From positions 1 through 64,000 of the forward strand of contig LJUY01000001.1 of NCBI GenBank assembly GCA_001304015.1: a stretch of DNA of 64,000 nucleotides. The letters run 5' to 3'. Below are positions 1 to 64,000 of this stretch, one piece after another. Source of the DNA: a candidate division Zixibacteria bacterium SM23_81. GTDB taxonomy: Bacteria; SM23-81. The notes under the pieces are model-generated. The model was given only the letters and a program-made list of their open reading frames with translations, ran no database searches and was not told where the DNA came from. Every line of letters begins with the position of its first letter. Position 1 is the first letter of the stretch. Both the position numbers and the translations under genes were made by a program.

Positions 1-65
1 TTTCGGTGAGAGGTGAAAAGTGTGATCTGAATATAATTCAGATGACTCCCAAAGGGGAGGCCTCA

Positions 66-221
66 ATGAATATCAAGGGCATTCAGGCGACGGCTCTTCA
101 AAGCGATTCTATTCCAGTCAAAACAAGCACATCTCCACCGCCGCACCTGATGCCCCAGCCGTTAGATAGAGGATTCATAAAATCGAGAAAATTGTGCATA
201 TGGTTCCATTTGAATTCTTAA
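66..221 (+). CDS. possible small protein, 51 aa, unknown
   Basis: An ATG at 66 follows a good Shine-Dalgarno (GGGGAGG at about 54-60) and opens a 51-codon frame that runs past the start of the next gene. The product is Pro/Ser/Thr-rich in its middle (residues 20-35) and matches no family I recognise. It could be a real leader peptide, the stub of a host gene cut off by the accessory region, or chance. The ribosome-binding site is the only support. Confidence 0.25.
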   Translation: MNIKGIQATALQSDSIPVKTSTSPPPHLMPQPLDRGFIKSRKLCIWFHLNS

Positions 222-604
222 TAAGATGCCGTCCAGTATCTCAACAGACGCGGCATCGACAACGCCTTCGTGACTGGAAGGATTACGTGAAGCAGGAAGC
301 ACTCAAATATTGGCCTGCTGATCAAAATCCAGCTGAAGGACCCGTTTGCCTGACCTTGATATACCTTTATGAAGAGGCAGCTCTTGATGTTGATAACATT
401 ATTAAGCCAATACAGGATGCACTTGTCGGTATCACCTTTCAAGATGATACTATAGTTACTGACGTAATAGGTCGACGAAGACGTCTTGATGGTTCATTCG
501 ACCTTACTCATGCATCTTCAGTATTAATTGAAGGGTTCGAGATCGGTGGCGAGTTTGTTTATGTCCAAGTCGGCGATGCACCGCCGCAGGAGCAACTATT
601 ATGA
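200..604 (+). CDS. RusA-like Holliday junction resolvase
   Basis: RusA-family enzymes are small, metal-dependent homodimeric endonucleases that cleave four-way DNA junctions. The family signature is visible: a D-x-DN-x2-K-x3-DAL block (DVDNIIKPIQDAL) followed by DD-x2-V (DDTIV), giving the cluster of acidic residues that binds metal. Length (134 aa) fits the family. I chose ATG at 200; an in-frame GTG at 194 is possible and neither has a strong Shine-Dalgarno. The stop overlaps the next ATG by four bases (ATGA), so the two are probably translationally coupled. RusA proteins usually belong to prophages; here the partner is another nuclease, which points to an accessory or defence role. That role is inference. 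Confidence 0.75.
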   Translation: MVPFEFLIRCRPVSQQTRHRQRLRDWKDYVKQEALKYWPADQNPAEGPVCLTLIYLYEEAALDVDNIIKPIQDALVGITFQDDTIVTDVIGRRRRLDGSFDLTHASSVLIEGFEIGGEFVYVQVGDAPPQEQLL

Positions 605-1269
605 AAAACAATATTAAAGAAGCATATGATCGGAAGCTCCGTGAAGTGGCAGAGGATTATAAGTCTCGTGGTTATGAAGTTTTCATAGAGCCAAGCCCTA
701 GCGATCTTCCAGATTTCATGGCCGGTTTCCGACCAGATCTTGTAGCTCGAGGACCAAAAGACTCCGTCGTCGTAGAAATAAAGATTGGAACAAGTATAGC
801 CGCTTCAGAACAATTCCGGGAACTAGCAAGAAGAATTCAGCAGAATCCTGGTTGGCGATTCTCTCTTGTAGTGGTTGATACGCGTCAAGAAGAAGTTACA
901 CCTACTACGGAAGACCTTATAAATCAAGAAGATATTGAAAAGCGTATGGACCAAGCAGATCAACTTATCTCATCCAAAATGTACGATAATGCTCTCTTGC
1001 TACTCTGGACTTCGGTTGAGGCTCTACTTAGACACTTTGCTATTCGTGAAGGACTTCCTCTTGATCGACTACCTACATCTGCTTTAATCAAAGAGCTATA
1101 CTCACAGGGTGTTATTTCACGAGAAGATCTTGGCATTGCTCAGAAAGCACTCACTGCTCGTAATTCTGTTTTTCATGGATTTCAATCATCAGAACTCAAA
1201 GTTTATATCAAAGACATAGCGCAATTTGCCCGACGTCTCCTTAGTGAACTCAAATATGGTAAAAATTGA
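601..1269 (+). CDS. AHJR-type PD-(D/E)XK nuclease fused to a HEPN domain
   Basis: Residues 1-100 look like the 'AHJR-like' restriction-endonuclease fold (related to archaeal Holliday junction resolvases). A PD-(D/E)XK core is visible as Pro45-Asp46, then Glu59-Ile-Lys61 (VVVEIK). Residues 115-220 are helical and end in a HEPN signature R-x4-H (Arg187 to His192, RNSVFH), the usual catalytic motif of HEPN RNases. The start at 601 has AGGAG eight bases upstream and overlaps the stop of the RusA-like gene. One chain would therefore hold a DNA-nuclease-like and an RNase-like module. HEPN domains are common in defence and toxin proteins. Substrate and trigger are unknown. Confidence 0.7.
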   Translation: MKNNIKEAYDRKLREVAEDYKSRGYEVFIEPSPSDLPDFMAGFRPDLVARGPKDSVVVEIKIGTSIAASEQFRELARRIQQNPGWRFSLVVVDTRQEEVTPTTEDLINQEDIEKRMDQADQLISSKMYDNALLLLWTSVEALLRHFAIREGLPLDRLPTSALIKELYSQGVISREDLGIAQKALTARNSVFHGFQSSELKVYIKDIAQFARRLLSELKYGKN

Positions 1270-1404
1270 ATCCCTATCTAACCAGCTCATTCAGTTGACG
1301 GCGATCAAAAAAGAATTCTTAGAAGTCAAAACAAGCTCTGGCTCGCCGAAGACGTTGCGTCGACCGTTGAGTAAACGAAGTATAGTACAGAATTGAGGAT
1401 GAAT

Positions 1405-2058
1405 ATGAATCGGCGTATAAATGAGTTTATTTCGAAGATTGATGAACTCATTTCGAGGATTGGCCCTATTAAGTCAAGCTGGTACTCAGATATTGCGGGA
1501 AGCGGCTTCAAAATGAATGCGGAATATGAAGCTGTAATGACTGAGGCAATTTCACTAATAGAAACCATATATGGACGTGGGACTCCGCATTATCAACGGA
1601 TTCTTCATTTTTACAATGAAGGCCATCTGCACGCCCTGAAGAAAGTAGAGGGGCTGCTGATTGGAACAAAACGTAATATTGAATCGGGTATACTTGATGA
1701 ACTAACTTCACTTATTCTTATAGATATCAAAAAAGATTTCCTTGAAACAGCTGCTACACTGCTCGAAGAAAGCCAAAAAGATCCAGCAGCCGTTCTTGCT
1801 TGTATCGTCCTCGAGGATTCATTGAAGCGCCTTGCAAAACGCTCGGGCGTTGAAGATGCGCAAGATAAAGAAATGGGGATTACGGCCAGGAAGCTGCTAG
1901 CAGCGAAGGTAATAGAGAAATCTACAAATCAATCCATTCAGAGCTTCAAGAATCTTCGTAATGCTGCTCTTCATGCACAATGGGATGAGGTCTCTGCAGA
2001 GTCAGTTAACCAGCTACTGGCATTTCTACCCATATTCTTTGAGAAGCATAGACTCTAG
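1405..2058 (+). CDS. HEPN-domain protein, unknown function
   Basis: A 217-residue, mostly helical protein. The C-terminal third resembles that of the preceding gene: a helical bundle closing with R-x4-H (Arg185 to His190, RNAALH), as in HEPN RNases and the DUF4145-type group. The N-terminal 120 residues are not recognised. The start is ATG 1405 because GAGG (1395-1398) lies six bases before it; TTG 1393 and ATG 1399 are less well placed. The gap from the previous gene is about 135 bases and holds a TATAGT-like box near 1381, so it may have its own promoter. Confidence 0.6.
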   Translation: MNRRINEFISKIDELISRIGPIKSSWYSDIAGSGFKMNAEYEAVMTEAISLIETIYGRGTPHYQRILHFYNEGHLHALKKVEGLLIGTKRNIESGILDELTSLILIDIKKDFLETAATLLEESQKDPAAVLACIVLEDSLKRLAKRSGVEDAQDKEMGITARKLLAAKVIEKSTNQSIQSFKNLRNAALHAQWDEVSAESVNQLLAFLPIFFEKHRL

Positions 2059-2164
2059 TTGCAGCTTGAATGTTGTGTAATCTATTAAAATATGTGGATG
2101 ACAGTCGAATTAAGATTTTCTTTCAGGTCATGCTACGCCCAAAGCAGCTCAGCTAATGTAGAAG

Positions 2165-2280
2165 CTGTTAGCTAAATATCCATGCCTGTTGAAGCAAATT
2201 CGCGACAATTCCGCTGAATCAATTTCGATCTGCATTGCTTCTAATCAATTATTCCAAAACAGTATTGGATTTATAATCCA
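2165..2280 (+). promoter_or_regulatory. conserved promoter/operator region, copy A
   Basis: The stretch before the methyltransferase gene aligns without gaps with the stretch before the HNH gene (copy B, 9496-9610, offset 7,330). Over 2191-2280 I count about 60 of 90 identical bases. Best conserved are GAAGCAAATT (2191-2200) and the 3' end, TTGGATTTATAATCCA. The latter contains TATAAT (2272-2277) inside an inverted repeat (TGGATT, three bases, AATCCA), which looks like a -10 box covered by an operator. No good -35 is seen. Confidence 0.5.
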
Positions 2281-2303
2281 GTTGTGACTTGTTGAGGATA
2301 ACC

Positions 2304-5300
2304 ATGAGCCTAAACCTTGCCACATTCAGACAAGCGCTTGAAAGAACAAGGAGCGTTACAGAGTTCGGAGCACTTGTAAAGGTACTTGGCTTTGAAGTAG
2401 AAGACTATCCAGTTAATTACCTAGAAGACAGAGCATCTGAGCTCCACAAACGTGTGTTTCCTGTAGCTGATGGTTTATACCGTGTTGGAGAGTATCAAAC
2501 CTCATCGGGTACGGTATCTTTCTGGTCTGCTAATTTGTTGAGTTGGGATGAACATAGCGCTAAACGTGAAAGATATCGCCGCAGGATTACCAAAGCTCTT
2601 GTGGAGCTCGAGCCAGCAGGAGACCGCAAGTTTCTATTAGCATTAACCGCCGAAGGTATTAACGATATTGAGCTCGTTCTGCCCAGAGTTCGTGCAGACA
2701 AATCTTTCGGAACCATTCGTGCTGTCATAGATCGCCAAGAACCGACTAATCATCATCTACAGCTACTTCAAGATTTGGTAATGGCACCGGAGATGAGCCC
2801 AGTCAGTACCTTCAGGCTCTGGAGCGATGCTTTCAACGTTGAGAAGGTCGCTAAGCGGTTCTATCAAGAATTTAGAGAGTTGCACCAGAGAGTTCTTGAG
2901 ACACTTAAGCGATCAAACCGCAATGTAGCAATTATTCAGAATCCCGAAAACGAGGGTAAAGTCCGCCGCTATGTGACTCGCAACCTAGGGAGGGTTCTCT
3001 TCCTTTGGTTTCTTCAGTCGAAAGGTTGGTTAGACGGAGATCATAAGTATTTCGTCAATCTATACGAGAGACGCTGCAGGGGGCGGGATGACCACAACTT
3101 TTTCCGAGACACCCTAATTCTATTATTCTTTAAGGCATTAGCCCAAGATAAAACCCAACGATGTGAAGCAGCTAAAGCACTAGGGGAGGTACCTTTCTTA
3201 AATGGCGGCTTGTTTCTACAGAGTCGTTTCGAGGATGAGTTGTATGGAGAAGATCGTAAGAATATAGAAATTGACCTACCGAACAATCTCTTTGATCCTC
3301 GCCAGCATTCCTCTGAATCTCCAACTGTCCTGGGATTGCTGCGAAGTTATCGGTTCACAACGAGAGAATCCACACCTGATGACCAGTCGTTGGATCCCGA
3401 TCCTGAGCTGCTCGGCAAGGTCTTTGAGAATCTTAATGAGGAAGGTGTTCGTGCCAAAACAGGAACCTTCTATACACCTAGAGAAGTCGTCCGCTTCATG
3501 TGCCAAGAAGCTTTAGATGGCTATCTGGCAAAAAAAACTGGCTTCACCAAAGAGGATTTCAATTGGTTACGCGCTGAAGCCATCGATCCATCTTTGAGTG
3601 ATCGGCGACTCACCATTGCTGAACGAAAAAGGATTGAAGATGCACTAGATTCAGTGACAGTTTGTGATCCTGCTGTTGGTTCGGGAGCTTTTCCAGTAGG
3701 CATGATGCAAGAGATTCTGCTTCTCAAACAGGGTCTTTTCCAGAGTACTGATGTGGTTGTTGACATCGGTGGACAACAGATGGCAGAGTGGAAGGAGCAT
3801 ATCATCACGAACTGTCTCTATGGAGTTGATATCAATCCAGAAGCGATCGAAATTTGTCATTTAAGGCTTTGGCTATCCTTGGTTATTGATGCTAATGAGC
3901 CAGTACCTCTTCCAAACCTTGACTTCCGGTTTGTAGCTGGAGACAGTCTAGTTGACCGAATCGGAACTGAGCCGCTGCTTGATAGTCTGCCCCGGCACAC
4001 TATTCAGAGTGAACTTGGGCTCGGAAATCTCGGTGCACTCCCTGCGATAGAAGAAGAGATTAGAATTTTGCGTGAGGAGTTCACAAAGACCGATACTCCT
4101 TCTTCTGCTCGTCGACTCCGTGAGCGAATTAAGAACAAACAGATTAGAGCCCTTAAGATCCAGATTGATGTTTTGCGAGAGAATCATGAGCGTGCCCTTA
4201 AAAATGCCCTAGAGAACATCAAACGACTTGAGTCACTCGGTGCTAATAGGCGGGGCTTACGAACCGAAGAAAAAAAGGTTTCGAAACTGGAGAGCAACCT
4301 GAAGTTCCTTACAGAGCTTCGGGCTAGTCTTGACCCATGGGCACCATATAAGAAACCCTTTCTGTGGCCTTTGGAATTTCCTGAAATCTTCGAGGAGGGT
4401 GGATTCGATGTCGTTGTTGCTAATCCGCCCTATGTTCGTCAGGAGTCTTTGTCAGAAAAAGACCAATTAACCTATCAACAGGCTTACTCCTCTATCTTTA
4501 AGGGCACAGCAGATTTACTAGTTTTCTTCTACGGCCGCGCAATTCAGATCCTTAGGACAGGTGGGAATCTGAGCTTCATTACTAGCAACAAGTTCATGCG
4601 TGCAGGCTACGGTGATGGTATCAGGGAGTATTTACCCTCACATCTCAAGATTGAACATTTTATTGATTTTGGAGATCTCCCAGTATTTGATGCTGCTGCC
4701 TATCCTGCTATTCTTGTTGGGACCAAGGAGGCGTCGTCAGATTGCGGAGTATGCCAGATCGCTGATCTCTCGCATGTCATTAGACGTAGGATTGCGGAAA
4801 AGAGTATCCCTGCAAACGTAACCAGTGTGCGCGAAGAGCTAGAGAATCTTCGTATTTTGCTCGATGATGCTGGCATTAAAGACTTCCCTCAACTTCTGCT
4901 TCGCAAAAGGGGCTGGATCCTTGAGGATTCACAACTGATTTCACTTTTCGACAGGCTCATGCAAATGGGGACACCTTTCGGAAAGTTCGTGAAGGGAAAT
5001 ATGTATAGAGGCATTGTGACTGGGCTTAACGAAGCATTTGTAATAAATCAGGAGAAACGAAACGAGTTGAGCGCCATGGATCCAAAAAGCTCAGAGTTGA
5101 TAAAGCCATGGTTGAGGGGGAGAGATATAAAGCGTTGGAAAGCTGAGTGGCCGGGGCTCTATGTAATCTTCACTCGGCACGGAACGCAAATAGAAAGATA
5201 CTCAGCGATAGAATCTTACTTAGAGCAATGGAAAGATAAGCTAAGACCGAAGAAGAAATCCGGTGATAAAGGACCTGGGAGAAAGCCTGGAAGCTATAAA

Positions 5301-5768
5301 TGGTTTGAAATTCAAGATAGTATTGAGTATTACGAGGAGTTTGAGAAACCTAAGCTTATATGGTCTACGATTAGTTCAGAATCTAGGTTTCTATTTGACG
5401 AAGAAAAGTACTATACAAATCAAAAATGTTATATAGTCACTGGTATTCCTTCCTGGGTTGTGCCTTTGCTGAACTCAGATGTATTTTTTGTCCTTGCTGC
5501 AGCTACTTCGCTCACTAGACTTCAAAACTATTTTTACGAATGGGAACGTAAGTATATGTGCCGGCTCCCAATCGTGACTCCACCACAAGAGATACAAGAT
5601 CGTTTATCGGAAATTGAATTGGAGCTTCGAAACTCGCATAACTCTCAACTTGAGAAAGAAGCGAATGCCATTGCGAAAGAAGTCTATGGAATATTAAAAG
5701 AGGAGTCAAAACTCCTTACACAATGGAAAGAACGACGTCGTTTTTCGAAAGGATCAATGAGGAGTTAA
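2304..5768 (+). CDS. Eco57I-class N6-adenine DNA methyltransferase (large, restriction/defence type)
   Basis: A 1,155-residue protein. The N-terminal 370 residues are a helical region I cannot name. The catalytic core then shows GTFYTP (about residue 387), SAM-binding motif I DPAVGSGAF (about 455), motif II YGVDINPEAI, and the catalytic NPPY (about 706), which marks N6-adenine methylation. A charged helical insertion separates motifs II and IV. The C-terminal third probably recognises DNA. Architecture and size recall PglX, DrmMI and type IIG enzymes, but no nuclease motif is evident. ATG 2304 is chosen over TTG 2289 because GAGG (2294-2297) is six bases upstream. The helicase gene starts seven bases after the stop, so they form an operon. 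It may protect self DNA by methylation, recognise targets, or both. Confidence 0.88.
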   Translation: MSLNLATFRQALERTRSVTEFGALVKVLGFEVEDYPVNYLEDRASELHKRVFPVADGLYRVGEYQTSSGTVSFWSANLLSWDEHSAKRERYRRRITKALVELEPAGDRKFLLALTAEGINDIELVLPRVRADKSFGTIRAVIDRQEPTNHHLQLLQDLVMAPEMSPVSTFRLWSDAFNVEKVAKRFYQEFRELHQRVLETLKRSNRNVAIIQNPENEGKVRRYVTRNLGRVLFLWFLQSKGWLDGDHKYFVNLYERRCRGRDDHNFFRDTLILLFFKALAQDKTQRCEAAKALGEVPFLNGGLFLQSRFEDELYGEDRKNIEIDLPNNLFDPRQHSSESPTVLGLLRSYRFTTRESTPDDQSLDPDPELLGKVFENLNEEGVRAKTGTFYTPREVVRFMCQEALDGYLAKKTGFTKEDFNWLRAEAIDPSLSDRRLTIAERKRIEDALDSVTVCDPAVGSGAFPVGMMQEILLLKQGLFQSTDVVVDIGGQQMAEWKEHIITNCLYGVDINPEAIEICHLRLWLSLVIDANEPVPLPNLDFRFVAGDSLVDRIGTEPLLDSLPRHTIQSELGLGNLGALPAIEEEIRILREEFTKTDTPSSARRLRERIKNKQIRALKIQIDVLRENHERALKNALENIKRLESLGANRRGLRTEEKKVSKLESNLKFLTELRASLDPWAPYKKPFLWPLEFPEIFEEGGFDVVVANPPYVRQESLSEKDQLTYQQAYSSIFKGTADLLVFFYGRAIQILRTGGNLSFITSNKFMRAGYGDGIREYLPSHLKIEHFIDFGDLPVFDAAAYPAILVGTKEASSDCGVCQIADLSHVIRRRIAEKSIPANVTSVREELENLRILLDDAGIKDFPQLLLRKRGWILEDSQLISLFDRLMQMGTPFGKFVKGNMYRGIVTGLNEAFVINQEKRNELSAMDPKSSELIKPWLRGRDIKRWKAEWPGLYVIFTRHGTQIERYSAIESYLEQWKDKLRPKKKSGDKGPGRKPGSYKWFEIQDSIEYYEEFEKPKLIWSTISSESRFLFDEEKYYTNQKCYIVTGIPSWVVPLLNSDVFFVLAAATSLTRLQNYFYEWERKYMCRLPIVTPPQEIQDRLSEIELELRNSHNSQLEKEANAIAKEVYGILKEESKLLTQWKERRRFSKGSMRS

Positions 5769-5775
5769 AGATACA

Positions 5776-8700
5776 ATGGATAACAAGTTGGCAGCGACTC
5801 ATACCTTCGTCGCAAACGATGAACTCACCGGAACTATGCTCCATGTACTAGCCTCCACTCTTGAAAAAGTAAAACCAGACAGAGTCTGTATTGCTACAGC
5901 TTATCTGACACCAGAAGGATTTCGAGCCATCCAGAGAGGCCTCGAACCGGTCAAGCATGTACAGCTTCTGCTTGGCGAGCGGCCCTTCTTCACTCGAAGG
6001 GGTCCGGGTGAAATCCTCCAAGAAGGAGATGAAGAACTCCGCGGCCCGGTTGAGACCATCAGTTGGTTTGAATTCCTTGAGGGAAAGATTCCATGGGTTT
6101 TGATGAATCACGAAGAACGTAAAAAGCTCCTTGGTGAAGAAGGCGAGGAGGCATTCGAGGCCCGACGACAGTTCAACCTAGAATCCTGGCATAAGGTTCA
6201 AGACTTGGTGAGATTTCTTGAACGAAGTGGAGTCGAGGTTCGACGGTTTCTGGGAGACAAAGTTGGAGAGGTTGAAGACGGAAAAGTACTAGATACTTAC
6301 ACAGCTCCTAACGTTCATTTGCATGCAAAGGTTTATCTTCTTAGGGAAAAGTCTGTATCATATGGTGTCGTGGGGAGCAGTAATCTCACAAAGGGAGGTC
6401 TTGAAGGTAATATCGAGGCTAATTTGATCACTACTGATTCGGGTACTACTAACCAGTTGGAGGGTTGGTTTGAACGCAAGTGGGATCAAGGTCAAGAATG
6501 CCGTGAGGAACTTATCCATCGGCTAGAAGAGTGTGTTCTTTTCGGAAGACGCTTTACTCCCTGGCAGGTGTTCCTCAAAGCTCTCCACACAGCTTACGGG
6601 CGCTTTCTTGGGCTAGGGCTCTCTGAAGGAATCGCAGATAAACTGGCAACCTTCCAACAGGAAGGCGTTAGCCGTGCCGTAGAGCTCTTGGAGAGACACT
6701 GGGGTGCGATGGTCTGCGATTCCGTAGGGCTAGGGAAAACCTACACTGGGCTCGGCATCCTTAAAGAATACCTTGCCAGACGCAAAGGAAATATCAAGGC
6801 ACTGGTCGTATGCCCTGCTCAACTTAAGAATAACTGGAGCCATGACAAGCTTCGCACATGGGGAATTCCTGGTGAGATGGTGTCGATGGAGGCTCTTCGC
6901 CAACTGGTCGATTTTGAAGAGGTGGAAGATCAGGCTCGAAAGCGCAAATTGGAGCGACGTCTTCGTCGCCTCCAAAAATACGATATTGTCTTAGTAGATG
7001 AAAGTCACAATTTCCGCAACCCAGGCACCAAGCAGTACCGGGGTCTAATGGAGGTCATGAGGGGAGGTGTGAAGCAGGATAAGCGTTTAGTTCTAATAAC
7101 TGCCACGCCCATCAACAATAGTCTTTGGGACCTATATCATCAGCTGATGCTGATCACTCGCGGAGACAACAGTTGGTACGCAGGTCGTGGTCCTGTAGGG
7201 AATTTAGAAGGAACTTTCCGCCAGCTTGAGAAAGAGGGTGGTGGACCTGGTCTCCTCAATACTATGCTTCTCACCTTAGTCCGGAGAACGCGCCACGACA
7301 TCCGTCAGCGGCAGGAGGCAGGTGAGCCGATGGAGATTAATGGAAAACCGCTGGTTTTCCCTGAACATGAGATCCCCGAGGCTCTGCAATATAGCCTTAT
7401 TGACCTTTATGGTGGCATCTATAAGGATGTGCTCGAGACGCTTAGTAACTTGAACTTTAGTATTTATAACCTGGAGCGTTACGGTATCCCTGCGGATACC
7501 GAAGATGCAAAGAAAGAGCAAGAGAGAGCGATCAAGCGAAACGAGAGCTTCATTGGAATTCTACGCACTATCTATCTGAAGCGAATGGAAAGTTCCATTG
7601 CCGCCTTATTAAGCAGCGTAAGCCAGCAGGCAATCTATCTGGATATTTTTTTGAAGCTCCTGGAAGAGGGAAAGATATTACGCCCTAAGAGCAGGGATCG
7701 GATGAAGATTATTCTCGGTGGACATCTAACGGATGATCTGCTTGAAGAACGAGGTGGTGAGGAGCGGCTCAAGAAATTGATAGAGTCTCTGCCAAAAGTT
7801 GATCGAAGCAGCTATAGGTACGATGAGCTATCGCGTGATGTAAAAGCTGATAGCGATGCACTGAGATCAATGGTTAGCAAGATTGAGACGATTCTTAAGG
7901 ATGGAGAGGGCTATCAAGATCCAAAGGTAGAGACTTTGCGCAACCTTTTAGAATCCCTGCCAGAATACGATAGGCATGGTATTCCGACCAGGATCGTTAT
8001 TTTTACCAATTTCAAGGATACAGCACGCCACATCTTTCGGAAGCTCGGCGGGCCGGATCGAGAGCAGTGGCGCCGTCAGTTCTATGTCCGGAGCAATCTT
8101 CGCAGACAACCTTGGATGTCGCTGCTCACCGGTGATGACGATCCCAACCGGCGATACAGGATCATGAGCCATTTTGCACCCTTAGCCACATTCAGAGAAG
8201 ACGAAGAGCTTGATGATCCCATTTTGCAGGAACAGATAGAACCTTTTCGAGAAGAACCTATTGACATCTTAATAGCGACCGACGTATTAAGTGAAGGTCA
8301 AAACCTCCAGGATGCACAGTTCTTAGTGAACTATGATCTGCACTGGAATCCGGTGAGGATGATCCAAAGGGGGGGGCGCATCGACAGACTATTCTCCCCA
8401 CACGACAGGGTATATATTTACAATATGATGCCGGAGAAAGGACTGGAAGACCTCCTCAAGCTGGTCAAGCGGCTGCAAAAGAGAATTCAGAATATTGATG
8501 CCACAGTTGGTCTTGATGCATCGGTTTTAGGCGAAGTGATTGAAGAGCGGGCTTTAGATGATTTAGTTGCTATCCGAAGTGGTGGGGCTGAAGCAGACAG
8601 GGTCTATCTCGAAGGAGAAAAGCGTCAGAATTTCGACGATGCTCTTGATCAGCTTCGCGTATATATTGATATGGTGCGCGAGCTTGGAACCGAAGAAGTT

Positions 8701-9363
8701 CGGCAAGTTCCAGATGGTATCTACAGTGTTAAGAAAGGCAAAAAACCAGGCGTTTTTTTGATGCTTAAGATGCCTGAAGAATTCGGTGGGCAGGTGTTCT
8801 GGAGATTCTACGCGGCTGACAAGTCTCCGGTTATAGGCTCAGCGGTAGAGATAGTTCAGCATATCGCCGCGAATCGAGATATTTTGCGGGCTGAAATCCC
8901 TGAGGGTAGGAATCCATTCGAGCAGCTAATTGAGCCTCTGAAGAAAGCAATCCCAGAGTTATCGCAAGAGTATCGACGTACACGCTCAGCTCAAGATCCA
9001 GGGAAGCTGGTGCGACGCGTGCGACAATGGCTTCAGGTATCCGAGGTTGAAGAGGCGATACCCGAATTGGCAGAGAAATTTCATAAATGGTGTGGTCAAC
9101 ACCATCCCGATGATCTGCTGCGGCGAGAAGACAGCGTTCAGGATGCATACCGGGCACTCAATGTTGTTCCGGATAATGATATGGCTATCCAAGCCCTGAA
9201 GGATCTCTGGGTCGCGCTAGAGACCAAGGGCCTCGATCGTCCTTTACCACGCCCTGATAGCCGTGAGCCGTCAGAAAAGGACCTGCAGCTGATTTGTTGG
9301 GAATGGGTGATACCAGAGTCAGGTAAAGTACCGAAATCTCCAAATGAAAGTGAGCATTCTTGA
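5776..9363 (+). CDS. PLD-family nuclease fused to SNF2-type helicase
   Basis: A 1,195-residue fusion. Residues 1-240 are a phospholipase-D/NgoFVII-like nuclease with one HxK...GSxN half-site (HAK near 183, GSSNLT near 200). From about residue 290 an SF2/SNF2 engine follows: Walker A in VGLGKT (near 318), DESH (near 408), TATP (motif III), a long helical insertion, ATDVLSEGQNLQ (motif V) and QRGGRIDR (motif VI, near 865). The last 250 residues are unassigned. GAGGAG (5758-5763) overlaps the stop of the methyltransferase gene. Pairing with a methyltransferase suggests ATP-driven restriction of unmethylated DNA. DISARM splits PLD and SNF2 functions between proteins; here they are one chain. The function is inferred from domains. 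Confidence 0.85.
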   Translation: MDNKLAATHTFVANDELTGTMLHVLASTLEKVKPDRVCIATAYLTPEGFRAIQRGLEPVKHVQLLLGERPFFTRRGPGEILQEGDEELRGPVETISWFEFLEGKIPWVLMNHEERKKLLGEEGEEAFEARRQFNLESWHKVQDLVRFLERSGVEVRRFLGDKVGEVEDGKVLDTYTAPNVHLHAKVYLLREKSVSYGVVGSSNLTKGGLEGNIEANLITTDSGTTNQLEGWFERKWDQGQECREELIHRLEECVLFGRRFTPWQVFLKALHTAYGRFLGLGLSEGIADKLATFQQEGVSRAVELLERHWGAMVCDSVGLGKTYTGLGILKEYLARRKGNIKALVVCPAQLKNNWSHDKLRTWGIPGEMVSMEALRQLVDFEEVEDQARKRKLERRLRRLQKYDIVLVDESHNFRNPGTKQYRGLMEVMRGGVKQDKRLVLITATPINNSLWDLYHQLMLITRGDNSWYAGRGPVGNLEGTFRQLEKEGGGPGLLNTMLLTLVRRTRHDIRQRQEAGEPMEINGKPLVFPEHEIPEALQYSLIDLYGGIYKDVLETLSNLNFSIYNLERYGIPADTEDAKKEQERAIKRNESFIGILRTIYLKRMESSIAALLSSVSQQAIYLDIFLKLLEEGKILRPKSRDRMKIILGGHLTDDLLEERGGEERLKKLIESLPKVDRSSYRYDELSRDVKADSDALRSMVSKIETILKDGEGYQDPKVETLRNLLESLPEYDRHGIPTRIVIFTNFKDTARHIFRKLGGPDREQWRRQFYVRSNLRRQPWMSLLTGDDDPNRRYRIMSHFAPLATFREDEELDDPILQEQIEPFREEPIDILIATDVLSEGQNLQDAQFLVNYDLHWNPVRMIQRGGRIDRLFSPHDRVYIYNMMPEKGLEDLLKLVKRLQKRIQNIDATVGLDASVLGEVIEERALDDLVAIRSGGAEADRVYLEGEKRQNFDDALDQLRVYIDMVRELGTEEVRQVPDGIYSVKKGKKPGVFLMLKMPEEFGGQVFWRFYAADKSPVIGSAVEIVQHIAANRDILRAEIPEGRNPFEQLIEPLKKAIPELSQEYRRTRSAQDPGKLVRRVRQWLQVSEVEEAIPELAEKFHKWCGQHHPDDLLRREDSVQDAYRALNVVPDNDMAIQALKDLWVALETKGLDRPLPRPDSREPSEKDLQLICWEWVIPESGKVPKSPNESEHS

Positions 9364-9495
9364 TGTAACATAGATCCAAAAGAGCTTCAGCGCAACTGCA
9401 GTAAAGCGCGTGCAATCGGAATCCCAAAGCGATTGTGGTTGGGATCCATAAGCTCGGTTGGTTGCCTCGCTATCCCGTGGTAGGTTACGTCCAGA
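9364..9495. other. gene-free stretch after the helicase
   Basis: No credible gene, tRNA or strong hairpin is visible here. It follows the helicase stop and leads into promoter copy B. The methyltransferase-helicase transcript has no clear intrinsic terminator in this gap. Confidence 0.4.
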
Positions 9496-9610
9496 CTGTT
9501 AGACAAATAGTTACTCTAGTGAAGCAAATTAGAGACAAGTACTTTATAGAATTATATATCTTGCTTTCATACAACTAATTATATCAATGCAGCGTTGGAT
9601 TTACAATCCA
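9496..9610 (+). promoter_or_regulatory. conserved promoter/operator region, copy B
   Basis: Second copy of the region found before the methyltransferase gene. It keeps GAAGCAAATT (9521-9530), and TTGGATTTACAATCCA (9595-9610), where TACAAT replaces the TATAAT of copy A inside the same TGGATT/AATCCA inverted repeat. Spacing between the two conserved blocks is identical in both copies. The HNH start lies about 50 bases downstream. This suggests one regulator acts on both transcription units. Confidence 0.5.
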
Positions 9611-9661
9611 CTACACTATGTTTCTGGTTTGCTAGCTCCCCGGCTATAAAGTGGAGGTACT

Positions 9662-11236
9662 ATGAGCTTCTCTCCTGAGGTGCGCAAGCAGGTTCTTGTT
9701 GCAGCAGCTCGTCATTGCTGCGTCTGTCATCGTTATAAGGGAGTTAAGATAGAGGTACACCACATAGTGCAAGAATCTCAGGGAGGGTCTAACGGTTCTG
9801 AAAACGCGATTGCTCTCTGCTTTGATTGTCATGCTGACGCTGGTCATTATAATCCAAAGCATCCACGTGGCATAAGATACTCACCAGAGGAACTAAGGGC
9901 AGCTAGGGATAGGTGGTTCCAAGTCGTGCAGCAGAACAAGATTCTGACGCCTACTGACTTAGACGTTTTGTACTGCCGTTACCTCATTTGCAGAAGTTTA
10001 GGAATTCTGGAAGAAGTATGTAGGTCGGATTTTTCAAAAATACCAGTCACAAATGCTATGCTCGTGGCAAACAATGTTCTCCAATTTCAGTGTTCAATCG
10101 TTCGGTCCAATCCATATAATTTCAATATTGCTGCTGAGCAGGGAAATATCTTCCCAACCAAAGAAGAATACCTTAAAGTGAACCCAGATGCATGTGTTAT
10201 AGACAAAAAGGACTCAGAGTTTCCCTATTATGAAGCTATTAGAATTCCTAATAAAGAGGAATTTTTAGCGGAATTGGGGGACACCCACCCATTGAAGCAA
10301 AAGCTAATAAGCGGCGAAATACAAATAGAGAACTTTGCTCGGGTCCTTTTGTTTAAACAGGAATGCGGTGAGGGGACGCCCTTTTTTCAAGAGGACTTTT
10401 TCATACGTCCAATATGGACAGTTTTTTTAGCGGCAAGTAATATCTCAAATTGCTATCTCAAACTTAAATCGCTAGAAGGATCTATCGACACAGGATCGAC
10501 ACCCTCGCTTCGAGCCTTTTCTGATAGGAATTTTAGACTACGCAGTACAAAGCGCATTGAACTTCCTCCAGCTCCATTAGAGCCTGATTCGACAGTTGTC
10601 ATACCTTTACTTACTGTTTTTGGTCCATTAGGCGTTGTAAACTCATCCACCTGGTGTACTCAATCAGAGTTGTTTGATCAAGATGAAGTACGGCAAACTA
10701 GTCACATCAGCTATGAGCCGCCAGCGTTAGATTCTTTTGACTTAATTGGCCCTAGTATTCATCCAATCGGGTTCTGGGTTGAAAAAGAGGGAGCCGATCG
10801 ATTCCAGGCCATGCACGAGTTGGACTTGAGCAACGTTTATACCCTGGATAGATCATGGGCGGCTGGTAGTTGCCCTCATGTTTTCTTTTTAAATACCAAG
10901 AAGGGGATATGTGAGTACTTTGGAGAAATTTTAGTGGGCTCTCAAGGAGAGTTTGGCCAGACGACTATCAAAGTGCCTAAACAATTTGACACAATGATTA
11001 TTGTTGAATTGGAGAAAGAGGAAGCTTACATCCATAGAATACTGGTGGACAAATCTCAGGTCCTGAAAAGAGTAATCTTAAGGGAAGGTGAAACAGTTCG
11101 AGTTAGGGGCGTTCAAGGGCAGCTTATCACTGTAGAGGGTTTTTATATTTCGCATAGCCAGGATGTGCACCTTAGACCAGATCCCCGTTGGCGAAACGAG
11201 CTTGTATCAGAATACATGTATGCCAAGAGAATATAG
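9662..11236 (+). CDS. HNH endonuclease-domain protein with large unknown C-terminal region
   Basis: Residues 10-75 form a zinc-stabilised HNH nuclease domain: CxxC (CVC near 19-22), the catalytic-type HHI (near 34), an Asn-Ala-Ile stretch, and a second CxxCH followed by GHYN. HNH enzymes nick or cut DNA using a beta-beta-alpha metal fold. The remaining 430 residues are mixed alpha/beta with no motif I recognise; they could sense or bind targets. GGAGGT lies four to five bases before ATG 9662. It has its own promoter region (copy B) that matches the methyltransferase promoter, and an intrinsic terminator follows. A role in the same defence cluster is inference. Confidence 0.72.
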   Translation: MSFSPEVRKQVLVAAARHCCVCHRYKGVKIEVHHIVQESQGGSNGSENAIALCFDCHADAGHYNPKHPRGIRYSPEELRAARDRWFQVVQQNKILTPTDLDVLYCRYLICRSLGILEEVCRSDFSKIPVTNAMLVANNVLQFQCSIVRSNPYNFNIAAEQGNIFPTKEEYLKVNPDACVIDKKDSEFPYYEAIRIPNKEEFLAELGDTHPLKQKLISGEIQIENFARVLLFKQECGEGTPFFQEDFFIRPIWTVFLAASNISNCYLKLKSLEGSIDTGSTPSLRAFSDRNFRLRSTKRIELPPAPLEPDSTVVIPLLTVFGPLGVVNSSTWCTQSELFDQDEVRQTSHISYEPPALDSFDLIGPSIHPIGFWVEKEGADRFQAMHELDLSNVYTLDRSWAAGSCPHVFFLNTKKGICEYFGEILVGSQGEFGQTTIKVPKQFDTMIIVELEKEEAYIHRILVDKSQVLKRVILREGETVRVRGVQGQLITVEGFYISHSQDVHLRPDPRWRNELVSEYMYAKRI

Positions 11237-11324
11237 CTTGCAAAGAAAAATATTTAGATAGAGAGGCATTAAACCACCGATTTTATATTCTTGGGATTGA
11301 AGCTACAAAGGCAGTAGACAATTC

Positions 11325-11366
11325 AAAAGGTAGAACCTTTCTTGTAAGTGGTTCTACCTTTTTTAT
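11325..11366 (+). terminator. intrinsic terminator, probably bidirectional
   Basis: A perfect stem AAAAGGTAGAACC (11325-11337) and GGTTCTACCTTTT (11350-11362) with a 12-base loop. A T-run follows on the plus strand and the A-run precedes it, so it can stop transcripts from both the HNH gene and the leftward XRE gene. Confidence 0.85.
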
Positions 11367-11436
11367 ATGTGTGAAATAGCTTTTACTCTGCCCATATCTT
11401 CAATAAACCACAGACAAGTCACGAAATATCCGTAAA

Positions 11437-12009
11437 TTACTCACCTCTTTTTTTATGCTCCTTAAAATTCTTCTCAAGTTCATGCATAACAATCTCCTTC
11501 AAATTCTTCATGTCACGGTCTATAAGGGCAGCCCTATCCCTATAATCCTTCTCGGTTGGACCAATTTCACTAAAAGCTTGTTTTACTGTAAGCATAAAGC
11601 TTTCCTTAAGGCTATCCACAATTGGTTCCTTATGGTCCTTTAGCCATTCCCTAACGATATTTTCCATAGACATTTCCGAATGAGGGACAGCAAGGAAACA
11701 TAGAAAACTATTGAGCATCTTTCTTTGATTTTCGGGTAATGTACTATAGACCTGTAAGAGAAAGTTAGCAGTCTTATCGGACTGTAAGATGGCGTGTGGG
11801 CTAAGACTAAAGGCTGGATTCACCAAGTAGTCAATTGGCACATCCAATGCTTCTGCCAGCCTCTTCAATGATTCTATCCTAAGACCCTTGACTTGTCCGC
11901 TTTCAATTCGGGAGATAGTAGCTTGAGCAATGCCTGCTTTTTTAGCTAGCTGCTTTTGATTCATCTTGCGTTTAAGTCTTAACTTCAAAACTCTAGATCC
12001 TATCAACAT
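11437..12009 (-). CDS. XRE-family transcriptional regulator
   Basis: A 190-residue protein. Residues 5-65 are a Cro/CI-type helix-turn-helix (RLKRKMNQKQLAKKAG, then IAQATISRIESGQ) with the usual C-terminal hydrophobic helix. The rest is helical, probably for dimerisation, and has no protease-like CI tail. GGGAGG precedes the ATG on the minus strand. It is divergent from the excisionase/terminase-like operon, with near-perfect promoters facing both ways, as in a prophage or integrative-element repressor. Its operators are probably in the 12,010-12,180 gap; I could not identify them by eye. Confidence 0.85.
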   Translation of the reverse strand: MLIGSRVLKLRLKRKMNQKQLAKKAGIAQATISRIESGQVKGLRIESLKRLAEALDVPIDYLVNPAFSLSPHAILQSDKTANFLLQVYSTLPENQRKMLNSFLCFLAVPHSEMSMENIVREWLKDHKEPIVDSLKESFMLTVKQAFSEIGPTEKDYRDRAALIDRDMKNLKEIVMHELEKNFKEHKKRGE

Positions 12010-12059
12010 TGCTAATCCTCCCAGAATTTATTTGTTTTGATATACAATTTCTAAAAATA

Positions 12060-12088
12060 AATATACCACCACTACATATAAATGTCAA
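12060..12088 (-). promoter_or_regulatory. sigma70 promoter for the XRE gene
   Basis: On the minus strand, TTGACA (12088-12083), a 17-base spacer and TATATT (12065-12060) lie about 50 bases upstream of the XRE start codon. This is a consensus -35 with a 5/6 -10. Confidence 0.75.
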
Positions 12089-12145
12089 GAAGTATTTTTT
12101 AGATAGCCGTAACTTTCTGAAAGCTGAAGATATAGAAAAAGGGGC

Positions 12146-12174
12146 TTGACAATAGATTGATGTGATATTATATT
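12146..12174 (+). promoter_or_regulatory. sigma70 promoter for the rightward operon
   Basis: TTGACA (12146-12151), a 17-base spacer and TATATT (12169-12174). It is the same element combination as the divergent XRE promoter, with facing -35 boxes about 58 bases apart. It would drive the winged-helix and excisionase-like genes through a leader of roughly 360 bases. Confidence 0.75.
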
Positions 12175-12179
12175 CTTTT

Positions 12180-12541
12180 TGAGCTCACCTCAATTTATCG
12201 CTGCAAAGGCCGTTTCTACGTGAAAAAACCTACGATTGGTATTAGACTTTTGGCCAAGATCATCACTTGAGCAGTACCCAAGGGTTAGCTTTGGAAGATA
12301 AACGGATTGGACCCCACTTCTACTTTCTTATAGGTCCTGGCTGAGGAAACAACCTATCGTCCTTAAAGCGATCTTATTAGTAGCTGCTATACTAAAAAGT
12401 CAGCTTGTTCTAGACCTCAAAGCAAGGCAGAAACTAGCGGTTCTATAAATAAAAAGAGGGTGAAAGAATCCGGCAAATTCTATTGTCGATGAAGAAACCG
12501 ATACATGAATAATCGGAGTGCCAATTGAGGTGAACCACCAA
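12180..12541 (+). other. long untranslated leader, nothing recognised
   Basis: About 360 bases between the rightward promoter and the first plausible start. I see no reading frame with a ribosome-binding site, no tRNA and no riboswitch that I recognise. It may hold a structured or attenuating leader, or a gene too decayed to identify. Confidence 0.35.
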
Positions 12542-13225
12542 ATGCTAGGAACGGGTTTCGTTCCCATGGAGCGGAAACATTTGGATTGTGTCAAACCACT
12601 GAACAGGAAACCTGGCAAAGACGTATGCCAGCCACCTTGTCCTTGGGGTTTATGGCAGGTTGCTCATTATTGGGCTGATTGCAGAGCGGGCCTTTTCATA
12701 GCAACAATACCAGATATGGCTCGTGAGTTTGGGTGTGGCACTTCGAGTCTTAAGCGATCACTGCAACCTTTGTTTCAACATCGATGTCTGATACGGCTGT
12801 TTCCTAAAAAATGTCTAATATTCATAAATGAGTTTCCCATTATCCGCAATAAAAAGCTCTATCACTTGAGGCTTAAGAGAAACATCGATGGCTCATATAG
12901 TATCTATGTTGCGGATGAAAACGGTTCATATATGGACCGTGTTCTAACCGTACATAGATCATATAGGATCCGTAGAAATCGAAAAACAGACCATATATGC
13001 ACCATTTTCCCCAAACAAATCTTTAAACATAAAAGACTTGGATACCCTCTCAATACTTATGTTATCAATAAAGAAAATGTCAATAAAGAACCTGACCACG
13101 ACCTCTCCACCGATGATTCCTTTTCAAGATCTCGAAAACAAGAAACTATCGGTCCTGGACGGAAAGCCTTCCGTAAGGTATTGGATGATCTGGAAAGAAA
13201 AATAGAGGTGTCTGTTGATGACTAA
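12542..13225 (+). CDS. putative winged-helix DNA-binding protein of a mobile element
   Basis: A 227-residue basic protein. Residues 50-95 (an MAREFGCGTSSLKRSLQPL helix-turn-helix and a following strand pair) look like a winged helix, as in replication initiators and phage replication-module proteins. The C-terminal half is Arg/Lys-rich and low in hydrophobic core, perhaps partly disordered. ATG 12542 is preferred over GTG 12518 because GAGGTGA is eight bases upstream of it. It is the first gene after the rightward promoter. No catalytic motif is seen, and it could also be a degraded gene. Confidence 0.45.
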   Translation: MLGTGFVPMERKHLDCVKPLNRKPGKDVCQPPCPWGLWQVAHYWADCRAGLFIATIPDMAREFGCGTSSLKRSLQPLFQHRCLIRLFPKKCLIFINEFPIIRNKKLYHLRLKRNIDGSYSIYVADENGSYMDRVLTVHRSYRIRRNRKTDHICTIFPKQIFKHKRLGYPLNTYVINKENVNKEPDHDLSTDDSFSRSRKQETIGPGRKAFRKVLDDLERKIEVSVDD

Positions 13226-13285
13226 TTGTCTTCAGTTCATAAAACCAATAGCCAGATATTAATTCTAATTTCTTTCTAAAAGCAA

Positions 13286-13480
13286 ATGGAAAAACGTCTC
13301 CTGACCATAAAGGAACTCAGCGAATACATCGGCTATTCTCCGACGAGTATCCGCAGGATGATCGCTAGGCGCCAGATTCCCTTTGTTTACAGTCCTGGTG
13401 GCAGCTATCGCTTCGATGTGCGGAGAATTGACCAATGGATACAGGAATATAGCATGAAGGCCGATATGGACCTAAAATAA
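13286..13480 (+). CDS. excisionase-like / MerR-type small DNA-binding protein
   Basis: 64 residues, essentially one winged helix: LTIKELSEYIGYSPTSIRRM, then RRQIPFVYSPGGSYRF, a layout typical of excisionase-family (Xis, 'helix-turn-helix domain 17') proteins. Such proteins steer tyrosine recombinases toward excision or act as small regulators. A tyrosine recombinase lies 8 kb downstream. The ribosome-binding site is weak. Confidence 0.7.
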   Translation: MEKRLLTIKELSEYIGYSPTSIRRMIARRQIPFVYSPGGSYRFDVRRIDQWIQEYSMKADMDLK

Positions 13481-13504
13481 CGAAATGGTTTTAGGTGATG
13501 AAAA

Positions 13505-13918
13505 ATGGGTGATATATCCCGAATAAAGAAGCTGCCTCAAAAACGCATGGATGCTATCGTAGCCCTTCTTTCCCACCGGTCCGTTGGCGAGGCGGCTCAA
13601 GCTGTGGGAATCGGTGAGACGACCTTGTATCGCTGGCTCCAGGATTCTGTATTCCAAGAGGCATATCGAGATGCAAAATTTGAGGTCGTCCAGCAGGCCC
13701 TCTCCCAATTGCAACAGACCTGTGGTGAAGCCGCTGATGTCCTCCGTGAGATTATGAAGGATCAAGAGGTACCTCCATACACACGAGTTGTTGCAGCGAG
13801 AACCATACTGGAGACCTCTATAAGGGCCGTGGAGATAGACACCCTGGTAGCTCGGATAGAGAAGTTAGAGCAGTTTATTGAAGAGCAGACGCCAGACCTA
13901 TCGAAGTACAGAAAATGA
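13505..13918 (+). CDS. terminase small-subunit-like helix-turn-helix protein
   Basis: 137 residues. The N-terminal 60 form a homeodomain-like helix-turn-helix (SVGEAAQAVG, then GETTLYRWLQD) as in phBC6A51-type phage terminase small subunits. A long helical segment and a C-terminal coiled coil follow (residues 105-130). No large terminase subunit or capsid gene is present in the window, so it may be a relic or serve as a regulator in a phage-satellite-like element. It starts 24 bases after the excisionase-like gene and overlaps the next gene by four bases. Confidence 0.55.
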   Translation: MGDISRIKKLPQKRMDAIVALLSHRSVGEAAQAVGIGETTLYRWLQDSVFQEAYRDAKFEVVQQALSQLQQTCGEAADVLREIMKDQEVPPYTRVVAARTILETSIRAVEIDTLVARIEKLEQFIEEQTPDLSKYRK

Positions 13919-14223
13919 AAAGCACACAGAGGCTTAAAAGCAAAATAAGCAAGTTAGAGGAGAGAACGGGAATTAAGCGCCCTCCAGAGATTCCCGCTGA
14001 AGATTGTTTTCACACCCTTCAGGGCTCGCCAGAGGAAGTTGAAGCGGAGATGGAGAAGCGGAAGGCAGAGCTGGTGGAGAAATACGGTCCCCGTGTTCTG
14101 AGGATGCTTGTGTTTGTGACCATAAGCGAACGAGGAGCAACGGAGAGAGTGGATTTGCACGACCGGTCAGTGACAATCCATTATGGTGGAGGAAATGAGA
14201 CAGAAGAGAAATCTACACAGTAA
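13915..14223 (+). CDS. small coiled-coil protein, unknown (tandem paralogue 1)
   Basis: 102 residues. The N-terminal pattern LKSKISKLEERTG...PPEIP and the later EAEMEKRKAELVEKYG recur in the next gene, so the two are tandem duplicates. The protein is charged and probably helical, with a short beta end. The start overlaps the stop of the terminase-like gene (ATGA), which argues for translational coupling. The function is unknown; the neighbours suggest a mobile-element accessory protein. Confidence 0.55.
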   Translation: MKSTQRLKSKISKLEERTGIKRPPEIPAEDCFHTLQGSPEEVEAEMEKRKAELVEKYGPRVLRMLVFVTISERGATERVDLHDRSVTIHYGGGNETEEKSTQ

Positions 14224-14464
14224 AATTACAAAACTTGAAAGGCGGGTGGGAATGAGAGGTCCTATGGAGATTCCTCCTGGAGTTCAAACGGTCTACTTCT
14301 TCGACCAGAAGGAAGGCCAGTCTGATGAAGAAATTGAGGCTAAGATCAAAAGGCAAAAGGCTGAGCTTGCTGAGAAATACGGGGAAAGGATTATAAGCAA
14401 GCTCCACTTTATTGTGTTTGAGAATGTGAGTTCTGATCGTGAAAAACCTCAGCAAGCTCTCTGA
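14183..14464 (+). CDS. small coiled-coil protein, unknown (tandem paralogue 2)
   Basis: 93 residues, homologous to the preceding product: LHSKITKLERRVG...PMEIP and EAKIKRQKAELAEKYGERI align with it. It overlaps the end of paralogue 1 by about 40 bases in another frame. ATG 14195 is an alternative start. It is the last gene of the rightward operon. No function is recognised. Confidence 0.5.
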   Translation: MVEEMRQKRNLHSKITKLERRVGMRGPMEIPPGVQTVYFFDQKEGQSDEEIEAKIKRQKAELAEKYGERIISKLHFIVFENVSSDREKPQQAL

Positions 14465-14692
14465 ACAATAGAGCATGGGATACTTAATCCGACGCCCTTT
14501 CCATGTAGCCGCTTGATTTATAGGGGGATAGGGGAGGGGTGATGGGGCTTGCTACCAATTTGCTTCAAAACAATTGGCTTATCTTCACGCGCTCTATTCG
14601 TATAATTGATAGTTAACAGGGCAGATATACAGAGCAGCAGAGAAATTTCTAACAATTTGCTTCGGAAATCTCTGAATATGTCCAATTTTGTC
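14465..14692. other. gene-free stretch with two inverted copies of a 10-base motif
   Basis: No gene is seen. AATTTGCTTC, the reverse complement of the GAAGCAAATT found in promoter copies A and B, occurs at 14557-14566 and 14654-14663. The first sits in CCAATT...AATTGG symmetry. The second lies between AGAGAAATTTC and GGAAATCTCT, a near-palindrome. These may be protein-binding sites of the element. Confidence 0.4.
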
Positions 14693-14721
14693 TTGACAAA
14701 TTTATAAGCGTATGTTAAGAT
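14693..14721 (+). promoter_or_regulatory. sigma70-like promoter for the first secreted protein
   Basis: TTGACA (14693-14698), a 17-base spacer and TAAGAT (14716-14721), about 115 bases before the start codon at 14838. The -35 is consensus; the -10 is moderate. Confidence 0.6.
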
Positions 14722-14837
14722 AGTTTTGCAAGAGGTAAACTTATATATCCATTGATAGATAAAAAATTAGATTTATAAATTTGACCAACAAAGAAGTAAA
14801 CCCAAAGGTGAAGAATAGCCTTCGATGGAGGAAAAAT

Positions 14838-16991
14838 ATGATGCAAAACGCGAAAACCTGGTATAGGAACCTTCGACTGATAACCTTAAGTTTAGTGACC
14901 TTTATTCTTGCTGCTTCAGCATTCAACGCGGTATCAGTCCATGTGTTAGTAGCTGCCCCAGCATCGCTTGTCTCTGTAAACGAAGACAGTGCTTATTTTC
15001 ACTTGTACGATGTTATGGATAAATACCATTACACCTTTGATGTCTACACTGATAGAGATGCAGCAGGTAATCATTTCCATCCCACGGGTTGGTATAATGG
15101 AAGTGAGAACCTAGATTTTGACAGCAATTGGAGAGACAATCCCCACTCGGAGTGCAGTTGCATAAAGATCAGTTGGAATGGTCAACCCGGCGATGATGGA
15201 TGGCGGTGGAACGGTGTCATGTGGCAAGAGCCTGAGGACAACTGGACTGGAGGTATTGGTCTTGGCTATAATCTTACTGGAGCCACAAAATTAACGTTTT
15301 ACGCAAGAACAGATGATCCTGAACTAAGGGTGATCTTCTTGGTTGGTTATCCTGATGGCAGTTCGGGAGAGGTCCGTGATACTCTCAATCTGAGTACCAC
15401 TTGGACCAAATATGAGATGGATCTATCTGGAAGAGATCTTTCAGATATTTGTGGTGGATTTGCATGTATTTTTACTGATGTCCTAGATCCGGGTCCTCAC
15501 GGGTGCACCTTTTATTTAGACGATATACGATACGACTTGCCCCGTCCAGATTCTTTAAGATTCCTTTTAAGCTACCAGACGGACTGCTCCACTAACGATA
15601 AATTCTGGGCGATTAATCAGGCGTACACTTATGATAATGCTTTAGCAATGCTTGCCCTGCTGGCGAGAGGATATGAAGAGGACTTAAGGAGGGCGAGAAT
15701 CATTGGAGACGCTTTCAGGTTCGCGCAGGAGAACGACCGTTTTTTCTCCGACGGCCGTCTCCGGAACGCGTATTCAGCTGGTGATGTAGCGGATCACGTA
15801 ACCGGAGAGGTGCGATTACCAGGCTGGTGGGATGACGATAGCTTAAGCTGGTACGAAGACTCTTACCAGGTGGGTACCTATACGGGTGAGATGGCATGGG
15901 TCATCACTGCTTGGTTAAGCTACGACCAACACACAGGGGGATCTCGTTATCTGAATTCTGCAGAAGCTTTGGCTCAATGGATCTATGACTATTGTTATGA
16001 CTCTACTGGCATATCTGGATATGCTGGAGGATACACCGGTCCGGATACTGAACCTAAAAAAGAAGTATGGAAATCGACAGAACACAACGCAGATGTCTAT
16101 GTGGCCTTCACACGCCTATGCGCGGCAACCGCGGATACTATATGGGCCCAGAGGGCTGAAACGGCTTGGAAATTTGTTGAGGAGCTGTGGGATTCTTCTT
16201 CTTGTCATTTTTGGACTGGGACAGAGGATAGCGTAAACATCAATTATTTTTCCCCTCTAGATGCCCAAACTTTTACGTTGCTATCCTCGCTTGATACCAG
16301 CGCCTATGGTCAAGGGATATCATGGGCAGAAGATAGCTGTAAAGTTGATACCTCAGGATATCAGGGATTCCATTTTAGCACGATTCGGGACGGCATATGG
16401 TGGGAAGGAACTGCTCAGATGTGTTGCGCCTTTCAAGTTAAGGGTGAAAGTACTGAATCGGATGCTTTTTTGAACCAGCTACGTAATTGGCAGGCTTCGG
16501 CTCCGAACGGGAATGGAATGGGTATTATCGCTGCTTTTCCTGACAGCATCTGGACAGGTATCACAAGAGAATGGGGCGGATGGTTCTATCACGATAGACT
16601 CCATGTTGGAGCAACCTCATGGTATCTCTTCGCCGAGAGAAATTATAACCCTTACTGGCATAAACCAACAACAGTAGCTGTGGAAGATAATATATCCCCA
16701 TTGCCTCATAATCCACAGTTTAATCTTCATCAGAATTACCCAAATCCGTTTAATCCAGTTACGACTATATCATATGAAATTTCAAAAGCGAGCCACGTTA
16801 ATGTAACGCTCTATAATATCATTGGGGAAAAAGTGATTACACTCGTAGATGGAATACATCCGCCTGGAGTATATTGCGTTAATTGGGATGGAAAAGACGA
16901 AATAGGACGGTCAGTTTCCGCTGGAGTGTACTTTTGTTGTCTTTCTTCAGGGGCTTTCTCACAGGAGCGTAAGATGTTGTTGTTGAGATAA
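14838..16991 (+). CDS. secreted protein with carbohydrate-binding-like and alpha-toroid domains and a T9SS-type sorting domain
   Basis: 717 residues. A Lys/Arg-containing start and hydrophobic stretch (about residues 12-35) give a signal peptide. Residues 60-240 look like a jelly-roll carbohydrate-binding domain (ends ...CTFYLDDIRYD). Residues 250-610 are rich in Trp and in alternating helices, like an (alpha/alpha)6 glycosidase toroid; no catalytic pair is certain. The last 80 residues carry LHQNYPNPFNPVTTISYEI and end in KMLLLR, the sorting signal or FlgD-like Ig module. ATG 14838 is chosen because GGAGG (14827-14831) is six bases upstream; TTG 14781 would bury the signal peptide. It probably acts at the surface on polysaccharide, which is inference. 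Confidence 0.72.
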   Translation: MMQNAKTWYRNLRLITLSLVTFILAASAFNAVSVHVLVAAPASLVSVNEDSAYFHLYDVMDKYHYTFDVYTDRDAAGNHFHPTGWYNGSENLDFDSNWRDNPHSECSCIKISWNGQPGDDGWRWNGVMWQEPEDNWTGGIGLGYNLTGATKLTFYARTDDPELRVIFLVGYPDGSSGEVRDTLNLSTTWTKYEMDLSGRDLSDICGGFACIFTDVLDPGPHGCTFYLDDIRYDLPRPDSLRFLLSYQTDCSTNDKFWAINQAYTYDNALAMLALLARGYEEDLRRARIIGDAFRFAQENDRFFSDGRLRNAYSAGDVADHVTGEVRLPGWWDDDSLSWYEDSYQVGTYTGEMAWVITAWLSYDQHTGGSRYLNSAEALAQWIYDYCYDSTGISGYAGGYTGPDTEPKKEVWKSTEHNADVYVAFTRLCAATADTIWAQRAETAWKFVEELWDSSSCHFWTGTEDSVNINYFSPLDAQTFTLLSSLDTSAYGQGISWAEDSCKVDTSGYQGFHFSTIRDGIWWEGTAQMCCAFQVKGESTESDAFLNQLRNWQASAPNGNGMGIIAAFPDSIWTGITREWGGWFYHDRLHVGATSWYLFAERNYNPYWHKPTTVAVEDNISPLPHNPQFNLHQNYPNPFNPVTTISYEISKASHVNVTLYNIIGEKVITLVDGIHPPGVYCVNWDGKDEIGRSVSAGVYFCCLSSGAFSQERKMLLLR

Positions 16992-17143
16992 ATTGGTAAC
17001 CAATGTATTTTCAAAAAGTAGTTATCATTTGGGGAACTGTCTTCGGATATATTCAGAAACCTCATAAATGATCATCATATTTTTTTAGCAATTGGTCGTG
17101 AGCAATGAAAACAGAAATCGCCAATAAATAAGGAGAATAATTC

Positions 17144-18559
17144 ATGAGGTTTCAACTCAATGTTCTTATTGTTTTATGGTTCATTTTCTTTTTAGCTACA
17201 AATTCTTCTATTGCTCAGGAAAGATTTGTGGAAGAACCCGCTATAGAATTTACATACATACCACCTTACGGAAGCTCTGACAATCTTGTGGGTTGCGTAA
17301 AAAACGTAAATCCTCAGGATTATAAAATAGCCGTGTTCATTTTCGTAGAAGGTGCTGGGTGGTGGACGAAGCCATATTTTTCCCATCCTTTGACATCGAT
17401 TCAATCTGACTCTACTTGGACTTGCGATATTACAACTGGCGGGAGCGACATTTATGCGACCGAAATTTGTGCCTTTCTTATACCCAATGGAATCGATCCA
17501 CCCCTTGTGAGTGGGAATACTGCTTTACCAGAGGCACTTTATTCAATCTCAGTGGTGCATATTTGTACTATACGAACTTCTAGAGAGATCTCTTTTTCTG
17601 GATATGAATGGTGGGTGAAAGCGAGCGCAGAACCAGTGGGTCCAGGGCCAAATTACTTCTCAGATAGTCAAGAGAACGTATGGGTCGATGAAGAGGGCAA
17701 GTTACATCTGAAAATAGAAGAAAGAGACGGAAAATGGCACTGTGGAGAAGTTATTCTTAAAGAATCTTTCACCTATGGCAGATATGTTTTCCAAATCACG
17801 GGCACAGTTGGTCAGCTAGATCCAAATGTTGTATTGGGATTATTCACTTGGGATAATTCACCTGAAGAACATCATCGAGAGATTGATATTGAGTTTTCAC
17901 GTTGGGGAGTAGAGTTGGCTGACAATGCCCAGTATGTAATTCAGCCTTGGGATCAACATGGAAATAGATATCGTTGGATGATGCCTGAATTGATTGAACG
18001 CTCAACACATAGTTTTGAATGGGGGCAAAATAGCATTGATTTTCTTAGTTTGAGGGGACATAATTCTTTTGCACCTGAAGATTCCATTATCTATACCTGG
18101 CATTACTCAGGCACAAGTATTCCTACAAATGGAAACGAGAAAGTTAGAATCAACTTATGGCTATTTTACGGCAACGCCCCAACGGATATGTCCGAGGTTG
18201 AGGTAGTCATCGATAAAGTGGAATATTATCCTTTGACTTCGGTCGAGGAGCTATTTGAAGAATCATCTCGTAGCAATCCATCGAGCTATTCACTTTATCA
18301 AAATTATCCGAATCCGTTCAATTCCTCAACTGAAATCCGCTATCAGATTCCTGAGGACAGTTACGTTAGTCTGAAGGTATTCAACACCTTGGGTCAAGAA
18401 GTGCGAAGTCTTGTTGATAGAAATCAGAAAGCCAACAGGTATACAGTTCTCTGGGATGGGCTGGACGATAGGAGCCAAGAAGTGGCCAGTGGATTATATT
18501 TCTGCCGGTTGAAAGCAGGGGATTTCAGTAAGACAAGAAAAATGTTAATGTTAAAGTGA
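17144..18559 (+). CDS. secreted GH16-like (concanavalin-like) protein with T9SS-type sorting domain
   Basis: 471 residues with a clear signal peptide (hydrophobic residues 6-24, ending near SIAQ). Residues 30-145 form an N-terminal beta domain. Residues 150-365 resemble glycoside hydrolase family 16: a beta-sandwich with REIDIEFSRW, matching the E-x-D-x-E catalytic signature of that family. The C-terminus has LYQNYPNPFNSSTEIRYQI and a final KMLMLK sorting module. AGGAG nine bases before ATG 17144 fixes the start. It probably degrades or binds beta-glucan-type polysaccharide outside the cell. It shares the end module with its two neighbours. Confidence 0.72.
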   Translation: MRFQLNVLIVLWFIFFLATNSSIAQERFVEEPAIEFTYIPPYGSSDNLVGCVKNVNPQDYKIAVFIFVEGAGWWTKPYFSHPLTSIQSDSTWTCDITTGGSDIYATEICAFLIPNGIDPPLVSGNTALPEALYSISVVHICTIRTSREISFSGYEWWVKASAEPVGPGPNYFSDSQENVWVDEEGKLHLKIEERDGKWHCGEVILKESFTYGRYVFQITGTVGQLDPNVVLGLFTWDNSPEEHHREIDIEFSRWGVELADNAQYVIQPWDQHGNRYRWMMPELIERSTHSFEWGQNSIDFLSLRGHNSFAPEDSIIYTWHYSGTSIPTNGNEKVRINLWLFYGNAPTDMSEVEVVIDKVEYYPLTSVEELFEESSRSNPSSYSLYQNYPNPFNSSTEIRYQIPEDSYVSLKVFNTLGQEVRSLVDRNQKANRYTVLWDGLDDRSQEVASGLYFCRLKAGDFSKTRKMLMLK

Positions 18560-18651
18560 GACGGCAGAAGAATTGTCACTATATTTTTTGATATTTTTTG
18601 CGAGAAGCCTAGATTGAAGGATCTTTTAATATGCCTAAAGGGGGAAGCGTC

Positions 18652-20190
18652 ATGAATCGAGCCATGATCATCCTTATCGCGGTGTTGTGTTGCACCCCTA
18701 TAGCTACAGCCGAGACAAGCCTAAATGGAGAGATTGTCCCCAAAGTGACACGGGATATTGTTGGAAGTCCTTTAACCTTTAGCAAAATAGCGTTTGCGGA
18801 ATATAATCCAGAAGAACCATTAGAGACAAACGTTGACCTTTGGATTGTTAACCCAGATGGTTCAGAACTTGAAAAGATATTTGATGGCGTCGTTTCTACA
18901 AGAGTCCGATTTTCACCGTGCGGGCAATTCGTCGCTTTCAAAGGGCAAGATGGCAAACATCGAATTATCGATTTAGAAGGAAATGTTCTACATGAATTTA
19001 CTGGAGGAAGCAGAAGTGAAAATGATTTCAGTTGGTCTCCTGATGTGAGCTATATGCTTTTTGGAGTTTATTTTGATGGCATTTACAAATATAATCTTGG
19101 TGATAGTACTAAGATTCGGATAGTAGCAAGTAGTCATCGCACATATGATCATAATCCTGTTGTATCTCCTGATTCAGCAAAAATAGTATACACTCATCAT
19201 GAATATGAGCACCGTTACTACATCTATACAGTCGATATCGATGGTGGAAATAAAGTCTTAATTACAAATGGAAGTGGAACAAGTTATGATGAGCAGTTAA
19301 ATTTAAATTGGCTAGATAACGATCACTTCATTTTTAAAATAGATCCCAAGAACTTAATTTATTATGTGAATAAAGGTACCCATGAAGTAATAGGAATTAA
19401 TCCAGGTGTGTCCTTTTCAAAAATGAAATTATCTCATAATAAAGAAACATTGGCTATCTTTAGTGGAAGTAGTCTTTATTTCATAGATGCAAGTCAATTG
19501 CCAACTGGTATTGTAACTCCTTACAGTACAGAATTATATGCACAGGCTTTTGCATGGTCTTATGACACAGACTCCTGTTATTACGTTATTCGTAGCAGTA
19601 GTGCTATTTTAAGGATATTCGATAAAAATGACAATGAATATGAGTTCTTAGATCCGGAAGATTTGCCTGAAGATATAGGGAGTATAAAAGATGTAGACTG
19701 GTCATATGGTCAAGTTGAAGTTGGACCTCTAGTGACCCCTCTGCTACCGAATCCGATGACTTGGCTTCAAGCTCCTGATGCAATCAGTACGGCATCTATA
19801 GCAATGCAAGCTACGGCCTTCTCAGGAGGTCATTCACCTTATTCGTATGAATTTGATTTCGTGGACAGTCCAACGGGTGGTAGTGGCGGTACCGACTCCG
19901 GTTGGAATGGCAATTCTTATGCGGACAGCGGTCTGAGGGTCAACCATCAGTACCGGTATCGATGTCGGGGCAAGGACAATATTGGTCAAACTGTTGACTG
20001 GTCGAGCGTGCAGTCCGCATATACGGAGATTGAGTCCTGTACAGGTGTTACCTTTGGAGCGGTGACGACAACCAGCATTCAGGCAAAATCTACAAACACG
20101 CCATCCGGTCTGACGCGAGGCTCTTCAGGACTTATCATACGGAACAAAACCGGGGGGACGATAATAGTTATTGGACGAGCGGTTCTCTGA
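18652..20190 (+). CDS. secreted beta-propeller/FN3 protein, 5' part of a frameshifted gene
   Basis: Signal peptide (MNRAMIILIAVLCCTPIATA), then a TolB/WD40-like propeller region (residues 40-350, repeated 'DLWIVNPDGSE...FSPCGQFVAF'-type units), then fibronectin-III-like repeats. The frame runs into a stop at 20190 just after a G6 run (20152-20157). Reading one base earlier continues the same FN3 domain (DDNSYWTSGSLIANKSYEF) into the 20154-20897 segment. One missing G would restore a protein of about 748 residues. ATG 18652 has GGGGGA upstream and gives a clean signal peptide, unlike 18631. This may be sequencing error, slippage-based phase variation, or a real lesion. Confidence 0.7.
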   Translation: MNRAMIILIAVLCCTPIATAETSLNGEIVPKVTRDIVGSPLTFSKIAFAEYNPEEPLETNVDLWIVNPDGSELEKIFDGVVSTRVRFSPCGQFVAFKGQDGKHRIIDLEGNVLHEFTGGSRSENDFSWSPDVSYMLFGVYFDGIYKYNLGDSTKIRIVASSHRTYDHNPVVSPDSAKIVYTHHEYEHRYYIYTVDIDGGNKVLITNGSGTSYDEQLNLNWLDNDHFIFKIDPKNLIYYVNKGTHEVIGINPGVSFSKMKLSHNKETLAIFSGSSLYFIDASQLPTGIVTPYSTELYAQAFAWSYDTDSCYYVIRSSSAILRIFDKNDNEYEFLDPEDLPEDIGSIKDVDWSYGQVEVGPLVTPLLPNPMTWLQAPDAISTASIAMQATAFSGGHSPYSYEFDFVDSPTGGSGGTDSGWNGNSYADSGLRVNHQYRYRCRGKDNIGQTVDWSSVQSAYTEIESCTGVTFGAVTTTSIQAKSTNTPSGLTRGSSGLIIRNKTGGTIIVIGRAVL

Positions 20191-20897
20191 TAGCCAACAA
20201 GAGTTATGAGTTCACGGCCCAAAGCCGCAATGGTGATGGTGAGACCACACTTGAGAGTTCGCCATCGACAACCAAGTGTACTCTCCCGGCGGCTCCGGAT
20301 GTGTCCTGTGATAAGGATACAAGTATACTGTATCCGCTGGGAACTGAGTTTACGTTTACTAATGAGGCGGGTTGGGGTGAGGGCGGTGTTAATTACTACC
20401 ATTATGTTTTTGACACTAATGATTCCACAAATCCCACTGTATCAGATTCGTCTTGGTCCTCGGGTACGTTACGCAAAACGCCTTCAGGAGGGAACTGGTA
20501 TCTGCATGTCATAAGTCACAATCTGGAACACGCCTGTGGGGATACAGCACATTATGGGCCATACATAGTGGGTCCTACAGAAGTGGTTTCTTCTGATCAA
20601 GGTTTGGAGAATATCCCTTCGTCCTTTGAAATATCTCAGAACTTTCCGAATCCTTTCAATGCCAATTCTCAAATCAGATATGGCTTACCTCATAGGAGCT
20701 TTGTTGTTCTAAGAATTTATAACACCCTCGGACAGTTTATCAAAGAATTGGTGAATGAAGAATTATCTCCCGGATATCATGAGGTGATATGGGATGGGAA
20801 AGATTCCTATGGAAGAGAGGTTGGAAGCGGTATATATTTCTTGCATATGGAAGCTATAAGTTTCTCGAAAACATTAAAAATGCTCCTTGTAAGATAG
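20154..20897 (+). CDS. 3' part of the frameshifted propeller/FN3 protein, with T9SS-type sorting domain
   Basis: Continues the preceding gene in the -1 frame. It holds the end of an FN3 repeat, another beta domain, and a C-terminal module with SQNFPNPFNANSQIRYGL and a final KMLLVR. Lacking its own signal peptide and ribosome-binding site, it cannot be an independent secreted protein. The first internal ATG is 20301. Confidence 0.65.
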   Translation, partial: GDDNSYWTSGSLIANKSYEFTAQSRNGDGETTLESSPSTTKCTLPAAPDVSCDKDTSILYPLGTEFTFTNEAGWGEGGVNYYHYVFDTNDSTNPTVSDSSWSSGTLRKTPSGGNWYLHVISHNLEHACGDTAHYGPYIVGPTEVVSSDQGLENIPSSFEISQNFPNPFNANSQIRYGLPHRSFVVLRIYNTLGQFIKELVNEELSPGYHEVIWDGKDSYGREVGSGIYFLHMEAISFSKTLKMLLVR

Positions 20898-21139
20898 TAT
20901 CAGTTTTGCGTTTACAAATGGATATGTAATAAAATAAAAGGAGATTACAGCAATAGTGGATTTGGAAAGCTTATTATTGGCCAAGCTTTTCATCACACAT
21001 TTTTTCACTCGCAAGATGAAGTTTATGTAAATCTATATCAAGTAATATGAGAAATAGACTGAAGTTAAGCATTGTGAAAGATTTCAAACTATCTAAAAAA
21101 GACTTGTGAATTGAGGAAGAATGTGGTACATTAAATTAG
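20898..21139. other. gene-free stretch before the integrase leader
   Basis: AT-rich. A small hairpin GAAAGCTT...AAGCTTTTC (20965-20991) with a few Ts may end the upstream transcript weakly. Nothing else is recognised. Confidence 0.35.
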
Positions 21140-21265
21140 CTCAAGACTCCTGAAGAGATTTTTCATGCCCAAGTTCCCCCAGCTAACATCTGAACCTTTG
21201 ACTCTTCGGGTGTCTTGAGCGTCATTCGATGTTTCTTTGGTTCAGTTCTATTAGCTGGGGTTTTT
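21140..21265 (+). other. structured integrase leader: two interleaved long inverted repeats with terminator
   Basis: Arm A (21140-21157) pairs with 21202-21219 over 18 positions (one G-T pair, one mismatch). Arm B, CCCCAGCTAA (21177-21186) plus CTGAACC (21190-21196), pairs with GGTTCAG (21239-21245) plus TTAGCTGGGG (21251-21260). TTTTT follows at 21261. The order A-B-A'-B' is interleaved, so as RNA it can form a pseudoknot or switch between folds. Stem B plus the T-run is a good intrinsic terminator 30 bases before the integrase start. It may attenuate integrase expression, or be arm-site DNA for recombination. Confidence 0.6.
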
Positions 21266-21294
21266 ATATTCCAAAGAGAAAGGAGGTGAGAAAA

Positions 21295-22368
21295 TTGAAG
21301 GTAAGGGTCTTCGAGCGCAAAGGGAAAAAGGGCTCCACCTGGTATATCGACTTCATGTACAAAGGACGGCGTCGCTGGGAGGCTATAGGTGCTGACCGGA
21401 GGCTCGCTGAGCTGGCTGCCAAGAAGCGGGAGATGGAGATCTACGAGGGCAAGTATTTCCCTGAGAATAGCAAAACAAAAGTCAGATTCAGGGATCTTAC
21501 TGAAGAGTACATTGAGAAACACTCCAAGGTCAGAAAGCGATCCTGGCGGAGGGATATTGGCACCTTGAAACATCTTCTCCCGGTGTTCGGCGACATGTTC
21601 TTGGCCGATATCACACCCCGGATGATCGAGAACTACCGCCTAAAAAGGGGAAAAGAAGGGGTTATGCCAGCTACTATCAATCGCGAACACGCTCTGCTCA
21701 AGAACATGTTCACCAAAGCCATGGATTGGGAGTACATCCAGGAGAATCCGGCTAAGCGGATCAGGCTGGCCAAGGAGAAGGGCAGAACTCGCTTCTTGAC
21801 CAAGGAAGAGATACATCGCCTCCTGGAAGCAGCTGAGGAAAGCAAGGCACCTCACTTGAAGCCTATTTTGGTCATGGCCTTGAGCACCGGCATGCGCAGG
21901 GGAGAGATGCTCAACCTCAGGTGGGAGGACGTCGATTTCAATCGAAGGGCTATCCAGGTGAAGCGGACCAAGAACGACCAGCCGCGTGAGGTTCCCATGA
22001 CCGACTGGCTGTTCCAGACACTGTGGAGCTGGCGCAAAAAAAGTCTTGACAAAAGCTATGTTTTTGCTAATACTAAGGGTCAGCCCCTGAGGGATGTCCG
22101 GACAGCTTTCAAGGTTGCGCTCAGGAAGGCCGAGATAGAAGATTTCCGATTTCACGATCTGAGACACACGGCGGCATCACAGATGTACATGTCGGGTCTG
22201 GACATCAAATTGATCAAGGAAATCGGTGGCTGGAAGACTTTGGCGATGGTAGACCGATATTCGCACTTAACCACAGAGCACAAACGAGTTGCGATGCTGA
22301 CATACGAGAGTTTCCTCCAGCCCGACTATGTAGCAAATCTGAAGCAAATTGATGAAGTACATTCGTAA
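21295..22368 (+). CDS. tyrosine recombinase / integrase
   Basis: 357 residues. An N-terminal arm-binding region (residues 1-60, basic, 'GSTWYIDFMYKGRRRWEAIG') is followed by a SAM-like core-binding domain (about 60-150) and the catalytic domain. The active-site residues are visible: Arg in STGMRRGE, His-x2-Arg in FHDLRHTAAS, and the Tyr nucleophile in VDRYSHLT. TTG 21295 is chosen since AAGGAGGTGA (21279-21289) sits six bases upstream; the longer frame from 21229 would start inside the terminator stem. The stop is nine bases before tRNA-Arg. It probably mobilises the accessory region to its left. Confidence 0.88.
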   Translation: MKVRVFERKGKKGSTWYIDFMYKGRRRWEAIGADRRLAELAAKKREMEIYEGKYFPENSKTKVRFRDLTEEYIEKHSKVRKRSWRRDIGTLKHLLPVFGDMFLADITPRMIENYRLKRGKEGVMPATINREHALLKNMFTKAMDWEYIQENPAKRIRLAKEKGRTRFLTKEEIHRLLEAAEESKAPHLKPILVMALSTGMRRGEMLNLRWEDVDFNRRAIQVKRTKNDQPREVPMTDWLFQTLWSWRKKSLDKSYVFANTKGQPLRDVRTAFKVALRKAEIEDFRFHDLRHTAASQMYMSGLDIKLIKEIGGWKTLAMVDRYSHLTTEHKRVAMLTYESFLQPDYVANLKQIDEVHS

Positions 22369-22376
22369 GTCGTTGT

Positions 22377-22453
<77 letters not shown>

Positions 22454-22470
22454 TAAAATTGAATATATGT

Positions 22471-22548
22471 GGTGGATGTAGCTCAGTCGGTAAGAGCACC
22501 AGGTTGTGGCCCTGGGGGTCGAGGGTTCGAGTCCCTTCATCCACCCCA
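22471..22548 (+). tRNA. tRNA-His(GTG)
   Basis: Acceptor GTGGATG/CATCCAC with an extra 5' G opposite C73, the tRNA-His hallmark. Anticodon loop TTGTGGC has anticodon GTG; T-arm GGTTCGAGTCC; CCA is encoded. A T-run follows and may end the tRNA transcript. Confidence 0.95.
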
Positions 22549-22753
22549 TTTTTTTGTTTTGACCTGCCAAAGGGCTCTGCCGGCACATAACATTTGAAAG
22601 AAATGAAAATGTGCTTTGAGTCAAGGTCAAGATTCTTTATATTAATAAAATTGTGACAAAGCCCAGGCTGCCAAAAATCTTACATCAAGCCGAAGCTTGA
22701 GAATCCTGAAGAAGCAATACGGCTGACCATTTCAGAGCAGGGAGTGGCGGGAA

Positions 22754-23305
22754 ATGTCTGACTGCCAACATGAGTGGGAGATGACCAACATTCAATTTGG
22801 CTTCGTTGTTTTCGAGAAGTGTTTCCATTGTAATGAGCTACGAACCTATTTCTCCGTGGAGGACCACCCCATTCTTGGGGACGTCTATCGGGAAGGCGAC
22901 TGTTATTGGAACCGAATGGCCAACGCCCAATCCATAAGATTTGACCTGGTATGCAAAAAATGCAGCCACATAGAGAGTTTCTCCGATCTCATGGGGCTGA
23001 TGCACTGTACGGGATGCCTGCCCGATTGTGAGGTGGACGTGCAGCGAAGAAAGTTGGAGGCGGAGAAAACCTGGATCGTGGTGGCCTTCGGCTTTCTCCC
23101 CAAGGCCAAAACGGAACCGATACCCCAGGAGAAGCTGGACATCCTCAGCGACTATTTCAATCTGAAAAGAGACACCTCCCGCTCGAGAATCAAAGTGCTC
23201 CCGTTCAATTTAATTGAAGACCTCTCTCGCTGCCGAGGCGATTTCATTCACGATGTGGATATGCTTTCTCAAGAACTTCCCAAAGAGAGAAAACCTTTGT
23301 TTTGA
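22754..23305 (+). CDS. zinc-ribbon protein of the redox operon, unknown function
   Basis: 183 residues. Two Cys-x2-Cys pairs (CFHC and CKKC) plus CTGC and other Cys/His residues suggest one or two zinc sites across residues 5-95. The C-terminal half is mixed and not recognised. It is the first gene of the operon leading into DRTGG and hydrogenase-related proteins, about 45 bases before the next start. An unusual role in sensing or assembly for that operon is possible, but nothing in the sequence shows it. Confidence 0.55.
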   Translation: MSDCQHEWEMTNIQFGFVVFEKCFHCNELRTYFSVEDHPILGDVYREGDCYWNRMANAQSIRFDLVCKKCSHIESFSDLMGLMHCTGCLPDCEVDVQRRKLEAEKTWIVVAFGFLPKAKTEPIPQEKLDILSDYFNLKRDTSRSRIKVLPFNLIEDLSRCRGDFIHDVDMLSQELPKERKPLF

Positions 23306-23349
23306 TATTCAAGCTGATGTCTTCAGCGAATCCGATGAGGAGGGCCTTC

Positions 23350-23685
23350 ATGACCACGAAAGATTTGGTCGAGAAGATAGATCTGAAGCCGCTAAGCAAG
23401 TTTGCACATCGCGATGTTGATGGCGTCTTCGTCTCGGATATGGTCAGCGACGTCATGGCCGGCGCCAAATCTGGCAACCTCTGGCTGACCGTACAAACCC
23501 ATAAGAGCATCGTTCCTGCGGCTAATTTGGTGGACGTCTCGGCCATCATCATCACCAGCGGTAAAGAGGTCCCTGAGGCAACTGTGGATTTGGCCGGCAA
23601 ATTCAACATCGCCATCTTATCCACAGAGCTACCCACCTTCGAGCTGGTGGGAAAGCTATACGAGTTAGGACTGGGAAAAAAGTAG
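23350..23685 (+). CDS. DRTGG-domain-like protein
   Basis: 111 residues forming a single alpha/beta DRTGG-like domain ('VFVSDMVSDVMAGAKSGNLW...IVPAANLVDVSAIIIT'). Such domains often accompany CBS or kinase domains and [FeFe]-hydrogenase gene clusters, as in Thermotogales; their ligand is unclear. GAGGAGGG (23337-23344) fixes ATG 23350. It is paralogous to the N-terminal half of the next protein, so the two probably interact or respond to the same signal. Confidence 0.65.
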   Translation: MTTKDLVEKIDLKPLSKFAHRDVDGVFVSDMVSDVMAGAKSGNLWLTVQTHKSIVPAANLVDVSAIIITSGKEVPEATVDLAGKFNIAILSTELPTFELVGKLYELGLGKK

Positions 23686-23736
23686 CTAACCTGTGACATT
23701 CACGGTCATATCAGAAGAAAACTCAGCCCTTTTGTC

Positions 23737-24567
23737 GTGAAGGCCCCCATCAGGAGCACGACGTCGCCCGTGGAAATCAAGACCATAAAAGATGCGCTGG
23801 ATGCATCCGTCATCGTGGGTGAAGACGGACTCGATGCCGTCATTGAGCACATATATGCCTCTGATCTGATGAGCGACGTTTTGGCTTTCGGTAAGCCTAA
23901 CTCAATCTTGCTCACCGGCTTGGCCACTCAGCAGGCCGTGATCTCCGCCCACATGGCAGAATTTAAGGGCATCGTGTTTATCCGGGGCAAAAACCCGAAA
24001 GATGGTTCCGAGAGCTTCGCCAGAGAAAACCATCTAGTTCTCCTCTCCACAGAACTGGATATGTATGATGCCTGCGTTAGATTAGATCTGGTTAAAAAGG
24101 GGAGAAGGCGCTTATCAAAAGCTGGCACTGGGGCGACAAAGTCAGAAGAGCTGCTGCTCAGTCGTGAGCTCTTCGTCCAGGGTAACGATTTCGTCAATGC
24201 TGGGATGGTCTCCACGCAGGTGAAGTCTCTTCTGAAAAAGATTGGATTTGAACCTAAGCTGGTCCGCAGAGTGGCTATCTCCACTTACGAGGGAGAGATG
24301 AATGTGGTCATGCACGCCCGGAGAGCCAAGGTCACTCTCTCAGTGACCTCTCATGTTATCGAGGTGGTCATAGAGGATGAGGGTCAGGGCATCCCGGACG
24401 TGGAGCTGGCCATGCAGGAGGGCTTCACCACCGCCACGGAAGAGATGAGGGCCATGGGCTTTGGATCCGGAATGGGGCTGCCAAATATCAAGAAAAACAC
24501 GGATGAGCTGGAGGTTGCCAGCGAAGTAGGCAAAGGAACGACGCTGCGAATGAAGTTTTTCATCTGA
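23737..24567 (+). CDS. DRTGG domain fused to a histidine-kinase-type ATPase (RsbW-like)
   Basis: 276 residues. Residues 15-115 repeat the DRTGG-like domain of the preceding gene. Residues 150-276 are a GHKL/HATPase domain with N-box EGEMNVVMHA, G1 DEGQGIP and G2 GSGMGLPNI. There is no phospho-accepting His domain, so it resembles anti-sigma-factor or serine kinases of the RsbW/SpoIIAB type more than a full sensor kinase. Its position directly before the HydS-like gene suggests a redox-responsive regulator. The target is unknown. GTG 23737 is the likely start, without a strong Shine-Dalgarno. Confidence 0.75.
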   Translation: MKAPIRSTTSPVEIKTIKDALDASVIVGEDGLDAVIEHIYASDLMSDVLAFGKPNSILLTGLATQQAVISAHMAEFKGIVFIRGKNPKDGSESFARENHLVLLSTELDMYDACVRLDLVKKGRRRLSKAGTGATKSEELLLSRELFVQGNDFVNAGMVSTQVKSLLKKIGFEPKLVRRVAISTYEGEMNVVMHARRAKVTLSVTSHVIEVVIEDEGQGIPDVELAMQEGFTTATEEMRAMGFGSGMGLPNIKKNTDELEVASEVGKGTTLRMKFFI

Positions 24568-24601
24568 GGATTCTCTTAAAACACATGTTCTGAGGAGCGG
24601 G

Positions 24602-25921
24602 ATGACATTGGCTAAATATTATCACGCCCATAGAGTTGATCTGGAAAAATGCAACGGACACATGGCCTGCATGCGGCATTGTCCCACACAAGCAATCAGA
24701 GTAAGAGGCGGCAAGGCGACCATATCTGAAGAGCTCTGCGTCGATTGCGGGACCTGCATATCCGTGTGCCCCTCAGGAGCCATAGTGCCAATCACCGATT
24801 CTGTTACAGAAAATTCCAAATTCAAATACAAAGTGGCGGTGCCCTCCCCGGTACTCTATTCCCAGTTCGATGTGAGCATTCATCCCTATATCATTCATCT
24901 GGCCTTCAAACAGCTGGGATTCGACGAAGTCGTCGATGTCGGAGCCTCCTCGGCCGCTTTGGCCAGAGCATTGGTGAGATATCTGAGAGCATATCGTGGT
25001 CGGCGTCCCTTGATATCCTCACATTGCCCTTCCATACTCAGGCTGATTCAGGTAAAATATCCCGATCTGGTGGAACTGGTGGTGCCGCTGGACGTGCCTA
25101 GAGAGGTGGCCGCGCGAGAGGTTCGCAAGGCCCTGCCAGCCAAGTTAGGTTTAAAAGCCCATGAAATTGGTATAACTTACATAGCTCCTTGCCCAGCCAA
25201 GATCGTCTCCATAAAACAGCCCGCAGAAAAGGCCAGGTCTTGGTTTGACGGCGTTGTTTCTATAAAGGACGTTTATCCTGTATTGCTTCCCCATGTGGTG
25301 GGCATAAAGGAGAAATTTGACCCCAGCCAGGTTCCTGAGGATTTCTGTTATCATCCCGGTTGGGCTGTGCTTGGAGGCATTACCCAATCAGTTAAGGTGG
25401 CTAATTGGCTGGCTGTGTCTGGTTTGGACCACGCGATGAAGATATTCGATGACATCGAGAATTCACGTTTGCGGAATGTCGATTTTGTGGAAGCCATGTC
25501 GTGCATAATGGGCTGCCTTGGTGGTCCCTTTAACGTGGAGAACCCCTATGTGGCCCGAGCCAATAGCATCAAGCAGAAGGGCCTGTACGAAAGGGACGTC
25601 AAGGTCGATGAGCAAGACATCCAGCGAAAGCTCGAGGACGGATACTACTTTTTGGAAAACCCAATTCTGCCGCGTCCCACAACATTTTTTGACACAGACT
25701 TGGAAACCTCCATCAAGAGGCTGAAAGAACGAGAGAGAGTTTACCAGAAGCTTCGTCAGACGGACTGCGGCTGCTGCGGGTCGCCCACCTGCATGGCCTT
25801 TGCCGAGGATTTCGTCCGGGGAGAGGTGAAGCTCACCGACTGTATCTTCCTGGCACAAAAAGGAACTGACGATGCCCAGGATTGGGATTCATGTGAGACT
25901 GAAGCGGAGGAATCTGCGTGA
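24602..25921 (+). CDS. HydS-like [FeFe]-hydrogenase-related protein (putative redox sensor)
   Basis: 439 residues. Two N-terminal [4Fe-4S] ferredoxin motifs (residues 15-60) are followed by an iron-hydrogenase large-subunit domain with all four H-cluster-type Cys: Cys142 (SSHCPS), Cys197 (APCPAK), and Cys301/Cys305 (SCIMGC). The residue before Cys142 is His141, where catalytic hydrogenases have the proton-transfer Cys. The C-terminus has the Fe-S domain DCGCCGSPTC. This pattern fits the sensory/regulatory class rather than efficient H2 production. GAGGAG precedes ATG 24602. The stop overlaps the next GTG. It may report electron or H2 status to the adjoining ATPase, which is inference. Confidence 0.78.
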   Translation: MTLAKYYHAHRVDLEKCNGHMACMRHCPTQAIRVRGGKATISEELCVDCGTCISVCPSGAIVPITDSVTENSKFKYKVAVPSPVLYSQFDVSIHPYIIHLAFKQLGFDEVVDVGASSAALARALVRYLRAYRGRRPLISSHCPSILRLIQVKYPDLVELVVPLDVPREVAAREVRKALPAKLGLKAHEIGITYIAPCPAKIVSIKQPAEKARSWFDGVVSIKDVYPVLLPHVVGIKEKFDPSQVPEDFCYHPGWAVLGGITQSVKVANWLAVSGLDHAMKIFDDIENSRLRNVDFVEAMSCIMGCLGGPFNVENPYVARANSIKQKGLYERDVKVDEQDIQRKLEDGYYFLENPILPRPTTFFDTDLETSIKRLKERERVYQKLRQTDCGCCGSPTCMAFAEDFVRGEVKLTDCIFLAQKGTDDAQDWDSCETEAEESA

Positions 25922-26370
25922 GCAGTGAAAAGCGAGCTGAGCTTTTTTCTGGGTATCAGGGCGAAGAAGGCGACCTGATACCTATTCTGCAGCGAGTTCA
26001 GGAGAAACAAGGGTATATCTCCGAAGAGGCTGTAAGGCGTATCTCGCGGTTTCTGAAAATTTCAGAAAATCAGATTTACGGAGTAGCCTCTTTTTATTCT
26101 CAATTTCGTTTTACAGAGCCGGGGAGGAACTCCATCAAAGTTTGCTTGGGAACCGCCTGCCATGTGCGGGGTGGACAGATTCTCATCGATGCTGTGGAGA
26201 GGGAACTAGACATTTCGCCTGGCGAGACGACCGCATGCGGCAGGTTCGATTTGCAGCGTGTGGCCTGTTTGGGCTGTTGCGCTTTGGCTCCAGTGGTACA
26301 AATAAACGACGATATCTACAGTCGTATGACCGTGATTCGTTTAAAAGAGATTCTGCAGAACTATGAGTAA
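25918..26370 (+). CDS. nuoE: NuoE/HydC-type thioredoxin-like [2Fe-2S] subunit
   Basis: 150 residues, the usual NuoE/HydC length. An N-terminal helical bundle (PILQRVQEKQGYISEEAVRRI) leads into the thioredoxin-like [2Fe-2S] domain, with cluster ligands in CLGTACHVRGG and CLGCCALAP. This subunit passes electrons alongside the flavin subunit of NADH-dependent complexes. The GTG start overlaps the previous stop, with GAGGA upstream. It also overlaps the next gene by eight bases. Confidence 0.9.
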   Translation: MSSEKRAELFSGYQGEEGDLIPILQRVQEKQGYISEEAVRRISRFLKISENQIYGVASFYSQFRFTEPGRNSIKVCLGTACHVRGGQILIDAVERELDISPGETTACGRFDLQRVACLGCCALAPVVQINDDIYSRMTVIRLKEILQNYE

Positions 26371-28276
26371 TTTCCAGGATAAGAGAGAAGCGGCCAAAAA
26401 AAGATGGGATGCGCTTCAGACCAGCAAAGTCCCCGTCATTTACCTGGGGGCAGCCTCCTGCGGCAGAGCCGCAGGGATCATGGATGTGCTGGAGTCGGTG
26501 GAAAAAATCCTCCGAGAAAAGCGACTGAAGGCGAAAATTATCCAAACGGGATGTATCGGACCCTGTTATTTAGAGCCTCTCATGGACATCACCATGCCGG
26601 GGCGACCGCGGATCAGTTATGCCAATGTCAATCACGAACAAGCCGAGACCATCGTCGAATCCTACATCGTCAAAGGGGATCCTAAGACGAATCTGGCCGT
26701 GGGGCACTTCGGAGACGACGGGGCCTTCGATGGAATTCCCCGGTTCTTCGATCTGCCCATGTTGAAGCCTCAGCAAAGGGTGGTGCTGAGAAACTGTGGG
26801 TTCATAGATCCCCAGGAGATCGATCATTACCTGGCCAACGATGGATACCTGGGCGTCATGAAGGCATTCCAGATGGGACCCGAACGGGTCATCGCCGAGG
26901 TGAGGCAGGCGGGTTTGCGTGGGAGAGGCGGTGCGGGATTTCCCACCTATCAGAAATGGAAGATATGCAGGGATTCTCCGGGACAGACGAAATACATGAT
27001 CTGCAATGCCGATGAGGGAGACCCAGGGGCTTTCATGAATCGATCCATGATAGAGGGTGACCCCCACGCAGTGCTGGAGGGGATGCTCATAGCCGCATTC
27101 GCCATTGGCGCTTCCCAGGGATACATCTACATCCGGGCCGAATATCCGCTGGCCATAGAAAGGCTAAAGAATGCCATCGGCCAGATGCGTGAATATGGCC
27201 TGCTGGGCAAAGACATTCAGAATTCAGGCTTTGATTTCGACATCACCATCAAAGAGGGCGCTGGTGCCTTTGTGTGTGGTGAGGAGACGGCCCTGATCAG
27301 CTCCATCGAAGGCAAAAGGGGTATGCCCAGATCGCGGCCGCCATTTCCCGCCGTTGAAGGGCTCTACGCACAACCCACCATCATCAACAACGTGGAAACT
27401 CTGGGAACGCTGCCGAATATCCTCAGAAACGGAGCCTCATGGTACCAGCAGTTCGGTACACAAGGAAATCACGGCACCAAAACCTTTTCCCTGGTTGGAA
27501 AAGTGCGCCGCTCCGGGCTGATAGAGGTCCCCCTGGGCATGACTCTTAGGGAGATCATCTTCGACATTGGTGGCGGCACCATCAAGCCGTTTAAGGCCGT
27601 CCAGACGGGGGGCCCCTCGGGCGGATGCCTTTCCGAGGAGTTCCTGGACACCCCGGTGGATTACGAGTCTCTGGCTGCGGCGGGATCGATTATGGGATCG
27701 GGAGGTCTCATCATCATGGACCAGGACACCTGCGTGGTGGATGTGGCGCACTACTTCTTGGACTTTACCCAAAAGGAATCCTGTGGCAAATGCTCTCCCT
27801 GCCGCGTGGGGGCGAGACATCTGGTAGATATTCTGGAGAGGATCACCAAAGGAGAGGGTCAGCCGGAGGATTTGACCAAGCTGCAGACTTTAGGTGATAC
27901 GATCAAAAGAGGGTCTCTTTGCGGCTTGGGCCAAACAGCTCCCAATCCGGTTCTCACCACTTTGCGCTATTTCCGGCCAGAGTATCTCTCTCACGTCAAG
28001 GAGAAATTTTGTCCGGCCGCCGTCTGTCGGGAACTGGTGGAATATCGGGTTATCCCAGAAAAATGTACCGGATGTCAACGCTGCGTTAGCGTATGTCCCA
28101 CCGGAGCCATCACCGGACCCAGGGCAGAGCCCCATAACCTCGATGCGGCAAAATGTATCAAGTGCAGGGCATGTTATGAGATCTGTCGTTTCGACGCCAT
28201 TGCCGGCGACGCCATCGTCATCAGGTCCACAAGAGACATCCCCAATGGGCAAAACCAGCAAGACAGTTCAGATTAA
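26363..28276 (+). CDS. nuoF: NuoF/HydB-type NADH-binding flavoprotein with extra ferredoxin domain
   Basis: 637 residues. The N-terminus (1-110) is a second thioredoxin-like [2Fe-2S] domain (ASCGRA...CIGPCY). The core (130-540) binds FMN and NAD(H): GRGGAGFPTYQKW, then ESCGKCSPCRVG for a [4Fe-4S] cluster. Residues 575-630 add two [4Fe-4S] motifs (CTGCQRCVSVCP, CIKCRACYEIC). This HydB layout is found in bifurcating hydrogenases and formate dehydrogenases rather than in respiratory complex I. It oxidises or reduces NAD(H) and links to ferredoxin-level carriers. Its 3' end overlaps the next start by 32 bases. Confidence 0.92.
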   Translation: MSNFQDKREAAKKRWDALQTSKVPVIYLGAASCGRAAGIMDVLESVEKILREKRLKAKIIQTGCIGPCYLEPLMDITMPGRPRISYANVNHEQAETIVESYIVKGDPKTNLAVGHFGDDGAFDGIPRFFDLPMLKPQQRVVLRNCGFIDPQEIDHYLANDGYLGVMKAFQMGPERVIAEVRQAGLRGRGGAGFPTYQKWKICRDSPGQTKYMICNADEGDPGAFMNRSMIEGDPHAVLEGMLIAAFAIGASQGYIYIRAEYPLAIERLKNAIGQMREYGLLGKDIQNSGFDFDITIKEGAGAFVCGEETALISSIEGKRGMPRSRPPFPAVEGLYAQPTIINNVETLGTLPNILRNGASWYQQFGTQGNHGTKTFSLVGKVRRSGLIEVPLGMTLREIIFDIGGGTIKPFKAVQTGGPSGGCLSEEFLDTPVDYESLAAAGSIMGSGGLIIMDQDTCVVDVAHYFLDFTQKESCGKCSPCRVGARHLVDILERITKGEGQPEDLTKLQTLGDTIKRGSLCGLGQTAPNPVLTTLRYFRPEYLSHVKEKFCPAAVCRELVEYRVIPEKCTGCQRCVSVCPTGAITGPRAEPHNLDAAKCIKCRACYEICRFDAIAGDAIVIRSTRDIPNGQNQQDSSD

Positions 28277-30773
28277 CATGGACAACCAGCGCCTGGAAGT
28301 ACACCGGGGGCTGACTATCCTGCAGGCTGCGGAGAGCAACGGCATCTACATTCCCACCCTATGCGCGCACCAGGATTTAAGTCCCTTTGGGGGTTGCCGC
28401 ATGTGCATCGTCGAGGTCGAGGGGATGCGTGGTTTTCCCACGGCCTGCACCACGCCGGTGGAAGAGGGAATGGTCATCAGGACCAAGACTTCTCAAGTTC
28501 AAGCCGAGAGAAAGGAAATATTGCAGCTCATTTTGAGCGAACACACCTCCAGCTGTCTGGTCTGTGACGAGAAGGTGGAGTGCAAGGAATTTATGGGCAC
28601 CATTCGTAAGGCCGGCGTGACCACGGGATGCCGATATTGTCCCAACGACGACCAGTGTGAACTCCAGGATGTGGTGGACTATCTGGAGCTGGATGAGATA
28701 GGCTACCCCGTTTATTACCGTGGACTTCGAGTGGAAAAAGAAGATCCCTTTTATGACCGAGACTATAACCTGTGTATCCTGTGTGGCAGGTGCATTCGCG
28801 TCTGCCAGGAGGTGCGCGCAGCCAATACCTTAGCCTTTAAACAGAGAGGCCGCTTCACGGTCATCGGCCCCGCCTTTGACCGCACGCACATGGAGGCGGG
28901 CTGCGAGTTCTGTGGCGCCTGTGTCTCCGTCTGTCCCACCGGCGCTCTGTCAGAAAAGGCCAGAAAGTGGGAGGGAAAGCCAGACCGAGAACAGATCACC
29001 ACTTGTGCTCTCTGTGGCGTAGGATGCCAGATGCGCCTATTGATAAAGGGAGAGAAGATCATCGGCAGCCTGCCCGCGCAGGATCCTGTGGTGAACAGCG
29101 GGCAGCTCTGCGTGAAGGGACGGTTTTGTGTTACGGAACTGGTCAACCATCACCGACGTCTCCGCAAACCCCAGCGACATCAAAACGGCACCGAGGTGGA
29201 GCTCTCCTGGAATGAGGCCATCGAGGCAGCCGCCGCAGAGCTCTCGGTTTGCGCTCCGAAGCAATTTGGCATGCTGATTTCGCCCAACTGCAGCAACGAA
29301 GATTTGTACATCGCACAAAAATTTGCCCGCGTGGCCATGGGTTCACCGAACATCGACAGCTCTACCAGAACATTCTATGGGCATGGTTTCAGCGCCTACC
29401 TCGATCTGTTTAGGCAATCAGCTCCCCTTGCCGATCTGGAAAAGTCTTCAGACATCCTCTGTGTGGGATTGGATGCCAGATTTGGCCGGTCGGTGGTGGG
29501 CGTTGCTCTCCGCAAAGCGATGAAACGAGGAGCGAGGATCGTCACCATCAATCCGCGGCCTCACAACCTGGCCCTCATGGCTGACATCTGGTTGAAACCC
29601 ATCCTCGGCGCGGAAGCAGGCCTGCTTCGTTCGCTTGTGAAGATGACCGAACGCAAAAACAGCACCTCACGGACCAGGGCGAAAGGGCAAGGCAGAGGTC
29701 TCACCCAGGACCTCCTTACGGTTGCGGAGATGCTCAAGAATGCCCATTCCCCAGCAATACTCGTCGGCTCAGAGTTTCTGCAACATGACAAGAGCTGGCA
29801 GATTTTTGAGCTGGTGGGGAGATTAGCCCAGAATGTTGGCGCCAGGATCCTGCCCCTGCCAGCTCAGAATAACTTGTTGGGCTCAATACTCATGGGGACC
29901 TACCCCGAGATTCTTCCCGGTGGTTTCTCTTCTGCGGATGAAAAGAAAGCTAGACAATTTAAGAAAAGCTGGTCTGTCAACCTGGCCCAGTTCTCCACCG
30001 GATGGAATGCCAGCGCACTTTCTACGGGGCCCAGGCTGAAAGTTCTTTACCTTATTGGGGAAAATCTACCGGGCTTTGATCAATTGGCCGATTTCACCAT
30101 TTATCAGAATATCTACTCCCCGGATTCTCCGACCGTAGATGCACTGGTATTACCCTCGGCGGCCTTTACCGAGGCGGACGGGACGTTCATCAACGGTGAG
30201 GGACGCATTCAGCGAGTGAGAAAGGCCGTGAACCCCCCCGGAGATGCCCTTCCCGATTGGGAGATTCTATGTCGAATTGCCCGCAAGATGGGCAAGAAAG
30301 GATTTGATTTCTCCTCTGCTGGTCAGATTCACAGGGAAATCTCCCGCTCTGTTATGAACTTGGGGAGATTTCACAGACCGAAACGAAAACCTGTTCCCCT
30401 GACGTGGCAGGGGAGAGTGAATGTTTCCCGGCCAAAGCCCTCCGGAAAAGTTAAGGATGGTAAACAAATTCCCTTCCTTCTCCATGCTTCCAGCGCTGAA
30501 CACGTTTACCGCGGTTTTCTCCTGACCGCCTTTGTGGAGGGGGCTAGACAAATATTCCCCCAGGATATGGTAGACATAAACCCGAAAGATGCACAGAAAA
30601 AAGGGATCTCTCAAGGTGACGCCGTGGTGGTCTCCTGTGAACGCTTCCAGGAAACCTGGACCGCCAACATCGTGGACGAACAGCCACCGAGAACGCTGCA
30701 TGTCACACTTCACCAGAGTGCATCTCTGGGAGCAAATCCCCATAGAGTGAAAGTAAAGAAAAAAGATGTTTAA
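28245..30773 (+). CDS. NuoG/FdhA-like molybdopterin oxidoreductase subunit, catalytic Cys/Sec absent
   Basis: 842 residues. From the N-terminus: plant-type [2Fe-2S] ferredoxin, His-Cys [4Fe-4S] motif, two [4Fe-4S] motifs (CILCGRCIRVC, CEFCGACVSVC), a fourth cluster (CALCGVGCQ), then molybdopterin oxidoreductase domains and a C-terminal dinucleotide-binding domain. In formate dehydrogenases a Cys or Sec follows D-x2-A-R-x; here the aligned position is Phe377 (STRTFYG), so formate oxidation by that residue is unlikely. It is better seen as a NuoG-like electron conduit or a divergent enzyme. ATG 28245 gives the ferredoxin start; the frame stays open upstream to 27894, but that is a shadow of nuoF. 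Confidence 0.83.
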   Translation: MGKTSKTVQINMDNQRLEVHRGLTILQAAESNGIYIPTLCAHQDLSPFGGCRMCIVEVEGMRGFPTACTTPVEEGMVIRTKTSQVQAERKEILQLILSEHTSSCLVCDEKVECKEFMGTIRKAGVTTGCRYCPNDDQCELQDVVDYLELDEIGYPVYYRGLRVEKEDPFYDRDYNLCILCGRCIRVCQEVRAANTLAFKQRGRFTVIGPAFDRTHMEAGCEFCGACVSVCPTGALSEKARKWEGKPDREQITTCALCGVGCQMRLLIKGEKIIGSLPAQDPVVNSGQLCVKGRFCVTELVNHHRRLRKPQRHQNGTEVELSWNEAIEAAAAELSVCAPKQFGMLISPNCSNEDLYIAQKFARVAMGSPNIDSSTRTFYGHGFSAYLDLFRQSAPLADLEKSSDILCVGLDARFGRSVVGVALRKAMKRGARIVTINPRPHNLALMADIWLKPILGAEAGLLRSLVKMTERKNSTSRTRAKGQGRGLTQDLLTVAEMLKNAHSPAILVGSEFLQHDKSWQIFELVGRLAQNVGARILPLPAQNNLLGSILMGTYPEILPGGFSSADEKKARQFKKSWSVNLAQFSTGWNASALSTGPRLKVLYLIGENLPGFDQLADFTIYQNIYSPDSPTVDALVLPSAAFTEADGTFINGEGRIQRVRKAVNPPGDALPDWEILCRIARKMGKKGFDFSSAGQIHREISRSVMNLGRFHRPKRKPVPLTWQGRVNVSRPKPSGKVKDGKQIPFLLHASSAEHVYRGFLLTAFVEGARQIFPQDMVDINPKDAQKKGISQGDAVVVSCERFQETWTANIVDEQPPRTLHVTLHQSASLGANPHRVKVKKKDV

Positions 30774-31608
30774 GATTATAGAAAGCCAGATGGTCGTGCC
30801 CAATATGCACCTCTTGGTCGTGGAGGCGCCAGCCGTCGCCCGCCAGATGAACCCGGGCCAATTCGTGATCTTGCGATCCGAGGAGGATGGTGAGAGAATC
30901 CCGCTATCCGTCTCTGATTGGGATGCGAAGGCAGGGACCGTCACGGTCGTTTTTTTAAACGTGGGCCACTCGACGAGCACATTGGCCTCCCTGGAGAGCG
31001 GAATGAACATTCCCTCTGTGGTAGGTCCCTTGGGCAATCCAACAGAAATAGACAAATTTGGCACAGTTTTGTGTCTGGGAGGCTGTTATGGAATCGGAAG
31101 CCTCTATCCCATAGCCCGGGCTCTGAAGGAGAAGGGCAACAAAATCGTCACCGTCATCGAAGCCAGAAGCTCATTTCTCTTCTACTGGGAGGATAGGCTC
31201 CGCGAAGTCTCCGATCAGCTCTTCCACATCACACGGGACGGAACAAAGGGCTCCAGGGGCCATGTGAGCAGACTTCCCGAGATCATCAAGGCCTGGGGGC
31301 AATCCGTTGACAGGATGATCATCAACGGTTGTACCTTCCTTTTGAAGAGGGGGTCCGACGTCAGTCGATCCATGGGCATCAAGACCGTGGTCAGCCTGAA
31401 TCCCATCATGATCGATGGCACGGGGATGTGTGGTGTGTGTCGGGTCACCGTGGCCGAGGCCACGAAATTCGCCTGCGTGGATGGCCCTGACTTCGATGGC
31501 CATGAAGTAGACTGGGCGGAGCTTCTGCAGCGTCGCAAACAGTATGTAGCGGAAGAAAGCGTTTCTTTCAGAACGAGCAGGTGTGAAGAGCATGCCAGGA
31601 GACCTTAG
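30766..31608 (+). CDS. NfnA/SudB-like ferredoxin-NAD(P)+ reductase subunit
   Basis: 280 residues. FAD-binding beta-barrel (residues 1-100, 'NPGQFVILR...RIPLSVSDWD'), NAD(P)-binding half ('CLGGCYGIGSLYPIARAL') and a C-terminal [2Fe-2S] Cys pattern (MCGVCRVTV, then C near FACVDGP). This matches the dihydroorotate-dehydrogenase-electron-transfer-like small subunit of NfnAB and sulfide dehydrogenase. It overlaps the preceding gene by eight bases and precedes the partner subunit by 11 bases. It probably supplies the NAD(H) and [2Fe-2S] side of a bifurcating transhydrogenase. Confidence 0.88.
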   Translation: MFKIIESQMVVPNMHLLVVEAPAVARQMNPGQFVILRSEEDGERIPLSVSDWDAKAGTVTVVFLNVGHSTSTLASLESGMNIPSVVGPLGNPTEIDKFGTVLCLGGCYGIGSLYPIARALKEKGNKIVTVIEARSSFLFYWEDRLREVSDQLFHITRDGTKGSRGHVSRLPEIIKAWGQSVDRMIINGCTFLLKRGSDVSRSMGIKTVVSLNPIMIDGTGMCGVCRVTVAEATKFACVDGPDFDGHEVDWAELLQRRKQYVAEESVSFRTSRCEEHARRP

Positions 31609-31619
31609 AGAAAAACTGT

Positions 31620-33023
31620 ATGTCTCAACCAAGAGGAAAAAAGCTGGACTTGCACAGGAGGGAGATGCCTAAACAGGCTCCCGAGGTGCGCAGGCGCAAT
31701 TTCGATGAGGTGGCCCTGGGATATCTCGCCGAGACCGCCGTGCAGGAGGCCAAGCGCTGTTTGGGGTGCAAGAAGCCAAAGTGTGTTTTGGGCTGTCCAG
31801 TGGAGATCGACATCCCTGGATTTATCCAGTCCATCGCACAGCGGGACTTCGTCGCTGGGGTTCGGATATTAAAGGAGAAGAACTGCCTTCCGGCCGTGTG
31901 TGGTCGAGTCTGTCCCCAGGAAGAGCAGTGCGAGGAAATTTGCGTGCTCGTCAAAAAGGGCGGTCAGATTGCCATCGGTCGCTTGGAGCGGTTTCTGGCG
32001 GATTGGGAAGCGGGGCAGGGTGAGCCAGAAATGCCGCAGATATCTGCGCCGACTGGAAGGAAGGTGGCCGTGATAGGTGGGGGTCCAGCGGGACTTACCG
32101 TTGCTGGTGACCTGATTAAATTGGGACACCATGTGACCATCTTCGAGGCGCTGCATAAGATGGGCGGCGTGCTGGTGTATGGTATCCCGGAGTTTAGGCT
32201 TCCCAAAGCCATCGTGCAAAGAGAGATTGACTATCTGAAAAAAATGGGCGTCGAATTGGTCACGGACTTCGTCGTCGGGAAAACCAGAACGGTAGATAGC
32301 CTTCTGGAGGAGTATCATGCCATATTTGTCGGCTCGGGAGCTGGCCTGCCCTGGTTTATGAATATTCCCGGGGAAAACCTGAACGGCGTTTACTCGGCCA
32401 ATGAATACCTGACCAGGATGAACCTGATGAAGGGTTTTCAATTTCCTCAATTTCCGACGCCCATTAAAGATCACAGCCGTGTCGCGGTTATCGGAGGCGG
32501 AAATGTGGCCATGGATTGCGCCAGAACAGCCCTTCGGCTGGGCGCAGAAGCCAGGATCATCTATAGGAGATCTCGGCAGGAGCTTCCCGCCCGTCTGGAA
32601 GAGATCGAGAATGCCGAAGAGGAGGGAGTCATTTTCGATTTTCTGACCTTGCCCATTCGATACATGGGCGATGAGAATGGCTGGGTGAGGAAGATCGAGT
32701 GCCTGAGGATGAAGCTGGGCGAGCCCGATGCCTCCGGCAGGAGAAGACCCGTGCCCATCGAGGGTTCTGAATTTATTCTGCCCATGGACGCCGTCATATG
32801 CGCCATCGGAAACAGTCCCAATCCACTCATCGCAGCAACCACCCCAGGGCTGGAAGTAGGCAAAAGGGGGAACATCGTGGCCGATGAGGAGACCGGCAGG
32901 ACCTCCAAGGAAAGGGTGTGGGCTGGAGGAGACGTGGTCACCGGGGCGGCTACCGTCATCCAAGCCATGGGAGCCGGGCGAAAAGCCGCCAGATCAATCC
33001 ACGAGTACCTCTCGGGCTTGTGA
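31620..33023 (+). CDS. NfnB / GltD-type NADPH-dependent flavoprotein
   Basis: 467 residues. An N-terminal double-cluster domain (CLGCKKPKC...CVLGCPV, CGRVCPQEEQCEEIC) holds [4Fe-4S] clusters. Two Rossmann motifs follow: GGGPAGLTVAG for FAD and GGGNVAMDC for NADP(H). This is the homotetrameric 'glutamate synthase small chain' family (GltA). With NfnA beside it, the NfnB role is favoured: reversible ferredoxin plus NADH with NADP+ electron bifurcation. No glutamate synthase large subunit is near. It is the last gene of the redox operon. Confidence 0.88.
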   Translation: MSQPRGKKLDLHRREMPKQAPEVRRRNFDEVALGYLAETAVQEAKRCLGCKKPKCVLGCPVEIDIPGFIQSIAQRDFVAGVRILKEKNCLPAVCGRVCPQEEQCEEICVLVKKGGQIAIGRLERFLADWEAGQGEPEMPQISAPTGRKVAVIGGGPAGLTVAGDLIKLGHHVTIFEALHKMGGVLVYGIPEFRLPKAIVQREIDYLKKMGVELVTDFVVGKTRTVDSLLEEYHAIFVGSGAGLPWFMNIPGENLNGVYSANEYLTRMNLMKGFQFPQFPTPIKDHSRVAVIGGGNVAMDCARTALRLGAEARIIYRRSRQELPARLEEIENAEEEGVIFDFLTLPIRYMGDENGWVRKIECLRMKLGEPDASGRRRPVPIEGSEFILPMDAVICAIGNSPNPLIAATTPGLEVGKRGNIVADEETGRTSKERVWAGGDVVTGAATVIQAMGAGRKAARSIHEYLSGL

Positions 33024-33214
33024 TCACGATCTCTCGATTGCCCCCTAGGATAGCTGAAACGAGATTATGTTTAGCTGCGCCAGGGTCGTTTCCATGTAAC
33101 AAGCGGTGTTTTTTTTCGTAGAATTGACATGACGCGGCCATGAAATAGCATGCGAAGAGGACCGAACATGGTGTAATGGGAACAAAGAGCCCTCTCAAAG
33201 AAGGAGGAGGAAAT

Positions 33215-35110
33215 ATGGGAGGAAAGAATTGTCGTTGCGTCCTCATGGTCGTCTTAGCCGTGGCCTTGCTGACCTCGGTTGCCATGGGGAAGCCGGAAAC
33301 TCTCATCCGGGATGAGATTCCCGATAAGTACAAGTGGGATCTCAGCCATATCTATCCCAGCTGGGAGGCGTGGACTGAAGATTTGGCCCAGCTAGAGACG
33401 CTTATGGACGAATATACGGCCCTGAAAGGGACCCTGGCGCAGGGACCCAAGCATCTCCTGAAGGCCTTCAAGCTTGGCGACGAGCTGGGCATGCTGCTCT
33501 ATAAGGTTTACCGCTATCCAGGCTTGACCCATTCCGTGAACACCAAGGACAATGAAGTCGCTGCAAAACTGCAGCAGGTGCAGATTCTCTGGGCCAAGTT
33601 CAACATCGCCACTGCCTGGTTCGACCCAGAGCTGCTCTCCATCCCTTGGGAGACCATGGAAACCTGGCTCGATGAGACCGAAGAATTAGCTCCCTACCGG
33701 TATAACATCGAGAACCTCTACCGTCAACAAGAACACGTCTTGGATGAGGAGCAGGAACAACTGCTGTCCTATTTTACACGGTTCAACGGGACTCCCTCGA
33801 CCGTCTTCCAGAAGCTCTCCACGGCCGATATCGAATATCCTAAGACAGCTCTCTCCGACGGCGACAGCCTGACCATGACGCCGGGACAATACTACAACAC
33901 TTTGAACACCAACCGCAACCAGGCGGATCGGGCCAAGGCGCACAGAACCTTTTACGGAGTCTACGACGCCAACGCCAACACCTACGCGGCCATCTACGAC
34001 GGCGTCCTCCAGCGCGACTGGGCTCTGGCCCAGGCTCGCAAATACGCCTCTACCCTGGAGGCGGCCCTGGACGATGATAATGTCCCCATTGAGGTGTTCC
34101 AGAATCTGGTTTCCATGGTGAAGGCCGGCACGGGACCGATCAGGCGGTATCAACAGCTGCGTAAAGAAATCCTGGGGCTTGAGGAATACCACCTTTATGA
34201 CGGCTCCATTCCTCTGGTGGATTTCGACAAGACCTACCCATATGATGACATCACCCATTGGATCGTCGATTCGGTCAAGCCCTTGGGAAAAGAGTATCAT
34301 AAGAAGATAACGTCCGTTTTCGGCAAGCGCTGGATCGACGTCTACGAGAACGAGGGCAAGACGACGGGTGCCTTTTCCGCCGGCGTGTACGGTGTGCATC
34401 CCTATATGTTGATGAACTACAACGAGACTCTTGAACATGTCTTCACTCTGGCCCATGAGACTGGTCACACCATGCACACCATGCTCTCCCAGGAGAATCA
34501 GCCCTTCGCCACCTCCGACTATACCATCTTCGTGGCCGAGGTGGCTTCCACTCTGAACGAGGCCCTCTTGCTGGATTATATGTTCCAACGAACAGATGAT
34601 CCCAAGGAGCGGATTGCCCTGTTGCAGCAGACCATTGATAACCTGGTGGGCACTTTCTACACCCAGGTTATGTTCGCCGACTACGAATGGCAAGCCCACC
34701 AGTTGGTCGAGAAAGGCCAGCCCATCACGGCCGATGTTCTCAGTGAGCTGTATACCGGCCTGTTGAAGGAGTACTACGGGGATAACCTGACGCTGGAGGG
34801 CGATCTGTATGGCTCCACCTGGGCGCGCATCAGCCATTTCTATTATGGCCCTTATTACGTGTACAAGTACGCCACTTGCTTTGCCTCCTCGGCCCAGCTC
34901 ATTGGGGAAATCACCTCCGGGGATACAAAGACTCGTCAGAAAGCACTAGATCGGTACCTAACGCTGCTGAAGTCCGGGGGCAACGACTACCCCATGGAGC
35001 AACTCAAGAAGGCTGGCGTGGATTTGACGGAGCCGGCCAACTTCCAGGCGGTTATCGACCATCTTGACGATCTGGTGACGCGTCTGGAGGCGGAGTTGGC
35101 CAAGATCTAG
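33215..35110 (+). CDS. pepF: exported M3-family oligoendopeptidase (PepF-like)
   Basis: 631 residues. Zinc peptidase motif HETGH (FTLAHETGHTMHTML, about residue 415) with a downstream Glu-rich helix (EVASTLNEALLL) supplies the metal ligands, as in M3B oligoendopeptidase F. Unlike most PepF enzymes, which are cytoplasmic, it has a signal peptide (residues 8-24, VLMVVLAVALLTSVAMG). AAGGAGGAGG five bases before ATG 33215 decides the start over GTG 33176. It probably trims oligopeptides in the periplasm. It stands alone, about 190 bases after the redox operon. Confidence 0.9.
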   Translation: MGGKNCRCVLMVVLAVALLTSVAMGKPETLIRDEIPDKYKWDLSHIYPSWEAWTEDLAQLETLMDEYTALKGTLAQGPKHLLKAFKLGDELGMLLYKVYRYPGLTHSVNTKDNEVAAKLQQVQILWAKFNIATAWFDPELLSIPWETMETWLDETEELAPYRYNIENLYRQQEHVLDEEQEQLLSYFTRFNGTPSTVFQKLSTADIEYPKTALSDGDSLTMTPGQYYNTLNTNRNQADRAKAHRTFYGVYDANANTYAAIYDGVLQRDWALAQARKYASTLEAALDDDNVPIEVFQNLVSMVKAGTGPIRRYQQLRKEILGLEEYHLYDGSIPLVDFDKTYPYDDITHWIVDSVKPLGKEYHKKITSVFGKRWIDVYENEGKTTGAFSAGVYGVHPYMLMNYNETLEHVFTLAHETGHTMHTMLSQENQPFATSDYTIFVAEVASTLNEALLLDYMFQRTDDPKERIALLQQTIDNLVGTFYTQVMFADYEWQAHQLVEKGQPITADVLSELYTGLLKEYYGDNLTLEGDLYGSTWARISHFYYGPYYVYKYATCFASSAQLIGEITSGDTKTRQKALDRYLTLLKSGGNDYPMEQLKKAGVDLTEPANFQAVIDHLDDLVTRLEAELAKI

Positions 35111-35436
35111 CTCATGTTACCGCTGAAACCGATTGCGTGACCGTGTTTGAGGAAAGCCTCAGCTACAAGAGTAGCCGGGGCTTTCCTGCAACTGGCCCCA
35201 AGCATCGTGACGGTAATGAGGTTTAAAAATAGGACCGTGAACAAGCTGAGGTGATGCTTCTTGAGATAACGGTGAAGTTAGCTCAAGTTCTTTGAATTAA
35301 GCCTGATGCTCGATTCCCTATGCGCATCCGTCCGCGGCCATTTTCGCGAATCGAAGATGACAACTGGGCGTTTTCGTGCTCCCTTCCGGTCGATATCTAA
35401 GGCCACGGGAGAGCAGAGGATGTCTCAAAAAAAGGC
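35111..35436. other. gene-free stretch with one strong hairpin
   Basis: No gene is seen between pepF and the tRNA-Val promoters. A stem AGGAAAGCC (35150-35158) with GGCTTTCCT (35179-35187), with an inner GCTAC/GTAGC stem, follows pepF by 40 bases. It lacks a T-run, so it may protect the mRNA end or terminate only with help. Confidence 0.5.
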
Positions 35437-35465
35437 TTGACATTTTTCAGATAGTTCAGTAGATT
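35437..35465 (+). promoter_or_regulatory. upstream promoter-like element (TTGACA)
   Basis: TTGACA (35437-35442), 17 bases, then TAGATT (35460-35465). It lies 110 bases before tRNA-Val and may be a second promoter or the promoter of a short leader. Confidence 0.4.
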
Positions 35466-35529
35466 ATTATCACAGAAGTATATCGAATCATTCTGTTATC
35501 TTATTTTCAGCATATTCTCAAGAAGGTCC

Positions 35530-35558
35530 TTGACATCCTCAGCAATCAATTATAAGTA
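35530..35558 (+). promoter_or_regulatory. promoter of tRNA-Val
   Basis: TTGACA (35530-35535), 17 bases, then TAAGTA (35553-35558). The tRNA begins 17 bases downstream, as expected for a stable-RNA promoter with a short 5' leader. Confidence 0.6.
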
Positions 35559-35574
35559 TATCTGCTTGATAATC

Positions 35575-35651
35575 GGGCGATTAGCTCAGGTGGTTAGAGT
35601 GCTTGCTTGACATGCAAGAGGTCACTGGTTCGAATCCAGTATCGCCCACCA
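35575..35651 (+). tRNA. tRNA-Val(GAC)
   Basis: Acceptor GGGCGAT/ATCGCCC, D-arm TAGCTCAG, anticodon stem-loop CTTGC-TTGACAT-GCAAG with anticodon GAC, T-arm GGTTCGAATCC and encoded CCA. Confidence 0.95.
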
Positions 35652-35719
35652 TGTTACCGATGCACGAAAAGAGATTTCTCTGGGGATTTCTGCAAAAATT
35701 GAGATGAGAGCGAGATGGG

Positions 35720-35783
35720 GGGCGAGCCTTTAAGCCATTGGTTTCAAACCGTGGCTTGTTGCGGTCTCGCCCGCCATTTTTTT
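35720..35783 (+). terminator. hairpin with T-run before thrS: tRNA terminator or thrS leader attenuator
   Basis: Outer stem GGGCGAG (35720-35726) with CTCGCCC (35766-35772). An inner hairpin AAGCCAT...GTGGCTT (35732-35757) is extended by GGTT/AACC around a three-base loop. TTTTTTT follows at 35777-35783. It sits 20 bases before the thrS start. A terminator of the tRNA-Val transcript is the simplest reading; control of the thrS operon by read-through is possible. No T-box sequence is seen. Confidence 0.65.
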
Positions 35784-35802
35784 AAATGCGAGGGCAGAAG
35801 GA

Positions 35803-37713
35803 TTGGCCAAAATTAAGGTGAAGTTCTCGGATGGCTCAGAAGGCAGCTTTGAGTCGGGAACTTCTCTCAGCAAAATACTTCAGCAGAAAAACTCTTCTCT
35901 TTCTGGTCGAGCTTTAGCTGCCAAGGTCGATGGACAGCTGGTGGACCTCAACCACGCCTTAGGCCAGGACGCAACCGTAACCTTTGTGACTTTTGAAGAT
36001 GAAGAAGGAAGAGACGTGTTCTGGCATAGCTGCGCTCATGTTATGGCTCATGCGGTGAAAGAACTCTTTCCCTCTGCCAAGCTGGGCATTGGCCCGGCCA
36101 TCGCCAGTGGCTTTTACTATGATTTTGATGTCGCAGATCCTTTCAGTCCCCAGGATCTTGAAGCCATCGAGGCTCGCATCGCGAAGATCATCAAGGCGAA
36201 TTTGCCATTGATAAGAGAGGTCATTTCCAAGGAGGACGCCGCCAGTATCTTCCGGGGATTGGGAGAGACTTACAAACTGGAGCTCCTCTCAGAACTTGAA
36301 GATGAGCAGGTCAGCGTTTATAGTCAGAATGGCTTTCGCGACCTCTGTCGCGGCCCGCATGTTCCCTCCACAGGGCGGCTGGGCCACGTGAAACTACTGG
36401 GTGCGGCCGGAGCGTATTGGAGAGGAGACGAGCGAAATCCCGTTTTGCAGCGTATTTATGGGATTGCGTATCCCCGTAAGTCGGATCTCGAAAGGCACCT
36501 GAAACGATTAGAAGAGGCCAAGAAAAGGGATCACCGGAGGCTGGGTCGTCAACTTGATCTGTTCAGCTTTCATCCGGAAGCACCGGGTTTTCCCTTCTGG
36601 CATCCCAAAGGGCTGATTCTCTATGACCAGATCGTCGCATATTGGAAAAAAGTGCACCGACGTGAGGGATACCAATTGGTCAACACGCCTCTGATGCTCT
36701 GTGATGAGCTCTGGCGCTGCAGCGGACACTGGGACAACTACAGGGAAGCTATGTACTGCACCGAAATTGATGGCATCGGCTATGCTATAAAGCCCATGAA
36801 CTGCCCCGGCGGGTTGTTAATCTACAAAAGTTCTCCTCATTCTTACAGAGATCTGCCCTTGAAGATGGGAGAATTAGGTCTTGTGCATCGCCACGAGAAG
36901 CACGGAGTTTTGCACGGCCTCTTTCGCGTACGCCAATTCACTCAGGATGATGCCCACATTTTCTGTCTACCCGAGCAGGCCCAGGATCAGGTCATCGAAG
37001 TGATCGATTTATCCCTCGAGATATATAAGACCTTCGGATTTCGGGAAGTGCACGTGGAGCTTTCCACGCGCCCTCGAAAATCCATAGGGTCTGATGAGAT
37101 GTGGGCCAGGGCAGAAGAGACATTGCGAAGCGCCCTGAGCAGAAAAGAGATATCCTTCGAGCTCAACCCGGGAGCAGGCGCTTTCTATGGCCCCAAAATC
37201 GATTTCCATATTGAGGATTCGCTCTCCCGACGTTGGCAATGCGGTACCATACAGCTGGATTTCTCTATGCCGGAGCGGTTCGATTTGGACTATATGGGCA
37301 GCGATGGGGAGAAACACCGGCCAGTGATGATTCACAGGGCCATTTTAGGTTCTTTGGAGCGGTTCATCGGGATCATCATCGAGCACTATGGTGGCGACTT
37401 TCCACTCTGGTTGGCGCCCGTGCAAGCCAAGGTGATTCCCATCAGTCGCGATCATGTGGACTATGGTGCTCAGATCACCAGCCTCCTGGAGGGGCAAGGA
37501 CTTCGCATCGAGATAGACAAACGGGATGAGAAGATGGGCTATAAGATCCGAGACGCTGAAACCCTCAAGGTGCCCTATATGCTCGTTGTAGGGGAGAAGG
37601 AAGCATCCGCCCGTACCGCTTCGTTGCGTCTGAGACACAAAGGAGACATAGGCGCCCTAAGCTTGGACGATGTGATCCTACGTCTGAAAGAGGAGATCTC
37701 CAACAAGACATAG
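35803..37713 (+). CDS. thrS: threonine--tRNA ligase
   Basis: 636 residues, the normal length for bacterial ThrRS. Order: TGS domain (1-60), editing domain with HSCAHVMAHAV (near 76), class II catalytic core (MNCPGG motif near 330, FR-x-RQF, then ...AGAFYGPKID), and the C-terminal anticodon-binding domain (from 535). It charges tRNA-Thr with threonine in the cytoplasm. TTG 35803 is the start, with GAGGG eight bases upstream. It heads the conserved thrS-infC-rpmI-rplT-pheS-pheT order. Confidence 0.96.
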   Translation: MAKIKVKFSDGSEGSFESGTSLSKILQQKNSSLSGRALAAKVDGQLVDLNHALGQDATVTFVTFEDEEGRDVFWHSCAHVMAHAVKELFPSAKLGIGPAIASGFYYDFDVADPFSPQDLEAIEARIAKIIKANLPLIREVISKEDAASIFRGLGETYKLELLSELEDEQVSVYSQNGFRDLCRGPHVPSTGRLGHVKLLGAAGAYWRGDERNPVLQRIYGIAYPRKSDLERHLKRLEEAKKRDHRRLGRQLDLFSFHPEAPGFPFWHPKGLILYDQIVAYWKKVHRREGYQLVNTPLMLCDELWRCSGHWDNYREAMYCTEIDGIGYAIKPMNCPGGLLIYKSSPHSYRDLPLKMGELGLVHRHEKHGVLHGLFRVRQFTQDDAHIFCLPEQAQDQVIEVIDLSLEIYKTFGFREVHVELSTRPRKSIGSDEMWARAEETLRSALSRKEISFELNPGAGAFYGPKIDFHIEDSLSRRWQCGTIQLDFSMPERFDLDYMGSDGEKHRPVMIHRAILGSLERFIGIIIEHYGGDFPLWLAPVQAKVIPISRDHVDYGAQITSLLEGQGLRIEIDKRDEKMGYKIRDAETLKVPYMLVVGEKEASARTASLRLRHKGDIGALSLDDVILRLKEEISNKT

Positions 37714-37747
37714 GATTCGATTCACACTTTTACAAGGAGGGGTAACG

Positions 37748-38257
37748 ATTTTAAAACAGGTCCGTATTAACACGCAGATTCGGGTTCCTCAAGTACGTCT
37801 TATTTCATCTGATGGGAAACAAATCGGTATCGTCAATATCAAAGATGCCTTGAGCATGGCTGATGAGCAGGACCTGGATTTGGTGGAGGTGGCACCCAAT
37901 TCTAAGCCCCCGGTTTGTCGAATTTTGGATTACGGTAAGTACAAATATGAACAGAGTAAGCGGGCTAAAATGGCTCGTAAGAAACACCATTTTATGCATC
38001 TGAAGGAAGTCAAACTCAGGCCCAAAATCGAAGATCACGACTTCCAGTTCAAACTGGATCACGCCAGAAAGTTTCTCGTTTCGGGGAATAAAGTGAAGGT
38101 GACCGTGTTCTTTCGAGGCCGCGAGATTACTCATGCGGAATTTGGAAAAAAATTACTGGAGAGGATGTTGGGAGAATTGGAGGATGTGGCTACCGTGGAG
38201 CGTCCCCCTATTTTGGAAGGACGTAACATGGTGATGGTTATGATTCCAAAACATTGA
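37748..38257 (+). CDS. infC: translation initiation factor IF-3, AUU start
   Basis: 169 residues if started at ATT 37748, which lies five bases after a strong AAGGAGGGG (37734-37742). The protein then begins (M)LKQVRINTQIRVPQVRLI, matching the N-terminal IF-3 domain. The first in-frame ATG (37850) would delete that domain. AUU initiation of infC is the known autoregulatory device in which IF-3 rejects its own non-canonical start. Two IF-3 domains are joined by a Lys-rich linker (YEQSKRAKMARKKHH). It acts on the 30S subunit. Confidence 0.93.
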   Translation: MLKQVRINTQIRVPQVRLISSDGKQIGIVNIKDALSMADEQDLDLVEVAPNSKPPVCRILDYGKYKYEQSKRAKMARKKHHFMHLKEVKLRPKIEDHDFQFKLDHARKFLVSGNKVKVTVFFRGREITHAEFGKKLLERMLGELEDVATVERPPILEGRNMVMVMIPKH

Positions 38258-38275
38258 GATTGTGGGAGAGGTACA

Positions 38276-38476
38276 ATGCCGAAAATCAAGACCAATCGGG
38301 GCGCGGCCAAACGCTTTAGGAAAACGGGATGTGGCAAGCTTAAGAGAAAGAAAGCCTACGCCAGTCATATTATGACAAAAAAGAGCTCAAAGAGAAAAAG
38401 GGCGTTGAGGAAAAGCGATTTGGTACACAGCACCGATGCAAAGAAAGTGAGCAGACTTCTTCCCTCGTCTTCGTGA
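38276..38476 (+). CDS. rpmI: 50S ribosomal protein L35
   Basis: 66 residues, full length. The family pattern [18 protein letters not shown] and the basic [12 protein letters not shown] block are clear. GAGAGG precedes ATG 38276, 18 bases after infC. It is co-transcribed with infC and rplT, the standard order. Confidence 0.96.
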
Positions 38477-38528
38477 ATGTTTGAGTTTTGAGATTCAATC
38501 GGCGAGATACTTTTCTTTGGAGTAAACT

Positions 38529-38882
38529 ATGCCAAGAGTGAAGAGCGCGGTGGCCTCACGGGAGAGAAGAAAGAGGGTTCTAAAGGCGGCCAAGGGTTAT
38601 CGTGGCGGACGCAGCAAGCTGTATAGAACAGCCAGGGAGAGCGTCAATAGGGCTCTTTTATACGCCTATCGAGGCAGGAAACTCAGAAAAAGAGACATGC
38701 GCAGACTGTGGATTGCCAGGATCAACGCGGCAGCGAGGTTAAACGGCTTATCGTATAGCAAGTTCATCAAAGGTCTAAAAGGGGCGGGAATTACATTAGA
38801 CCGAAAGATCCTGGCAGAGCTGGCCGTCAAGGATGCCTCGGTGTTTGCTGAAATTGCTCGAGCAGCCAAGAAGCACCTCTGA
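38529..38882 (+). CDS. rplT: 50S ribosomal protein L20
   Basis: 117 residues, full length, with the typical start [19 protein letters not shown] and the helical RNA-binding N-terminus. L20 binds 23S rRNA early in 50S assembly and represses its own operon in several bacteria; no repressor site was identified here. GGAG lies six bases before ATG 38529. Confidence 0.96.
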
Positions 38883-39022
38883 GTCAGCAGAAGGCGGGAT
38901 GGGTAGGGTGGCGAAAGGGCCGCGAGCGTTTGCCATGCATGGTTCGGCGCTGGGCACTTCGCCCATGACATTCCGTCTTTTCTTATTTCTGACAAATCTC
39001 TGTCCAAAGGGTGAGCTATGAC

Positions 39023-40033
39023 ATGCGAGACGAGCTAGAACAGGCCGGCCGTCAGGCCTTGGAAGAGATTTCCCGGGCAAAAAACGAATCTGAGCTGGAA
39101 CAAGTCAGAATTCGCTTCTTGGGCCGGAAAGGCAAAGTCACTCTCCTGTTGCGAAGTTTGGGTGATCTTTCAGATGAAGATCGCCCAGCCATGGGAAAGC
39201 TGGCCAACCAAGTAAAAGAAAAGATCGAGAAGTCTCTGGCCCAGAGAGTTCAGGCCCTAGGATCCCAGGTTCGAGAAGCTGTCCCTTCTCTGGATATCAC
39301 CCTGCCGGGACGTAAGTGGTGGACTGGGGGACTGCATCCCCTCACTCAGGCAACTCAGGAGATCGTTGAGATCTTCACATCCCTTGGATTTCGGGTGGCC
39401 ACCGGTCCTGAGGTGGAGACGGAATATTATAATTTCGAGGCCTTGAATTTCCCCAAGGATCATCCCGCCAGAGACATGCAAGACACGTATTATCTGGGGG
39501 ATGACCTGTTGCTGAGAACACACACCTCGCCGGTGCAAATCCGGGTGATGGAAAGCCAAGGTCCCCCTGTTCGCGTGGTGATGCCAGGACGAGTTTACCG
39601 CAACGAGGAGATCAATCCCAGGAGCTTCACCGTCTTCTACCAGGTAGAGGGACTCTATGTAGATCAGCATGTGACCTTTGGTGATCTCAAGGGAGTCCTG
39701 GCCGCCTTTGTGGAGCGGTTCTTTGGACCCAAGACCTCTCTTCGGTTTCGACCCAGCTTTTTTCCCTTCACCGAGCCCAGCGCCGAGGTGGACATCGGAT
39801 GTTTTATCTGCCAGGGCAAGGGGTGTCGGGTGTGCAAGAGGACGGGGTGGCTGGAGATCCTAGGGGCTGGCATGGTAGACCCTGCGGTGCTAGAAGCTGT
39901 GAACTATGATCCTGAAGAAGTATCAGGGTACGCCTTTGGCATGGGTGTGGATCGGATCTCCATGTTGAGATATGGCATCGACGATATCAGGCTGTTCTAC
40001 GAGAACGATCTCCGGTTCCTGCAGCAATTTTAA
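39023..40033 (+). CDS. pheS: phenylalanine--tRNA ligase alpha subunit
   Basis: 336 residues. The N-terminal coiled coil (1-90) contacts tRNA; the class II core shows HPARDMQDTYY, LLRTHTSPVQ and FGMGVDRI. It forms the alpha2-beta2 enzyme with PheT. I chose ATG 39023 with AAAGGGTGAG about eight bases upstream; GTG 39011 is a possible alternative. The pheT gene begins 19 bases after the stop. A gap of about 140 bases separates it from rplT. Confidence 0.95.
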   Translation: MRDELEQAGRQALEEISRAKNESELEQVRIRFLGRKGKVTLLLRSLGDLSDEDRPAMGKLANQVKEKIEKSLAQRVQALGSQVREAVPSLDITLPGRKWWTGGLHPLTQATQEIVEIFTSLGFRVATGPEVETEYYNFEALNFPKDHPARDMQDTYYLGDDLLLRTHTSPVQIRVMESQGPPVRVVMPGRVYRNEEINPRSFTVFYQVEGLYVDQHVTFGDLKGVLAAFVERFFGPKTSLRFRPSFFPFTEPSAEVDIGCFICQGKGCRVCKRTGWLEILGAGMVDPAVLEAVNYDPEEVSGYAFGMGVDRISMLRYGIDDIRLFYENDLRFLQQF

Positions 40034-40052
40034 CACAAAGGCAGTGTAGCTG

Positions 40053-41030
40053 ATGAAAATTAGCGGACGATGGCTTCGCGATTACGTAAATATCGATATA
40101 TCGTACCAGGAGCTGGCAGATAAGTTCACCATGACTGGGACGGAAATCAGCAGCGTGACCCCTCTGGGGAGCGACCTTTCCAGCGTCGTTGTGGGGAAAG
40201 TCCTCACCAAGGTGAAGCATCCTCGAGCCGATCGGCTGTCGGTGTGCCAGGTGGATGCGGGCAATAAGGTTTTCGCCGTCGTCTGCGGGGCACCCAATGT
40301 GGCCGCTGGCCAAAAGGTTCCTCTGGCCTTAGTGGGAGCCATACTCCCCGGTGGCTTCAAAATTGAAGCCCGTGAGATTCGCGGGGTTCACTCTCAGGGA
40401 ATGATCTGCTCTGAGAAGGAGCTGAACATCTCCGAAGAGGCGACTGGGATTATGGTCCTTGCAGAGGACGCCCCGGTGGGAAAATCGCTTGCGGAGGTTC
40501 TCCCTCTGGAAGACGTGATCTTGGAGGCGGACCTCACGCCCAACAGACCCGATTGTCTGAGCATGGTGGGAATCGCCCGAGAAGCGGCCATCATCTGCCA
40601 GACCACATTTCGCAAACCATCTGTGACCGTCCCCGAGGGATCCTTGGCTGTGGAGGAGCTGGTGGCCGTTCACCTGGAAGATCCGCAGGCATGCCCCAGG
40701 TATACAGCTCGAGTCATCAAAGGAGTGAAGATTGGTCCTTCCCCTTTCTGGCTATCCCGCCGCTTGGAGGCTGTGGACATTCGCCCTATCAACAACGTCG
40801 TGGATGTCACCAATTATGTGATGATGGAGTTGGGTCAGCCCCTGCATGCCTTCGATTATAATCTGCTGGTCGGGGCTCAGATCAAGGTTCGTCGAGCCCA
40901 ACAGGGAGAAGCGTTTGTGACCCTGGATGAGAAAGAGCACCAGCTGACTCCAGAGGTCCTACCGAGAACATCCTCCTGGAAAGCGCTTTTTTTGAACCCA
41001 CGGTCATTCGCAGGGGCTCCAAAAAACTAA
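40053..41030 (+). CDS. pheT: phenylalanine--tRNA ligase beta subunit, 5' fragment (gene broken by deletion/frameshift)
   Basis: Residues 1-304 match PheT: N-terminal tRNA-binding OB domain (VVVGKVLTKVKHPRADRLSVC...), B5-adjacent region (EADLTPNRPDCLSM) and the B3/B4 editing domain (LGQPLHAFD). After LTPEVL (near 40960) the frame becomes meaningless and stops at 41030. The real continuation, ENILLESAFFEP, begins at 40964 in another frame. The usual ALAG-MGG segment between them is missing: about 80 bases are absent. With that segment the protein would have the family's normal length of near 800 residues. Confidence 0.9.
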   Translation: MKISGRWLRDYVNIDISYQELADKFTMTGTEISSVTPLGSDLSSVVVGKVLTKVKHPRADRLSVCQVDAGNKVFAVVCGAPNVAAGQKVPLALVGAILPGGFKIEAREIRGVHSQGMICSEKELNISEEATGIMVLAEDAPVGKSLAEVLPLEDVILEADLTPNRPDCLSMVGIAREAAIICQTTFRKPSVTVPEGSLAVEELVAVHLEDPQACPRYTARVIKGVKIGPSPFWLSRRLEAVDIRPINNVVDVTNYVMMELGQPLHAFDYNLLVGAQIKVRRAQQGEAFVTLDEKEHQLTPEVLPRTSSWKALFLNPRSFAGAPKN

Positions 41031-42361
41031 ATATTTCCACCGAGTCTTCACAGCGCTTCGAGCGGGGTACCGATCCGAATGGAGTGGTGCTTGCTCTGGA
41101 TCGGGCCGCCCAGCTCATCGCCGAGCTGGCCGGGGGAGAGGTGGCCAGGGGAGTGGTGGATCAATATCCCAGCCCCATTCAGCCTCAACAAATACCTCTG
41201 CGCGTTGGGCGCGTTAATGAGCTTTTAGGCACCAGCTTGAGCCCGCAGGAGGTGACCGCTTTTTTAGTAGGCTTGGGATTCGAGGTTTCCGAAAAAGAGC
41301 CATTTCAAGTGAAGGTACCCACTTTCCGTCCCGATATCACCCGGGAGATCGACCTCATCGAGGAGGTGGCGCGCCTCCATGGTTACGATAAAATCGATGC
41401 CTCTGTTCGTGCTGGTGGGGCTCTGATGATCTCCCACGGGAAAGAACAGGAGGCAATGGCAAGGATCAAAGAGACGTTAGTCAGCCTGGGTTTTCACGAG
41501 GTGGTGACCAACAGCTTGGCTGATCCAAATTTCGTGGCATCGGTGGGTTTCTCCCAAACGCCCAGAAGGATTAAAAACCCTCTCAGCGAAGACCTCTCCG
41601 TTCTTCGCCCCAGCCTCATTCCCGGTCTTTTGCAGGTGCTGGTGCACAACTTCCATCGGAACCTGAAGGACGTTCGCATCTTCGAGCTGGGCAAGGTGTT
41701 CCATATGCCCACCGAAGAGGATCCGTTCGCGGAAAATTGGTCTCTGTGCGGGGTCCTTGCCGGAAAACGCTGGCCGGGCAATTGGGATCGACAAGCTGTC
41801 GAAGTCGATTATTACGATCTGAAGGGCCTTATGGAATCCTTCATGGATAAATTATCTATTGACAATTTCAACTTTTTGCCTTATGATGGGGGTGTGTTTC
41901 TGCCGGGAGCCTCCGCTGTTCTCATGATGGGGGAGACCCGGTGTGGATCATTGGGCCAATTAGCCTCAGAGGTGAAGTCGGTCGTTGATCTGCGAGGGGA
42001 GGTTTTTATTTTCGATCTGGATGTCTCCGCCCTGCTCCAGGTGATGATCAAAGATCATCGTTATGTGAGTCTTCCTAAGTTCCCTCCAGCGGAGAGGGAC
42101 TTGGCCATAGTCGTTCCCGAAGAAGTGCTTGCCGGCGAGGTAGAACGAGCTGTTCGCCAGGCTGGTGGCGAGCTTTTAATGGAGGTCCGCCTATTCGATG
42201 TCTATCGCGGAAAACAGATTGCTACTGGAAAGAAGGGATTAGCCTATTCGCTGCGGTATCAATCGCCACATAAGACTTTAACGGACAGCGAGGTGGACAA
42301 AATCCAGCAGAAAATCACGAAGACGCTCCGCGAGAAATTTGGAGCAGTGCTACGAGGTTAG
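40964..42361 (+). CDS. pheT: phenylalanine--tRNA ligase beta subunit, 3' fragment
   Basis: Continues PheT in another frame from ENILLESAFFEPTVIRRG through SQRFERGTDPNGV, the B5 domain, the catalytic-like B6/B7 domains and the C-terminal anticodon-binding domain (FPPAERDLAIVV...). There is no ribosome-binding site of its own; the first GTG-type start is 41084. As pheT is essential, a healthy cell must have an intact copy, so sequence or assembly error is the leading explanation. Confidence 0.9.
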   Translation, partial: ENILLESAFFEPTVIRRGSKKLNISTESSQRFERGTDPNGVVLALDRAAQLIAELAGGEVARGVVDQYPSPIQPQQIPLRVGRVNELLGTSLSPQEVTAFLVGLGFEVSEKEPFQVKVPTFRPDITREIDLIEEVARLHGYDKIDASVRAGGALMISHGKEQEAMARIKETLVSLGFHEVVTNSLADPNFVASVGFSQTPRRIKNPLSEDLSVLRPSLIPGLLQVLVHNFHRNLKDVRIFELGKVFHMPTEEDPFAENWSLCGVLAGKRWPGNWDRQAVEVDYYDLKGLMESFMDKLSIDNFNFLPYDGGVFLPGASAVLMMGETRCGSLGQLASEVKSVVDLRGEVFIFDLDVSALLQVMIKDHRYVSLPKFPPAERDLAIVVPEEVLAGEVERAVRQAGGELLMEVRLFDVYRGKQIATGKKGLAYSLRYQSPHKTLTDSEVDKIQQKITKTLREKFGAVLRG

Positions 42362-42428
42362 TCGAGCGAGAAGTGGATGTTCCGGTAAACCTCTCCTGGG
42401 CGAGTACTTCGAAAATGAGGTGATGCTC

Positions 42429-42710
42429 ATGCAAATGGAGAGCTTCGATCAACTTGAAGAACGAATTAATAAAGCTGTAGAGTTGGTCGGGAAATTGAGG
42501 GAGCAAAATAAGGAGCTCAGTGCTGAAAATCAGCAGCTTCAAGCCAGAATTTTAAAGCTTGAAGAGTCTCAGAAGAAACTTCAGGAGGATCAGCGAAGGC
42601 TGAAGCAGGAGGAGAAAAAGAGCAAGCAAGTTCAGGATAAACAGACGGAGATCACCACGAAGGTTAATAAGATGTTGCAGAAATTGGACATCATCGATAC
42701 TAGCCTGTGA
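42429..42710 (+). CDS. ZapB-like coiled-coil protein
   Basis: 93 residues, almost entirely a heptad-patterned coiled coil (LEERINKAVELVGKLREQNKELSAENQQLQ...). This fits ZapB/DUF904-type cell-division proteins, and zapA follows 160 bases later. ATG 42429 has GAGGTG six bases upstream; the frame stays open to 42339 but without a start signal. A role in positioning or stabilising the FtsZ ring is inferred from context. Confidence 0.65.
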   Translation: MQMESFDQLEERINKAVELVGKLREQNKELSAENQQLQARILKLEESQKKLQEDQRRLKQEEKKSKQVQDKQTEITTKVNKMLQKLDIIDTSL

Positions 42711-42869
42711 TCTTTTTATGATGTTTGAGAACCCATGAGCTGAACAACGCTGATCGTGGCGCCGGAACGATAAGGGGTTTTCTCTCTGATTCGAAAAGGC
42801 AGGGGGATTCACTGCGAATTTCTGGACAGCAACCCTGCTGATGATTCTCTTCCAATTTTTAGACCAGCT

Positions 42870-43166
42870 ATGATGAAAGAAAAGCATACGGTGAAAGTCA
42901 ACATCTTCGGAAGTGAATATCCCATAAAGAGTGAGGCAGATCCGGAGTATGTAAAAAGGGTGGCTAAGTATGTGGATCGGAAAATGCGGGAAATCTCAGA
43001 TAAGGTCGACATCCGATCGGCATCGAAGGTAGCCATCTTGGCTGCGTTGAACATCACCGATGAGTTATTTCGAGAAAAAGCCGATAAAGATAAGACATTT
43101 GCTGAAGTTGAGGATCGGACTGCCGAGCTGGCCGAATGGCTGAAGAAGGCCTTGCGTACTCCCTGA
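42870..43166 (+). CDS. zapA: cell division protein ZapA
   Basis: 98 residues, the normal size. The N-terminal globular part (KVNIFGSEYPIKSEADPEYVKRVAKYVDRKM) matches ZapA, with a C-terminal coiled coil. ZapA bundles FtsZ filaments at mid-cell. A 6S-like RNA lies between zapA and rny, an arrangement known from Deltaproteobacteria. Confidence 0.9.
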   Translation: MMKEKHTVKVNIFGSEYPIKSEADPEYVKRVAKYVDRKMREISDKVDIRSASKVAILAALNITDELFREKADKDKTFAEVEDRTAELAEWLKKALRTP

Positions 43167-43234
43167 TCCCGGGTCGACAAAGGAAGAGAATGATCAATTC
43201 GACTCACTGACTCTCAGGTAGGTTTTGAGAAGCT

Positions 43235-43371
43235 AAAATCCCCGCCACTGTCGCGGCAATGAGAAGCTTTGAGCCTTGATCCAAGTGGGATTCCAGCGAT
43301 GAAAAACACCGTTTCGGTTGGATCAGGGTTTAAGGGCTCAAGCGTCTGGGAATGAAGGGTGGGGCTTTTTT
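43235..43371 (+). ncRNA. ssrS: probable 6S RNA (ssrS-like)
   Basis: A rod-like RNA of about 137 bases. The closing stem AAAATCCCCGCC (43235-43246) pairs with GGTGGGGCTTTT (43358-43369) with one mismatch, and more Ts follow as a terminator. The apical stem CCTTGATCCAA (43274-43284) pairs with TTGGATCAGGG (43318-43328) at all 11 positions. Largely unpaired strands between the stems make the central bubble by which 6S RNA mimics an open promoter and holds sigma70 RNA polymerase. Location between zapA and rny supports the call. It is shorter than E. coli 6S. Confidence 0.6.
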
Positions 43372-43424
43372 ATTGCCAGCCCGTTCGGTGGTGGTGGTGC
43401 CGTCTATAGATGGAGGGAAAGGAT

Positions 43425-44987
43425 ATGGAAAATGCGCAGCTTTTGGGTTTGTTTCCCTTGGTGGGCATGCTGTTTTTCCTGTTGGGGTGGTACGTCAGCA
43501 GGAGAATCAGTGAGGGCAAGGTAAGCAAGGCTGAGAGGTTAGCCAAGAGGATCATCACCGATGCTGAAAAGGAAGCGGAAATTAAGGTTCGCGAGGCCAA
43601 ATTGGAGGCAAAGGACGAGTGGTATAAGGCCAAGATGAAATTCGAGCAGGAAACCCAAGAGAAACGGGTCGAGATCCAGCGTCTGGAAAGAAAGCTCGCT
43701 GAGAGGGAATCGAACCTGGATCGAAAAGTGGATATTCTCAGCAAGAAAGAAAAGGAGAACCAGGCCCGAGAGAAGAATATTGTGGCACGGGAACGAGCGG
43801 TTCGGGCAAAGGACGCCGAGCTATCTCGTCTCATCGAGGATCAGAACAGGCAGCTGGAGCGCATTGCTGGCATGACCAGCGATGAGGCCAAGCAGTTGCT
43901 CATGAGCAACCTGGAGACCCAGGCACGCAGAGAGGCGGCTCAGCTGGTTAAAGATATCAAAGACAAGGCTCAAATGACCGCCGATAAAGAGGCTAAAGAA
44001 GTTATCGTATCCTCTATCCAGCGGTGCGCTGCCGATCACACCGTGGAGTCCACCGTCTCAGTGGTTTCCCTGCCCAATGACGAGATGAAGGGCCGGATCA
44101 TCGGAAGGGAGGGACGGAACATCAGGTCCTTCGAGACGGCTACTGGAATAGACGTCATCGTTGACGACACACCCGAGGCTGTCATTCTATCTGGCTATGA
44201 TCCCATTCGCCGAGAGGTCGCCAAAATGGCCCTGGAGAGGCTGATTCTTGACGGGCGTATCCATCCTGGCCGCATTGAGGAGACGGTGACTAAGGCTGAG
44301 AGAGACATGGAAGCCATCATCTTGGAGACGGGCGAACAAGCCTGTTTTGATGTGGGTGTCGATGGGCTCCATCCGGAGATCATCAAACTTTTAGGACGAT
44401 TGCGATATCGAACCAGCTACGGGCAGAACGTCTTACAGCACAGCAAAGAGGTGTCTACCTTAGCAAGCTTAATGGCTGCAGAACTTGATCTTGACAGCAA
44501 ACTGGCCAAAAGAGCGGGCTTGCTCCATGATATCGGGAAAGCTGTGGATCGCTACACCGAGGGAACTCACAGCCAGATTGGGTACGAGATCGCGCAAAAA
44601 TATGGCGAGGACCCTGTGGTGCTGAACTCAATTTTAGCCCATCATGAAGACGTAGCTCCGTCCTCCTTGATCTCCGTGCTGGTTCAGGCAGCAGACGCTG
44701 TCTCAGGAGCTCGTCCGGGGGCTCGGCGTGAGACGCTGGAGGGATACATCAAGAGACTAGAGAGACTTGAGGAGCTGGCCGATTCTTTTCGCGGTGTGGG
44801 CAAAGCTTACGCCATCCAAGCGGGGCGGGAAATTCGCGTCATGGTGGAGCAAGAAAAGGTCGATGATGCTCAGGCAACGGAACTGGCAGAGGAGATAGCC
44901 CAGAAGATTCAAGCCGAGATGGAGTATCCTGGGCAGATTAAGGTTACGGTTATTCGCGAGGTCCGAGCCGTGGGATATGCCAAATAG
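43425..44987 (+). CDS. rny: ribonuclease Y
   Basis: 520 residues. An N-terminal membrane helix ([19 protein letters not shown]) is followed by a long coiled coil (30-200), a KH domain ([15 protein letters not shown]) and the HD domain (HSKEVSTLA...LLHDIGKA). RNase Y is a membrane-bound endoribonuclease that starts mRNA decay. GGAGG (43412-43416) precedes ATG 43425. ymdB follows by about 80 bases, the usual pairing. Confidence 0.96.
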
Positions 44988-45069
44988 ACCTGATACCATG
45001 CATGGTAAAAGTGGGGAGTTCGCTGCGGATCTCCCATAGCGTTTCTCTCCGGCTGGAAAGGTCATCTCC

Positions 45070-45855
45070 GTGAACATCCTGTTTATTGCCGACATCGTGG
45101 GCAAACCCGGCCGTCGAGCTGTTGCTGAAATTGTTCCTCATTTAATCTCCCAGTATAAGTTGCAACTGTGCATTGCCAATGGAGAAAACGCAGCCGGTGG
45201 CTTTGGTATCACGGAGCGGGTGATCAGAGAGCTGTGCAAAAGTGGGGTGGATGTCATAACTTCCGGCAATCATCTGTGGGACAGGAGGGAAATTTTCGAC
45301 ATTTTAGACCAGGATCCCTGTCTGCTGCGCCCGGCGAATTATCCTCCCCAGGTTCCTGGACGCGGTAGCTCCGTCTTTAGAGCGCTCGGAGATGTGCCCG
45401 TGGGAGTTTTAAACCTTCAGGGCAGGGTATTCATGCAAGAGATTGATTGCCCTTTTCGGGTAGCGGACCGTGAGTTGGAAACGTTGAGAAAGTTGACCAA
45501 AGTGATCGTCGTGGACATGCATGCCGAGGCAACTTCTGAGAAAGTGGCTATGGGCTATTACTTAGACGGCCAGGTGAGCGCTGTTATTGGCACCCATACT
45601 CATGTCCAGACAGCAGATGCTTGTATCCTGCCCGGAGGAACGGCCTACATCACCGATGCCGGGATGACCGGTCCCCATGACTCGATCATCGGCATTAAAA
45701 AAAAAGCGATTCTGAGGAGATTTCTGACCCAGTTACCCACCAGATTTGAGACAGCAACGGGCGACATCAAGCTCTGTGGTGTAGTTGTTGGGGTGGATGA
45801 GGATACGGGGAAGGCAAAGGCGGTTCATAGGTTAAGGATCAATTTAAGAGATTGA
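45070..45855 (+). CDS. ymdB: YmdB-family metallophosphoesterase
   Basis: 261 residues of the TIGR00282 calcineurin-like family: DIVGKPGR, NGENAAGGFGIT, GNHLWDRRE and GTHTHVQTAD supply the dimetal ligands. Members hydrolyse 2',3'-cyclic nucleotides and influence RNase Y-dependent RNA turnover in Bacillus. The start is GTG 45070 with GGAAAGG upstream. folD begins 26 bases after the stop. Confidence 0.93.
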   Translation: MNILFIADIVGKPGRRAVAEIVPHLISQYKLQLCIANGENAAGGFGITERVIRELCKSGVDVITSGNHLWDRREIFDILDQDPCLLRPANYPPQVPGRGSSVFRALGDVPVGVLNLQGRVFMQEIDCPFRVADRELETLRKLTKVIVVDMHAEATSEKVAMGYYLDGQVSAVIGTHTHVQTADACILPGGTAYITDAGMTGPHDSIIGIKKKAILRRFLTQLPTRFETATGDIKLCGVVVGVDEDTGKAKAVHRLRINLRD

Positions 45856-45881
45856 GATCCAGATAGATAGATGAGGGTCGC

Positions 45882-46508
45882 GTGCCAGCCCAAATCATCG
45901 ATGGTCGAAAGATTTCTCATGAAATTCGCGAAAAACTCCGCCTCCAGGTGGAGGATATAGGCAAAAAGGGTATTCACCCGGGCTTGGCCGTTATCCTGGT
46001 GGGTGAAAATCCAGCCTCCAGCACGTATGTGCGTGCAAAAGTCAAGGTCTGTGCGGAGTTGGGGATCCACTCGGAGATCCTTCGGATGCCCGCCGAAGTG
46101 ACGTTGCCGGAGATTTTGGCGGCCATTCAGGTGCTCAATGAAAGATCGGACATCCACGGTGTGTTGGTTCAACTTCCCCTTCCCACCCACTTGAAGCCGC
46201 GGCGGGTGCTAGAGGCACTGAAGCCCATCAAAGATGTTGATGGCCTTCATCCAAACAATCTAGGCCGGCTGGCAGCCGGCGATCCCCTGTTTCTGCCCTG
46301 CACCCCAGCCGGCATCCAACAGTTTTGGGCGCAGCGTCATCGTGGGCAAGTCTCTGGCGAATCTTCTCCTGGCCAAGGAAAAAGGAGCCAACGCTACCGT
46401 AACCGTGTGCCATACAGCGACCAAAGATCTGGCAGTCTACTCCCGTTCTGCAGATATTTTGGTCGTGGCCATGGGACATGCCAAGGCCATCAACGGGGAG
46501 ATGATTAA
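45882..46508 (+). CDS. folD: FolD bifunctional dehydrogenase/cyclohydrolase, 5' fragment (gene broken)
   Basis: Residues 1-147 are Fol[18 protein letters not shown] (catalytic Lys region), [22 protein letters not shown] and CTPAGIQQ. The next segment of the family, about 16 residues ending in 'VVxG', is missing. The frame then runs on as nonsense to 46508. The matching continuation [16 protein letters not shown] starts at 46324 in another frame. So about 45-50 bases appear deleted. FolD makes methenyl- and formyl-tetrahydrofolate for purine and Met-tRNA formylation pathways. GTG 45882 is the start. Confidence 0.9.
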
Positions 46509-46737
46509 GAAGGGTGCGGTGGTTATCGATGTGGGTATCCATCGCCAGCAGGACGAGAAAACGCCGCGGGGGTATGTGTTAGTGGGGGATGTGGACTTTC
46601 CATCGGCTCGAGAGGTGGCCTCTTGGATCACACCCGTTCCCGGAGGTGTGGGACCGATGACCATCGCCATGCTCATGACCAACACCGTCCGAGCAGCGAG
46701 GCTTCAATGGGAGGGCCACCACTCTCCGGATTCTTAG
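46324..46737 (+). CDS. folD: FolD, 3' fragment
   Basis: Carries the NADP-binding half: [36 protein letters not shown] and the C-terminal [15 protein letters not shown] signature. It has no start signal of its own (first GTG at 46342) and joins the 5' fragment in a different frame. Intact, the protein would be near the family's 290 residues. Confidence 0.88.
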
Positions 46738-46749
46738 TCTTCAGGGTGA

Positions 46750-47997
46750 ATGAGCATGGACGAACGACATGTGTTTAGCGTCGCCGAGCTCACTGCTCAG
46801 ATCAAGCATATTCTGGAGGCCAACCTGCCTGACCTTTGGGTGGAAGGTGAAATTTCCGATTTCACATGGCACCCCTCTGGCCACATGTACTTCTCCCTTA
46901 AAGATCCGCATGCTCAGCTACGCTGTGTCATGTGGAAATCGTACAATCAGCATCTTTTCTTCACCCCCAGAGAGGGAATGGAGGTCCAAACCCTAGGCAA
47001 GATAAGTGTTTATGAAAAGGGAGGCCAATATCAGCTGACCATCTCTCAAATGCATCCTGTGGGTTCTGGTGACCTACGGATGGCGTTCGAGAACCTGGCC
47101 AACAAATTAAGGGCAGAGGGATTATTCCGTCAAGAGCTTAAGAAGCCTTTGCCCTCCTTTCCCACATGTATTGGGGTGGTGACATCACCAGTTGGAGCAG
47201 CTTTACGGGATATAGCCGAAGTCATCTCTCGACGGTTTCCGCCAGCACGGATTCTCCTGCGGCCCGCCCTGGTTCAAGGAGCAGAGGCGGCTGAGCAAAT
47301 CGCCACAGCAATTGAGGAGCTTAATTGTGACGGTCGCGCAGAGGTAATCATCGTGGGCCGTGGTGGCGGATCACCCGAGGATCTTTGGGCATTCAATGAG
47401 GAAAGAGTGGCTCGAGCCATTTTTGCCTCCCGCGTACCGGTAATCTCTGCCGTAGGCCACGAAATTGACATGACCATCTCCGATCTGGTGGCCGATCTGC
47501 GTGCTCCAACTCCCTCGGTGGCCGGAGAGCTAGTGGTTCCTCATAAAAGGGAAGTTTTAGGGCTTTTTAACGTTTTCCATGCTCGAATGGCCAAGGCCAT
47601 GAAGGCGGGAATCGCAGCTCGGCGACACCGGTTGGATGGCCTGAGGCGCAGCCACGGAATGCGTCGCTGCGGCGATCTGATCGTTCAGTTAAAGCAGAGG
47701 ACCGATCAGATGGGAGAGCGTTTAGTAAAAGGCTGGCAAAGTCTCGTGGGACGTTGGGAAGCAGCGCTAAAGGTTCGCGCTCAACAGCTGATAGCTTTAG
47801 ACCCACAGGCGGTTTTGAGAAGGGGATACAGCGTCTGTCGGAGGCTGTCCGACATGAGAGTGGTTTCCGACGCCAGTTTTCTTCGCACCGCCGATGCCAT
47901 CGATGTGACCTTTGCTCGGGGCAAGATCGAAGGCTCGGTCCGAAAGGTTCTGCCCGGTGATCCAAGAGACAAGGCAGGGGAGTACAAGGATGGTTGA
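46750..47997 (+). CDS. xseA: exodeoxyribonuclease VII large subunit
   Basis: 415 residues. An N-terminal OB-fold (residues 5-100, VSDFTWHPSGHMYFSLKD-type) binds ssDNA. The catalytic domain shows GVVTSPVGAALRDI, GRGGGSPEDLW and SAVGHEIDMTISDLVADLRAPTPS. With XseB it degrades single-stranded DNA from both ends in repair. The 3' end overlaps xseB by eight bases. Confidence 0.95.
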   Translation: MSMDERHVFSVAELTAQIKHILEANLPDLWVEGEISDFTWHPSGHMYFSLKDPHAQLRCVMWKSYNQHLFFTPREGMEVQTLGKISVYEKGGQYQLTISQMHPVGSGDLRMAFENLANKLRAEGLFRQELKKPLPSFPTCIGVVTSPVGAALRDIAEVISRRFPPARILLRPALVQGAEAAEQIATAIEELNCDGRAEVIIVGRGGGSPEDLWAFNEERVARAIFASRVPVISAVGHEIDMTISDLVADLRAPTPSVAGELVVPHKREVLGLFNVFHARMAKAMKAGIAARRHRLDGLRRSHGMRRCGDLIVQLKQRTDQMGERLVKGWQSLVGRWEAALKVRAQQLIALDPQAVLRRGYSVCRRLSDMRVVSDASFLRTADAIDVTFARGKIEGSVRKVLPGDPRDKAGEYKDG

Positions 47998-48217
47998 GAA
48001 GAAGAGCTTCGAGGAAGCTCTGGCTCGACTGGAGGAGATCTCTGGCCAGCTGGAGTCGGGTAATCTACCCTTGGAAGATGCCCTAGCAGTCTTCGAGGAG
48101 GGCATTTCTCTGGTTAAATTCTGTGGTCGCCGCCTGCAACAGGCTGAGAGGAAAGTTGAGAGACTGTCCCAGTTACCTCCAGAGCTGGTTGAGCCACGAG
48201 ATGTGTCAAGCAGATAA
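47990..48217 (+). CDS. xseB: exodeoxyribonuclease VII small subunit
   Basis: 75 residues: SFEEALARLEEISGQLESG-x-LPLEDAL...FEEGISLVKFC, the XseB signature, followed by a helix pair. ATG 47990 has AGGGGAG nine bases upstream and overlaps the end of xseA, so the subunits are coupled. Confidence 0.94.
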   Translation: MVEKKSFEEALARLEEISGQLESGNLPLEDALAVFEEGISLVKFCGRRLQQAERKVERLSQLPPELVEPRDVSSR

Positions 48218-48237
48218 GAATTGGTGCCGAGGAGCTG

Positions 48238-49110
48238 ATGAAAATGCTGAACGTACAAGATTACCTGCGCGAAAAGTGTGCCTTGATCGATAGTCGCTTA
48301 GAGCGTCTTCTTCCTTCGGCAGAGGAGTCACCTACCTCTGTGCATCAGGCCATGCGCTATAGCGTCTTCGCGGGGGGCAAAAGACTTCGCCCCATCCTCA
48401 CTCTGGCCGCCTGCGAACTGGTAGGAGAGATGAAAGAGGATTTTCTAGACGTGGCCTGTGCTCTGGAAATGATTCACACTTACTCCTTGATACATGATGA
48501 CTTACCCTGCATGGACGATGACGATTTCCGCCGCGGCAAGCCTTCTTTACATAAAGCGTTTACCGTAGGCATCGCCGTTCTAGCCGGCGATGCCCTACAC
48601 GCCTTGGCTTTTGAAATCTTGGCCGCTAAGGCTCCGCTGGCGCTCGTTGTAGAGGTCGCTCAGGCTATCGGCTCCAGGGGCATGATTGGAGGTCAGGTTT
48701 TGGACTTGGAATCGGAGGGCAAAGAGCTTACCCCTCATCAGGTGGAGTATATTCACCAGCACAAGACAGCTTTTCTGATCAGAACTGCGGTTAGAGCTGG
48801 AGCCATCTGCGGAGGAGCTGAAGAAAAACAGTTGGCAGCCTTAACACTTTATGGGGAGCGGGTTGGTCTGGCTTTTCAGATCATAGATGATATATTAGAT
48901 GTCCGGGGCAGCTACGAGGATTTAGGCAAGGAGGTGGGAGCTGATCAGGCTAGAGAAAAAGCAACTTACCCCAAAGTCTTTGGGCTAGAGGATTCCAGAG
49001 AGATGGCGGAAAAGCTGATTCAGGAGGCGAAAGACAGCCTGGTCCCTTTCGGTCCCGACACCCACGTTCTGTCCAAGATAGCCGACTTTGTTGTACAGCG
49101 CATGGGCTAA
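48238..49110 (+). CDS. ispA: farnesyl/geranyl diphosphate synthase (polyprenyl synthetase)
   Basis: 290 residues. First Asp-rich motif DDLPCMDDDD with RRGKP, and second motif DDILD, bind the Mg-diphosphate. The GGKRLRP start of the fold is also present. It condenses IPP and DMAPP into C15 (or C20) diphosphate. It sits between xseB and dxs as in many bacteria, so isoprenoid precursor and chain synthesis are co-expressed. GAGGAG precedes the ATG. Confidence 0.93.
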   Translation: MKMLNVQDYLREKCALIDSRLERLLPSAEESPTSVHQAMRYSVFAGGKRLRPILTLAACELVGEMKEDFLDVACALEMIHTYSLIHDDLPCMDDDDFRRGKPSLHKAFTVGIAVLAGDALHALAFEILAAKAPLALVVEVAQAIGSRGMIGGQVLDLESEGKELTPHQVEYIHQHKTAFLIRTAVRAGAICGGAEEKQLAALTLYGERVGLAFQIIDDILDVRGSYEDLGKEVGADQAREKATYPKVFGLEDSREMAEKLIQEAKDSLVPFGPDTHVLSKIADFVVQRMG

Positions 49111-49132
49111 ATGCAGCAGGACACCCCAGTGG

Positions 49133-51022
49133 ATGAAGAAGCTGATGAGTACAATCTTAGAGAGCATCGATTCGCCAGCGGACCTTCGTCGACTATCCAT
49201 TCCCGAACTGGTGGTTCTGTCTGAGGAGATTCGCGAGAGAATCATCTCCGTGGTGTCCGAGCATGGTGGACATCTTGCTCCCAGTCTCGGCGCGGTGGAA
49301 TTGGCCATTGCCCTGCATTATGTTTTCGATACCCCTAGGGACAAGGTCATCTGGGATGTGGGGCACCAAGCTTATGCCCATAAGCTTCTCACTGGCCGGC
49401 GGGACACCTTTCACACACTGAGGCAGTGTGGGGGAATTAGTGGCTTTTGCAAGCGCAGCGAGAGCGAATATGATGTCTTCGATGCGGGCCATGCGTCCAC
49501 CTCGATCTCATCAGCCCTGGGGATCGCCAGCGCTCGAGATTTGGCGGGGGAGGATTTTAAGGTGGTCGCTATCATAGGCGATGGTTCTATGACCGGAGGA
49601 TTGGCTTTCGAAGGTTTGAACAATGCCGGCGCCCTGGGTCGAGACCTTATCGTCGTTCTCAACGACAATACCATGAGCATATCCAAAAACGTAGGGGCCA
49701 TCTCAACGTATATGACAGATTTGATCACCAATCCCCTCTACAATCGCCTCAAGGTAGATATCTGGGAACTGACGGGAAAGATGGCTAGTGTGGGTCAGAG
49801 AATTCGGACCCTGGTAGCCCGCTTGGAGGAAAGCGCCAAGACTTTTTTGGTGCCCGGCATGGTTTTCGAAGCGCTGGGCTTCAGATACTTTGGGCCCATT
49901 GATGGGCACAACCACACGCAACTCATCAAAACGCTGAAACATATTAAAAATTTCAAAGGTCCCATCCTGTTGCACGTGCTTACCAAGAAGGGCAAGGGTT
50001 ACAAATTCGCAGAGGAAGATGCCTCCAAATTTCACGGAATTGGTGCCTTCGAAAAACTCAACGGGACCGTAAATGCTCACCCGAAAGCTCCTTCATATAC
50101 GGAGATTTTTGGCAAGGCTATGGTTCAGCTCGCTGCCAGCAACAAAAAGGTGGTCGCCATCACGGCGGCCATGTCCATCGGGACAGGGCTCACGGCATTT
50201 GGAAAACGTTTTCCCGACCGATTTTTCGATGTGGGCATCGCAGAGCAGCATGCCGTGACCTTTGCGGCCGGACTGGCTTGTCAAGGCTATCGCCCCGTGG
50301 CGGCCATTTACTCTACTTTTCTGCAACGAGCCTTCGATCAGATTGTTCACGATGTCGCCCTGCAGGGCCTGCCTGTCGTTTTCGCCATCGATCGCGGAGG
50401 ACTGGTCGGTGAGGATGGGCCCACCCACCATGGCGTCCTGGATTTAAGCATGCTCAGACAAATACCGAACATGATCGTCATGGCTCCAGGTAACGAGGAC
50501 GAGCTCAGACACATGTTGAAGACGGCTATCCATTATGAAGAAGGACCCGTTGCCCTGAGATATCCCCGGGGGCCTGGGGTGGGCGTACCTCTCTCTTCAC
50601 GACTTCATCTCATCAAGATTGGCACTTGGGAAACCTTGCGTCAGGGATCTGATGCTGCTATCTTGGCCGTCGGTTCCATGGTCCGACCCGCCTTGGAGGC
50701 TGCCCAGCTTTTATCTAAGAATTCAGTTGAGGTTAGTGTTATAAACTGCAGATATATCAAGCCATTAGATACCAATATTCTCCGAGATGTTGCCAGCCGC
50801 TATAGTCATGTGCTGACCGTGGAGGAGAATATACTGAACGGTGGGTTTGGAGCCGCGGTGCTGGAGTTTATGGAGACGGAAGGTCTTGAAGAGACGAGAG
50901 TGATTCGAATGGGATTGCCAGATCGTTTTATCGAACAGGGCTCCAGGAATGTTCTGCTGTCCCAATTGGAATTGGACGAACAGGGGATTTCTTCTCGTCT
51001 CTTAAGGGAGTTGGGAAAATAA
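49133..51022 (+). CDS. dxs: 1-deoxy-D-xylulose-5-phosphate synthase
   Basis: 629 residues. The TPP-binding motif GDGSMTGGLAFEGLNNAG, the catalytic-domain GHNHTQL, and the DRGGLVGEDGPTHHG and C-terminal transketolase domains are all present. It catalyses the first step of the MEP isoprenoid pathway from pyruvate and glyceraldehyde 3-phosphate. I favour ATG 49133; ATG 49145 is possible, and neither has a strong Shine-Dalgarno. Its stop codon overlaps the nadK start (TAATG). Confidence 0.94.
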   Translation: MKKLMSTILESIDSPADLRRLSIPELVVLSEEIRERIISVVSEHGGHLAPSLGAVELAIALHYVFDTPRDKVIWDVGHQAYAHKLLTGRRDTFHTLRQCGGISGFCKRSESEYDVFDAGHASTSISSALGIASARDLAGEDFKVVAIIGDGSMTGGLAFEGLNNAGALGRDLIVVLNDNTMSISKNVGAISTYMTDLITNPLYNRLKVDIWELTGKMASVGQRIRTLVARLEESAKTFLVPGMVFEALGFRYFGPIDGHNHTQLIKTLKHIKNFKGPILLHVLTKKGKGYKFAEEDASKFHGIGAFEKLNGTVNAHPKAPSYTEIFGKAMVQLAASNKKVVAITAAMSIGTGLTAFGKRFPDRFFDVGIAEQHAVTFAAGLACQGYRPVAAIYSTFLQRAFDQIVHDVALQGLPVVFAIDRGGLVGEDGPTHHGVLDLSMLRQIPNMIVMAPGNEDELRHMLKTAIHYEEGPVALRYPRGPGVGVPLSSRLHLIKIGTWETLRQGSDAAILAVGSMVRPALEAAQLLSKNSVEVSVINCRYIKPLDTNILRDVASRYSHVLTVEENILNGGFGAAVLEFMETEGLEETRVIRMGLPDRFIEQGSRNVLLSQLELDEQGISSRLLRELGK

Positions 51023-51882
51023 TGCGCATTGGGATCTTAGCCAACATCCACAAGCATGAAAGCGAATCTCTGGTGCGGAAACTCATCAAATGGATCCTGG
51101 ACCAGGGGCATAAACCTCTTCTCTGGGAAGATCTGGCTTTCCTAGATAGTTATGGCGGGCTAACTCTCGCCGAAGATAAGTTTCGCCAGGAGACCGATGT
51201 AGTGGTGGCCATTGGCGGAGATGGAACGATTCTGGCAGCTGCTCGAGCTGTGGGCTTACAGGGAGTACCCATATTGGGGGTCAATCTGGGGACCTTGGGT
51301 TTTTTAGCCGAGATTGTTCCCGATAACCTTTTTATGGCCATGCAAAAGGTATTGGATGGCTCATACGATATCGATGAACGAATGCTGGTTAAAGCCCGCA
51401 TTGGAAAACGGGGAAAGTGGGAGTATGCCCTCAACGATTTGGTTATCGACAAAGGCGGTTTTTCAAGGGTCATCGGACTACACGTCCGTATCAGCGGTCA
51501 TTTCGTGGGTTCCTATACGGCCGATGGCCTGATCATCTCGACGCCCACTGGTTCCACGGCTTATTCTCTTTCAGCAGGCGGGCCTATCGTGAATCCCAAA
51601 ATGAAAGCCCTCATCGCTACCCCTATATGCCCTCATTCTCTGGCTGTTCGGCCGCTGATCATCGACACTGATGAGCTCCTGACAATCCAGGTGTACTCCG
51701 ATCATGAAATAGCCACTCTGACCATCGACGGTCAAATCGGGCGTCGGCTTCGCTCTGGAGATGTGGTTACCGCCACCATGGCTGATCGTACCGTTAAGCT
51801 GGTGCGAGTGGACTCGAAATCCTTCTACGAGATTCTAAGAACCAAACTCAAGTGGGGCATTAAGCCCGCAGTTGAAGACTAG
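51022..51882 (+). CDS. nadK: NAD kinase
   Basis: 286 residues. GGDGT (AIGGDGTILAAAR, near residue 66) and the downstream SLSAGGPIV and SLAVRPLI strands define the family. It phosphorylates NAD to NADP. ATG overlaps the dxs stop. recN follows by five bases. Confidence 0.95.
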   Translation: MRIGILANIHKHESESLVRKLIKWILDQGHKPLLWEDLAFLDSYGGLTLAEDKFRQETDVVVAIGGDGTILAAARAVGLQGVPILGVNLGTLGFLAEIVPDNLFMAMQKVLDGSYDIDERMLVKARIGKRGKWEYALNDLVIDKGGFSRVIGLHVRISGHFVGSYTADGLIISTPTGSTAYSLSAGGPIVNPKMKALIATPICPHSLAVRPLIIDTDELLTIQVYSDHEIATLTIDGQIGRRLRSGDVVTATMADRTVKLVRVDSKSFYEILRTKLKWGIKPAVED

Positions 51883-51887
51883 CGATC

Positions 51888-53612
51888 ATGCTCAGAGAAT
51901 TGTCCGTCAAGAACTTCGCCCTTCTAAAAGAGCTAAAAATCGAGTTTGGAGAAGGGTTGAATATTCTTACCGGCGCCACCGGCGCAGGAAAGTCTATTCT
52001 CGTGGGAGCCATCAGCCTGCTCCTGGGTGGACGGGTCGGGGCTCACATGATACGGCAAGGTGCCTCCTCCGCCACCCTGGAGGGAGTTTTCGACCTCTCT
52101 TCCCGGGAGACTCTCGCGGCCAGGCTCGCTGCGATGGGTCTTACTCCTGATCAGGGGCTGCTGATTCTCAAGAGACAAATCTCGGGAAGAGGAGAAAGCC
52201 GTGCTTACGCGAACGGGTCGCGACTCACTAAGGCCCAGCTCAAGGAGATTGGGGATTTATTAGTGGATCTTCACGGACAACACGACCATCAATCTCTGTT
52301 GCGTCCCGGACAGCACCTGGAGTTGCTCGATGACTACGGCGGCTTCCAGTCGTTAAAGGAACGAGTTCGAACAGATTACGAAAATCTGATGACCCTGCGT
52401 CAGGAACTCCGTGATCTCACCAAGGCGCTCCAAGAAAGGCGAGAGCGCCAGGAGCTGTTCCAATTCCAGCTTGGTGAGATAAAAAGTCTCAATCCCAGAG
52501 ACGGCGAGGACGAGGAACTTCGGGGCGAGGAAAAGGTGCTGGAGAATGTTGAGCGTCTGTCTCAAGGCATTCACTCCGCCTATCAAAGCCTGTTAGAGGA
52601 TGACAACTCCATCATCCAGCGCCTATCAGCTATTCAGAAAACACTGGAGACGTTGGCCCAGACCGATTCCTTTTTGGAGACAAAAGGTCAGGAATGTTCT
52701 ACGCTGGTCTATCAACTGGAGGATCTTTCTTCCCACCTTCGCCAATACGCCCAGAAGTTGGACTGTAACCCAGGGCGTCTGACCGAAATTCAGGAGAGAC
52801 TTTATGAGCTGGAACGCCTTAAACGAAAATATGGAGGCTCACTGTCTGCTGTTTTAGAGCGCAAAGAGGAGCTCACCGCTGAGCTTGACTGCATCTCTCG
52901 AAGTGATGAGCGGTTGGAGGAACTGGAAGAAAAGGTCCGCGATGCTCAAAAGCAATTCAGTCAGGATTGCCAGAAACTTTCCTCGGCCAGACAGGAAACC
53001 GCTTCCAAACTTCAAACACAGGTGGAACGAGAATTGGAGCGGCTGGGGATGCCCAAAACACGTTTGGCGGTTCAGATAGAACAGGGTGAGGATGAGGGTG
53101 GTTGGGTCTGGCTGGCTGGTCGGAAATATATGGCCGACGCCACGGGAATGGACCGGGTTGAGTTTCTCCTGGCCCCAAATCCAGGAGAGGGCTTGCGGCC
53201 TTTGGCCAAGATAGCTTCCGGAGGGGAGATCTCTAGGATCATGTTGGCTCTGAAGACTATCCTGGCCCAGGCCGATCAGGTACCACTGTTGATTTTCGAC
53301 GAGATCGATGTGGGCATCGGAGGTGAGGTGGCAGAAACGGTGGGACAGGCTCTCAAGGCATTGGCCAAATCTCATCAGGTTTTGTGTATCACTCACCTCC
53401 ATCAAATAGCCTCTCTGGCCGACCAGCACCTTTTCGTCTGGAAGGAACAGCGAAAGGGGCGGACCGAAACCATTATCAAAAGCCTAGTCTCTCAAGAACG
53501 GGTCGAGGAAATCGCCCGGATGATGGGGGGAGAGAAGATCACGCACATCACGCTGCAACACGCCCGGGAGATGATGCGAAACCGGGAGAAGCCAGAGGCC
53601 ACACTGGGATGA
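51888..53612 (+). CDS. recN: DNA repair protein RecN
   Basis: 574 residues, SMC-like. Walker A GATGAGKSIL (near 30-37), a long central coiled coil (about 160-380), then the ABC signature ASGGEISRIMLAL and Walker B LLIFDEIDVGIGGE. It acts in double-strand-break repair. It lies in the nadK-recN pair found in many bacteria. The stop overlaps the next ATG (ATGA). Confidence 0.95.
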   Translation: MLRELSVKNFALLKELKIEFGEGLNILTGATGAGKSILVGAISLLLGGRVGAHMIRQGASSATLEGVFDLSSRETLAARLAAMGLTPDQGLLILKRQISGRGESRAYANGSRLTKAQLKEIGDLLVDLHGQHDHQSLLRPGQHLELLDDYGGFQSLKERVRTDYENLMTLRQELRDLTKALQERRERQELFQFQLGEIKSLNPRDGEDEELRGEEKVLENVERLSQGIHSAYQSLLEDDNSIIQRLSAIQKTLETLAQTDSFLETKGQECSTLVYQLEDLSSHLRQYAQKLDCNPGRLTEIQERLYELERLKRKYGGSLSAVLERKEELTAELDCISRSDERLEELEEKVRDAQKQFSQDCQKLSSARQETASKLQTQVERELERLGMPKTRLAVQIEQGEDEGGWVWLAGRKYMADATGMDRVEFLLAPNPGEGLRPLAKIASGGEISRIMLALKTILAQADQVPLLIFDEIDVGIGGEVAETVGQALKALAKSHQVLCITHLHQIASLADQHLFVWKEQRKGRTETIIKSLVSQERVEEIARMMGGEKITHITLQHAREMMRNREKPEATLG

Positions 53613-54181
53613 TAGTGGCTAAAGAGATACGCCGGCTGGTCAGTAGGACACCCGTCTGGACCCTGGCCAATGGCCTCACCCTGGTTCGTCTTCTTCTATT
53701 GCCGCCCATCTTCCTGTTACTACGCCGAGGTGATAGCACAGCTCAATATCTGGCATTACTCTTGGTGGCCACTGGCTGGTTGACAGATGGTCTAGATGGG
53801 TATCTGGCCCGACGGATGGGTCAGGTCTCCGAGTTGGGAAGAATCCTGGACCCCCTGGTTGACAAACTTTTCCTCCTCTTTCTGATCCTCTTTCTTATCC
53901 TGCTACGAGATTTTCCACCCTGGGTGCTGGCCATTATTCTTCCCCGAGATCTGCTGATCCTGGGCGGTGGGCTCTATTTAGCGCATAAAAGAAGGACCGT
54001 AGAGGAATCACATCTGTGGGGCAAAATCGCCACCAATGCCCTGACGATAACCGCCATCGCCTATCTGCTTTCTTGGAGATCCATAGCGCCCATATTGTTG
54101 GTTTTCGCCTTGGGCATGGTAGGCATCTCCAGTTGGCGCTATGGTTGGCTTTTCTTCCGCAAACTCCAAAGGGCTCCCTGA
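53609..54181 (+). CDS. CDP-alcohol phosphatidyltransferase (PgsA-like)
   Basis: 190 residues. The family signature D-G-x2-A-R-x8-G-x3-D-x3-D is intact in LDGYLARRMGQVSELGRILDPLVDK, with several membrane helices (about 30-50, 85-115, 135-180). Such enzymes transfer a phosphatidyl group from CDP-diacylglycerol, most often to glycerol 3-phosphate. The substrate cannot be told from sequence. ATG 53609 overlaps the recN stop; the frame open back to 53384 is a recN shadow. Confidence 0.85.
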   Translation: MIVAKEIRRLVSRTPVWTLANGLTLVRLLLLPPIFLLLRRGDSTAQYLALLLVATGWLTDGLDGYLARRMGQVSELGRILDPLVDKLFLLFLILFLILLRDFPPWVLAIILPRDLLILGGGLYLAHKRRTVEESHLWGKIATNALTITAIAYLLSWRSIAPILLVFALGMVGISSWRYGWLFFRKLQRAP

Positions 54182-54250
54182 GGAGATCAGAAGAGAATCC
54201 TACCCATGTGGATGGACACGGAAACCTGATGATTCAGCGGTGATCTGGGG

Positions 54251-55024
54251 GTGATGAGTCTGTTTTTCGACCGAATGGGCCGCTACACCATTCTGTTTTT
54301 CGTCCATATGGCCAGATTTTCAACCCTGGTCTTGAATACCCTTCGGGCTTCGGCTCTTGTGCCCTCGTATCTGCGAATCATCTTCGCCCAGATGATGAGT
54401 GTTGGGGTGCGTTCTCTACCCATCGTGGCCTTCACCTCGGCGTTTATGGGCATGGTCACCTCTGTTCAGGCTGTGTACCAGTTTCAAAGCTATGTGCCCA
54501 TTTATCTAGTGGGATCTATTGTTACTGAATCGATGGTACTGGAGCTGGGCCCTGTGTTGACGGCCTTGGTTCTCTCCGGGAGGGTGGGAGCGACCATCGC
54601 CGCCGAGCTGGGTACCATGCGGGTGACGGAGCAGATCGACGCCCTGGAGTCTTTGGCCATTGATCCTGTGGCCTATTTGGTGATGCCTCGCGTGGTGGCT
54701 GGCATGGTGATGCTGCCAGTTTTGACCGTGTTCGCCAACTGCATCGGAATCCTGGGCGGATTCTTGGCGGCCATACTGACTTTAAAGATTACCTCTTTCG
54801 ATTTCATCAAGGGAATGAAGCTTTACTTTGTTCCCTGGGATGTCTTCTATGGTCTCATTAAGGCTTTTATCTTCGGCGCGGCCATGACCTTGATCTCCTG
54901 CTATCAAGGCCTCAACGCCAGAGGCGGTGCAGAGGGAGTAGGGCGGGCCACCACAAATGCTGTGGTCGTTTCCTGTCTGTCCATCTTTCTTCTGAATTAC
55001 GTGCTGGCCTCTTTGCTGCTGTAA
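54251..55024 (+). CDS. mlaE: MlaE-family ABC permease, copy 1
   Basis: 257 residues, 5-6 membrane helices. The MlaE core LGPVLTALVLSGRVGATIAAELGTMRVTEQIDALESL is unmistakable. In the Mla system it is the inner-membrane permease moving phospholipids between the inner and outer membranes. The MCE protein follows by 18 bases. A close paralogue lies at 62755. GTG 54251 or ATG 54254 is the start. Confidence 0.93.
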   Translation: MMSLFFDRMGRYTILFFVHMARFSTLVLNTLRASALVPSYLRIIFAQMMSVGVRSLPIVAFTSAFMGMVTSVQAVYQFQSYVPIYLVGSIVTESMVLELGPVLTALVLSGRVGATIAAELGTMRVTEQIDALESLAIDPVAYLVMPRVVAGMVMLPVLTVFANCIGILGGFLAAILTLKITSFDFIKGMKLYFVPWDVFYGLIKAFIFGAAMTLISCYQGLNARGGAEGVGRATTNAVVVSCLSIFLLNYVLASLLL

Positions 55025-55042
55025 AGGGAGAATTTTGCTCTC

Positions 55043-55930
55043 ATGAGGTATGGTAAAAACGAAACCATAGTGGGCATCATCATCTTCAGCTCTCTAGTCA
55101 TGCTTTTCTTGGGCCTTATGTGGATGGAGGGTCATCGCTTTCGAGGCCAGGGGTATTTGCTGGTGGCTCATTTCGAGGATGTGAGCGGTCTTAACCGGGG
55201 AGACCCGGTGACCATTGCGGGCCTGCCCATTGGCCAGGTCCAGGATATGAGGCTAGAGGATTCAAAAGTGGCAGTAAACCTACGGATCGAGGGAAAACAG
55301 CCCCTGCCCCTGGGTTCAATAGCAGTGCTCAAGAGCGAAGGGGTTATGGGTGAAAAATACGTGGATATTCTCCTGGGAAGCGGCTCTGAGGCTCTTGAGC
55401 ACGGGGAGGCCATCCCCGGACTTTACCAGCCCGATTTCAGTCAGGTAGTCTCGTTGGTTGGAGGAGTGGGGCAGGATATCAGGACCATTTCGTCTACAGC
55501 CCGCTCACTTCTGGACGACTCTGCCAAAGCAGAACTCAGGCAGAGCATCACAGATATCCGCAGCACAACCGGTCGGATAAACAACCTCCTGATGCAGAAC
55601 GCCGAGCGTCTGGATGAGACTATAGCGAACCTTCACACTTTGTCCATCGCCTTGGGGAGGATTTCCCCAGGCCAGAGTCCAGAGGAGCTCATCCCTAACT
55701 TGGAGAGGGCCTCACAGGACCTGGCACAAACCGCAGAACACCTAAGAGGCTTTTCAGTCTCTCTGGATTCTCTCCTTCAGCCGACCTTGCGGGGGGAAGG
55801 CACTCTAGGGAAACTTTTGGCCGACGAGTCTCTTTACGTGAATATCATGGGCCTGGTCGCCAGTCTGGATTCCCTGACTCAGGACATCCGGGAGAATCCC
55901 AGTCGGTATGTTCAATTTAAGATTTTTTGA
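55043..55930 (+). CDS. mlaD: MlaD-family MCE substrate-binding protein
   Basis: 295 residues. One N-terminal membrane anchor (TIVGIIIFSSLVMLFLGLMW) and one MCE domain (residues 35-115, FEDVSGLNRGDPVTIAGLPIGQV) are followed by a helical periplasmic tail (150-290). MCE rings form lipid tunnels fed by MlaE and the MlaF ATPase. It is encoded right after mlaE copy 1. Confidence 0.92.
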   Translation: MRYGKNETIVGIIIFSSLVMLFLGLMWMEGHRFRGQGYLLVAHFEDVSGLNRGDPVTIAGLPIGQVQDMRLEDSKVAVNLRIEGKQPLPLGSIAVLKSEGVMGEKYVDILLGSGSEALEHGEAIPGLYQPDFSQVVSLVGGVGQDIRTISSTARSLLDDSAKAELRQSITDIRSTTGRINNLLMQNAERLDETIANLHTLSIALGRISPGQSPEELIPNLERASQDLAQTAEHLRGFSVSLDSLLQPTLRGEGTLGKLLADESLYVNIMGLVASLDSLTQDIRENPSRYVQFKIF

Positions 55931-56001
55931 AAAATCCCTTGACAGAGTTGTTTTTTTGCATTCTTTTTATGCAGTGCGTTAAGACCGAATCGAGAGAAAC
56001 G

Positions 56002-56733
56002 ATGAAGCGGATTATCAGACGATATGCCAATCGCAAGATGTACGACCCGCAAGCCAGACGGTCCATTACCTTATCGGGCATCGCCAGCTTGCTGAGGAGA
56101 GGCGTACAGGTGCAGGTGCTTGACCATGCCACCGGGATAGATATCACAAGTCTGACCCTTTCCAAGGTCCTCTTGGAGCAGGAGAAGAAAAGAGAGGCCT
56201 CACCATGGGGATCTTTTCTGTTTCAGGAGCTCATTCGTCAACGGGGCAGTGCGCTCTTAGAGCTGGCCGAGAAATCACTGTCGGCGTCCCTAGAGGCCCT
56301 CGGTTCTGCCGAGGGGAGAATACGGGAGATGGTGCGAGTGCTGGTGAATTCCAGAAAAATCGATCGCCGAGAGGGTCAGAGACTGTTGGAAAGAGGACTG
56401 CACAGGTTGGTCGAGAGCAAGGTAAACCTTCAGTCTCAATTGGAAAAGGTCCTTCGCCGGATGATGCCTTCGGTGGACACCCCATTCGAATCTGAGGTTG
56501 TTGGTCTCGATGGGCATTTGGGAGAACCGGACCGGATGGATTCAGCTTCGACGGGCTGGGGAGGGGAAAGTCACGACGAAAAAAAGCGGGCAGATGAGAA
56601 AAAAGGAGGCAGGCATGTTCGCGCCCAGAGAAGCTCTTTTCAGTGGTCCCCTGACTGTTCTGGCGGAGTTGGCCATCAGGAACAAAACCATTCGGCAGGT
56701 TTTCTTGAAGAGGGCCAGAAGAAAGCTTTATGA
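56002..56733 (+). CDS. PhaR-like polyhydroxyalkanoate-type regulator
   Basis: Residues 1-60 are a PHB/PHA-accumulation regulator DNA-binding domain: KRIIRRYANRKMYD...ITLSGIASLLRRG...VLDHATGIDIT. A helical region follows (70-165), then a low-complexity polar tail to residue 243 that overlaps the next gene by 119 bases. ATG 56002 begins the domain; a TTG-started frame from 55927 would add a hydrophobic piece. No PHA synthase is in the window, and its place inside an Mla locus suggests control of envelope-lipid genes. The long overlap may mean the true end is earlier or that a frameshift exists. Confidence 0.75.
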   Translation: MKRIIRRYANRKMYDPQARRSITLSGIASLLRRGVQVQVLDHATGIDITSLTLSKVLLEQEKKREASPWGSFLFQELIRQRGSALLELAEKSLSASLEALGSAEGRIREMVRVLVNSRKIDRREGQRLLERGLHRLVESKVNLQSQLEKVLRRMMPSVDTPFESEVVGLDGHLGEPDRMDSASTGWGGESHDEKKRADEKKGGRHVRAQRSSFQWSPDCSGGVGHQEQNHSAGFLEEGQKKAL

Positions 56734-58102
56734 TGAGGTTGTGATCAAAAACGTAACCCGTCGTCCTGAACGGGTGCAAGAAGATAAGTACCTTATGATG
56801 CGCAACATGCTGAACTCCATAGACCGCTTGTTCCAGGAAAATCGCATCTCTAGCCAGTCGTTAAACGGGTTGCTTAAAATTCTTATTGCCGAAATTTTGT
56901 TGGGCGACATAGACCACCGAAAAAAAGCTTACCAGCAAAACGAAGTCGCCTATCCTGGCTTTTTAACTATTAGCCCCACGAAAGCCTGCAACTTGTACTG
57001 CAAAGGATGTTATGCTGCCAGCAGCTCCGCTGATCAGGTGAAGTTGGACTACGAGATCTTCTCGCGCATTATCGATGAGAAGACGAGGCTGTGGAATTCT
57101 CATTTCACCGTCATCTCAGGGGGAGAGCCCTTTTTGTATAGGGATAAAGGGAAAAACCTACTGGACATCGCCAGAGAGCATAGCGACAATTTCTTTTTGG
57201 TCTACACTAATGGCATCCTTATCGATAGAGCCTTGGCGTCGAGCTTAGCGGAGGTGGGAAATATCACGCCAGCTATCTCGGTGGAGGGATTGGAGGCGGA
57301 GACCGATTTCAGGAGAGGCAAGGGGGTTCATAGAAGAATCCTGCAGGCTTTCGGAAATCTTCGGAATTTTGGGGTGCCTTTCGGAATTTCGGTGACGGCT
57401 ACCAGGGATAATGCCGAGCTGGTGGTCAGCAAAGAGTTTATGGATTTCTATTTCCGCCAGCAAGGTGTTCTCTACGCATGGATATTCCAGTACATGCCAA
57501 TTGGCCGCAAATATAGTGTTGATTTGATGATCACCCCCGAGCAGCGGCTGTTTATGCTGCAGAGGGAACAACATCTGATTCGAGAACAGGGTCTCTTTAT
57601 CGCAGATTTTTGGAATTCAGGACCCGTGAGCAACGGGTGCATCTCTGCTGGCAGGGAGGGGGGGTATTTTTACATAGACTGGAAGGGCGATGTGATGCCC
57701 TGTGTCTTTTTTCCTTATACAGTGAACAATATTGTGCAGATTTACCGACAGGGAGGAGATCTAAACACCGTCTTGAACTCCCCCTTCTTCGAGTCCATTC
57801 GGCGGTGGCAGAGGTCTTATAGCTATATGAAACCGGCTCACCAGGTGGGCAATCAAATTGTTCCCTGCCCCATAAGAGACCACTATCGCTTGGCCCACAA
57901 AGTGATTAAGAAATATGGCGCCCGACCTTCCGATGAAGCTGCTGAGGAAGCTATTAAGGACGAGGGATATTGTCAGGCCATGATTTGTTACGGTCAGAGA
58001 GTTAATCAACTGACCGGTGACTTTTGGGCACAGAACTATATCAATCCAGAGAGGCCACAGCCTATCAGAAAAAAAGTATCCATGGGAAGGGCAGCTGTGT
58101 GA
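56615..58102 (+). CDS. radical SAM protein with SPASM-like C-terminal Cys region
   Basis: 495 residues. Radical SAM cluster motif C-x3-C-x2-C in CNLYCKGCYA (about residue 127), then GGEP (near 169) for SAM binding. The C-terminal region has spaced Cys (GCISAG, MPCVFF, CPIRDHY, GYCQAMIC) like the auxiliary cluster of SPASM proteins. ATG 56615 with GGAGG five bases upstream is the start; the longer frame from 56498 lies in the PhaR-like gene. The substrate is unknown: peptide or lipid modification are both possible given the Mla neighbours. Confidence 0.82.
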   Translation: MFAPREALFSGPLTVLAELAIRNKTIRQVFLKRARRKLYDEVVIKNVTRRPERVQEDKYLMMRNMLNSIDRLFQENRISSQSLNGLLKILIAEILLGDIDHRKKAYQQNEVAYPGFLTISPTKACNLYCKGCYAASSSADQVKLDYEIFSRIIDEKTRLWNSHFTVISGGEPFLYRDKGKNLLDIAREHSDNFFLVYTNGILIDRALASSLAEVGNITPAISVEGLEAETDFRRGKGVHRRILQAFGNLRNFGVPFGISVTATRDNAELVVSKEFMDFYFRQQGVLYAWIFQYMPIGRKYSVDLMITPEQRLFMLQREQHLIREQGLFIADFWNSGPVSNGCISAGREGGYFYIDWKGDVMPCVFFPYTVNNIVQIYRQGGDLNTVLNSPFFESIRRWQRSYSYMKPAHQVGNQIVPCPIRDHYRLAHKVIKKYGARPSDEAAEEAIKDEGYCQAMICYGQRVNQLTGDFWAQNYINPERPQPIRKKVSMGRAAV

Positions 58103-58372
58103 GATTTGCGTTGAGAGGAAAGTTCTCTGATATCCACTACTGTGCACCACCGTTCGAGGTGATGATGGGGAAACAACCCAGATCCTTATTCTCTGCTTTT
58201 AAATGAGAGATCCTGCCAGACCAGCGAGCACAAAGTGGGATGCGAAGATCATCTTGATGTGCACTGATGAGAAATGGCTCCTTGGCCGTCTAAGGTCTGG
58301 TACAGCTATTTTTTCCCTTTGAAGGTTGAAGTCGGCCTAAACGGGGATACCCCAAAACACAATGAGGTCGGA
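58103..58372. other. gene-free stretch after the radical SAM gene
   Basis: No gene with a start signal is seen. It ends in an intrinsic terminator and separates the radical SAM transcript from the Wzi-like gene. Confidence 0.4.
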
Positions 58373-58406
58373 AGGCCGCCGGTTCTGCTATTGGCGGTCT
58401 GTTTTT
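58373..58406 (+). terminator. intrinsic terminator
   Basis: Stem AGGCCGCC (58373-58380) with GGCGGTCT (58393-58400), one G-T pair, a 12-base loop, then GTTTTT. It lies about 50 bases before the Wzi-like start, and argues against starts for that gene upstream of it. Confidence 0.8.
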
Positions 58407-58454
58407 AACGTCGGTATGGACTTCGGAAAGACCCAAGCTGAGGAAACGAGGCAG

Positions 58455-60065
58455 ATGCTTTTTGGGAAGTGGTTTCTCTTATTCTCCTTGCTCTGCGCCT
58501 CGCTCTGTCTGACATCTACTATGGCGGAAGGCAGCGATCTTGCTGTAGACCACTGGGCTTACGACTACCTGGATCGCTTGAAGGTGAAGGGACTGCTGAA
58601 TAGCTTCCTGAACCAGACCAGACCCATCCCCAGGGAAGAGGTGGCGGAGGCCATCTGGGAGGTTTTCCAGGCTGCCAAGATCGGCGATCCCCGCCTTACC
58701 GAAGTGGAGCGGTCTCAGTTGGAGTGGTTGCAAATGGAGTTCAAAGAAGAGCTCGAGCACTATGCTCCTTCACAGCTTCGTCGCGAGCGCCACCTTTTCC
58801 ACTGGTCTGATCCGCACAGAGGATTGACCCTGGATGCTGTTGGCAGAAGCCAAGGCACTCTGAGCTCTTGCCAAGGGGAAAACCAGCGTATTCTAGACAC
58901 CAGAATGGAGATTCGAGCCAGGGGCTTTTTAGGAAAAGAGCTTACCTATGCTGCCTCTGTAGTGAAGGGACAGGTGAACTCCAATCTAAAGAGGGTGACC
59001 AAAAATGACGTGGGATTGACCGAATTTTTCAACAGCCGTGGATCTTATGCCTATTACGATTGGTCCCATGCTCACCTGAATTTGCGGCTTCCTTGGATGG
59101 ATTTGCAGCTGGCCCGTCAGCCAATATCTTGGGGACCGGGGGTGAGAGGGAACTTGGCCTTATCCGATCAGCCGCCCGCCTATGATTTCGTTCAGATTCG
59201 GGCTTCATTTCACGGGATCAAGTTTGTGCATCTGCATGGTTTCTTGTTTTCGGATGTCAAAACAGTATACCAGACCGCAGAGGGTTTCATCCGAGAGAGC
59301 TATGCCAACAAATACCTAGCCGCTCACCGTCTGGAGATCGGCCTTCACTCTAGGGCGTGTTTGGGGCTCACAGAAGCCATTATCTACGGTGAAAGAAACC
59401 TGGATCTGGCCTATTTGAATCCACTGGTTTTTTTCTGGTCGGCACAGCATAGCTCCCACGATAGAGACAACGAGATCCTCAGCGCCGACCTGAGATTTTG
59501 GCCCATTGCAGGGGTCACCCTTTACGGGGCTTTGTTTCTCGACGAGCTCTACCTCAAGAAACTGTTCGCCGACGATGCCCGGAACAAGATAGCTGTCCAG
59601 GGCGGAGTATACCTTGTTGATCCAATGGGCTTAAGGGACACCGACCTTCGTCTGGAATACGCCCGTATTCAACCCTGCTTGTACACCCATAAGTTCCCGG
59701 TGAACACATATCGTCACAACGGCGTTATTTTAGGTCATTGGCTGGAGGAGAATGGCGATGACCTCTATCTAGAGGCCAGACACAGGTTATCTCGGAACCT
59801 ACGCATCGCCATCCAGATGACCAGGACCCGCCAGGGTGAAAGGGGAGAACAGCCTTGGTGTCACGCCGAGTCGTGGCGCTATTCCTTTCTGTGGGGAATC
59901 GTTGAACGGACTGTAACCTTGGGATGCACCCTAGATGTGGAGCCCATTCACAATTTCCGCACCGCTATAAGTTATAAAAGAGTTGACAGACGAAATAAGG
60001 ATCATCAAACCGGGGCGGACGAAATCCAACATGAGCTCTTCCTCTCCTTGATCTTCGATTACTAG
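58455..60065 (+). CDS. Wzi-like capsule-assembly outer-membrane beta-barrel
   Basis: 536 residues. A signal peptide (residues 4-24, WFLLFSLLCASLCLTSTMA) is followed by an SLH/helical N-terminal part (AVDHWAYDYLDRLKVKGL, 28-110). The rest is a long amphipathic beta-strand series with the Wzi-like patterns QLARQPISWGPG and LAYLNPLVFFWSAQH, ending in an aromatic LIFDY as outer-membrane barrels do. Wzi anchors capsule or O-antigen-type polysaccharide at the surface. ATG 58455 gives the clean signal peptide. Confidence 0.78.
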   Translation: MLFGKWFLLFSLLCASLCLTSTMAEGSDLAVDHWAYDYLDRLKVKGLLNSFLNQTRPIPREEVAEAIWEVFQAAKIGDPRLTEVERSQLEWLQMEFKEELEHYAPSQLRRERHLFHWSDPHRGLTLDAVGRSQGTLSSCQGENQRILDTRMEIRARGFLGKELTYAASVVKGQVNSNLKRVTKNDVGLTEFFNSRGSYAYYDWSHAHLNLRLPWMDLQLARQPISWGPGVRGNLALSDQPPAYDFVQIRASFHGIKFVHLHGFLFSDVKTVYQTAEGFIRESYANKYLAAHRLEIGLHSRACLGLTEAIIYGERNLDLAYLNPLVFFWSAQHSSHDRDNEILSADLRFWPIAGVTLYGALFLDELYLKKLFADDARNKIAVQGGVYLVDPMGLRDTDLRLEYARIQPCLYTHKFPVNTYRHNGVILGHWLEENGDDLYLEARHRLSRNLRIAIQMTRTRQGERGEQPWCHAESWRYSFLWGIVERTVTLGCTLDVEPIHNFRTAISYKRVDRRNKDHQTGADEIQHELFLSLIFDY

Positions 60066-60173
60066 CGGGTCTTTTGTGTAAAAAGTGCTTGCAATTTCTG
60101 TCTTCGTGGACTAAATTTATCAGTTGAAAAAGACAAGTCTTGAATGCGATACACTTGAATTCGTGGAGGGCTT

Positions 60174-60653
60174 GTGAAGGGGCGGGTTATCGATATCATC
60201 GTCTACCTCATGCAGCAGATCAACGAGAGGGAAAAAGGTCTTAGCCACTTTGAAAGACTCACTAAAGATCTGCAAAACCGGGGATATACCGAGGCGGAAA
60301 TAAACGCCGCTTACTTTTGGGTGCTGGAGAAGCTGCGCCTGCGTTTGGGCCAGTTGACCAGAAGCCGCAAAGGCCAGCCCAAAAAATCCAGTAGGATTCT
60401 GCATACTACCGAAAGCATTTTCTTTTCCCGTAAGGGATATGGTTATCTTATTCAGCTCTATCAACTTGGCCTCATTAACGACGAGCAACGGGAGCAGATA
60501 ATCCAGCGAGCAGTGATGTCTGGACTGGATAATATCGGCGAGCTCGAGGTGAAAATGTTGGCCGCCAGGCTGCTGATGAACTCTGATGAGACTGTCGGAG
60601 ATCCCGGTCGCTTGCTGCTTCTGGATGAAAGTGCAGAGGGAACGGTGCATTGA
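60174..60653 (+). CDS. smg: Smg/DUF494 family protein
   Basis: 159 residues, the family's usual length. 'DIIVYLMQQI...LTKDLQNRGYTEAEINAAYFWVLEKL' and the C-terminal 'GYGYLIQLYQLGLINDEQREQIIQRAV' match Smg. Function is unknown in general; it is often linked to DNA-processing genes. GTG 60174 has GGAGGG upstream. The next gene starts one base after its stop. Confidence 0.85.
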   Translation: MKGRVIDIIVYLMQQINEREKGLSHFERLTKDLQNRGYTEAEINAAYFWVLEKLRLRLGQLTRSRKGQPKKSSRILHTTESIFFSRKGYGYLIQLYQLGLINDEQREQIIQRAVMSGLDNIGELEVKMLAARLLMNSDETVGDPGRLLLLDESAEGTVH

Positions 60654-60654
60654 A

Positions 60655-61371
60655 ATGGGTGGGGAAAACCTCCCTGCTTCTCAAAACGAGGAACGGGTCA
60701 GAGTGTTGACAATGGCCCGACGCTATTTTCGGCAGCAGGTGAGGTTAGGATTTGACCATGTTTTCGCTTCGTCTGCTCCAGGGCCCCTTCTACTTTCCAA
60801 CCAAAAGCGAATTCAAGAACTATATCGTCAGATAAAAGACTGCGTGAAATGCTCTCTGCATAAGACCCGAAACCATTTCGTCTTTGGAGAGGGGAATCCA
60901 GAAGCACAGATTATGTTCATCGGGGAAGCCCCGGGGCGGGATGAGGACCTCAAGGGCCGACCCTTCGTCGGTCGAGCCGGTCAGCTGTTGACCCGGATGC
61001 TGGCGGCAATACATTTCAGCAGGGAAGAGGTGTTTATCGGCAACATACTGAAATGTCGGCCACCCCAAAATAGAGATCCTCTTCCTGAAGAAATTCAACT
61101 CTGCGAGCCCCACCTGCATGCTCAGCTCGCCATTATTCGACCTTGGCTGATCTGCGCTTTGGGGCGCATCGCCGCGCAGACCCTCCTGAAAACCTCTACG
61201 CCCCTGAGTCGGCTTCGTGGGCAGCTCCATGATTATCAGGGAGTTAAGCTGATTGCCACTTACCATCCCGCGGCATTGTTACGCAATCCTCAGCTCAAAA
61301 GGGGGGCCTGGGAGGATTTACAACTTCTGCGCCGGGAACACGATAGAATCTTAAGTGAACAGACTTCATAA
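60655..61371 (+). CDS. family 4 uracil-DNA glycosylase
   Basis: 238 residues. [4Fe-4S] cysteines (CVKC near the start; Cys in LKCRPP; LIC), catalytic [21 protein letters not shown], and the C-terminal [10 protein letters not shown] define UDG family 4. It removes uracil from DNA to start base-excision repair, and is typical of thermophiles and many candidate phyla. ATG 60655 is favoured; ATG 60712 would lose a basic N-terminal stretch. Confidence 0.9.
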
Positions 61372-61384
61372 TGAGGATTGGGAG

Positions 61385-62755
61385 ATGGTCCGAGCTGTAC
61401 CTGTTGCCGAGCGGCTTCCGCCCCAAGCCATAGAAGTGGAGGTCTCCGTCTTGGGTGCCATGTTGTTGGATAAGTCCGCAGTGGCGTCTGTGCTGGAGAT
61501 TCTGGATGATAGCTGTTTTTATCGAGAAAGTCACCGCAAGATTTTTCAGGCTATCATATCCCTTTTCGAGCGAAATGAGGCGGCGGATCTGGTGACGGTT
61601 GCCGAAGAGCTTCAGCGGGCAAAAAAGCTGGAAAGCATTGGCGGACGGGTTTATCTGGCATCTCTTCTAGAAAATGTGGCCACGACAGCGAATGTGACCT
61701 ACCACGCCCAAATAGTTCTCAAAAAGGCGATTCTGAGAAGGCTCATCGAAGTAGCTACTCAGATTGTGTCTCAGGGCTATGAGGATGTCGAGGAGGTTGA
61801 TGAACTGCTGGATCGCGCCGAACAGCAGATCTTCTCCATCCAAGAGCAACGGCTCAAACGGGGATTTGTACCCCTGGAGAGGATCTTGCATACCACTTTT
61901 GAGGCCATCGAGAAGCTCCATGATCGCGAAGGTGGTGTCATCGGAGTGCCCTCTGGATTTAAGAAGCTAGACGAGTTGACCGCAGGCTTCCAAAAAGGGG
62001 ACTTGGTGATCATCGCTGGGAGGCCCTCTATGGGTAAAACCGCCTTGGCCCTTAATATTGCGCGTAATGCCTCCGTGGAGCATAAAAAGCCCGTTGCCAT
62101 TTTCAGCTTGGAAATGGCAGGATACCAGCTGGCTCAGAGGATGTTGTGCAGTGAGGCTCGCGTGGACGCTCATCACGTGCGAAAGGGCACCCTTCCCGAC
62201 CAAGATTGGTCCAAATTGAGCATCTGTGTGGGCGAATTGGCTGAGGCTCCCGTCTATATCGACGATTCGCCTGGATTGGGGGTCTTGGAAATTCGGGCCA
62301 AAGCTCGTCGGCTGCTGGCTGAGAAGAAAATAGAGATGGTGGTCATAGATTATCTCCAATTGATGCACGGACCTAAAGGGGCAGAGAGTCGTCAACAGGA
62401 AATTTCCATGATATCCCGATCGTTAAAAAGCCTGGCTAAAGAACTCCAGGTACCAGTACTAGCCCTTTCCCAGCTCTCAAGAGCCGTATTAACCCGGGGG
62501 GGTGATCGGCGTCCCCAGCTTTCTGATTTGAGAGAATCTGGCGCCTTGGAGCAAGATGCTGACGTGGTCCTGTTCATCTATCGAGGCGAGTTGTATGATC
62601 GCGATAATGAAGACCTGAAAGGTAAGGCGGAGATTATCATCGGCAAGCAGCGCAACGGCCCCATAGGGACGGTCAATCTGACCTTCAACAACCGATATAC
62701 CCGTTTTGACGAGCCGGCTTTTGTGGAGGAACAGCCAATTATCGGAGAGGTCTGA
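61385..62755 (+). CDS. dnaB: replicative DNA helicase DnaB
   Basis: 456 residues. N-terminal primase-interacting helical domain (LPPQAIEVEVSVLGAMLLD), linker, and RecA-like SF4 domain with Walker A GRPSMGKTALAL, Walker B VVIDYLQLM and the DLRESGALEQDADVV motif. No intein is seen. It is the ring helicase at replication forks. GAGG eight bases before ATG 61385 decides the start. Its stop overlaps the following mlaE start. Confidence 0.95.
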   Translation: MVRAVPVAERLPPQAIEVEVSVLGAMLLDKSAVASVLEILDDSCFYRESHRKIFQAIISLFERNEAADLVTVAEELQRAKKLESIGGRVYLASLLENVATTANVTYHAQIVLKKAILRRLIEVATQIVSQGYEDVEEVDELLDRAEQQIFSIQEQRLKRGFVPLERILHTTFEAIEKLHDREGGVIGVPSGFKKLDELTAGFQKGDLVIIAGRPSMGKTALALNIARNASVEHKKPVAIFSLEMAGYQLAQRMLCSEARVDAHHVRKGTLPDQDWSKLSICVGELAEAPVYIDDSPGLGVLEIRAKARRLLAEKKIEMVVIDYLQLMHGPKGAESRQQEISMISRSLKSLAKELQVPVLALSQLSRAVLTRGGDRRPQLSDLRESGALEQDADVVLFIYRGELYDRDNEDLKGKAEIIIGKQRNGPIGTVNLTFNNRYTRFDEPAFVEEQPIIGEV

Positions 62756-63525
62756 TGGCCAACCCGTTGGCCTTCATCGGTCGGAAATCCATCTCCTTCG
62801 TCGAGCAGGTCGGCGGCGTGATCTTTCTCTTGGGGCGAATTTTCAAAAGCTTACCTAAGCTCTTTGGCAATTTCGGTCTGACTGTTGAGCAGATGTCGCA
62901 GATGGGAGTGAGCTCTCTTCCTCTCGTTCTCCTGACCTCTGTCTTTACGGGAGCCGTCTCATCCGTTCAGGCAGCCTACCAGTTTCAGGACTTCGTTCCC
63001 ATGCGATATCTGGGTACCGCCGTGGGCAAGGCGGTGGTGATCGAGCTGGGTCCCGTTCTCACCGCCTTGGTTGTGGCAGGCCGAGTGGGGACTTCCATAG
63101 CCGCTGAGTTGGGGACCATGAAGGTCACCGAGCAAATCGATGCCCTAGAGACTTTAGCCATCGATCCGGTTCCTTTTCTGGTAACCCCGCGCTTCATCGC
63201 CGGATTAACGATGCTCCCCATTTTGACGATCATGGCCGATTTCGTGGCAATTATGGGCGGCTATACAGTCGCCCTTCTCTTTCTTGATGTCAGCTCGCAC
63301 ACTTTTTTGAGTGGCTTGAAGATGTTTTTTCACTTTCGGGATGTCATCGCCGGGCTGTTCAAGGCCTTCATCTTCGGAGGCATCATCGCCACCATTGGGT
63401 GCTATCAGGGATTTCAAACCAGGGGAGGCGCCAAAGGTGTGGGGCAATCCACCACCAGGGCTGTGGTGATTTCCTCGGTTCTGATCCTCATTGGAGACTA
63501 CTTCATCGCCTCACTGCTGTTCTAA
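62755..63525 (+). CDS. mlaE: MlaE-family ABC permease, copy 2
   Basis: 256 residues. ELGPVLTALVVAGRVGTSIAAELGTMKVTEQIDALETL nearly repeats copy 1 at 54251, so they are paralogues; a 5-6 helix layout is also shared. It overlaps the dnaB stop by one base and the ATPase gene follows by 27 bases. This copy, with mlaF, may serve the single MCE protein or a second one outside the window. Confidence 0.93.
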   Translation: MANPLAFIGRKSISFVEQVGGVIFLLGRIFKSLPKLFGNFGLTVEQMSQMGVSSLPLVLLTSVFTGAVSSVQAAYQFQDFVPMRYLGTAVGKAVVIELGPVLTALVVAGRVGTSIAAELGTMKVTEQIDALETLAIDPVPFLVTPRFIAGLTMLPILTIMADFVAIMGGYTVALLFLDVSSHTFLSGLKMFFHFRDVIAGLFKAFIFGGIIATIGCYQGFQTRGGAKGVGQSTTRAVVISSVLILIGDYFIASLLF

Positions 63526-63552
63526 TTAAGCGAGGCACATCTTAGGGATGTC

Positions 63553-64000
63553 ATGATCCAGATCGTTGATCTGCACAAAAAATTCGGCGATAATCATGTG
63601 TTGCGAGGCGTTAACCTTACTTTCGAGCGATGCGAAACGACTGTTATCATTGGCAGAAGTGGATGTGGAAAAAGCGTTTTAGTGAAACACCTCATAGGGC
63701 TTCTTAAGCCGAATCAAGGCAAGATCATCGTAGACGGGGAGGATATCACGAACTACCGGGGAGCGAAGCTCTTCCGGCTGAGGAGAAAGTTCGGCATGCT
63801 CTTTCAAGGATCGGCGCTTTTGGACTCTATGACCGTTGGGGAGAACGTCGGCCTGGGACTGCGGCACCATACTGCCCTTGGCGAGGAAGCCATTCAAGAA
63901 CGGGTCAAATCTCGTCTTGCTCTGGTGGGCCTGTCGGGCTTGGAGTCTCTGTACCCAGCTGAGCTCTCCGGCGGCATGAAGAAGCGAGTTGGTTTGGCCC
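63553..64000 (+). CDS. mlaF: MlaF-type ABC transporter ATPase, truncated by the window end
   Basis: The first 149 codons are present. Walker A GRSGCGKSV, Q-loop FQGSALLDSMTVGENV and the ABC signature LSGGMKKRVGLA are visible; Walker B lies beyond the end. The sequence is the MlaF/organic-solvent-resistance ATPase type that powers MlaE. The ATG has AGGGA just upstream. The gene continues past 64000. Confidence 0.9.
   Translation, partial: MIQIVDLHKKFGDNHVLRGVNLTFERCETTVIIGRSGCGKSVLVKHLIGLLKPNQGKIIVDGEDITNYRGAKLFRLRRKFGMLFQGSALLDSMTVGENVGLGLRHHTALGEEAIQERVKSRLALVGLSGLESLYPAELSGGMKKRVGLA

Follow-up and report, generated by a model that had tools for sequence, protein, structure and literature searches.

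Organization of the locus

The window analysed here comprises the first 64,000 nucleotides of contig LJUY01000001.1 from the candidate division Zixibacteria bacterium SM23_81. It opens at the contig start; the source genome is a 3.07-Mb draft that is 92.6% complete. Two large genes, designated M and H, follow each other on the + strand, with 7 nt separating the stop codon of M from the start codon of H, and each occurs as a single copy in the genome (M = 1, H = 1). A preliminary description reported here a methyltransferase with an NPPY motif and a PLD-SNF2 fusion, seven bases apart; both genes prove to be intact, and Pfam matches and key residues bear out the two assignments. The features of M and H are:

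2304..5768, + strand: gene M, Eco57I-type (gamma-class) DNA adenine-N6 methyltransferase, 1154 aa (Pfam Eco57I and TaqI_C, AlphaFold folds)
2304..2813, + strand: N-terminal alpha/beta module of M, about aa 1-170, proposed docking module for H (profile comparison)
3666..3686, + strand: motif I of M, DPAVGSG (AdoMet binding), aa 455-461 (sequence motif)
4422..4433, + strand: catalytic motif IV of M, NPPY, aa 707-710 (sequence motif, alignment)
5106..5573, + strand: TaqI-like C-terminal target-recognition domain of M, aa 935-1090 (Pfam)
5776..9363, + strand: gene H, fusion of a PLD nuclease and a SWI2-SNF2 motor, 1195 aa (Pfam, alignment, AlphaFold folds)
5776..6483, + strand: PLD-family nuclease domain of H, aa about 1-236, with H183-x-K185, N203 and E214 at 6322-6417 (PLDc_2, 2.5e-10)
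6640..7155, + strand: SNF2 motor lobe 1 of H, aa 289-460, with GLGKT, DESH and TATP (Pfam, motifs)
7990..8550, + strand: motor lobe 2 of H, aa about 739-925, with TDVLSEG and QRGGR (Pfam, motifs)

The open reading frame of M opens at a TTG at 2289; the ATG at 2304 is the better start (1154 aa), because it has GAGG just upstream. Pfam detects Eco57I (E=6e-42) and TaqI_C (E=1e-13) domains, and residues D455, A457, G459, S460 and G461 of motif I are invariant in 22 aligned sequences. The AlphaFold model of M has a mean pLDDT of 81, with CamA, M.BseCI, PglX/BrxX and MmeI as the best PDB folds. M is predicted to methylate adenine. Column pairs in the 22 sequences reveal no conserved (D/E)xK nuclease signature in residues 1-360 of M, which leaves H as the only evident nuclease.

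The start codon of H is preceded by AGGAG, located inside the end of M; like the GAGG ahead of M, it resembles a Shine-Dalgarno sequence. Besides PLDc_2, Pfam detects SNF2 (5e-13) and Helicase_C (4e-14) domains. The PLD residues H183, K185, N203 and E214 and the motor residues K321, D408, E409, R865 and R868 are identical in 27/27 aligned sequences, including that of the window. The AlphaFold model of H is of moderate confidence (pLDDT 73), and its fold matches are SNF2 and RapA motors.

Genomic setting

The stretches measured between 1 and 20,900 have a GC content of 42-49%, compared with 52.6% over 22,600-64,000. The low-GC stretch 1-22453 carries genes for RusA, a repressor, a small-terminase-like protein and a tyrosine integrase (21229-22368), the last of which ends 9 bp ahead of a tRNA-Arg gene. 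It looks like a horizontally acquired island, the left end of which has been lost at the contig edge. No att-like direct repeat is found for the island. A prophage identity was considered and is not shown: the proteins scanned include RusA and a small terminase but no structural proteins of a phage. Promoter matches occur at chance level and terminator matches at little above chance. Two small genes lie upstream of M:

601..1269, + strand: AHJR-like REase domain and C-terminal HEPN-like region with RNSVFH (Pfam search; membership in the system uncertain)
1393..2058, + strand: HEPN-like protein with RNAALH (profile match; membership in the system uncertain)

The 601-1269 protein is not seen as a recurrent neighbour of the pairs of relatives. 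It is possible that these two proteins, with their RNxxxH motifs, represent separate or backup defence genes. Just 3′ of H, positions 9662-11236 encode a 524-aa protein with an HNH endonuclease domain at its N-terminus, possibly another defence gene.

Conservation of the M-H pair

A search of genome contigs with a single sequence as query gave no match. With an alignment as query, the best 80 loci from genomes and the best 80 from viral contigs were collected, and plasmid and phage loci were added; the proteins neighbouring the H homologues were clustered, with the window's own locus counted once. As the top 80 loci by similarity were taken from each collection, the counts given below are not prevalences. 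Among the matches listed, 171 loci contain an H homologue and divide by context into groups of 78, 75 and 18. In the first group type III genes are missing and a large methyltransferase belonging to a single cluster is present; the second carries DUF4391 and/or type III Mod/Res without that methyltransferase cluster. The two contexts are never mixed among these 171 loci. The remaining 18 show neither context, and several of them are contig ends. When only listed loci without type III genes are considered, the large methyltransferase lies within 7 kb of H in 78 of 96. The linkage of M and H is far beyond chance.

The 78 methyltransferase-linked loci are spread over more than 15 bacterial phyla and also archaea, plasmids and viral contigs, so that the two-gene synteny for which the preliminary description had suggested a search does exist. 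Both gene orders occur (40 M-H, 38 H-M). M and H are at most 30 bp apart in 43 of the 77 pairs measured, and several pairs show ATGA-type overlaps. In the window no gene separates M from H, but in the closest relatives (Deinococcus, cyanobacteria) the intervening genes vary from locus to locus: DUF262 with others, a nucleotidyltransferase with SLATT, an AAA/OLD-like protein, or two hypothetical proteins. Of the earlier idea of a minimal two-gene module, the two-gene core therefore holds and the minimality does not extend to these relatives. Across the M-H loci the inserted or adjacent genes include, for example, AAA/OLD-like, AbiEii, DUF1016, GmrSD and TIR-STAND genes. Among 106 neighbours surveyed with Pfam, no family has more than 5 matches; as there is no constant third gene, M and H are the constant pair.

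Among the type III-linked loci (L007, L008, L009, L175 and about 70 others), DUF4391 and a complete type III Mod/Res pair come immediately after the PLD-SNF2 helicase. Such loci amount to a compound system that has two motor-nucleases and is frequent on plasmids and viral contigs; no description of it was found in the literature searched. The Erysipelothrix phage phi1605 record (L008) contains this DUF4391/type III version near the macrolide-resistance genes mef(A)/msr(D) and recombinases.

Co-divergence and helicase tree

For 63 pairs, the distance matrices of M and H correlate with a Pearson (Mantel) r=0.78 and a Spearman coefficient of 0.41, although such a correlation cannot tell shared descent from functional coupling, and part of it may come from broad subfamilies and shared descent. 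None of 2000 permutations reaches the observed value, the best giving 0.10. The type III-linked proteins come together in a single branch of the helicase tree (support 100), with the methyltransferase-linked ones around it. The window H groups with Deinococcus plasmid and cyanobacterial proteins (support 100; 98 for a wider set). The deep order in the tree is unsure because of quick searches and long end branches. The DrmD references, which are without a PLD domain, branch apart from the relatives of H. From the DUF499 reference loci the tree includes one usable helicase, which has no PLD domain.

The N-terminal module of M and DUF4391

One relative of M shows a weak match to DUF4391. In profile comparisons, stand-alone DUF4391 matches M N-termini from that helicase lineage which lies closest to the type III group (98.0%, E 1.5e-13, 169 columns). 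The N-termini of window-type M proteins match those of these DUF4391-matching proteins (95.7%, E 9e-9, part of this match spanning the adjoining AFDVExVTKxFF stretch) and those of a third M type (95.2%, E 2.7e-8). Compared directly with DUF4391, neither the window-type N-termini (E 0.03) nor those of the third type give a significant match, and the link between the window M and DUF4391 is consequently transitive and tentative. The economical reading of these profiles is that DUF4391 and the N-terminal module of M constitute one family accompanying the PLD-SNF2 motor. The module is therefore a candidate for coupling, and in M it may link the methyltransferase to the motor. Almost no open-access literature on DUF4391 was found.

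Comparison with named defence systems

The marker genes of the named systems that were searched for have no detectable counterpart in the source genome. There is no match anywhere in it to the DrmB marker MZB/DUF1998 (PF09369), which is detected in 8 of 14 control genomes, to the BREX protein PglZ (PF08665), detected in two controls, or to the DUF499 ATPase of BR/Hma systems (PF04465), detected in the Thermotoga control. The absence of an MZB domain from the genome also applies to the YprA-family helicase with DUF1998 of ARMADA. DUF3780 has no match in this genome or in 49 genomes with relatives, with the reservation that no control genome matched either. DUF499 is absent from 32 of 46 genomes with relatives; in the others, those matches that could be placed are distant from the locus or on a different contig. 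Beside the orthologues, no marker gene of DISARM, BREX or Hma recurs, so that neither the drmA/drmB- nor the pglZ-type neighbours that the preliminary description had regarded as evidence against a separate system are seen there as conserved genes.

Neither M nor H reaches any NCBIfam cut-off: H scores 142 bits with DrmD (cut-off 610) and M 75.5 bits with PglX (cut-off 400). The NCBIfam and PADLOC similarities of H to DrmD, PLD-helicase and DpdE are sub-threshold or partial. The best PADLOC profile for H is PDLC01075 (C3a139 'HKD+Snf2'), which matches all 27 aligned sequences. We take its label to denote a type III CRISPR accessory, with no methyltransferase partner implied. The relatives of the C3a139-matching H keep a methyltransferase or a type III restriction-modification partner instead. 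No profile searched in NCBIfam or PADLOC names M and H as one system, and the match to an already named two-gene system that had been envisaged as another outcome does not occur. The pair has escaped recognition as one system because the tools annotate its two halves separately.

The nearest published idea is that of the type-2 BREX-related (BR) systems, related to Hma, which combine an N6-methyltransferase with an SNF2 helicase carrying an N-terminal HKD nuclease and follow a restriction-modification-like logic (PMC12839542). This N-terminal HKD-SNF2 fusion is present in H, but type-2 BR/Hma systems are built on the DUF499 ATPase and DUF3780, and their helicases are set against H here by description and not by tree. 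DISARM class 1 (DrmD, DrmMI, DrmA, DrmB, DrmC) has an SNF2 helicase beside an adenine methyltransferase and a PLD protein, DrmC, that is separate, whereas in H the PLD domain is fused to the motor, DrmD has no PLD domain and the genome has no MZB/DUF1998. The Nostoc DrmD shares 24% identity with H, confined to the motor; the methyltransferase next to this DrmD is 27% identical to M over 288 residues. With PLD absent from the DrmD references and this motor-only identity, the pair does not look like a degraded DISARM. DISARM, BREX, BR/Hma and ARMADA as a group were rejected on the marker genes (MZB, PglZ, DUF499) and the tree.

In type III and type ISP systems the methyltransferase holds the recognition domain and a motor-nuclease follows (Mod and Res in type III). 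They differ from the pair in their PD-(D/E)xK nuclease and other SF2 motors, and type ISP is a single chain. M is of the Eco57I/gamma class and H is a PLD-SNF2 protein, in contrast to the beta-class Mod and PD-(D/E)xK Res of type III. This comparison draws partly on PMC5737866, where CglI is described as a PLD nuclease with a motor, having one active site per dimer and communicating along DNA. NgoAVII and CglI resemble the pair in that a PLD nuclease and an ATP-driven motor cut DNA near unmodified sites, but nuclease and motor are separate proteins, recognition is by a B3 domain and the motor is of the Z1 family. The type IV enzyme SauUSI shares with H the fusion of a PLD nuclease to a translocating SF2 motor; it dimerizes via PLD, translocates after target recognition and shreds DNA (PMC7913695). 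Unlike H, it targets modified cytosine through its own SRA-type domain and has no methyltransferase partner. The literature on named systems resembling M and H yielded BR/Hma, ARMADA, CglI, SauUSI and reviews only. A DUF499-free system of this kind is not named in the open-access literature searched; naming elsewhere is possible.

Proposed mechanism and alternative readings

The M-H lineage is real, conserved, restriction-modification-like and apparently unnamed. We consider it likely that M and H encode an ATP-dependent restriction-modification system of which they are the two constant genes. The best reading is that the pair would work like type III/ISP systems or SauUSI, and not like DISARM, BREX or Hma/BR. 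M would use its TaqI-like domain to bind an asymmetric target and would methylate adenine as a self mark. H would dock on M, probably via the DUF4391-related N-terminal module, and M would supply recognition for H, as does Mod in type III systems. Where the target is unmethylated, H would use its SNF2 motor to hydrolyse ATP and travel along the double-stranded DNA. The single HKD site of H would combine with the HKD of a second H to make up one PLD active centre; cutting of the foreign DNA would set in when motors collide or stall. By analogy with the systems compared above, docking, translocation, dimerization, cutting and phage defence are thus putative properties of the pair. From the domains and these analogues we infer the principle of marking self and cutting non-self; judged by its sequence features, the pair probably destroys unmarked foreign DNA.

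Counting against the proposed mechanism, some SNF2 motors travel along DNA yet take no part in cleaving it, and M could be able to cut on its own, since PADLOC scores it best as a type IIG enzyme (PDLC03596, E=1e-111, and up to 7e-265 in relatives, with DrmMI weaker). M would then be a self-sufficient restriction-methylation enzyme and H a helper motor/nuclease, for example for DNA clearing or as a backup effector. The size of M and its Eco57I/TaqI_C domains are indeed type IIG-like (PMC3874165), and the gamma methyltransferase fused to a target-recognition domain is present, but the N-terminal PD-(D/E)xK nuclease expected in the same chain is not found: residues 1-360 hold no conserved (D/E)xK column pair in 22 sequences, and the N-terminus belongs to a DUF4391-related domain family instead. 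As H is moreover a constant partner with invariant PLD residues, we regard this reading as unlikely.

It is rather improbable that the pair marks and blocks DNA without cutting, in a BREX-like manner, with H remodelling or stalling replication on unmethylated DNA and the PLD domain playing a minor role. The motor of H does belong to the RapA/DrmD/BrxHII type and the fold of M resembles PglX, but the conservation of the PLD residues in 27/27 sequences and the absence of PglZ and of the BrxC-like DUF499 argue against it. Least credible, and in our view very improbable, is descent from DISARM, BREX, Hma/BR or ARMADA by loss of the other genes, the pair being a relic or side branch of such a system. 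H is distantly similar to DrmD, as M is to DrmMI, and an HKD-SNF2 fusion occurs in type-2 BR helicases (PMC12839542), all of which is consistent with such an origin. However, the genome is devoid of DUF499, PglZ and MZB/DUF1998, DUF499 is missing from 32 of 46 genomes with relatives and lies elsewhere in the placeable rest, the PLD-less DrmD references branch apart, and the two-gene unit is constant across phyla.

Beyond the pair itself, we tentatively propose, at somewhat less than even confidence, an unnamed superfamily of restriction systems in which one PLD-SNF2 motor-nuclease is served by exchangeable methyltransferases via a common DUF4391-type coupling module. In most lineages this module would be fused to an Eco57I-type methyltransferase, while in one lineage, associated with a complete type III Mod/Res, it would have separated as the stand-alone DUF4391 protein, yielding a hybrid with two motor-nucleases.

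If the restriction-modification reading of M and H is correct, the tools at present break up a restriction lineage that spans many bacterial phyla and archaea, calling one half an orphan 'type IIG' enzyme and the other a 'CRISPR accessory'. The pair would constitute a new named defence system and would give DUF4391 a likely role. Switching of the motor is hard to test in DISARM and Hma-type systems because of their many parts; M and H would offer a two-protein model of an SNF2-family motor that is switched on by an unmethylated site.
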